NCBI GenBank assembly: GCA_012511955.1
Contig: JAAZFC010000063.1
Coordinates: forward strand, 1 to 32,688
DNA: 32,688 nt
DNA from: Fibrobacter sp.
Lineage (GTDB): Bacteria > Fibrobacterota > Fibrobacteria > Fibrobacterales > Fibrobacteraceae
Direction: 5' to 3'
A program made the position numbers and the translations under genes. Under the pieces are notes generated by a model. The model saw only the letters and a program-made list of their open reading frames with translations. It made no database searches and was not told the DNA's origin. This document shows positions 1 to 32,688 of the stretch, piece by piece. How positions within the stretch are numbered: the first letter of the stretch is position 1; each line of letters starts with the position of its first letter.

Positions 1-1
1 A

Positions 2-484
2 ATTAATTGTGGTGGCGTAATTATTGGTGGTGAAGTTATGGCTTTAAAAGAGATTGAATGTGCTGAATTAGGCAGTGAAGTGGGCACCAAAACTTTAGCC
101 TATATTCGCAAGCATTACCGTCAAGAAAAAGCTAAAGAATCTATAACTGAAATATTAAAAGAAATAAATCTTCATTATGAAGAGTATAAGAATTATTTGA
201 AAATTAAAGTGTTGAGTGATGAAAATTTAGAAAACTTAGCTGAAGACATTGAAACAATTAAACAACTAGTTCAGCGTAAAAATAATTTAGAGAAATTAAT
301 AGATAAGTTTGAAGAAGTGGTTAAAGAAGTAGAAAATCCTGCAATAAAAGTGTTAAAAACTTTGTGGACCGATGTAGTTCTTGCTGGACCACATACTAGA
401 CACACCGTTATGGAAAAGCATGAAGGACCTTTACGAATAAGAGAAGATGATAAAAAGGGATTAATTGACATACAGCGGAGTTAA
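2..484 (+). CDS. FapA-like (DUF342) protein, C-terminal part; start lies outside the window
   Basis: The reading frame is already open at base 2, so only the C-terminal 160 or so residues are present. The first visible residues form a glycine-rich beta-helix rung (CGGVIIGGEVMALKEIE) followed by GSEVGTKT. This pattern is typical of the DUF342/FapA fold, where 'GG-I-A---I---IGS--G--T' precedes a coiled coil. A charged helical stretch of about 85 residues follows, then a short beta segment containing AGPHTRHTVMEKHEGPLRI, which resembles the final domain of FapA. An ATG at 38 is in frame but is probably internal. FapA proteins are linked to polar flagellar assembly in some bacteria; in non-flagellated relatives their role is unknown. 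The stop is one base before the next gene's ATG, so the two are probably co-translated. The family call is by motif resemblance. Confidence 0.65.
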   Translation: MNCGGVIIGGEVMALKEIECAELGSEVGTKTLAYIRKHYRQEKAKESITEILKEINLHYEEYKNYLKIKVLSDENLENLAEDIETIKQLVQRKNNLEKLIDKFEEVVKEVENPAIKVLKTLWTDVVLAGPHTRHTVMEKHEGPLRIREDDKKGLIDIQRS

Positions 485-485
485 A

Positions 486-935
486 ATGAGTACAATTTCT
501 ACTAATGAAGATATTCATAAATTCATTCATAACATTAATGAATTATACTTATTACAAGCAACTAGAGTTTTAGTTTGTGTAGAGGGCTTTGCTGCTAAGA
601 AGTTGTTGGCAAGTTGGTTAGATAAAAAACGATATGTAAAAGCAATGCATTTTGAAACCGGCGACGATTTAATTCGCGCTTTTGCAGAGTCTAGTGATAA
701 AACTATTTTGGTATATGATTTAAAAACACCAGGCCGTAATGGACTCGAAATGATTTCAGTACTGCGTAAATTACCCGGAGGCGGTAAAAACGCTTCTATT
801 ATAATGTGCGGAGATAATTTGAACTTTCAAGCCATAGAAAAACTTCAAAAACTAGGTGTGGGTGCTGTACTAAATAAGCCTTTTAATGAAGAACAGTTGT
901 CTAGTGCATTTAAAAGTTTATCCATGCCTTATTAA
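486..935 (+). CDS. Stand-alone response-regulator receiver domain, atypical active site
   Basis: A 149-residue protein consisting of one CheY-like receiver domain after a helical N-terminal extension of about 25 residues. The phosphoacceptor is probably D78 in YDLKTPGRNGLEM, and the conserved Lys is K131 in LNKPF. Two usual active-site features are altered: the acidic pair after strand beta-1 is reduced to VCVEG (one Glu, E33), and the Thr/Ser before the last helix is replaced by Cys (IIMCGD, C108). There is no DNA-binding or enzymatic output domain. I chose the ATG at 486 because GGAG lies 6 bases upstream; an in-frame ATG at 465 inside the preceding gene has no such site. It follows the FapA-like gene with a one-base gap. 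It may act through protein contacts, or be a slowly or non-phosphorylated receiver. Confidence 0.8.
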   Translation: MSTISTNEDIHKFIHNINELYLLQATRVLVCVEGFAAKKLLASWLDKKRYVKAMHFETGDDLIRAFAESSDKTILVYDLKTPGRNGLEMISVLRKLPGGGKNASIIMCGDNLNFQAIEKLQKLGVGAVLNKPFNEEQLSSAFKSLSMPY

Positions 936-971
936 TGACATTTTATTAGTTAATTTGTAAATTTTGCCCCC

Positions 972-3416
972 ATGGGTAAAAGTAATCCGTATATAATAGC
1001 CATAGATGGCGCTTCTGGTACTGGTAAAAGTACTACAGCTCGCTTTGTTGCGGATCGTTTAGGCGTGTGTTATATAGACACAGGTGCCATGTATAGAGCT
1101 TATACTTACAAAGCTTTATCACATAAAATTTCCATAGAAGATGAAGAATCCCTACTAGCATTACTAAAAGAAACTAAAATTAGTTTTAATGATAAAAATG
1201 AGGTTTTGCTAGACGGTGTAGTATGTGGTGCAGAAATTCGCAGCCCTGAAGTAACAAAGGCTGTATCATATTATAGTGCAATTCCCCAAGTGCGCACTGA
1301 GCTTATCGAAGTGCAGCGCAGTATAGGAAATAGTCGCACTTCTGTTTTAGATGGGCGAGATATAGGCACCACAGTGTTTCCCCAAGCTCAATTTAAATTT
1401 TTTCTTACCGCAGATTATAAAGTTAGAGCGCATCGGCGATATTTAGAATTTCAAAAAATGGGTGTTCAAACCACTTTAGTAGAAGTGGAAGAGAACTTAC
1501 GCCAACGAGATGCCGTTGATTCAAATCGCGAAATTGCTCCTCTGCGCCGTGCAGAAGACGCTATAGTTATTGACACCACTCAGCTATCAATTGAAGAACA
1601 GGTGGAACAGGTTTGTGTTCATGTAGGAGTGGTAACATCTACACAAACGCTGACATCAAAACCAAAAATAAATATGAAACATAAATTAATAAAAGGTACC
1701 CAAGAGGACCTTGAGGAAATCCTTGCAGCCGAAGAAGATCTCGGTAATTTAATAGATCTTAAAGGTGAAGCTCTAGAAATTTACGGAGATTCTCTCGAAG
1801 GCGTCGAAGAGGGTAAAGTGGTGATTGGCACCATTCGCGAAGTTTACGATAACAGCGTTTTAGTTGATGTAAGCTTTAAATCAGAAGGCGAAATAGCCCG
1901 CGGAGAGTTTAAAGAAGATCAAGAAATTGTTGTGGGCTCAGAAATAGAAGTTTTCATTGAAAAACTTGAAGATTCCCAAGGCAACTTAATGCTTTCTAAG
2001 CAAAAAGCTGATTTTGTAAGAGTTTGGGAAAAAATTCATGAAGCTTTTGAAAATGAAAAAATCGTCAGTGGAACACTTACTCGTCGGATTAAAGGTGGTG
2101 TAGTTGTTGATTTGTTTGGAATTGATGCGTTTTTGCCTGGTTCACAAATTGATTTGCGCCAAATCCCTGATATCAATGATCTTATTGGCCAAACCTTTGA
2201 CCTTAAAGTTATCAAAGTAAACAAAGCTCGTCGCAACATCGTAGTTTCTCGCAGGGTTGTGCTCGAAGAAGAACGCTCACGCTTGCGTGGCGATGTGTTG
2301 GAAACTCTTGAAAAAGATCAAGTACGCAAAGGTATTGTTAAAAATATCACCGATTTTGGCGCCTTTATTGACTTGGGTGGTGTAGATGGTTTGTTGCACA
2401 TTACCGATATGTCTTACAAACGCATAAATCATCCTTCAGAAATGGTGGATTTAGGTCAAGAAGTAGAAGTAATTGTGCTTGACTTTAACGATCAAAAAGA
2501 GCGTATTTCTTTGGGGATGAAGCAATTGCGTCCTCATCCTTGGAAAGATATTGCCGAACGCTACCCCGATGGAACCAAAGTTTCTGGAAAAGTGGTTTCT
2601 ATCACTGATTACGGTGCTTTTGTGGAAATCGATACCGGCGTAGAAGGCTTGATTCATGTATCCGAAATGTCTTGGACTCAGCATGTTAAACATCCTTCTA
2701 AAGTGCTAGTAGTTGGTCAAGAAATTGAAGCTGTAGTGCTTAAAGTAGAAGAAGATGCCGAGCGTATTTCTCTTGGTATCAAACAATTAGAACCCGATCC
2801 ATGGGAATCCATTGAGAGTGAGTTGCCTCCAGGTGCCAGTGTTTCTGGTGAAATTCGCAACTTGGCTTCATTTGGAGCTTTTGTGGAAATCAAAGAAGGC
2901 GTAGATGGCTTAATTCATGTATCTGATATGTCTTGGACTAAAAAGATCCAACATCCTTCAGAATTAGTGAAGAAAGGTGATCGCGTAGATTGTGTGGTCT
3001 TAGCTGTAGATCGTGAAAAACGCAGAATATCACTATCTATGAAACACTTAGAAGAAGATCCATGGGATACTATAGAAACAGCTTATTCTGTAGATGCTGA
3101 AGTAGAGTGTGTAATTGTACGCATGCTCGACCGCGGTGTAGTAGTTGAGCTTGATAATGGTATCGAAGGATTTATTCATGTGGCAAAATTAACTACGGAA
3201 TACATTAAAGTTCCTAGTGATGCCTTTGCTGTGGGCGATAAAGTGCCAGCAGTGGTGTCAGAAATAGATCAACCTAACCGAAAACTGTATTTAAGCGTTG
3301 TGGATTACTTTAAAAATAAAGAATCTGCAGAATTACAGGAATATCTTGACAAACATAAGCCTACTGGTTCTGGGAATACCCTAGCTGATGCAGGGCTAGA
3401 ACCTATAGAAGAGTAA
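972..3416 (+). CDS. cmk-rpsA: Fused cytidylate kinase / 30S ribosomal protein S1
   Basis: One uninterrupted 814-residue frame joins two essential proteins. Residues 1-220 are cytidylate kinase, which phosphorylates CMP and dCMP: P-loop GASGTGKST (13-21), IDTGAMYRA, LDGRDIGT (126-133), and RQRDAVDSNR followed by APL (177-191). After a linker of about 15 residues comes S1, which unwinds and docks mRNA on the 30S subunit, with six S1 repeats at roughly 280-344, 363-428, 449-516, 534-604, 621-691 and 706-776. Repeats 3-6 show the canonical FGAF-V-EGL-H-S pattern. cmk and rpsA are commonly neighbours in other bacteria, so the fusion fits known gene order. Met235 (ATG at 1674) lies exactly where S1 would begin but has no visible ribosome-binding site, so separate S1 translation is possible but unsupported. 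The gene start also lacks a clear Shine-Dalgarno. A terminator follows. Confidence 0.95.
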   Translation: MGKSNPYIIAIDGASGTGKSTTARFVADRLGVCYIDTGAMYRAYTYKALSHKISIEDEESLLALLKETKISFNDKNEVLLDGVVCGAEIRSPEVTKAVSYYSAIPQVRTELIEVQRSIGNSRTSVLDGRDIGTTVFPQAQFKFFLTADYKVRAHRRYLEFQKMGVQTTLVEVEENLRQRDAVDSNREIAPLRRAEDAIVIDTTQLSIEEQVEQVCVHVGVVTSTQTLTSKPKINMKHKLIKGTQEDLEEILAAEEDLGNLIDLKGEALEIYGDSLEGVEEGKVVIGTIREVYDNSVLVDVSFKSEGEIARGEFKEDQEIVVGSEIEVFIEKLEDSQGNLMLSKQKADFVRVWEKIHEAFENEKIVSGTLTRRIKGGVVVDLFGIDAFLPGSQIDLRQIPDINDLIGQTFDLKVIKVNKARRNIVVSRRVVLEEERSRLRGDVLETLEKDQVRKGIVKNITDFGAFIDLGGVDGLLHITDMSYKRINHPSEMVDLGQEVEVIVLDFNDQKERISLGMKQLRPHPWKDIAERYPDGTKVSGKVVSITDYGAFVEIDTGVEGLIHVSEMSWTQHVKHPSKVLVVGQEIEAVVLKVEEDAERISLGIKQLEPDPWESIESELPPGASVSGEIRNLASFGAFVEIKEGVDGLIHVSDMSWTKKIQHPSELVKKGDRVDCVVLAVDREKRRISLSMKHLEEDPWDTIETAYSVDAEVECVIVRMLDRGVVVELDNGIEGFIHVAKLTTEYIKVPSDAFAVGDKVPAVVSEIDQPNRKLYLSVVDYFKNKESAELQEYLDKHKPTGSGNTLADAGLEPIEE

Positions 3417-3432
3417 GAACATATATAATTAT

Positions 3433-3463
3433 AAAGAGATTGTGTAAACAATCTCTTTTTTTT
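3433..3463 (+). terminator. Rho-independent terminator after cmk-rpsA
   Basis: Perfect 10-bp stem AAAGAGATTG / CAATCTCTTT with a 6-base loop TGTAAA, running into eight consecutive T. It sits 16 bases after the cmk-rpsA stop. Confidence 0.9.
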
Positions 3464-3488
3464 ATAAAAAAAGTAGTACAATAAAAGT

Positions 3489-4307
3489 ATGCTTACTCGT
3501 GAAGATCTTTTAAAAGAATACCAAGAACTAGCGCCTTATCCAGCTGTTTTATTGAGACTGTCTGAAATTGTACTTTCTGGAACATATACTATTGACGATA
3601 TAGTAAATGTGATAAAGTACGATCAGGGTATCACTGTAGATGTGATTCGTTATTCTAACTCTGTGGAGTCTAGTTCTTCGCGAAGCATTGCTTCTTTGCA
3701 AGATGCTATTGTGCGTATGGGGGGAAGTCGAATTTTACGCTATCTTTTAGCTCGATGGTTTTATAGTAGTGTTAGTAGCGCTTTAAAGGCAGACAGGCAG
3801 TCTAAGGCTTTTTGGCAACATGGAGTGATTTCTGCGTTGGCCAGCGAAGTTTTAAGTGAAGAATTTCCAAAATTAAGCCATCAAGATGCTTTTACCACGG
3901 CGCTGTTGCACGATATAGGAATGATTCCATTAAGCATGCATGCCATGAAAATGTCTTTAGACTTTGATTGGAGTGTTTTTGCAGATGATTTGGATACGGA
4001 GCTAAAACTTTTTGGTAATTCTCATGCTGAGACTGGTGCCATGTTGCTTGAATATTGGGGATTTCCCCTAGATATGGTGGATGCAGTGCGTTTTCACTCC
4101 TTAGGGGAGGGAGGGCCATCTCCATTAAGTGATTTAGTTCGAATGTCAAGTTATTTTGCCGCTCAAACAGCATTGGATGTGGAGATGAGAGAGAAAACTT
4201 TCCAAGGTTTTGGCGTTGACATAGATAAGACAACATTTCAGAGAATTATAACGAAGCTTGAAAGCCACTCTTTTTTACTTTTCGACGAATTAAAAGCGAT
4301 GGATTAA
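3489..4307 (+). CDS. HDOD-domain signalling protein
   Basis: A 272-residue protein that is almost entirely one HDOD domain, a degenerate HD-hydrolase relative used in bacterial signal output and motility control. Visible family features are the N-terminal APYPAVLLRLSEI helix, the IVNVIKYDQGITVDVIRYSNS block (typical 'I---D--L---LL---NS' pattern), SIASLQDAIVRMGG, and the pseudo-catalytic LLHDIGMIPL (H141-D142). There is no attached receiver, GGDEF or CheW domain. Start ATG at 3489 follows a strong terminator, so it has its own transcription. Its stop overlaps, on the opposite strand, the stop of the release-factor-like gene (TTAA at 4304-4307). Catalytic activity is not expected for this family; the regulatory partner is unknown. 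Confidence 0.85.
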   Translation: MLTREDLLKEYQELAPYPAVLLRLSEIVLSGTYTIDDIVNVIKYDQGITVDVIRYSNSVESSSSRSIASLQDAIVRMGGSRILRYLLARWFYSSVSSALKADRQSKAFWQHGVISALASEVLSEEFPKLSHQDAFTTALLHDIGMIPLSMHAMKMSLDFDWSVFADDLDTELKLFGNSHAETGAMLLEYWGFPLDMVDAVRFHSLGEGGPSPLSDLVRMSSYFAAQTALDVEMREKTFQGFGVDIDKTTFQRIITKLESHSFLLFDELKAMD

Positions 4308-4798
4308 GGTGGATTTAATCTATTAAGTTTGTTTTTTTGCCTAATCTTTTGCACTTCGCTAATTAACTGTTTTTCGCTAAAAAAAATGCGTACTAATGCG
4401 CTATTGCTTAAATTCCATTTTTCTGCTACTGGTTTTAATTGCCCTTGGTAATGTTCAAAATAATCTAAAACTTGGGCTATCCAAGGAGCATAAAGGAGGT
4501 TTTGTGATGAAATTCGACCTTTTTGTCCAGGAAACTCCATAACTTCTTCATCTATGGGTTCTCTTACTTTAATTGCTATGCTCAAGCGTAGCCTTTTTAA
4601 AGCTAAACTTTTATTTATATGAGGTGAGCGATTCTCATTGCATAAGATTTCTAAATTAAAAGGACTATATTTAATACGAACACCAGAAAAGGTTTTATTG
4701 CGTTTTTGTCCCCCTGGCCCTCCGCCACGGTGAGCTTGAACAGTACAATGCTTTAATAATTCTTCTGGCTTCATTAACAATAGGTCGTTTCGATGCAT
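4304..4798 (-). CDS. Release-factor-like GGQ protein (RF-1 domain, ArfB/YaeJ-type rescue factor candidate)
   Basis: A 164-residue protein carrying the peptidyl-tRNA-hydrolysing loop of class I release factors: HRGGGPGGQKRNKT, with GGQ at residues 29-31. It has no codon-recognition domain, so it is probably a stand-alone RF-1 domain protein acting on stalled ribosomes like ArfB, or one of the related uncharacterised 'release factor-like' families. It lacks the long basic C-terminal tail rich in Lys/Arg that ArfB inserts into the mRNA channel, although the last 20 residues (EVQKIRQKNKLNRLNPP) are basic and could serve. The start codon overlaps that of the divergent lipoprotein gene in a shared ATGCAT palindrome. 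Met9 (codon beginning at 4774 on this strand) is an alternative start. The RF-1 domain call is firm; the exact subfamily is not. Confidence 0.8.
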   Translation of the reverse strand: MHRNDLLLMKPEELLKHCTVQAHRGGGPGGQKRNKTFSGVRIKYSPFNLEILCNENRSPHINKSLALKRLRLSIAIKVREPIDEEVMEFPGQKGRISSQNLLYAPWIAQVLDYFEHYQGQLKPVAEKWNLSNSALVRIFFSEKQLISEVQKIRQKNKLNRLNPP

Positions 4799-5488
4799 AA
4801 TTTTAAAAATAGTAGTTTTTATTTGTTGGTAATGCTTTTTTTGTTTTTTTGGGGTTGTGCAAGTAACCCTAGTCCTTCAGAAGATAAGGTTAAACGCGAG
4901 GCGGTACCCGATTCATTGCGCTTAGTTTTATTAGAAAAAACTTATCATAGAATATTGACTTTTGATTTGAATAAAGAACCCATGGATAGTATCAAGGTTA
5001 TGCTTACTGATGAAAGTCTTTACTGGATAGAAGAAATTGAAAACGCAGCTTTAAATGAAAGTAGAGATTTTGTAGAAGCCAGACCTTTTCATGAAATATT
5101 GACCATTGTAACTTTTAGAATTTTGGAGCGCGACAAAAAGTTGCGGGGCATTTATTCTGATAGGCTTTTGCATTTGGCTCTGGGACATTCAGGCTTGTTT
5201 AGCAAGGTAAACTCCTTGGAGTTGGGAGAGTTTGAAATCAAAGTAGATAGGGGAATGCGCGGTTTAAAAATTTCACCTAAAGTTCCTATAATATTTTTTG
5301 AGTGGGAAGATAACAGATGGAAATTTGATTTGTACAACACCATGCCCTTGGTTTTGCGCGGGGTGGAAACCATAGGTATAAAAAAAGAATGGGAACCTGG
5401 CTATACTGTGATATATTTATTAGAAAAACTTTATCGCCGACAGTTGAATTTTGATATAGACGAAGAGTTTTTAGAACCTAATAGATGA
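4793..5488 (+). CDS. Predicted lipoprotein of unknown function
   Basis: A 231-residue protein with an N-terminal hydrophobic segment ending in the lipobox FFWGC (Cys22), so it should be lipidated after Lgt processing; lgt lies about 1 kb downstream. The mature part is mixed alpha/beta, rich in charged residues, with no motif I recognise. It has FFEWEDNRWKFDLYNTMPL near the C-terminus, reminiscent of NTF2-like or other small alpha+beta domains, but that is only an impression. It starts at ATG 4793, overlapping the start codon of the divergent GGQ gene; AGG about 8 bases upstream is a weak ribosome-binding site. Its TGA is 4 bases before the Nudix gene, so those two are likely co-transcribed. 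Confidence 0.75.
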   Translation: MHNFKNSSFYLLVMLFLFFWGCASNPSPSEDKVKREAVPDSLRLVLLEKTYHRILTFDLNKEPMDSIKVMLTDESLYWIEEIENAALNESRDFVEARPFHEILTIVTFRILERDKKLRGIYSDRLLHLALGHSGLFSKVNSLELGEFEIKVDRGMRGLKISPKVPIIFFEWEDNRWKFDLYNTMPLVLRGVETIGIKKEWEPGYTVIYLLEKLYRRQLNFDIDEEFLEPNR

Positions 5489-5492
5489 TTTT

Positions 5493-6038
5493 ATGACTAA
5501 AAAAGCTTGGAAAGTCTTAACCACTAAAGCCTTAATAGAATCTCCTTGGCTAAGCGTATATAGCCAGCGTTGTGCATTGCCCAATGGTAAGATTATCGAA
5601 GACTTTTACACCGTAGAGCAGCCCCATTGGGCTATTATTTTAGCTCAAACAGTTAATGACACTTGGGTGCTCACTGAGCAATATAGGCATGGAGTACAAA
5701 AATATCTGTGGGAGTTTCCCGCAGGGATTATTGAACAAGGGGAAGCGCCCCTAAAAGCAGCTCAACGCGAATTACTAGAAGAAACAGGTTATCATAGCGA
5801 TAAATGGCACACTAAGCAAGTTTTGCCAGTTAATCCCGATAGGCAAAGCGGGCATTTTCATGTGTTTTACGCATCCCAAGCTCGGCGCATACAAGAAGCT
5901 CAACTAGATGATAGTGAAGACATAAAAACCCAAGAGTTTTCCACCGCTCAGTTAAAAAAAAAGATGTTAAATGGAGAATTTATCCATCCTCACCACATAG
6001 CAGCTTGGCTTTTAAACCAAGATTCTTTTACTCTTTAA
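5493..6038 (+). CDS. Nudix hydrolase, ADP-ribose pyrophosphatase type
   Basis: A 181-residue protein with a perfect Nudix box G-x5-E-x7-RELLEETGY at residues 78-100 (Gly78, Glu84, Arg92, Glu93, Glu96, Glu97, Gly99), the Mg-binding loop-helix-loop that cleaves nucleoside diphosphates linked to another group. The upstream EQYRHGVQKYLWEFPAG segment (62-78) is the hallmark of ADP-ribose pyrophosphatases (NudF/ADPRase-like), so ADP-ribose or a similar nucleotide sugar is the likely substrate. It starts 4 bases after the lipoprotein stop without a clear Shine-Dalgarno and probably depends on coupling. The last 11 bases overlap the 3' end of convergent lgt. Confidence 0.9.
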   Translation: MTKKAWKVLTTKALIESPWLSVYSQRCALPNGKIIEDFYTVEQPHWAIILAQTVNDTWVLTEQYRHGVQKYLWEFPAGIIEQGEAPLKAAQRELLEETGYHSDKWHTKQVLPVNPDRQSGHFHVFYASQARRIQEAQLDDSEDIKTQEFSTAQLKKKMLNGEFIHPHHIAAWLLNQDSFTL

Positions 6039-6885
6039 TGGTTTTGGGCTTTTTTTCTTGCCAAATCCAAATAGCTATTCCAGCGGCGATCATGGCAAAG
6101 CATAGCCATTGTCCGCGGGTAAAGCCCAAGTTACTTAGGCCAATGTGCGCATCAGGTTCGCGGAAATATTCAATAATAAAGCGGAAAAATCCATATCCCA
6201 TTAGATATAAAGACATGATATGGGTTTTAAACAAGGGCTTTTTGGTGAGCCAATAAAGTATTGCAAACAAGATCACCCCTTCAAAAAGCATTTCATAAAT
6301 TTGTGAAGGGTGTCGTAGCATTTGCGTGGCATCGGTGGGGAACAGCATTCCAATGGGCGATGTAGTCACGCGACCATATAATTCACCGTTGATAAAGTTG
6401 CCTAGTCTGCCCCAAGTATAGCCTAGAGGTACAGCTACAAAAGTTAAATCACTCCATTTCCAATAATCCCATTTTTCTTTTTTAATACAATAAGTCGCTG
6501 CTCTAAAGGCGCCGATTAAACCGCCATGATAAGACATTCCCGCAATTCCTGTAAAATGGAAACCTTGGTTAAATGAAAAGGGTAAAAATATTTCTAAAGG
6601 ATTTTTAAGATAATAGCTCAGGTTGTAAAAAACTACATAACCCAAGCGGGCACCAACTAAAATTCCACCGATTACCCATGAGGCATAAGTGTCTAACTGC
6701 TCTTTGGTAACGCCCAGTTTGTCTCTTTTGCTAATGCGCAACATTAAGTGATAAACCGTGAAAAAAGCGGCTAAATACATTAGCCCGTACCAGCGTACGG
6801 GAAATGACCCAATATGGAAAAAAGTAGGGTCTAAGTTTTGGGGAATAAGGTTCCACCAACTGTATTGTATGGCATTAGCATTCAT
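6028..6885 (-). CDS. lgt: Prolipoprotein diacylglyceryl transferase
   Basis: A 285-residue inner-membrane enzyme that transfers diacylglycerol from phosphatidylglycerol to the lipobox Cys of prolipoproteins, the first step of lipoprotein maturation. The family signature GRLGNFINGELYGR is intact (residues 159-172, including R160, N163, E168 and R172), as is the catalytic-loop MSYHGGLIG with H120 and the N-terminal PVRWYGLMYL. Several hydrophobic segments and a length of 285 are normal for Lgt. It is the last gene of a minus-strand cluster orn - transpeptidase - lgt, 38 bases after the transpeptidase stop. Several likely substrates lie in this window (lipoproteins at 4793 and 27657). Confidence 0.95.
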   Translation of the reverse strand: MNANAIQYSWWNLIPQNLDPTFFHIGSFPVRWYGLMYLAAFFTVYHLMLRISKRDKLGVTKEQLDTYASWVIGGILVGARLGYVVFYNLSYYLKNPLEIFLPFSFNQGFHFTGIAGMSYHGGLIGAFRAATYCIKKEKWDYWKWSDLTFVAVPLGYTWGRLGNFINGELYGRVTTSPIGMLFPTDATQMLRHPSQIYEMLFEGVILFAILYWLTKKPLFKTHIMSLYLMGYGFFRFIIEYFREPDAHIGLSNLGFTRGQWLCFAMIAAGIAIWIWQEKKPKTIKE

Positions 6886-6923
6886 AGGGCAAAATATACA
6901 TAAGGCAGAGGTAAAAAATGACT

Positions 6924-8216
6924 TTAAGGCAAATATTCTTTAGCCCAATGATTTATCATTACCCCAGCAACGCCAGTGGCGGGTAAAGTTCGTAAATTGT
7001 CATGCACTTGCATCACTACAATTACTACTGATTTATTGGGCTCCTCTTTGGATTGGGCAAAGCCCGCAAACCAATCGTAGCGACCTTTGGGGTCTAAACC
7101 GTCGAGGGAACCAGTTTTGCCTCCAATGTTTAATTTTCTGCGATTATAATTATAAACAGTTTTATTTACATATTTTCGAGCGGTGCCATGGGTGGCAGTG
7201 CGTAAAAAAAGTTGCCTCATACCAAAATGGGTATTATCAGAAAACTTATGGGCTGATAAAGGATAGGGTTTATCGGGGGCCAAATCCGAACTAAGATGTT
7301 TGCTCCAAGGAAAAGTCTCAGGTTGTTCCGTTAAGAAAGCCCGCACTATTGCCGCTGTATGTAATGGTTAAATAGTATTAGCTTTAGTGAATCCTGAAGC
7401 GCACTTTGCTACCGCATAGCCGGTGTCAGGTGGGGCGAAAATAGATTGTCCATGGGGACTTAATCCAAAAGGGATAGTTTGATTAAAACCTAAGTAACGA
7501 GCGTGTCTGCGTAGAGAGTTGCCGCCTAAATGTTGTCCAATTATTCCCATCACGGGGTTGCTAGACAAGGCAAAGGCTTGCATTAAAGTTTGTTTTGGAC
7601 CTTGGTAATTTTCTGGTATTCTCAGCTGCCTTAAATAGAGAGTATTGCTTCTTCCAATAATGGGAATTTCGTTATTTATACCATAGCGGCGGGTTTCCAT
7701 GGCCGTGGCAGCGGTGAGAATTTTAATGATAGAAGCTGCGGGAAAGGTGCTGCGGGTGAGCCATAGTGGTTCGCTTCTAAGGGCAGAGTCCGATCGCTGC
7801 CCCCATGCTAAGATTTCATTGCTAGGGGCATCTACCATAAGAATAAAAGCTCCAAAAGGCTTTTGCTGTTGTAAAATTCTGCGAATATGCTTAGCTAAAA
7901 CCGTATCTTTTTGATTATAGAGGTTTAAAGGAGAACTTGGTTTTTGAATATCCACTACTTTTCTTTGGGGAAGGCTCGTTGTGTCAATTTTTAAAGCAAT
8001 AACCGAACTAGAAACAGCAATTGAGCTGGAGTTTTTTGTTTCACTTGAAGATGAAATAGGAGTTGTATTATCTAGTTCTTGCTGATTTTTTTGACAAAAA
8101 TAAGTAGCAAGAGCTATTACCACTATCAATAATACCCTATTAATCCATTTGATAAATTTAAACTTAGGTTTTTTGGGTCTGTTTTTACTGCGATAATAAT
8201 AATTTAACGAGCCCAC
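6924..8216 (-). pseudogene. Penicillin-binding transpeptidase-like protein interrupted by an in-frame TAA
   Basis: The frame encodes 282 residues, then TAA (7368-7370 read on the minus strand), then continues in the same frame for 147 more. N-terminal features: basic cytoplasmic stretch, one membrane helix (about 26-41), a Ser-rich linker, then a PF00905-type transpeptidase domain with SxxK at 162-165 (SIIK) and SxN at 218-220 (SSN). The third motif, KTG (GGKTGS, about 367-369), lies beyond the stop. Residues around the stop read ANTI*PLHTAAIVRAF; many PBPs have TISPLH-A at this place, so the ancestral codon was probably Ser TCA. It is short (430) and lacks the N-terminal dimerisation domain of high-molecular-weight PBPs. 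The start is GTG at 8216, 5 bases after orn. Without readthrough the product lacks KTG and should be inactive. Confidence 0.8.
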
Positions 8217-8221
8217 AATAC

Positions 8222-8773
8222 TTACTGTTTTAACTTAATAAAGTGATTTTTGTAATATTCCATTTCAGCAATGCTTTCGCGAATATCTTCTAATGCTAAA
8301 TGCTTATCTTGCTTCATAAAGTCTGGGAGATCAGGTCGCCAACGATTGCACATTTCTTTAAAGCTGGTTACATCTACGCTACGATAGTGAAGCCATTCCG
8401 AAAGTTTTGGCATATATTTATACAAAAATCTGCGGTCTTGGGAAATAGAATTGCCACATAAGGGGCTGGTACCTTTATCAGTATAATCAATGAGAAAGCG
8501 AATGGTGGCTTCTTCGGCCAAAGCAGTATCGTAGTTAGACTTGCGACATCGAGCAATCAAACCGCTGTTGTTATGGTGACGGGTATTCCATTCATCCATG
8601 CTTGTATATATGGTTTCAGAATGCCTAATTGCAATATTGGGCCCTTCAGCCAAAATTTTAAGATTAGAATCGGTAACTATGGTGGCTATTTCCAAAAGAA
8701 CACAGTTGTCAGGCTCCAAACCTGACATTTCTAGGTCGATCCATACGAGATTTGGTGGTGTTTGTCTATTCAT
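8222..8773 (-). CDS. orn: Oligoribonuclease (3'-5' exoribonuclease for 2-5 nt RNA)
   Basis: A 183-residue DEDDh exonuclease that degrades pGpG and other short oligoribonucleotides to mononucleotides in the cytoplasm. All five catalytic positions are visible: D13 and E15 in WIDLEMSGL, D113 in GNSISQDRRFL, H158 and D163 in HLALEDIRESI. Length and the RSVDVTSFKEMCNRW segment match Orn. It is the first gene of a minus-strand cluster with the transpeptidase (5-base gap) and lgt, and diverges from fabF across 77 AT-rich bases. Confidence 0.95.
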   Translation of the reverse strand: MNRQTPPNLVWIDLEMSGLEPDNCVLLEIATIVTDSNLKILAEGPNIAIRHSETIYTSMDEWNTRHHNNSGLIARCRKSNYDTALAEEATIRFLIDYTDKGTSPLCGNSISQDRRFLYKYMPKLSEWLHYRSVDVTSFKEMCNRWRPDLPDFMKQDKHLALEDIRESIAEMEYYKNHFIKLKQ

Positions 8774-8850
8774 AGTTTACAAAAATGCTCAAATTAGTAA
8801 TATTTTCATTGTTAAAGTTAATTTTTAAAAATACTAAATAAGGATAAATA

Positions 8851-10086
8851 ATGGAAGAAATTGTTGTTACCGGTATGGGAGTTGTTTCTTCACTGGGACA
8901 TAGTCCAGAACAATTGTGGGAAAACCTTTTGGCTGGTAAGTCTGGAGTTAGCACCATAGATCGTTTTGATGTGGAAAAATACTCAGTAAAAATTGGTGGT
9001 CAAGTTCGTGATTTTGACCCAACCAAGTATTACAGCGAAAGAGATGCTAGGCGTACAGCTCGTAATATTCAATATGCTGTACACGCAGCAGAAAGTGCTT
9101 TAGAAATGGCAAAACTCGACCCAGCAGATGTGGATGTTACCCGTTGTGGAGTAAATATTGGCTCAGGTATGGGCGGTATGGAAGTATTTTATGATAATGC
9201 TGTAGTGTTAGAAAAAAGAGGTCCCCGCCGGGTATCGCCGTTCTTCGTACCCATGGCTATTTCTAACATGGCTGCTGGAGAAGTGGGAATTCGTCTTAAA
9301 TGGATGGGACCAAACTGGTCCTTGGTAAGTGCTTGTGCCACAGCTAATCATGCTTTTATCACCGCCTGCGATCAAATTCGCATGGGTAGAGCCGATGTAA
9401 TGCTTGCTGGCGGATGTGAAGAAGCGGTTTGTGACATTGGAGTGGCGGGTTTTGCAGCTATGAAAGCCCTTTCCACGCGCAACGACGATCCCGAAGCAGC
9501 AAGCCGTCCTTTTGACAAAGATCGCGATGGTTTTATCATTTCTGAAGGTGCTGGGGTATTGGTATTAGAATCGTTGAGTCATGCTAAAAAGCGCGGTGCA
9601 CCTATTTTGGCCCGTATTGCTGGTTATGGAATGAGTTGCGATGGCCATCACATGTCTGCGCCTCGCGAAGATGGTTTAGGCGTGGCAAACTCCATGAATA
9701 TGGCAGTAAAAGATGCTCGTATAAACATGTCTCAAGTGGGTTATGTTAACACTCATGGAACCTCTACGCCCCTCGGCGATGTGGCTGAAGCAGCGGCTAT
9801 AGTTAAAGCTTTTGGTGCCGATATTAGTCGTATTAAAGTTAATTCTACCAAGTCCATGACTGGTCACGCTTTAGGCGCTGCTGCTGGTTTAGAGGCTATT
9901 GCTACTATTATGAGTTTAAGGGACCAAAAAGTTCATAAGACTCTTAATTTGGACAATATTGACGAACGCATTGATCCATCCGTGGATTTATGCGCAGAAG
10001 CCTCAAATCACGCCATGGAATATGCCATGTCCAACTCCTTTGGGTTTGGTGGACATAATTCTACGGTTATTTTCGCTAAAGCGTAG
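8851..10086 (+). CDS. fabF: 3-oxoacyl-[acyl-carrier-protein] synthase II (KAS II)
   Basis: A 411-residue condensing enzyme of type II fatty-acid synthesis. It condenses malonyl-ACP with a growing acyl chain carried on the active-site Cys. The Cys-His-His triad is intact: C162 in VSACATANHAF, H302 in NTHGTSTPLGD, H339 in GHALGAAAGLEA; the C-terminal NSFGFGGHN loop is present too. AAGGA 6 bases before ATG 8851 fixes the start. No acpP or fabG is adjacent, so this copy stands alone, ending in a strong terminator. The CATANHAF variant (usually CATGAHAI) is a minor departure and does not argue against activity. Confidence 0.95.
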   Translation: MEEIVVTGMGVVSSLGHSPEQLWENLLAGKSGVSTIDRFDVEKYSVKIGGQVRDFDPTKYYSERDARRTARNIQYAVHAAESALEMAKLDPADVDVTRCGVNIGSGMGGMEVFYDNAVVLEKRGPRRVSPFFVPMAISNMAAGEVGIRLKWMGPNWSLVSACATANHAFITACDQIRMGRADVMLAGGCEEAVCDIGVAGFAAMKALSTRNDDPEAASRPFDKDRDGFIISEGAGVLVLESLSHAKKRGAPILARIAGYGMSCDGHHMSAPREDGLGVANSMNMAVKDARINMSQVGYVNTHGTSTPLGDVAEAAAIVKAFGADISRIKVNSTKSMTGHALGAAAGLEAIATIMSLRDQKVHKTLNLDNIDERIDPSVDLCAEASNHAMEYAMSNSFGFGGHNSTVIFAKA

Positions 10087-10119
10087 TTGTTTATGTTATA
10101 TTAAATAACACCGTTTTTG

Positions 10120-10170
10120 CTCTCATAACTTCAGAATTATTTTCTGAGTGTTATGAGAGTTTTTATTTTT
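10120..10170 (+). terminator. Rho-independent terminator after fabF
   Basis: Long hairpin with outer arms CTCTCATAAC (10120-10129) and GTTATGAGAG (10150-10159) and inner arms CAGAA / TTCTG, followed by T5AT5. It lies 34 bases after the fabF stop. Confidence 0.9.
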
Positions 10171-10264
10171 ATGCAGAATATTCGCTTTAATAAGATGGCC
10201 AAATTCATTTAGTACAGCTTTCTGATACAGCAGGGCTTTTCGGTGCGTTGCGTCAAAGATTAAA

Positions 10265-10293
10265 CAAAAAAAGGCTAGCCTTGCGACTAGCCT
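10265..10293 (-). terminator. Rho-independent terminator after the aldolase gene
   Basis: Read on the minus strand: AGGCTAG - 8-base loop TCGCAAGG - CTAGCCT followed by a run of seven or more T. It lies just past the aldolase stop at 10315. With the fabF terminator it insulates two convergent genes. Confidence 0.85.
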
Positions 10294-10314
10294 AAAAATT
10301 TTATCAGAAATTAA

Positions 10315-11319
10315 TTATCCAGCTTTGCCAGCGGATCCCAAAACATTTTTGGTTTTTTCCATATAGAGATTTTTCAGAGCTTCGCGAGCAGGGCCGAGGT
10401 ATTTGCGAGGATCAAATTCAGCAGGTTCTTCGGCAAATACTTTGCGTACCGCTGCAGTCATTGCAATGCGACCATCGGAGTCGATATTGATTTTACAAAC
10501 TGCAGACTTAGCAGCGCGACGCAACCATTCTTCGGGAATACCGATGGCATCTTTCATTTCGCCACCATATTGGTTAATTATTTTAATTAAATCCATGGGT
10601 ACAGAAGATGCACCGTGCAATACAATGGGGAAACCAGGCAATTATTGCTCAATTTCTTCGAGAATATCGAAACGCAAAGGAGGAGGAACTAAAACACCAT
10701 TTTCATCGAGGGTGCATTGATCTGGGGTGAATTTGTTAGCACCATGGGAAGTTCCAATGGAAATAGCCAAGGAATCTACTCCAGTATAGGCCACAAATTC
10801 CTCAACTTCTTCGGGCTTAGTGTAGTGGGTTACATCAGAAACCACATCGTCTTCTACACCAGCGAGAACACCAAGTTCACCTTCCACAGTAACACCGTGA
10901 GCGTGGGCATATTCTACCACTTGTTTGGTGAGTTCCATGTTCTTTTCAAAAGGATGGTGTGAACCATCGATCATCACTGAAGAAAAACCAGAATCCACAC
11001 AATCTTTACAAAGTTCGAAAGTGTCGCCGTGGTCTAAGTGCAAAGCAATGGGAATACCCTTGCCGTCAGTGATTTCTTTGGCGTACTCCACCGCTCCTTG
11101 GGCCATATAGCGCAACAAGGTTTGGTTGGCGTATTTGCGCGCACCGGAAGATACTTGCAAAATTACGGGAGAATTGGTTTCGGAGCAGGCTCCAATAATA
11201 GCTTGGAGTTGTTCCATATTGTTGAAGTTAAAAGCAGGAATTGCGTAGCCACCTTTGATAGCATCGGCAAACATTTGCTTTGTATTAACTAATCCTAGAT
11301 CTTTATAGCTAATCGCCAT
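10315..11319 (-). pseudogene. fba: Class II fructose-1,6-bisphosphate aldolase interrupted by an in-frame TAA
   Basis: The frame gives 225 residues, one TAA (10642-10644 on the minus strand), then 108 residues in the same frame, together 334 positions, the usual length of this class II family. The first part has the Zn-site ALHLDHGDTFELCKDC, MIDGSHHPFEKN, VEGELGVLAG and the phosphate-binding SIGTSHGANKF. The second part has FPIVLHGASSVP and KINIDSDGRIAMTAAVR, all needed for catalysis. Residues around the stop read EEIEQ*LPGFPIVL, where homologs carry an unbroken helix-strand link. The enzyme splits fructose-1,6-bisphosphate in glycolysis and is normally single-copy and important, so silent loss would be surprising. 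Start ATG at 11319 has AGAGGA upstream. The second half alone could start at TTG 10641, but no ribosome site precedes it. Confidence 0.85.
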
Positions 11320-11497
11320 GTTTTCCTCTGGGGATAGGGTGAATTTACACTCTTAAAGCTAGAAAAAGCTAACAATTTAGGCAACAAAGTCTGTGAATTA
11401 TGATGAAAGGTTGGTAATTGAAGATGAATATGGTCTAAATTTCTAAAAAATACTTGGTGAGTAATTAAATTTGTAGTTTAAGCCCATTGGAGAAGTT

Positions 11498-12280
11498 ATG
11501 AGTGCAAAAAAAGTAGTAGTTTGTCTCGATGTCAAAAACGGAAAAGTAACCAAAGGGGTGCGCTTTGAAGGTAATGTAGATGTGGGTGATCCCGCTGAAA
11601 TGGCAGAGCATTATTCCCAAAGCGGAGCCGATGAGCTAGTCTTTTATGATATTATGGCTTCTGCAGAAAACCGTTCATTAGATTTAAACTTAGTACGCAG
11701 CGTGGCTCAAGTGATAGACAAGCCTTTCACCGTGGGAGGCGGTATCCGTAACCTCGAAGATATGTCAGAAATTTTTGCCGCCGGAGCTTCTAAAGTTTCT
11801 CTTAATTCCCTAGTGGTGCAAAATCCAGAAATGATACGCCAAGGCGCTGAAATGTTTGGCTCCGAACGCATAATGCTAGGTTTAGATGCCCGTTTTGTGG
11901 GGGTGAGCGAAAAATTCCCCTCGGGCTACGAAGTGGTGATTCAAGGTGGACGCAAAGCCATGGGTTTAGATGCGGTGGCTTGGGCCCAAGAGGCTGCAGA
12001 ATTAGGCGCCGGAGAAATTTGCCTTAATTCCATAGATGCCGATGGCGTGCGCACAGGCTACGAAATAAATCTTACCGATCAAGTTTCCCAAGCAGTAAAA
12101 ATCCCAGTGATCGCTTCGGGCGGAGCAGGAACCCCAGCACATATTTGTGAAGTATTTCAAAAGACTGCAGCTCAATCAGCCCTGGTGGCCTCCATGGTAC
12201 ATTTTGGTGATTATACCGTGGAGCAAATCAAGGCAAGCATGGAAGAATGTGGCATTAAAACACTAAAAAAGGAAAAATAA
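11498..12280 (+). CDS. hisF: Imidazole glycerol phosphate synthase, cyclase subunit
   Basis: A 260-residue (beta/alpha)8 barrel that, with the glutaminase HisH, converts PRFAR to imidazole glycerol phosphate and AICAR in histidine synthesis. The catalytic aspartates are where HisF has them: D11 (VCLDVKNGKVTKG) and D130 (LGLDAR). Phosphate-binding FTVGGGIR and IASGGAGTPAH loops are present. One departure is ICLNSIDADG where most HisF have ILLTSMDRDG. No hisH, hisA or other his gene is next to it; instead it heads an operon with tldD and tldE, its TAA overlapping the tldD ATG (TAATG). GGAG before ATG 11498 fixes the start. It could be the main HisF, or an AglF/WbuZ-type relative used in amidine sugar formation; the neighbours do not favour the latter. 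Confidence 0.85.
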   Translation: MSAKKVVVCLDVKNGKVTKGVRFEGNVDVGDPAEMAEHYSQSGADELVFYDIMASAENRSLDLNLVRSVAQVIDKPFTVGGGIRNLEDMSEIFAAGASKVSLNSLVVQNPEMIRQGAEMFGSERIMLGLDARFVGVSEKFPSGYEVVIQGGRKAMGLDAVAWAQEAAELGAGEICLNSIDADGVRTGYEINLTDQVSQAVKIPVIASGGAGTPAHICEVFQKTAAQSALVASMVHFGDYTVEQIKASMEECGIKTLKKEK

Positions 12281-13656
12281 TGAATATTAATATCGCCGCC
12301 GCAGTTTTTGAGACCGGTCGTAGCTTAGGCGCAGACTTTGTGGAAATTTATATGGAAGAAACCCGTGCCTCGGCGCTAACCCTTAAAGATAAGGTCATAG
12401 AAGGTGCCAATGCCAACACCGATTTTGGCGTGGGAGTGCGCTTGTTGTACGGCACTGAGGTCTTGTACGCCTATACCAGCGATATCAGCCAAGAAAATTT
12501 GGTGGAATTGGTGCGGGGATTAGCTTTTGGTCGTCAGGGAAATCCAGCGAAATACGCCACCCTAAGCCCCATGACTTTTGCGGGAACTTTGCAAGACATT
12601 CAAGATCCCCGTGTGCTGGGACAAGGTTATAAACTAGACTTTTTGCACCGTGCCGATGGCGCTGCCCGCAAACTTTCCCCCGAAATTGTGCAAGTAAGCG
12701 CCAGTATTATAGATGCGGTTTCGCACATTGAAATCCTCAATTCCGAAGGCTTGCATATTTGCGATGAGCGCTCCCGAGTGCGTTTTAACACCACCGTAAC
12801 CGCAGGGAAGAACGGAGATAGAGTTTCCGCCAGCGAAGCTCCAGGATTTTTTGGCGGTTACGAGGTTTTGGCGGATTTGCCCGTGGAAGATTTAGCCCAA
12901 AAAGCGGGGGAAAGGGCCATGCGTGTGCTCAATGCGCCGTACATAGGAGGCGGGCAAATGCCCGTGGTAATGGGCAATGGCTTTGGGGGGGTGATTTTCC
13001 ACGAAGCCTGTGGCCATCCGCTGGAAACCGAGTCCGTGCGCCGCAAAGCCTCGCCTTTTTATGGCAAAATCGGTGAAAAAATTGCCCACAGCGCAGTTAC
13101 CGCCATCGACGATGGAACCATCACCGGAGAATGGGGTAGCATCAATGTGGATGACGAAGGCACCCCAGTTCAAAAAACCGTATTAATCGAAGATGGGGTG
13201 CTGCAAACTTTCATGTCCGACAGAGTGGGCGCCGCCGAAGTGGGCGTGCCGCTTTCCGGAAGCGCCCGGCGAGAATCCTATAAGTATGCGCCGGTTTCTC
13301 GTATGCGCAACACCTACATAGACGCTGGCTCAGACAGCTTTGACGATATGATCGCCAGCGTGGACGATGGCTTATACGCTTCTAAAATGGGTGGTGGCTC
13401 CGTGAATCCCGCCACGGGGGAATTTAACTTCGCCGTGGAAGAAGGCTACCGCATTAAAGACGGCAAATTAGCCGGCGTGGTGCGCGGTGCAACGCTCATT
13501 GGCAAAGGCGACGAAATTTTACCCCGCATTTCCATGGTGGGTCAAGATCTGACCATGGCGGCGGGAATGTGTGGAGCCTCTTCGGGTATGGTTCCTGTAA
13601 CCGTGGGGCAACCCCATATCAAAGTAGATAAGATTTTAGTAGGGGGTAGGGCATGA
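12280..13656 (+). CDS. tldD: TldD-type metalloprotease subunit
   Basis: A 458-residue protein of the TldD/TldE family, whose heterodimer degrades unfolded or modified peptides (known for microcin B17 leader removal and CcdA degradation). The zinc motif HEACGH is intact (H241, E242, H246), within FGGVIFHEACGHPLETE. The SSGMVPVTVGQPHIKV C-terminus and TLIGKGDEIL also fit TldD. It overlaps hisF by one base and tldE by four (ATGA), so translation is coupled. The sequence from here to 16559 is richer in G+C and more strongly codon-biased than the flanks. Confidence 0.95.
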   Translation: MNINIAAAVFETGRSLGADFVEIYMEETRASALTLKDKVIEGANANTDFGVGVRLLYGTEVLYAYTSDISQENLVELVRGLAFGRQGNPAKYATLSPMTFAGTLQDIQDPRVLGQGYKLDFLHRADGAARKLSPEIVQVSASIIDAVSHIEILNSEGLHICDERSRVRFNTTVTAGKNGDRVSASEAPGFFGGYEVLADLPVEDLAQKAGERAMRVLNAPYIGGGQMPVVMGNGFGGVIFHEACGHPLETESVRRKASPFYGKIGEKIAHSAVTAIDDGTITGEWGSINVDDEGTPVQKTVLIEDGVLQTFMSDRVGAAEVGVPLSGSARRESYKYAPVSRMRNTYIDAGSDSFDDMIASVDDGLYASKMGGGSVNPATGEFNFAVEEGYRIKDGKLAGVVRGATLIGKGDEILPRISMVGQDLTMAAGMCGASSGMVPVTVGQPHIKVDKILVGGRA

Positions 13657-14984
13657 ATTTATCCGAAGCTGTAGAACTATTATCCCAAGAAGCGCGCCGT
13701 GCCGGAGCAGAACAGTTTGATATCATTGGCCAAAATATGCGCAGTCAAGGCCTTTCAGTTTACAACAAAAAAGTGCAACGCACCGAACTTTCCCAATCCG
13801 TGGGTTTGGGCATTCGCCTATTTAAAAATGGTGCCCCGGGCTATGCTTCCACCGAAAAACTCGCCCCCGATGCCATAGGGCAAACCGTAAAAGATGCACT
13901 TTCCCATGCGGAATTTACCGCAAAATTAAACATCGAATTGCCTGGGAAAACTTCTTTGGTTGAGTTACCAGAACCGTGGAATGATGAAATCGAAGCTCTA
14001 ACCATGGAACAAATGGCCACCGCCGCCTTAGAAGTAGAAGCAAAAATCTTAGCGGAGGGCGCAGAAATAGAAAATATCCCCCACTTGGGCATAGGCACCG
14101 ATTCTGCCCAGGGCATTTTTGCCAATAGTGCCGGAATTTGGCACCAAAGACGAGCCAATCAGTGGGGAATGGGAGTGGGCGCTGTGGCTTTGCGCGATCA
14201 AGTGCGCAAAATGGGCGTTTTTCACCGCAGCGGTCGTAATCTAAAGCTTTTAGACACGGATCACATCGCTAAAATGGCCGTGGAACGCGCCTTAGAACTG
14301 CTTTCTCCCCAACCCATGGCCAGCGGAACTTATCCAGTATTATTTTCCCACCGTATTACCAGTAGTTTGGTGGGCTTGTTTTTATCTTCTTTTCACGCCG
14401 AAGTGGTGCAAAAAGGCCAATCTCGCTTGGCAGAAAAACTGGGGCAAAGCATCGCAGTTCCCCAATTTGTGCTTCGTAGCGAACCTCATCGCACCGATTT
14501 ATCCCGGGCCAAGGTCATGGACAGCGAAGGCATACCCACCCAGGCTTTGACCCTAATTGAAGATGGCAAATTGCAAAATTATCTCTATCATTTAGAAAGC
14601 GCCCAGCGCGACGGCACCCAAAGCACCGGTCACGGCGTGCGGGGTTTTGGCTCTAAAGTAAGCACATCATTTCACAATACCGTGGTGGCACCTGGCTCCT
14701 CAAGCGCAGATGAACTGCGAAAATCCATGACCCGGGGCTTAGAAATCGTCAAATTAGAAGGCGCCTCTGGTTGTTCAGCGGTTTCTGGGGAAATCAGCAT
14801 TGGAGTCCAGGGCTTTTTAATAGAAAATGGCCAGCGCTCCCAAGTGGTAGATGGCATTACGCTCTCCACCAATTTCTTTGATTTATTGCAGCAAATCGAA
14901 GCCATTAGCTCCACTTATCACGACAATTTTTCCGCCATCAAAGTCCCCGATTTATTGGTGGGAGGGGTTTCCGTATCCGCATGA
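13653..14984 (+). CDS. pmbA: TldE/PmbA, partner subunit of TldD
   Basis: A 443-residue protein with the same overall fold as TldD but without the HExxxH zinc motif; in the known heterodimer this subunit shapes the peptide-binding tunnel. Recognisable segments: an N-terminal GAEQFDIIGQNMRSQGLSVYN strand pattern, FKNGAPGYASTEKL, and a C-terminal SGEISIGVQGFLIENG and STNFFDLLQQIEAI typical of PmbA. The start overlaps the tldD stop (ATGA at 13653) and the stop overlaps the ABC ATPase start (ATGA at 14981). This tight packing suggests that the protease and the transporter are made together. Confidence 0.9.
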   Translation: MNLSEAVELLSQEARRAGAEQFDIIGQNMRSQGLSVYNKKVQRTELSQSVGLGIRLFKNGAPGYASTEKLAPDAIGQTVKDALSHAEFTAKLNIELPGKTSLVELPEPWNDEIEALTMEQMATAALEVEAKILAEGAEIENIPHLGIGTDSAQGIFANSAGIWHQRRANQWGMGVGAVALRDQVRKMGVFHRSGRNLKLLDTDHIAKMAVERALELLSPQPMASGTYPVLFSHRITSSLVGLFLSSFHAEVVQKGQSRLAEKLGQSIAVPQFVLRSEPHRTDLSRAKVMDSEGIPTQALTLIEDGKLQNYLYHLESAQRDGTQSTGHGVRGFGSKVSTSFHNTVVAPGSSSADELRKSMTRGLEIVKLEGASGCSAVSGEISIGVQGFLIENGQRSQVVDGITLSTNFFDLLQQIEAISSTYHDNFSAIKVPDLLVGGVSVSA

Positions 14985-15931
14985 TCGAATTTAAGAATCT
15001 TAGTTTTAGCTACGAACAAGATTCCCCTTGGTTCTTGCAATCCTTGAATCTAAATATCCCCCAAGGCTCTGTTTTTGCACTTTTAGGCCCCAATGGCGCA
15101 GGGAAAACCACCCTTTTACGCCTTTTGACCGGCCGTTTAAGCTTACAAAGTGGAAAGATTAATATCCCCGCACCCTGGCAAAGCGCATCGGGGGGCTTAG
15201 ATCCGCAAAAATACGGGATGCTTATAGAAAATCCCGGCATTTATCCTCGCCTGAGCATAGCCGAATATTTGCAGTTCTTTGCATCTTTTTATACCGTGTC
15301 CAATCCCCATAAACGCATAGCCGAACTATGCCAGCTTTTAGGCCTAAAAGACCTTCAGCAAAAACTAGGGAAATTATCTTTGGGAATGCGACAAAAATTA
15401 CAGCTGGCCCGCACCCTGCTCCACGAACCTGAATTAGTTTTACTCGATGAGCCCACCAGCAACTTGGATCCCACGGCCAGGGAGCAAATTTGGGACATAC
15501 TTTCCCAATGGAATCGCAACCGAGGTGCCACCATCTTAGTTTGCTCGCATTTATTAAACGAAATGCAAGAACATTGCACCCATTTAGGGATTATTTCAGA
15601 GGGTAAACTGCAAATTGCCGGAGAGCTAAATCAAGTTTTAGCCAGCGCCACTGCCAGCAATAAAGTGCGCATACATTTAGCTACGCCCAATATGGAAATT
15701 GATTATTTTCAGGCCCTAGAAGAACTTGCAAGCCTTTATCCTCATTTGCAAGATTTACAGTTGCAAGACCAAGTTTTAAGCTATGGAAGTTCAAATCCGC
15801 AACTGGACAATGTGGGAGTGTGTAATTATTTGCAACTGCGGCAAATTCCTTTTTGGCAGGTAGAAGTGCAGCAGCCTAGTTTAGCAGAAATTTATCATCA
15901 AAAAGTAGGGAAACATGTGGCAGATATTTAA
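14981..15931 (+). CDS. ABC transporter ATP-binding protein
   Basis: A 316-residue ATPase. Walker A GPNGAGKT (36-43), signature LSLGMRQ (132-138) in place of LSGGQ, Walker B LVLLDE (152-157) with the following PTSNLDP D-loop, and the switch His in VCSHLLNEM are all visible. About 100 C-terminal residues form the extra domain common to ABC-2-type exporters of the CcmA/NodI/DrrA kind. It overlaps its permease gene by 17 bases. Substrate unknown; sharing an operon with TldD/TldE makes a peptide substrate possible, but that is inference. Confidence 0.9.
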   Translation: MIEFKNLSFSYEQDSPWFLQSLNLNIPQGSVFALLGPNGAGKTTLLRLLTGRLSLQSGKINIPAPWQSASGGLDPQKYGMLIENPGIYPRLSIAEYLQFFASFYTVSNPHKRIAELCQLLGLKDLQQKLGKLSLGMRQKLQLARTLLHEPELVLLDEPTSNLDPTAREQIWDILSQWNRNRGATILVCSHLLNEMQEHCTHLGIISEGKLQIAGELNQVLASATASNKVRIHLATPNMEIDYFQALEELASLYPHLQDLQLQDQVLSYGSSNPQLDNVGVCNYLQLRQIPFWQVEVQQPSLAEIYHQKVGKHVADI

Positions 15932-16559
15932 GCACGAAATTCGCCTGATGCTGCGTGAACCGCGATTTTTAATGGCATTTTTGCTCCCTCCCTTGGTGCT
16001 TTTGGGCGCCCAAGCCTTTTTGTTTAGCCAAACCGCTGGGGAAGCCCCCCAGTTAGACGGCATGATGCTGCTTTTAGTGGGGGCATTAATCACCACCATG
16101 TCCGTAACCCTCACCGCAGATTCCTTTGCCGGTGAAAGAGAACGCAACACTTTGGAGCTACTTTTGGCCTTGCCCCTGAAACCCGAACACTTGTTTTGGG
16201 GCAAACTCAGCGCCATTTTGGTATTGCCCTTGGTTTTAGCTTTTGCCGCCCAAGGCATTTTGTGGACATTTTTCAGCCAAGTGGGCTGGTATTATTTAAT
16301 TACCGCATGGATTTATAGCTTGGCTCTGTGCTTGTTTATCACCGCTTTGGCTTTGTACATTTCCCTGCGCAGTGCCACCGTGCGCAGTGCAGCGCAAATC
16401 AATGTGATTTTTGTGCTCTTTTTCTTGTTTTTAACCAACTTTGGCGGTGTGTATTACTTCAATCACCCCGCCTTTCCCGCCGTGGCGCTTAGCTTTTCTT
16501 TGCTCGGCTCGTGGATTATCACTCGCGGTGCTCGCCGCCGTTTTTTGCGCTTGGGGTAG
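15915..16559 (+). CDS. ABC-2 type transporter permease
   Basis: A 214-residue membrane protein with about six hydrophobic helices. The segment DSFAGERERNTLELLLALPLK (about 73-93) is the hallmark cytoplasmic loop of ABC-2 permeases. It lies directly behind its ATPase and is the last gene of the hisF-tldD-pmbA-ABC operon. I see no convincing terminator behind it. The C-terminus is basic (RGARRRFLRLG). Confidence 0.85.
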   Translation: MWQIFKHEIRLMLREPRFLMAFLLPPLVLLGAQAFLFSQTAGEAPQLDGMMLLLVGALITTMSVTLTADSFAGERERNTLELLLALPLKPEHLFWGKLSAILVLPLVLAFAAQGILWTFFSQVGWYYLITAWIYSLALCLFITALALYISLRSATVRSAAQINVIFVLFFLFLTNFGGVYYFNHPAFPAVALSFSLLGSWIITRGARRRFLRLG

Positions 16560-16622
16560 GGTAGCTGGGTTCTCCGAGTGAACTCTTATGGTCATCGACC
16601 GCTTTTACTTAGGAGTATTGAG

Positions 16623-16667
16623 ATGAATAGTTCTCAAAACACTAATATTTATGTTATAATAAGGTGA
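16623..16667 (+). other. Possible 14-residue leader peptide ORF ahead of the HEPN-like gene
   Basis: A short frame ATG...TGA encoding MNSSQNTNIYVIIR. AGGAG lies 7 bases upstream (16611-16615), which is a good ribosome site. Its stop codon falls inside the Shine-Dalgarno (AAGGTG, 16661-16666) of the following gene, so ribosomes on the short frame would cover or deliver to that start. It may be chance in AT-rich DNA. Confidence 0.3.
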
Positions 16668-16672
16668 AGATT

Positions 16673-17410
16673 ATGACATTAAAAGAGAAATTTAAGAGAG
16701 AAATGTGTCAGTGCATTGAAGATGCAGAGCCTCTTTTGTTGTATTTGCAAGGTAAATTGGCTGAAGACTTTTCTTTTAGATTAGAATATCAAAAATGGTA
16801 TTCAAAAGCTTTAAAAATTGTTGAGTTTTTGGGTAGTGATAGGTTTGAAGAATTTAAGTCATACTATGAGATAAATCCCAAAAGAAAAGAAGCATCTGTT
16901 GGTAATTATTGTATTCAAGATTATTTTAAAGGAATTTTACCATCTCATTGGAGTGCAACAGAGTCATGTGCAAAGAGCGAGGTGTTTCTTAATGTTTTAA
17001 ATCAAGTAACAATTTTAGTCTCAATAAAAGATCGTGTTGATTGGGTAATATCTGATATGCAAACACATTTGCTTGTGAAAATTCAAAAAACAGAACTAAA
17101 GTCAGCAAAGAAACTTTTAGAAATTAACATTCGCGCAAGTGGCGTAATTGCAGGGGTGGTATTAGAAAGGCACTTATTGAATGTGTTAAAAAACCGCAAA
17201 ATTGATTTGAAGGGAAAGAGCAAAACAATTTCAAATTTAAACGATTTACTTGATGAACATAATTTAGTAAAGAAAGCTACTTGGAGGAGAATACAATCTT
17301 TAGCAGACACAAGAAATGACTGTGCCCATGATAATAAAGAAGAACCAACGAAAGAAGATGTTAAAGAGTTGCTTTCAGGAGTGAGCTGGATCATAGGAAA
17401 TGTGTTTTAA
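16673..17410 (+). CDS. Unknown protein with a HEPN-like C-terminal motif
   Basis: A 245-residue, helix-rich, AT-rich protein I cannot assign to a named family. The C-terminal 90 residues (about 145-245) contain a long helix ending in GVVLERHLLNVL and the segment LADTRNDCAHD, giving R214-x4-H219, the R-x4-6-H signature of HEPN RNases, in a layout ('IQSLADTRN-CAH') like the C-terminal domains of several defence-related proteins. The N-terminal half is charged and helical, with no visible motif. The ATG at 16673 has AAGGTG 6 bases upstream; an in-frame GTG at 16664 is less likely. Its low G+C contrasts with the preceding operon, and an IS3 remnant lies just downstream, so recent acquisition is likely. 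RNase or defence activity is inference only. Confidence 0.6.
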   Translation: MTLKEKFKREMCQCIEDAEPLLLYLQGKLAEDFSFRLEYQKWYSKALKIVEFLGSDRFEEFKSYYEINPKRKEASVGNYCIQDYFKGILPSHWSATESCAKSEVFLNVLNQVTILVSIKDRVDWVISDMQTHLLVKIQKTELKSAKKLLEINIRASGVIAGVVLERHLLNVLKNRKIDLKGKSKTISNLNDLLDEHNLVKKATWRRIQSLADTRNDCAHDNKEEPTKEDVKELLSGVSWIIGNVF

Positions 17411-17477
17411 CTTTACTTTAAGCAAAGAGTTTTTTTAAAAAGCATTATTTTTAAAACCTCCATGTTAAGGTATGTGT

Positions 17478-17616
17478 TTAAGAAACCTGTGTTACGCTAT
17501 ACTTTTGTTCGTTGACTAAACGAACTGCTTCAGCTTTAAATTCTTCATTGTAATATCTTGACAATTTAACCCCCAGTTAAATGTTAGTTAAGGTCTAGTT
17601 TTTTAGGGGATGCTCA
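17478..17616 (-). mobile_element. Remnant of an IS3-family insertion sequence (left end and start of orfA)
   Basis: On the minus strand, bases 17616 to about 17590 read TGAGCATCCCCTAAAAAACT then AGACC, resembling the terminal repeats of IS3-family elements (TG-----CCCC-AAAAA---GAC). About 30 bases on, TTG 17564 opens a frame encoding SRYYNEEFKAEAVRLVNEQK then YSVTQVS, the N-terminal helix of IS3/IS911-type OrfA transposases. It stops at 17478 after 28 residues. No orfB or right end is seen, so this is a truncated relic. Around it (17411-17477 and 17617-17697) I see nothing else I can name. Confidence 0.7.
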
Positions 17617-17697
17617 AACCATATACTACGGCAGTAAGAACGGAGGGTATTCAGTTCGCTGTGTTATGGATTAAGGACTCTGTTCACTAAAAGAAAT

Positions 17698-18044
17698 AAG
17701 GGGCGACTATAAGCCGGGTTCTGTACCTTGCGGTGATGATCATCTATCTGGGATGTTTGTTGCCAAACACCTCAAGCGACCTACCCGAAACTCAAACCAA
17801 CGAGCCGCTGGCGCCAAAGGCGAGCTTCTTCTTGGTCTTGCACCAAATGGGGTTTACCCTGCCACTCTTGTCACCAAAAGCGCGGTGAGCTCTTACCTCA
17901 CCATTTCACCCTTACCGAAACGAGTACGGCGGTATATTTTCTGCGGCACTTTCCGTCCATTGCTGAACCTGGCCGTTAGCCAGCATTTTGCTCTGCGGTG
18001 CCCGGACTTTCCTCTGCCGAAACAGCGACCATCCATCGCCCCTT
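17698..18044 (-). ncRNA. rnpB: RNase P RNA, bacterial type A
   Basis: The RNA component of ribonuclease P, which cleaves 5' leaders from pre-tRNA. Read on the minus strand, it has the universal core GAGGAAAGTCCGGGC (18014-18000) and ACAGAACCCGGCTTATAG (17724-17707). The ends pair as helix P1: AAGGGGCGA at the 5' end (from 18044) with TCGCCCCTT at the 3' end (to 17698). The internal AACGGCCAGGTTCAGCAAT and the GGTAAGGGTGAAATGGTGAGGTAAGAG segments fit the specificity domain. Length of about 347 is normal. A TATATT at 18059-18054 lies 10 bases before the 5' end and could be its -10 box; it also lies only about 20 bases behind the mltG stop. Exact ends are inferred from P1. Confidence 0.95.
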
Positions 18045-18066
18045 ATATGTTAAAATATAGCAAGAA

Positions 18067-19083
18067 CTATTCTCCGCGGTTGCGAGCTGCTTGCTCTTTA
18101 TAAATATTGTGCTGCCTGAGATTGGTGGAGAAAAAGTGCAATCCTGAACCATCATCTTTAGCCACGAAATATAAATCTTTGGTTTCCATGGGGTAAAGCG
18201 TAGCCTCAATAGCTTTGCGCCCAGGACTAGAAATAGGACCCGGAGGTAATCCCGCAAAACGCCTGGTATTATAAGGGTTATCTGAAGCTAACTGGCTTTT
18301 GTAAATAGGCCCAATGAGATTGCGGAAAATATAGCGCACGGTGGGGTCAGCGCCCAAGGGGATGTGTTGGCGTAAACGATTGTGAAACACTCCTGCGATA
18401 TGGGGTCGTTCCATAGGATTTCCCGTCTCTTCTTCTACTATAGAGGCTAAGTTTAGCACATTTTCCCATCCTCCCAGTTCGTTGAAACGAGAATCGGGCT
18501 TATTTATATCGATGTCTTTTAAGCATTTTTTAGTGGCTTCTACCAAAAGCTTTAGCAATTGAACTTCATCGGCTTCCATGGGCAGACTGTGGGTGTCGGG
18601 AAACAGCCAACCTTCCAAATTAGGAGCTTTTACACCTAAAGAATGGGTAAAATCTTTGTCGTGCACCAAATTTTCCCACTTAATGGAATCCAAGTTGGGA
18701 TAATGTTTTTTGAGAATGCCGTATATTTCCCAAGATGCCCTTCCTTCGGGGATGCTGACTTTTCTGTGCGCCTCGCGTCCAGAGGTTAGAATTTCAGCTA
18801 TTTGCGTAAGATTAACTTGGGGTGGAATTTCAAAAAAACCCGCTTTTAGATTAGCATCTTGGCTTGTTAAGCGCAAATACCAGCGAAAGTGTTGGGCACT
18901 TTTGATTAAAGCTTTTTCTTGCAAGATTTTTCCCACTGCAGTGGTGCTGCTTCCTTTGGGAATTTCTATAATCATAGTTTCTGAATTTTCTGATATGGCT
19001 TTGGTGCTTTGATAATAATACAAGCCAGTACCGCAAGTTAAACCTGCGATGATAAAAACGAGAAGTAGAAGGATTTTTTTCAT
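18067..19083 (-). CDS. mltG: Endolytic murein transglycosylase MltG (YceG-like)
   Basis: A 338-residue single-pass membrane enzyme that cuts nascent glycan strands in the periplasm and sets their length. One N-terminal membrane helix (about 4-23) is followed by a LysM-like region and the catalytic domain. Family motifs: LEGWLFPDTH (157-166), NLASIVEEETG with the catalytic Glu at 217 (equivalent to E218 of E. coli), HIAGVFHNRL, LGADPTVRY, YNTRRFAGLPPGPISSPG and AIEATLYP. The ATG at 19083 gives MKKILLLL; an upstream in-frame GTG (19092) would add three residues. Length is close to E. coli MltG (340). rnpB follows 22 bases downstream on the same strand. Confidence 0.95.
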   Translation of the reverse strand: MKKILLLLVFIIAGLTCGTGLYYYQSTKAISENSETMIIEIPKGSSTTAVGKILQEKALIKSAQHFRWYLRLTSQDANLKAGFFEIPPQVNLTQIAEILTSGREAHRKVSIPEGRASWEIYGILKKHYPNLDSIKWENLVHDKDFTHSLGVKAPNLEGWLFPDTHSLPMEADEVQLLKLLVEATKKCLKDIDINKPDSRFNELGGWENVLNLASIVEEETGNPMERPHIAGVFHNRLRQHIPLGADPTVRYIFRNLIGPIYKSQLASDNPYNTRRFAGLPPGPISSPGRKAIEATLYPMETKDLYFVAKDDGSGLHFFSTNLRQHNIYKEQAARNRGE

Positions 19084-19160
19084 AGAAAACACATTATCAA
19101 GGTTTTTGTCAAAAATTTAATATAACATTCTTTTATTAAAAAATATTTATTCAAATTTAT

Positions 19161-19188
19161 TTGTTTTTTTGTATATTAAGATTATATT
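19161..19188 (+). promoter_or_regulatory. Putative sigma-70 promoter for the SH3-like secreted protein gene
   Basis: TTGTTT (19161-19166), 16-base spacer, TATATT (19183-19188). Transcription would begin near 19195, followed by GAGG about 7 bases before ATG 19219. The region is very AT-rich, so chance matches are possible. Confidence 0.4.
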
Positions 19189-19218
19189 ATTAATGAGTTT
19201 AACTTAATTGAGGCTTTC

Positions 19219-19656
19219 ATGAAAAGGTTATTGGTAGTCCTATTATTGTTGGTGTCCTTTAGTTCAGCCCAACGCACTGTTAAGTCCAAGCAGGGAAATA
19301 TTGATATAACTAAATCTGCTGGTGGTGACAATATTGTTTGTACCGCTAATTTTAGTGATGAATTAACATTGTTGAAGCAAGATGGTGATTATGCTTTGGT
19401 GCGTTTGCAGCGAGATAACTGTCAAGGCTGGGTCTTTTACCGAGATGTGGAATTTGTAGCTAAAGCTGCTGGTGATAAATCCATGAGTCTTGATGGTGTA
19501 GATGTAGTGGGTTGGTTAGATAACCCCGCCGCAGTTTTTGTGCTAGAAAACGATGCTGCTGACATGGCTGGTGTGGACATTAACCGCGATTTCCGTGAGT
19601 ATTTGCAACATACTTTGGACCGCGAAAAAATAGAAGCTCGCAACCAAGAAAACTAG
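19219..19656 (+). CDS. Secreted protein with a bacterial SH3-like domain
   Basis: A 145-residue protein with a clear signal peptide (MKRLLVVLLLLVSFSSAQ, cleavage probably after SSA). The next 60 residues resemble a bacterial SH3 domain: a small beta-barrel with ELTLLKQDGDYALVRL and CQGWVFYRDVEF, matching the 'L-V---G-W--V----G-GWV' pattern; these domains often bind peptidoglycan or mediate contacts. Two cysteines (IVCTA, DNCQG) may form a disulfide. The last 60 residues are acidic and then helical with no motif I recognise. It has its own promoter-like sequence and terminator, so it is probably a single-gene unit. Periplasmic location is predicted; function is unknown. Confidence 0.7.
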   Translation: MKRLLVVLLLLVSFSSAQRTVKSKQGNIDITKSAGGDNIVCTANFSDELTLLKQDGDYALVRLQRDNCQGWVFYRDVEFVAKAAGDKSMSLDGVDVVGWLDNPAAVFVLENDAADMAGVDINRDFREYLQHTLDREKIEARNQEN

Positions 19657-19677
19657 GAAGATATTTTTAGAAAACAC

Positions 19678-19706
19678 AGCCCACTTTTTGAGTGGGCTTT
19701 TTTTTT
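19678..19706 (+). terminator. Rho-independent terminator after the SH3-like gene
   Basis: Perfect 8-bp stem AGCCCACT / AGTGGGCT with loop TTTTG, followed by nine T. It ends only 4 bases before the next ATG. Confidence 0.95.
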
Positions 19707-19710
19707 AGTT

Positions 19711-19917
19711 ATGAATACACATTTGCGTAAATTAATAAAAGAATCTCGTAAAAAAGGTTGGGAATTTGATCCCGTGCAAAGCAATGGGGCGCAGCATTTT
19801 GAACATAAACAGTATGGACGAGTCTATGTGGCCTGCACTCCTGCGGATTGGCACGATGAATGCATTTACACTCGTCAACGAATGCGCCGAGCAAAAAGGC
19901 GTTTTTTAGATAAATAA
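19711..19917 (+). CDS. Small basic protein, possibly HicA-like fold; no partner gene
   Basis: A 68-residue basic protein. The order helix - GWEFDP - GAQHFEHKQYGRVYVACTP - helix resembles HicA mRNA interferases ('L-K-GW-----GSH--F------VTVP'), with H29 at the place of the catalytic His. The match is loose: Gly-Ser before His is replaced by Ala-Gln, and the C-terminal helix (RQRMRRAKRRF) is unusually basic. No hicB-like antitoxin is adjacent. The ATG is 4 bases after a terminator's T-run and has no ribosome site, so expression would need a start inside the terminator, readthrough, or a leaderless mRNA. It may also be a phage-type HicA-like relative with a different role. The real-gene call rests on its coherent sequence. 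Confidence 0.5.
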   Translation: MNTHLRKLIKESRKKGWEFDPVQSNGAQHFEHKQYGRVYVACTPADWHDECIYTRQRMRRAKRRFLDK

Positions 19918-19948
19918 TCGCTTTTAGAATTCATTCACAGAATAATCC

Positions 19949-19976
19949 TTGAAAAAAATATTTAATAGCATATAAT
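19949..19976 (+). promoter_or_regulatory. Putative sigma-70 promoter for the chemotaxis receptor gene
   Basis: TTGAAA (19949-19954), 16-base spacer, perfect TATAAT (19971-19976). Transcription near 19983 would leave a short leader with AAGGA (20005-20009) 7 bases before ATG 20017. Confidence 0.6.
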
Positions 19977-20016
19977 ATTCTAAGTCGTTTGTTTTATAAA
20001 AGTCAAGGATGAGTAA

Positions 20017-21750
20017 ATGCGTTTCTTAGAAAACTTTTCTGTATTGCAAAAGCTTATAATAGCTTCTGCGGTTTCCACCATTATTGCCATAATTGTAGGG
20101 GCTTTTGGCTTCGTGGGTATTGGAAAATTAGGTCAAGGAATTGATTTAATTACTAAAAACCGCATGCCCGACTTGCTAAACATTAGTGGTTTTAATAAAG
20201 AGCGTATGTATATACGCGCCCAAACCTATGAGATATATGAAATAGAAGCCTTAGCACTGGAAAAAGCTGTTAGTCGTTACCCTCAAGTAATGCAACAACG
20301 AAAACAAAGTTGGCAAAATATTGAAGAACATCTCAGGGAAATTCAACGGGTGCCGCGATATACCGAAGCGGGTAAAGGAATGTTAGCTGATATAGAGCGA
20401 ACTTACGCTGAATGGCGGAAAATTTATGTGGACTTAGATGCTATAATAACTGAACTCATTAGCGTTAGCTCCCAAGAAAGAAGAGAAGAATTACATCAAA
20501 AATATCGTGAAAATGTAGGTATAATGGTTCCTATTTCCGAGGAGTTTGGTGCTACTCTCGATAAAATTGCCCATCAAAACCAAGGAATGACGGTAAAAAT
20601 AAGTGAAGATTTATTACTAACTGCAGAAAGCAGTGGGCGTAAAATGCTCATAGTTATTGTATTGGGAATTATTTTAACATCTGTGGTGGGTTTTCAAGTG
20701 GCTAGGGGCATATCCCGTCCGCTTATAGGAGTAATAGAACCGCTGAAATTAATGGCCCAAGGGGATTATAAAAACAGCATTGTTAAAGAGGAATACTTTA
20801 ACCGCGCCGACGAAATTGGTAAAGTGGCCAATGCCATACGCGACATGGCAATTAGTACGCGGCGCACCATGCGCGCGGTAAACGAAGGGTCTAATTCAGT
20901 AGCTGCTGCAGCCACAGAGCTTTCCGCCGTTTCCACCGAAATTGCGGCCAGCTCCGAAGAAATGAGCGCTCAGTCCACCACCGTAGCCGCCGCTTCCGAG
21001 CAAGCCAGCATCAATTTAACCTCAGTAACCAGCGCAGTCGAAGAAATTTCAGGTAGCACCAGCGGCATCGCTGCCGCCATCGAAGAAATGTCCGTTTCAC
21101 TAGATGAAGTGCTGCGCAATTGCAAAAAAGAAGTGGAAATTGCCGCAGCGGCTAATAATCATGCGCAAAATAGCATGAATGTGATGGCTGGGCTCAAAAG
21201 CGCTTCAGAATCTATTGGTAAAGTAGTAGAAGTTATTGACAACATCGCCAGTCAAACCAACTTGTTAGCTTTAAATGCCACCATCGAAGCCGCCTCTGCA
21301 GGGGAGGCAGGCAAAGGTTTTGCCGTGGTAGCCGGCGAAGTCAAAGATTTGGCGCGCCAAACCGCCCGCGCCACCCAAGAGATTCAAGAGCAAATTACCG
21401 CTATGCAGTCCAACACTGAATCTGCTGTAGCCGCCATTACTTCTGTTTCCCAAGTGATCACCGAAGTAAACACCATCTCTCAAGCCATAGTGCAATCCGT
21501 GCAAGAACAGCAAAACACCATTCGCGACATCGGGCGCAGCGTCAACATCATGGATAGCAACGCTCAACAAGTATCCCGCAATGTCCTAGAATCTGCAGCA
21601 GGACTCAAAGAAGTAAACTCCAACATTGCCGGAGTAAGCATCGCTGTAGCTGAAACCACCCACGGTATTTCCCAAGTGAACACTAGCGCCACGGAACTGT
21701 CACAATTAGCCGAAGATTTACGGAGTTTGATGTCCCAGTTCCAAGTCTAA
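20017..21750 (+). CDS. Methyl-accepting chemotaxis protein
   Basis: A 577-residue receptor: membrane helix 1 (about 11-33), a roughly 170-residue helical periplasmic domain of the four-helix-bundle kind, membrane helix 2 (about 206-228), a HAMP linker (about 229-285), then a long coiled-coil signalling domain. The kinase-contact tip is intact: [19 protein letters not shown], followed by [18 protein letters not shown] (about 409-447), the most conserved part of MCPs. Gln/Glu-rich heptads flanking it offer methylation sites. There is no C-terminal CheR-tethering pentapeptide. The periplasmic ligand cannot be told. No che genes are nearby. An MCP implies motility (flagellar, gliding or pilus-based) or another Che-controlled output. 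Confidence 0.95.
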
Positions 21751-21767
21751 CTTTTCTTTGTAATTTG

Positions 21768-22194
21768 CAGGCGCACTGCGACGTTGCACTACGACAAAAT
21801 AACACTCAAAATACTATTTGTATTACTCATGTTATTTTTCTTGTGCGCCTTGCATTACATCCAGCAAATTCCAAAGAACTATTCTTGGAAGTTTTGTGCT
21901 ACGCAGGCGCTATACTTCGTCAGACTGCAGATAAAAACGGCTCAAAATACTATTTGTATTACTCATGTTATTTTTCTTGTGCGCCTTGCATTACATCCAG
22001 CAAATTCCAAAGAACTATTCTTGGAAGTTTTGTGCTGCGCAGGCGCTATGCTTCGTCAGACTGCAGATAAAAACGGCTCAAAATACTATTTGTATTACTC
22101 ATGTTATTTTTCTTGTGCGCCTTGCATTACATCCAGCAAATTCCAAAGAACTATTCTTGGAAGTTTTGTGCTACACAGGCGCTATGCTTTTTGC
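21768..22194 (+). repeat. Three direct copies of a 136-bp tandem repeat
   Basis: Units begin at CTCAAAATACTATTTG (21805, 21941, 22077), so the period is exactly 136 bases, with the last two units almost identical and a degenerate partial unit in front (21768-21804). Each contains TTGTGCGCCTTGCATTACAT then an imperfect palindrome CCAAAGAACTATTCTTGG then GCAGGCGCTAT. It fills the gap between the convergent MCP and GH43 genes. Because 136 is not a multiple of three, the same peptide appears in all frames in turn; the apparent ORFs are not genes. A diverged inverted copy lies at 32598-32688. The rest of the gap (22195-22244) holds a weak hairpin (CTAC GATCGTT GTAG). Confidence 0.9.
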
Positions 22195-22244
22195 TACGAT
22201 CGTTGTAGAAAGTAATTAGTTTGCGAAAAACTTGGTGCAACTTC

Positions 22245-24386
22245 CTACTGCCCGAAAACCATCTTATAACTTTGCCCAGAATTTTGCGCTCTAATCACAT
22301 AGATTCCCGGCTGATTGAGCACAGACATTAATCTTTCTTGTAAATTACAATGCTCGCTCGCCCTAAATTGCGCCACTAATTTACCCTGCAAATTATGCAC
22401 TCTAAAGGTGGTTTTTTCAGCGACCAGCTCAGGCTTTGCTAAGGAAATTACCGGAGACTCATTGCTAAAGCTAATCCAATCCAGGTTGACAAAACTCCCC
22501 GTGATTAAAACCCTAAGTTCATGCTCTCCCGTGCTAATTGCTTGGGTTTTGCCAGAAATTTCCGTATAAGTGTCCCAATCTTCGCCTGCGGGAACCTTAA
22601 TGGTATCGCTAATGGCCTTATCGTCCATAAAAAGCATAAACGAAGAGCCTGCTAAGCCCGAAGCAACCCGCGCAGTGTAAAACATTTCTCCCGCTTGCTC
22701 CACATTTACCGTGTATTTTAACCATTCGCCCACTAGGGTATAACCCACCGCCCAGCCCTCGTCAATGGCTACCACATCCACCCCTGCGCCAGGTCTAAAA
22801 CTCGCATCCCCTTGGTTTTCAGAATCCGCATCGTTATAAGCTTTGCCTTGACCGCCTTCATCGTAAAATTCCGCTTCAATCTTTCCGGGAATGGTGGCTG
22901 CTACATCTTTATAGGGTGCTTGGGGAATGCTAGGTCCGCTGGTAAATTCCCATTCTAAAATCCCCATGGTAGAGTCTCTAGCTCCTTTAAATACCAAGAA
23001 TAACTGATCCACCAAGCCGCTTAAATTGCTCACCGCACACTCAGTAGTTTCGTAAGAATGCCAGCCATTGGTCTGAGGAAGTTCACAAGTTCCTGCCAAA
23101 GTTCCCGTTACGCTTTTGCTGCGAATTTCAATTTTATTATTGGCGGCTAAACTGGCGGCTTTTACTCTAAAATTGGTAGCGCCTGGGCCAAAATCCACCC
23201 CCGACACCCGAATCCACGATTCTTTGGTGCTATGCGGAGTGAGAACATGCTTCACGGGTTGTCCTCGCGTCCAATCCGTGCGACTGCGAATATTGCGTTG
23301 TTTGCTGCTAGTCAGGGCGGGATATTTTTTATAAGGATTAAAATTGGCGATTTGTTTGGGACCTTCATCGGTGAAAATCAGTTTATCCAACTTATCGCCG
23401 GTGTAGGTGAGTTCGTCAATGCTCACACTGCGGTGATAGGCTGGGGAAGGGTTCGCCACTCCTAAAGATGCGGGATGTTCGTCGGCTTGCACCAAGCGTC
23501 TATCGTGATATACCGCATACCACTTTCCTTTAAATTCTGCAATTCCATGGTGATTATTGTTGTGCGCATTAATATTTCTGCCGTTTATATTGGGATTATC
23601 CATAAAAATTCCTTGATAAGTATATGGACCCATAACATTATTGGAAGTAGCATAACCTATACGCAAATCGGCTGTGCTATAGGATAAATAGTAGATGTTA
23701 TTTCTTTTGTGAATAAAAGGCGCCTCCATAACTCGAGGACCACCAAACTTTAACTGTACTTTGGAGTTTACATCAAAGCCTTTCATGTCGTTATTGAGTT
23801 TGTAAATATTAAAAACATTGTTATTGCCATCCTCTGCTTTGCGCACATTATTACTTCCACCTCCAAAGGTGAAATATCCACTGCCGTCATCGTCAAAGAA
23901 TATATCGGGATCAAAACACCAAGCGATGCCATCACAATCCGCTAAGCCGCCGCCCCAGTTGTGGATCAGTTTTTTATTTCCGGGAATGGGGTTTTCCCAG
24001 GGGCCACTAAAGTTTGAGGCAGTAATCATGCCCACGCCACCGCCTCCGCCATCGGGATACACAATATAAAATTTTCCATCCGGGCCAATATCTATGCCCG
24101 AAGCCCAAATATCGTTGATGTTGTCGTATTCCCGTTTGGCTTCAAAAATAATACCGTGATCGGTCCAGTTTTTCATATCTTGACTGGTAAAACCGTAGAG
24201 AGATTTAATGGTATAACCATCGTCTCCAGCGGGGTCATCACTGTCGGTGATTAGGTAAAAAGTTTCGCCATCCGAAGTGGCAGCCGGATCCGCCAAATAA
24301 TGATAACTACTAATAGGGTTATCAGCGTAAATCAGTGTCAAGCCACCCACCAATATAGCCAAGCTAATGATTTTTAGAACATCCAT
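22245..24386 (-). CDS. Secreted GH43-family glycoside hydrolase with CBM6-like modules and sorting tail
   Basis: A 713-residue secreted enzyme, probably a beta-xylosidase/alpha-L-arabinofuranosidase acting on arabinoxylan. A signal peptide (about 20 residues) precedes a five-bladed-propeller GH43 domain (about 25-320) with the three expected acids: Asp in HYLADPAATSDG (about 33, base), Asp in CFDPDIFFDDDG (about 159-161), Glu in RVMEAPFIHK (about 221, acid). A beta-sandwich of CBM6 type follows (about 365-470), then a second CBM6/35-like module (about 500-640: GKIEAEFYD ... GEWLKYTVNV ... LDWISFS). The last 60 residues (TFRVHNLQGKLVAQF ... GIYVIRA ... KMVFGQ) look like a T9SS-type C-terminal sorting domain, common in Fibrobacter and Bacteroidota secreted enzymes. 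ATG 24386 is chosen because AGGAG lies 6 bases upstream. Exact substrate is not certain. Confidence 0.9.
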   Translation of the reverse strand: MDVLKIISLAILVGGLTLIYADNPISSYHYLADPAATSDGETFYLITDSDDPAGDDGYTIKSLYGFTSQDMKNWTDHGIIFEAKREYDNINDIWASGIDIGPDGKFYIVYPDGGGGGVGMITASNFSGPWENPIPGNKKLIHNWGGGLADCDGIAWCFDPDIFFDDDGSGYFTFGGGSNNVRKAEDGNNNVFNIYKLNNDMKGFDVNSKVQLKFGGPRVMEAPFIHKRNNIYYLSYSTADLRIGYATSNNVMGPYTYQGIFMDNPNINGRNINAHNNNHHGIAEFKGKWYAVYHDRRLVQADEHPASLGVANPSPAYHRSVSIDELTYTGDKLDKLIFTDEGPKQIANFNPYKKYPALTSSKQRNIRSRTDWTRGQPVKHVLTPHSTKESWIRVSGVDFGPGATNFRVKAASLAANNKIEIRSKSVTGTLAGTCELPQTNGWHSYETTECAVSNLSGLVDQLFLVFKGARDSTMGILEWEFTSGPSIPQAPYKDVAATIPGKIEAEFYDEGGQGKAYNDADSENQGDASFRPGAGVDVVAIDEGWAVGYTLVGEWLKYTVNVEQAGEMFYTARVASGLAGSSFMLFMDDKAISDTIKVPAGEDWDTYTEISGKTQAISTGEHELRVLITGSFVNLDWISFSNESPVISLAKPELVAEKTTFRVHNLQGKLVAQFRASEHCNLQERLMSVLNQPGIYVIRAQNSGQSYKMVFGQ

Positions 24387-24539
24387 ATCCAACTCCTAAC
24401 TTTAATAATTTGCCTTATACTTAAAATCTAGGCTCAAAAAACCGTGATTTCCAGCCACAAAACCAAGATAGTATGGATAAAATGTCCATGAAGATAATAA
24501 GTAGTAAGCTAGTGGAAAGCGCCGTTTTTAATAAAAATG

Positions 24540-24568
24540 TTGACTGAGAAATTTTTAATGCTTACATT
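24540..24568 (+). promoter_or_regulatory. Putative sigma-70 promoter for the four-gene surface operon
   Basis: TTGACT (24540-24545), 17-base spacer, TACATT (24563-24568). Transcription near 24575 gives a leader of about 29 bases with GAGGA before TTG 24604. It lies in the 217-base gap shared with the divergent GH43 gene; the rest of that gap holds only a short inverted repeat, ATGGA-TAAAATG-TCCAT (about 24473-24489), possibly an operator. Confidence 0.55.
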
Positions 24569-24603
24569 AATAATTAAGCTTGAATTTATTTTGTGAGGAA
24601 GAG

Positions 24604-27600
24604 TTGAGTTACATAAAAACACTTACCGTGCTGTTTTCATTATTTGTGACTGCGTCCCTAGTGATGGCTGATTCGTACCCTAATCACGAATGGGAATTAA
24701 ATAACTATGAAGGTGCTTATGCGGTTTTTAATGAAGGTTTAATAACCATAGCTTATGGTGGTTCAGATTTTTGGCATGTGCAACTAACCAGAAAAAACAT
24801 TAGGTTACAAAACCACAAAACTTACGAAGCAAAATTTACTTTGCGTGGTATCGATAAGCGGAGAGTTGTTGAAGTTAGAATAGGGCGAGATGGTTTCCCT
24901 TATGAAGCGTTTGTTGAGTTTGGTGAAATTTCAGCACCAGTTCATGGACAAAGCTATGTTAAAACATTTGTAATGCAGTCTCCCACCATAAACAACGCAC
25001 GATTTGAATTTAATGCAGGTAAAAGTAATGAAAATGTGATGATTTCAGATGTAAGCCTAACATGTTTAGATTGTTCTGATATGGAAAACGATAATCCAGT
25101 AGAGAATGTGCCGCAACTAGCTAATGTTTCGCAGGAGTTTTTGATAGCAGCAGATGTTGTCGATTTGAGGGATAATTCAATGGCATTGGGGGATGTCTAT
25201 GCTAAATCTTTTGAACTTGGGGTTAATGCTAAGGTTTATGGTAAAGTTGATGTTTACAATGAATGTTTTTTAAGAGATAGAAGTTATGTCAGTGATTTGC
25301 TGCGCTATGGCAATAAATGTACAGAACAAAATCAAGTTGCGGTTTCTAAAAGTAAAGCTGATTTGACCGAGTATAGTATGTCGATTAGCCCAATAAATCC
25401 TAATTCGACAAATGTTAGCATTGGCAATAATAATCAGCAAACAATTTTACCTGGAGTTTATGGCAAACTCCAAGCTTATTCTAATACAACAATGAATTTT
25501 TCTTCGGGAACTTATGTATTTAAGGGGTTTAAAACCGAAGCCGATGCAAAAATAATATTAAATCTTAGCGAAGGTCCCATTCACATAAAAGTGAGCAACA
25601 ATGTTCGCTTTGGTGATAGAAATAAATTTGAGGTAATAGGTGGCAACCCAAGTGAAATAACATGGGAAGTTAGTGGCAATAGTGTAGATTTTGGCACAGA
25701 TGGTAAGTACTTGGGGCGTTTCATTGCACCGCAAGCTCATTTACGCATACCATCGCGTTCTCATTTAGTTGGTGGCTTATATGCGCAAAAATTAACTTTA
25801 GAGCCGCAATCTACAATTTCAGAAGAGCCTAAAGCAACAGAAATATCTCATAGCGAGGAATATTTTGCGCCATTTTTTGACAAAAACATCTATCGCTTCA
25901 CCACCGTTTTATCACCATCAATTGCTGATTTAGAAATGTATGTGTACGCCCCTGGTTTAGGAGTCAAAATAAATGGCAAAACTAATACAAAAATAAGTAC
26001 ACTTTCATATAATCAAATGGTCAAAATAGATTTAACTCGGAATCAAATATCAGGGTTTCCACAGGAAGCATTTAATTCAACATATTATTTCAATTTTAAA
26101 AAGTCACCAGAATATAAAATTTACTGGAATCCCCAGTCGGGTTGTATGCAGGGCTGCGACGGTGCAACATTGGAAAGCGCTTTAAGCGACTATGAAATGG
26201 TTATTAATGCGTTTTTAAATACTGGCAAGCAAATCAACTTGATAGGTGGCGCGTGGAATGCTTGGGAAAATAGTGACAATGGAGTGATAAATTGGCCTGT
26301 TGGATTTAAAGTACTAGGTAACGATGCTAAAATGTTAGATATGCAATCTGAAGATGATTTGCCGAAAATTAATTTAGGTAACGAAGCTTTTATAAAAGTG
26401 TTAGGTAAGTCGCCTCGGAGCATGGTAGGGTTGCATATATCAAATGGCTTTAACGCAGGTTCAGGTGGTGCTTTAAGTGTAAGTGCGCAGAAATTGTTAC
26501 TAAACAATGTGATTGTTGAAAATTCAAAGTCTGATACTGATGGCGGTGCTCTTTATGTGGAAGATACCCTAATTATGGAAAATGTGCGGTTCTCTAAAAA
26601 TGAATCTAAAGGGAGAGGTGGTGCTTTGTTCGCAAACAACGCAATATCAGGCTTAAATGTGATTTTTTCTAGTAACAATTCTGCACTGAATGGTGGTGCT
26701 CTTTTTACAAAAGCTAATAATACAACCTTTGGAAACGCCATATTTTATGCCAATAATTCAAGCGGTAAAGGCGGTGCCTGGTATAATGAAAATGCCATCT
26801 TGAAAATATGGCATGCAACAGTTTATGCCAATAATGCTAATCAAGGTTACGGTGCTGTAGGTGGAAGTAGTACTGGCGAAATTGGCAACTCAATTTTTTG
26901 GAATAACACCACACCTGGTTGTGAAGGTGAAGGGTGTGGCGTAGAAGTTGTCTCAGGCTTTGACACTAAACATAACTCATTTAGTCAAGAGTATCCTGGG
27001 CTTAATAACTTTAAAGGAAATCCTAAATTTTTGAATGAAAATAATCCTGACGGTGGCATTAATTTTATGAATTATAATGCTGGAATTAATTTAGCAAACG
27101 GCTCGTCATTGTTATCGGCAGGCTTGGTTAATTCGAGTGTTCCAGAAGAGGATATTTTGGGGGGGAGCCGAAGTGATCTAAACTTACATTTAGGAGCTTA
27201 TGCTTGGGTTCAGCCTAATGAAGATGTGATTTACGGTCGTTTAAATAGTGCGGGGGATGTGGAAGCCGCTATGCCTAAAGTGCCACTAATTAATGAGTTT
27301 CCAGATAATTGGTTTATAGGCTACATGTCAAAATCTAAATACGCGAGGGTAATTGCGGCTAAAGTGCCCAAGAATAGGTTAACTAAAAGTGCAAGCAGTG
27401 CAGTAGTAAAAATAAAGCTACTTGATAAAAATGGTAAGGCCTATAGTGATGTTCCGAGTTTAAAACTTAAAGTCTATAAAAATGGTGAAAAAGATGGGCA
27501 GTTTGTTTTTCAAACTATGACTTTGACTAAGGGTAAACCCATCTTGTTTTCAAAAAATCCTAAAGATGTGAACGAATATGAAAGCGCTTTCATTTTGTGC

Positions 27601-27645
27601 ATGAAAGATGAATTTGACCAATTTGAAATGGAAGTGATTGAATAG
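24604..27645 (+). CDS. Large secreted protein: CBM4/9-like domain plus GGA-rung right-handed beta-helix
   Basis: A 1013-residue exported protein. A TTG start at 24604 with GAGGA upstream gives signal peptide MSYIKTLTVLFSLFVTASLV followed by MA and cleavage before DSYPNH. Residues about 25-155 look like a CBM4/9 jelly-roll (HEWELNNYEGAYAVF ... FWHVQLTRKNIRL ... YVKTFVMQSPT ... ARFEFNAGK). A middle part (about 170-400) resembles collagen-binding-like 'choice-of-anchor' beta-solenoids (GVYGKLQAYSNTTMNFSSGTYVFKGF, RFIAPQAHLRIP). Then comes a parallel beta-helix with five GGA(L/F/W) rungs at bases 26464, 26542, 26617, 26692 and 26770, spaced 25-26 residues, as in chlamydial Pmp-type proteins. I see no polysaccharide lyase catalytic site. 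The C-terminus has no clear anchor. It heads a four-gene operon and is probably a surface adhesin or polysaccharide-binding protein. Confidence 0.75.
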   Translation: MSYIKTLTVLFSLFVTASLVMADSYPNHEWELNNYEGAYAVFNEGLITIAYGGSDFWHVQLTRKNIRLQNHKTYEAKFTLRGIDKRRVVEVRIGRDGFPYEAFVEFGEISAPVHGQSYVKTFVMQSPTINNARFEFNAGKSNENVMISDVSLTCLDCSDMENDNPVENVPQLANVSQEFLIAADVVDLRDNSMALGDVYAKSFELGVNAKVYGKVDVYNECFLRDRSYVSDLLRYGNKCTEQNQVAVSKSKADLTEYSMSISPINPNSTNVSIGNNNQQTILPGVYGKLQAYSNTTMNFSSGTYVFKGFKTEADAKIILNLSEGPIHIKVSNNVRFGDRNKFEVIGGNPSEITWEVSGNSVDFGTDGKYLGRFIAPQAHLRIPSRSHLVGGLYAQKLTLEPQSTISEEPKATEISHSEEYFAPFFDKNIYRFTTVLSPSIADLEMYVYAPGLGVKINGKTNTKISTLSYNQMVKIDLTRNQISGFPQEAFNSTYYFNFKKSPEYKIYWNPQSGCMQGCDGATLESALSDYEMVINAFLNTGKQINLIGGAWNAWENSDNGVINWPVGFKVLGNDAKMLDMQSEDDLPKINLGNEAFIKVLGKSPRSMVGLHISNGFNAGSGGALSVSAQKLLLNNVIVENSKSDTDGGALYVEDTLIMENVRFSKNESKGRGGALFANNAISGLNVIFSSNNSALNGGALFTKANNTTFGNAIFYANNSSGKGGAWYNENAILKIWHATVYANNANQGYGAVGGSSTGEIGNSIFWNNTTPGCEGEGCGVEVVSGFDTKHNSFSQEYPGLNNFKGNPKFLNENNPDGGINFMNYNAGINLANGSSLLSAGLVNSSVPEEDILGGSRSDLNLHLGAYAWVQPNEDVIYGRLNSAGDVEAAMPKVPLINEFPDNWFIGYMSKSKYARVIAAKVPKNRLTKSASSAVVKIKLLDKNGKAYSDVPSLKLKVYKNGEKDGQFVFQTMTLTKGKPILFSKNPKDVNEYESAFILCMKDEFDQFEMEVIE

Positions 27646-27656
27646 GAGGAGATGCT

Positions 27657-29057
27657 GTGCGTAAAGTAATATTTGTCAGTTTTGTAGTAATTTTATTATT
27701 GGGATGCAGTGGTCGCAAAACTAGTTCTCCTTCGGCAGGAGCTACACCAGCACCTGGCACTAACCCTCCATCAGCAGGGGCTGTCATCGAATTTGTTTGG
27801 GATACTTTAGTGCCTGATGTGTTTGCGTCTGAAAATCATAAATATGGCTTTGATAAGGATCCCAAGTCTAAGTTTTATCCAGAGTTGGCAAAAGATATTT
27901 ATGTCTCAGTAAAAAAAGGGGAAGCCGCCAAAGTTTCTCTTCAGTTGTCTAACTCTTACAATAAGCATTCTTTATTTAATGTTACAACTCAGCAAATGGT
28001 TGTTGATTGCTGCACCAACAAAGCTACAGAACTAGAACTTTCTGAAGGACATTATGAAATTTATGGCGATAATATGCCCTTGGATAGACATATTCATGTT
28101 ATTGGGTATAATGAAAAAACAGTCCCGGCAGAATATGTGCAATTTGATGCCGAAGATGGTTTGTGCTTTGATGAAGGATGCTATTCATTTGAAGGGGTTA
28201 AAGAAAACTTTGATAGAGTTTACAGTCAAGCTGTGACTAAAAACGCTTTTGTAGAAAGAAGTCATAGTGATTTTAGTCTCAATAAGATACTGACCTTTAA
28301 TTTGACCGCTCCAATACAAGGTGATGAGTTAATGAAAGAATTTCATGATATGGTCATGCATAATATTAATAGCGAGCAAAATCGAATAATTTTTGCAATA
28401 AATTCTATAGAATGGGAATGGAATGTTTATGTTGAACAGTTTGATACTTTGTTACTTAATAATTATCTGCATGCCAATTTAGAATCAACTCATAATGTTT
28501 TAATATCATCGTGTGGAGTAGCAACTCAAGCTCAAAAGTCACTTTTGACGGTTTTAGGTTTAGATAGAAAAAATCAAGTTGCAAAAGTGCTTATTCCTAA
28601 TGCAAGTAGCTATAGTCCTTGTGTTTCTATCAAAATGGAAAGTGAGCTACCTGTTTTACCAACAGGTATAAAGATATTAAGTGAAACTGCTTTCAGCAAA
28701 ACTGCTCAAGTAGCCTACAATTATTTATCTGCAGACAATAAAGTAATACGCTCAATGATTTACGCACCTCGCTTTATGGGAGAACACTCTCTAAATGTTA
28801 TACTGCACGAATTAGGGCATTCATTAGGTTTATTTGATGTATTTAAAGATGAAACAGAAGGGACATATGTTTATATTAACGGTAATGAGTTTGCAACAAG
28901 CGAAGCAAATATTATGACTTATACTATGCCAACAGGCCCCAAATTACGCTATCGTGATTTACAAGCAGTTATAACCAGCACAAATAATATAATTGAAGAC
29001 GTTTATGAAAATCAGTGGAATTGTATAAATCTGAGTGATTGTAACCCTAAGAGGTAA
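27657..29057 (+). CDS. Lipoprotein with an HExxHxxGxxD metalloprotease motif
   Basis: A 466-residue protein starting at GTG 27657 after a strong ribosome site AGGAGGAG. The lipobox LLLGC (Cys17) predicts lipid anchoring, followed by a Ser/Pro/Ala-rich spacer (21-43). The zinc motif HELGHSLGLFD occupies 384-394 (ligands H384, H388; E385 catalytic; D394 as probable third ligand), and EANIMTYTM (417-424) supplies the Met-turn expected of metzincins. An Asp third ligand is the pattern of snapalysin-type enzymes rather than HExxHxxGxxH astacin/matrixin types. The 340 residues before the catalytic part are beta-rich with several Cys pairs and match nothing I know. It lies 11 bases behind the beta-helix gene and 3 ahead of the FGE-like gene. 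Substrate may be a neighbouring surface protein; that is inference. Confidence 0.75.
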   Translation: MRKVIFVSFVVILLLGCSGRKTSSPSAGATPAPGTNPPSAGAVIEFVWDTLVPDVFASENHKYGFDKDPKSKFYPELAKDIYVSVKKGEAAKVSLQLSNSYNKHSLFNVTTQQMVVDCCTNKATELELSEGHYEIYGDNMPLDRHIHVIGYNEKTVPAEYVQFDAEDGLCFDEGCYSFEGVKENFDRVYSQAVTKNAFVERSHSDFSLNKILTFNLTAPIQGDELMKEFHDMVMHNINSEQNRIIFAINSIEWEWNVYVEQFDTLLLNNYLHANLESTHNVLISSCGVATQAQKSLLTVLGLDRKNQVAKVLIPNASSYSPCVSIKMESELPVLPTGIKILSETAFSKTAQVAYNYLSADNKVIRSMIYAPRFMGEHSLNVILHELGHSLGLFDVFKDETEGTYVYINGNEFATSEANIMTYTMPTGPKLRYRDLQAVITSTNNIIEDVYENQWNCINLSDCNPKR

Positions 29058-29060
29058 AAG

Positions 29061-30464
29061 ATGAAAATAAAAGCAGTATTAGTCTTTATGATAATTGCAT
29101 ATAGCTTATCCTTTTCAGCATCCTACTCTATGTTTGATGTCTCAGGTAAATACCTTGGGAATACAAATAATAAAGATCTTAATGGGCATTTATCAGGAGT
29201 GCGTCCCCCCATTTATTTTAAGAAGAACTATAATGGCGATAACGAGTTTAGTAAAAGTAAAATTCAAGTTACTCCTGAAGTAACTGAGTTTTTTGAGTCT
29301 GAAGCAAAATGGATAGAAATTGAAAAAAACACAGCATTGTTAGTTTGCTTACCTGAAAGAAAGCTGGGTAAATGGTTGTTAACTGCAGGTGTTAATGGCT
29401 TCGTACAAAATGAGCAGTGTTTTCAAATAAGCGGTATGGAAAAAACAGGTTCATATCAGGTTCTTTTTTGGGAGGATGGCCATAGATATACATATACTAT
29501 TAATGTAGCTGTTGGTATGAAATATATTGATTTATCGAGACAAAAACACAAAATAGGATCACATAAGTCAGGTTATAGCAGAAAATCAAATTATTTTTGG
29601 GTGGATGAAAATGGAGAGTCTATTAGTGAATTAAATGAAAAAAATCGTGTATATTTCGATCCTGAAAGCATCGTTAATATGGATAAAAAACTTTTAGTCG
29701 ATAAGTATTTGGTAACTAACTGTGACTTCTTAGAAGTAATGAAGGATTCAATTCCTGAAAAACTGCACATTTCTTACAAAAAAAGAAATATTTATTACAG
29801 TGATTGGGTCGAAAGGAAAGATAAGTACAAAAATAAATGCGATGTTCACGACACCGCTGCAGAAATCATACATCTCTATAGTGCTTTTGTTTATGCAAAT
29901 TTACGGAGTGTAAAAGATGGGTTACAGCCAGTATATTCTTTTAACAACTTTGAAAGTGATAAACAGATCGTTCCACGATTATTAGAAGATGGGTCACATG
30001 TTGTAATAAAACGATCTTTTTTAGAAAAAGATGATATTCAACGAGAAGTTAAAGTATATGTTGACACTAACTCAGATGGTTATCGTTTGCCTTTTTATGA
30101 GGAATGGATGGTTTTGGCAAGAGCTGGTGATACATCAAATTTTGATGCCTATTGGCAAAATGAATCTGAGGCTAGAGAATATGCTTGGTTTGGGGAAGGG
30201 GACTTTTGGAGTAGGGGCTCAAAACCGGTAGGTATCTTAAAACCTAATGCTTTTGGTTTGTATGATATTTTGGGGTTAGTATGTGAAAATACCATGTTTA
30301 GTAACGAAATAATGCTTGGCCGTTATTCTCCTTATGTCTGTAAGGGAGGTATGTTATCTGACTCTTTAAATTCTCTTAACATTCATAATTATAAGTTTGG
30401 TTGTGAAGTATCCTCTGGTTGTGTACTACGCCAAAACATTCGTTTGGTTCGTAAATTAAAATGA
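29061..30464 (+). CDS. Secreted FGE-like (SUMF1/FGE-sulfatase fold) protein, paralog 1
   Basis: A 467-residue protein with a signal peptide (MKIKAVLVFMIIAYSLSFSA) and a novel N-terminal beta domain (about 20-150). The second part follows the FGE/SUMF1 pattern: GMKYIDL (152-158), VDKYLVTNCDFLEVM (213-227), YRLPFYEEWMVLARAG (341-356), EYAWFGEG, SKPVGILKPNAFGLYDILGLVCEN (387-410), VCKGGML (426-432) and the closing IRLVRKLK. The copper-binding Cys pair of true formylglycine-generating enzymes (GG-Y-C----C-RYR) is absent, so it is probably a binding or structural C-type-lectin-like fold, not an enzyme. AGAGG precedes ATG 29061. Its TGA overlaps the next ATG (ATGA), so the two paralogs are coupled. 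Similar paralogous sets occur in Fibrobacter. Confidence 0.8.
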   Translation: MKIKAVLVFMIIAYSLSFSASYSMFDVSGKYLGNTNNKDLNGHLSGVRPPIYFKKNYNGDNEFSKSKIQVTPEVTEFFESEAKWIEIEKNTALLVCLPERKLGKWLLTAGVNGFVQNEQCFQISGMEKTGSYQVLFWEDGHRYTYTINVAVGMKYIDLSRQKHKIGSHKSGYSRKSNYFWVDENGESISELNEKNRVYFDPESIVNMDKKLLVDKYLVTNCDFLEVMKDSIPEKLHISYKKRNIYYSDWVERKDKYKNKCDVHDTAAEIIHLYSAFVYANLRSVKDGLQPVYSFNNFESDKQIVPRLLEDGSHVVIKRSFLEKDDIQREVKVYVDTNSDGYRLPFYEEWMVLARAGDTSNFDAYWQNESEAREYAWFGEGDFWSRGSKPVGILKPNAFGLYDILGLVCENTMFSNEIMLGRYSPYVCKGGMLSDSLNSLNIHNYKFGCEVSSGCVLRQNIRLVRKLK

Positions 30465-31989
30465 ATAACCTGCACAAAATAGCGATTTTATTATGGTGCT
30501 TTTTGGTACTAAGCTCCGCCCAGTAATATGTGCAATACGACATCAATGGTAAGGTGCTAAATAAGTACCGCTGTGAAAGCCATGAGAACTGTAAACACCT
30601 CGCCCAAAAGCATCAAAAGCCAGGATCTTATTGGTTAGTAAATCAAGCTAGTTCGCAAAGAACAGCACAACGCAGTGTTAAGGTGCTTGATGCCAATGCC
30701 GTAAGCATTGATACTATAAGTATTGCGGTTTCCGATTCGGTACTATGGTTAGAATTGGAGAAAAATCAGGTGCATAGTCTATGCTTGGAAGATTCTTCCG
30801 GTGGGCTATGGGAACCTCCTGATTTGGCTTATAGATTCGAAAATGCTCGTTGCATACAATTTCATACCGGCGATTTGGTAAAATCAGCTCAAATTAAGTA
30901 TTCATCAACTTTACAATCTAAGCTAACGGTAAACTTGCTTATAGGTATGAAATATATTGATTTATCCGCTAAACCGCAATGGTTGGGATCTAATAATATT
31001 GTCAAATACAAAAAACCACTTATTTATTATTTAGGTGAAGGAGCTGAACAGAAAAATTTAGATAATATGATATTTATAGACCCAGAAAGATGGGAGAGCG
31101 TAAATGAAGTTTTAGCGGTAGATAAATATTTGGTTACACAATGCGAAATTCTACGCACTTTGGGAGATTCTATCCCCGAACAATTACAAAAGCCAGCCAT
31201 ATCTGATTATTATCAATATTGGATGGATAAAAAGAAAAAGTTAGCCCAAAAATCTGTCTGTGAAACTCATGATTCGGCTAATGTATTTTTATATAAATAT
31301 GCCATGGTGCTTTATGCTAATTTACGCAGTGTCAGAGATGGATTTGAGCCTGTTTATAACTTTGAGTACACTCTCTCATTACCTACTTTTGAAGAAGTAA
31401 GAAAACATTCAAAGCCTATATGCGAATCAGTGTATTTATACGAGGGTGTAAGATCACCGACAGCCGAGGAAGAAAGATATGTAGATTCAATCGGTAGTTT
31501 CTACACAAATGCTGCTGTTTTTGACAACAAAGTGAGTAATTTACTCGCTAAAGTTACGATAAACAAAGAAGCTAATGGATATAGGTTGCCGTATTATAAC
31601 GAATGGATGGCTCTGGCGCGCGGAGGTGAACAAATTTCGAATAATTATTGGGAACAAATTGCATCGGAAGACACCGGGCATCAAGCGTCTGCTTATGCTT
31701 GGTTTGGTGAAAAAGAGCCTTGGCGGAGAGAATCAAAGCCTGTGGGGGTGCTAAAACCCAACAATTATGGTCTTTATGATATGCTAGGTTTGGTGGATGA
31801 GGTGATTATGTTAAATGGTACAGAATTGTTATATAATTACAGTATCCTTACAAGCTTTCAAGAGTTATTTGCAAAGAAAAGTCTCTATATACTGAGTTAA
31901 AAGACTTACACTTTAATAATAACAATGATAATTGCTTGAATAACCACACTTCTAGCCATGGCTTTAGGCTAGTTCGTAGCCTGCGATGA
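30461..31989 (+). pseudogene. Secreted FGE-like protein, paralog 2: in-frame TAA after signal peptide and C-terminal frameshift
   Basis: A tandem duplicate of the preceding gene. ATG 30461 opens a signal peptide (MNNLHKIAILLWCFLVLSSA) then Q, TAA at 30524-30526, and continues in the same frame with YVQYDINGKVL, aligning to paralog 1 (YSMFDVSGKYL). The TAA faces a Ser there. Shared blocks include GMKYIDLS, VDKYLVTQCE, SIPEQL, YANLRSVRDGFEPVY, YRLPYYNEWMALARGGE, YAWFGEKE and SKPVGVLKPNNYGLYDMLGLV. Between about 31837 and 31866 the frame shifts by one base: the original frame ends at TAA 31898, whereas the shifted frame reads LSRVICKEKSL (paralog: PYVCKGGML) and ends in HGFRLVRSLR at TGA 31989, as expected. 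A 1-base deletion explains this. With two lesions it is probably dead. The only other start (GTG 30530) lacks a signal peptide. Confidence 0.85.
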
Positions 31990-32037
31990 TGATAAAGTTA
32001 TCAGCGAATGTTTTATTAAAATTAGCGATTGAACCCT

Positions 32038-32524
32038 TCATTCCTTTAACCCCAAAACCCACCAATAAGGCTCAAAGCTTTGCGCCACCACTTCGCTAAT
32101 TAATGCTAAAAAAGGTTGGTAGTCGCCTTGGCAATGGGCGGTGTTCGGCACCTGCGATAATCACATTGTGGTTGCGATAAGCCCCAGCGTTTTGGTCGTC
32201 AATGTTTTTCAATACAAGCTGATGTAGCAACTTGATGTCTCGCTCCTTAAGTAATTCTCCCGTTGTGCTTAATTCTTCTACATAAAGAATCGCTTCTCGA
32301 TGATTAATGGCTTCGCAGTGTTCTCGTAGGGTTTTGCCGCCGATGGTGATTCCTTCCATGGCCACTTTAGTTTCTTTAAGCGTTAGGGTATTGCCTTCAA
32401 TGGCATTGCTATGGTAAGTCCATTGCAACATCATTTCTGTGCGTAAACTGGCAACTATTGCGGGTGACAAAGGTCTAAAACCATCTAATTTCGCTTTGAG
32501 TTGGTCTAAATGTTGAAAATTCAT
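32038..32524 (-). pseudogene. Fic-family protein with the catalytic core deleted
   Basis: From ATG 32524 the frame encodes the N-terminal part of a class II Fic protein: inhibitory helix YHSNAIEGNT (S39-x3-E43-G44, the [S/T]xxxE[G/N] motif) and KLLHQLVLKNIDD then GAYRNHNVIIAGAEH, which normally leads into the FIC domain. After GAEHRP homology stops and the frame ends at 32096. One frame over, the end of a Fic protein continues: AHCQGDYQPFLALISEVV then AQSFEPYWWVLGLKE to TGA 32038. The missing middle would include HPFxxGNGR, the AMP-transfer site. The junction (32136-32140) shows GCCC shared by both sides, consistent with a microhomology deletion. An intact Fic would add AMP to target proteins; this remnant cannot. 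Confidence 0.8.
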
Positions 32525-32597
32525 TATTTAAAATAGATTTTATTAAGATAAAGCAAAGCATTCCGCAAACTAACTACTCCCCGAAAATCTGGTTGCA

Positions 32598-32688
32598 GTC
32601 AAACTTACAAGAATAGTTCTTCGGAGCGAGCAGGATGCAATGCGAGGCGCACGAAGAAAAAATAGCGAGGAATACATATAGTATTTTG
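32598..32688 (-). repeat. Diverged, inverted copy of the 136-bp repeat, cut by the window edge
   Basis: Read on the minus strand the segment begins CAAAATACTATATGTATTCC, then TTTTTTCTTCGTGCGCC, TCGCATTGCATCC and GAAGAACTATTCTTGTAAG, aligning along its length with the tandem unit at 21805-22194. It differs at roughly one base in four or five. It lies behind the Fic remnant; its other end is outside the window. Confidence 0.75.

Follow-up and report, generated by a model that had tools for sequence, protein, structure and literature searches.

The window analysed here, 32,688 nucleotides of contig C35 from a 2.68 Mb, 150-contig Fibrobacteraceae genome, carries on its + strand three intact and closely spaced genes. 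We will refer to them as A (24604..27645), B (27657..29057) and C (29061..30464), predicted to encode an exported carrier, a lipoprotein metalloprotease and an exported FGE-like protein of C-type-lectin fold, respectively. These frames lie where the first-pass annotation had placed them, with an A-B gap of 11 bases and a B-C gap of 3. That annotation also counted a fourth protein in the unit, from the second FGE-like gene D (30461..31989, +), whose ATG at 30461 overlaps C by 4 bases. D is broken: its signal peptide runs straight into a TAA (SSAQ*YVQ; 30524-30526), and the conserved C-terminus GFRLVRSLR lies in another frame, ending at 31989. Thus, only A, B and C of the proposed unit are intact, even if a sequencing error might conceivably account for the stop and the 3' frameshift in D. 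Upstream of A, the promoter-like hexamers TTGACT-17-TACATT (24540..24568, +; 9 of 12 matches) had been described as a good promoter; their position before the gene is plausible, but sites of this type are not enriched over shuffled sequence, the scan giving 31 against 28.8 +/- 6.2 expected by chance. A divergent GH43 and CBM6 protein (22245-24392, - strand), whose C-terminal stretch resembles the type IX sorting domain of TIGR04183 (20.0 bits vs. a cut-off of 23), had been linked to the unit as well. It was rejected as a part of the system, since it adjoins A in the window genome and in no other locus.

The open frame of A extends from 24580, from which its residues are numbered here; the likeliest start is the TTG at 24604, after GAGGAAGAG. 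Homologs share 36-49% identity with A, and its parts follow the order signal peptide, CBM4-type domain, DUF7305 segment, middle region, GGA beta-helix and C-terminal domain. The CBM4 carbohydrate-binding-like domain (aa 58-147; 24751..25020, +) matches PF02018 (3.3e-6; the family is also seen in 12 of the 15 A homologs), as well as PDB profiles at 2.6e-6 and, by Foldseek, the CBM4 of CelK at 2.8e-8; by sequence and modelled fold the protein therefore appears to carry a CBM4 domain, with glycan binding as its predicted function. The DUF7305 segment (aa 183-420; 25126..25839, +; PF23981 in 14/15 homologs), on which a literature search returned nothing, belongs to a conserved trunk. Comparison with homologs suggests that the trunk usually gives way to a variable tip at aa ~590-650 (26347..26529, +). 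The tip starts with a beta-helix of GGA rungs (aa 600-860; 26377..27159, +; Chlam_PMP/POMP matches) and ends with a C-terminal domain of ~145 residues (aa 875-1021; 27202..27642, +) that has homologs elsewhere. The structure model is good in the N-terminal domain and the beta-helix, with regular strands at pLDDT 83-96 over aa 620-760, and poor as a whole (pTM 0.42). The combination of a GGA-rung beta-helix with a carbohydrate-binding-like domain, as first proposed for this protein, was thus confirmed by its POMP rungs and CBM4 fold. Searches against Pfam and NCBIfam gave CBM4_9, DUF7305 and PMP repeats only, with none of the delivery domains TPS, Rhs, PAAR, LXG or MuF. The C-terminal domain was also considered as a type IX sorting signal, and rejected because it occurs as well in lipoproteins with a lipobox of their own. 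Among related proteins, a 337-residue one (L165:211-1224, genome G015) joins the CBM4 N-terminus of A straight to its C-terminal domain, with neither trunk nor beta-helix. Furthermore, frames of ~2450-2490 residues match the DUF7305 region in G016, G017, G022, G039 and G050, the match in each of them including a single TGA and a single TAG; they are possibly adjacent genes or contain real in-frame stops.

Gene B combines an LLGC lipobox with the zinc motif HELGHSLGLFD (28806..28838, +) and a downstream Met-turn, NIMTY, in agreement with its earlier description as a lipid-anchored HExxHxxGxxD protein. By its motifs, HExxHxxGxx(H/D) followed by a Met-turn, it would be a metzincin; matches to curated metzincin families (M12B, M10, M66) were weak only, and its N-terminal half is unrelated to every family tested. 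The structure model is of low confidence (pLDDT 66), and Foldseek gave no usable fold match. HExxH, the Asp ligand and N-x-M are kept in 26/26 B proteins, Gly being replaced in two, and the active-site residues are invariant down to 16-34% identity. At some loci B was missed by sequence search and a 500-550-residue protein stands in its place; when aligned, these proteins share with B its zinc motif, its Met-turn and its C-terminal cysteines, and the lipobox cysteine is almost invariant among the proteins of the B slot. Of the three, only B is a lipoprotein; the surface placement originally proposed for the whole set is, for A and C, a putative one.

The protein encoded by C matches PF03781 at 5e-12 and, among PDB profiles, Treponema TvpA best (3.8e-21), with FGE at about 1e-11; TvpA, SUMF2, FGE and PorK are the nearest solved structures. 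It has no lipobox, and near its C-terminus there is no conserved catalytic Cys pair, C427 alone being nearly invariant there while the other cysteines vary in number and spacing; the view of an FGE fold lacking catalytic Cys therefore stands. Against NCBIfam TIGR03525 (PorK/GldK), D reaches 22.9 bits vs. a cut-off of 350 and C gives no match. The first-pass annotation spoke of paired FGE-like proteins; the pairing fails in the window because D is broken, while second FGE-like copies do occur at L079 and L084. The TvpA match prompted consideration of a diversity-generating retroelement (DGR) acting on C or D, which was rejected: the only RVT_1 match of the genome is on contig C56, and no near-identical repeat was found for either gene. 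Contig C56 (L121:290-2361, L134) contains a DGR of its own, with a reverse transcriptase and an Asn-codon-rich template (GGNFNGGSFNNMSNNGNWWSATEND...), whose variable copy, 88% identical, forms the end of a FISUMP-type protein; at the protein level, the two copies differ mainly at Asn codons.

Gene A is present in 20 of the 101 Fibrobacteraceae genomes, and in 23/23 readable loci, i.e., those with the 3' end of A away from a contig edge, the next genes are of the B and C types, in that order. The isolate F. intestinalis ATCC 43854 (L117), which is in culture, has the locus. The homologs are thus co-located, as a first reading of the locus had anticipated, and a search for the scattered homologs that would contradict it instead extended the A-protease pair to other families of the phylum, where an A-like gene precedes a lipoprotein-type gene with HExxH and Met-turn (L153, L156, L157, L166, L169). 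The slot is not always filled in the same manner. In G130, from a distant family (L158), it holds a papain-like lipoprotein (L158:1628-3454; Pfam C1, 8e-9) that retains Q-G-x-C as well as the His and Asn residues, which indicates that the type of protease is replaceable. At L159, an f8 locus, the protease motif is degenerate, and in genus g6 (L160-L162) A is followed by a small lipoprotein resembling its C-terminal domain, with no protease recognised behind it. Together, the invariant active site of B and the replaceable protease type make an active protease the best-supported prediction for this gene. Regarding the neighbourhood, a lipoprotein of 304 aa and another HExxH protein were met in a minority of loci, and FISUMP lipoproteins recur; being common in the group, the latter were not counted as evidence. 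In one class of cassettes, the gene after C encodes an exported esterase of the BD-FAE type (L075:12564-13601, L112:13993-15021, L116:8720-9757), orphan cassettes included (L086:1889-2911, L109:3772-4587). Two of the contigs are titled Bacteroidales bacterium (L111) and archaeon (L116); they are probably mis-binned Fibrobacter, since their flanks match Fibrobacter MAGs at 92-99%.

The main new finding, which goes beyond the single sequence available to the first-pass annotation, is that the tip of A is exchanged together with B and C. The trunk of A can be 94-97% identical where the tip, B and C share only 19-31% protein identity; in such pairs these parts retain no detectable DNA homology, which returns past C. 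Over 26 loci, pairwise divergence of the C-terminal domain of A correlates with that of B (rho 0.79) and C (0.72), and that of B with that of C (0.71), values reached by 0/500 permutations; the A core is hardly correlated with B (rho 0.11, 53/500) or with the C-terminal domain (0.10, 82/500), all of these results depending on the alignments used. In the pair G050-L111, A is 91-100% identical to about residue 540 and 25-42% past 660, and B and C are 19% and 25% identical, respectively; in G043-L116, the 83-95% identity of A gives way to 24-48%, B being 13% and C 23% identical; in G033-G091, the break is closer to residue 800. A likelihood tree of the trunk groups G039+G050+L111, G043+L116 and G033+G091 (support 99-100). 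The C tree rejects all three groups (AU p 1e-3, 3e-91 and 1e-38, respectively) and the B tree rejects the first (7e-7; the B result is for that group only), bearing in mind that the groups were picked after the identities had been seen and that AU values, too, depend on alignments. B and C trees agree in outline, with two main cassette classes, and these classes are common to otherwise unrelated genomes. At the DNA level, L069 and L111 are 96% identical upstream and 91% along the trunk to aa 623 of A, share no detectable homology over the ~4.8 kb comprising the tip, B and C; downstream, identity is back at 94%. This sharp stop within A and the return right after C indicate, from the alignment itself, allelic replacement of a cassette and not fast divergence. 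The cassette is not always exchanged whole: between G039 and G050, DNA identity through A is 92% and the C-terminal domain of A is 91% identical, against 42% for B and 56% for C at the protein level, so that some exchanges begin within the 5' part of B. Direct repeats of 53-81 bases flank several loci, upstream of A and downstream of C, and none was found in the window; they resemble dispersed intergenic repeats and were considered as recombination arms. Most loci are MAG contigs, and assembly chimeras could account for single cases.

Parts of the cassette are also found on their own. Remnants without A, consisting of a 5'-truncated B followed by C, occur at L086, L096, L097, L101 and L109. 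Most of them have an intact C; it is split in L101 and cut once by the contig end in L086, where several such units are present. Among the orphan C genes of L086 (G018), one has 89% identity to the C resident in G039, from another genus (omega 0.25), vs. 56% between G039 and its own trunk sister; two orphan C genes of G099 give omega 0.19 at dS about 1. In the window, D groups within a C branch (support 95) that leaves out the window's own C; it is therefore probably a decaying C gene of an earlier cassette, with no B fragment before it. As a lipoprotein of its own, the C-terminal domain of A is encoded next to FGE-like genes; in G088 and G094, and by search coordinates in G065 as well, it is joined to the C-terminal end of FGE-like lipoproteins. 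Such domain fusions usually mark interacting partners, and the tip of A and C are hence presumed partners. Tandem FGE-like arrays lacking A and B (L087-L095, L100; G094, G088, G070, G065, G049, G061, G041) reach about 8 genes, some of them lipoproteins and some with the C-terminal domain of A; FGE-like matches reach 19 per genome.

These data can be brought together as a polymorphic envelope system of Fibrobacterota, composed of a conserved carrier, an exchangeable tip, a cognate protease and an FGE-like partner, an explanation that could prove right or wrong with about equal ease. The trunk of A, with its CBM4 and DUF7305 parts, would be a constant exported carrier that binds glycan; the tip (the beta-helix end and C-terminal domain) would be swapped as one cassette with B and C, and the three would have to match and would travel together. 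B would cleave a target protein that varies by cassette, and C would most likely dock on the tip and/or B as a binding or neutralising partner. By analogy with polymorphic toxin or recognition systems, selection would most likely stem from other cells (competitors, phage, kin), through recognition or conflict. The explanation builds on the 23/23 gene order, the rho values, the trees, the L069/L111 comparison, the remnants, the fusions, the invariant B site and the placement of D. Several observations count against it: the lack of a delivery domain in A, the g6 loci with no protease and the degenerate f8 one, the incomplete G039/G050 exchange and the MAG origin of most loci, together with the esterase of some cassettes and the CBM4 domain, which would equally suit plant-wall degradation. 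Antagonism, recognition and substrate attack are its candidate purposes.

The alternative that survives best is a toxin-immunity pair, in which B, or the tip plus B, would be an envelope protease toxin acting on neighbours, C its exported immunity protein and the tandem FGE-like arrays immunity repertoires. At CDI loci, orphan immunity genes stay expressible and orphan toxins lack start signals (PMC3150448), and remnants that keep C behind a truncated B resemble this situation; by this analogy the alternative is a serious one, albeit doubtful overall. Cassette exchange, orphans with an intact, constrained C, and arrays of up to about 8 FGE-like genes in the absence of A or B all match it, and lipoprotein polymorphic toxins do exist (SitA, PMC5562445). 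Against this, the domain of A fuses to an FGE-like protein and not to B, three partners covary rather than two, delivery machinery was not recognised, and B is the producer's own lipoprotein. A digestive role is weaker, and unlikely: the CBM4 domain would bind plant or host glycan, B would degrade cell-wall or mucin glycoproteins, C would be a lectin-like substrate binder, and exchange would adapt the set to its substrates. Fibrobacter is a dominant cellulose degrader of herbivore guts, and the cellulolytic, gut-dwelling hosts, the CBM4 fold, the esterase in one cassette class and the GH43 adjoining the window locus would all fit; nonetheless, the GH43 adjacency is unique to the window genome, A is found in just about 20% of family genomes, and neither orphan C genes kept with truncated B nor exchange behind near-identical trunks would be expected of a digestive set. 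The model first put forward, with maturation of A by B, ligand binding by C or D and no polymorphism involved, is quite unlikely, in spite of the adjacency, conserved order and active-site conservation that speak for it. A trunk ~95% identical beside a B replaced by a 19%-identical protein, or by a different protease fold as in G130, is a poor fit for a constant cleavage site, and B could mature A only inside the variable tip. Finally, ordinary fast divergence of surface proteins combined with assembly errors, as the many MAGs and the several contigs ending within the trunk might suggest, is very unlikely given the sharp loss and immediate return of DNA homology around the cassette, the B and C classes common to unrelated genomes, and an orphan C closer across genera than within the trunk sister pair. 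Broadly, the first-pass annotation was partly confirmed in what it observed and partly supported in how it interpreted it.

Returning to the envelope system, a constant carrier with a swapped tip, protease and lectin-fold partner would, if true, be a new architecture among polymorphic systems, give a role to the large unexplained FGE-like families of Fibrobacter and predict strain-specific interactions. A bolder and tentative extension, which we would not expect to hold, is an interbacterial or kin-recognition system of a new class, so far seen only in Fibrobacterota, with a glycan-anchored carrier, a swappable beta-helix tip, a lipoprotein protease effector, an FGE-like immunity or recognition partner, and orphan cassettes and FGE arrays as repertoires. 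The literature search found no publication on such a locus in Fibrobacter and no paper on antagonism or recognition systems in this genus. In keeping with the early impression of a composition unlike any described system, the arrangement with co-exchanged tip, B and C appears undescribed.

Several known systems resemble parts of it. As in CDI and Rhs systems (CdiA-CT/CdiI), a conserved carrier N-terminus is combined with an exchangeable C-terminal tip that travels with the downstream gene(s), by allelic replacement between conserved flanks, and orphan modules form arrays with a truncated first gene (PMC3150448); this locus, however, has no TPS, Rhs or VENN parts, and its exchanged unit is a tip, a lipoprotein protease and an FGE-like protein. 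In Myxococcus, the SitBAI operon is likewise polymorphic and encodes an outer-membrane lipoprotein as effector next to an exported accessory protein (PMC5562445), but neither a TraAB-like receptor nor a C-terminal nuclease was identified here, and the metalloprotease centre of B is retained throughout. Streptomyces umbrella toxins (UmbA/B/C) share the principle of a secreted carrier with diversified lectin-type proteins, which in that case set target specificity (PMC13274773); there are no homologous parts, A being a CBM4/beta-helix protein and the FGE-like fold taking the place of beta-propeller lectins. B resembles the BF0631-type metzincin lipoproteins (TIGR03952) in its lipid anchor and HExxHxxGxx zinc motif, and differs in its third ligand, Asp, and in a score of 18.4 bits vs. 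a cut-off of 208. TvpA, a DGR variable protein, is the nearest solved structure to C, whose locus lacks reverse transcriptase, template and variable repeat and varies by cassette exchange instead. In the type IX secretion protein PorK/GldK, a non-catalytic FGE-like fold is an envelope docking hub (PMC12421860), and such a fold can thus serve for docking; C shares this non-catalytic, envelope-type fold, but it is not a lipoprotein, falls far below the GldK cut-off and belongs to an unrelated operon.
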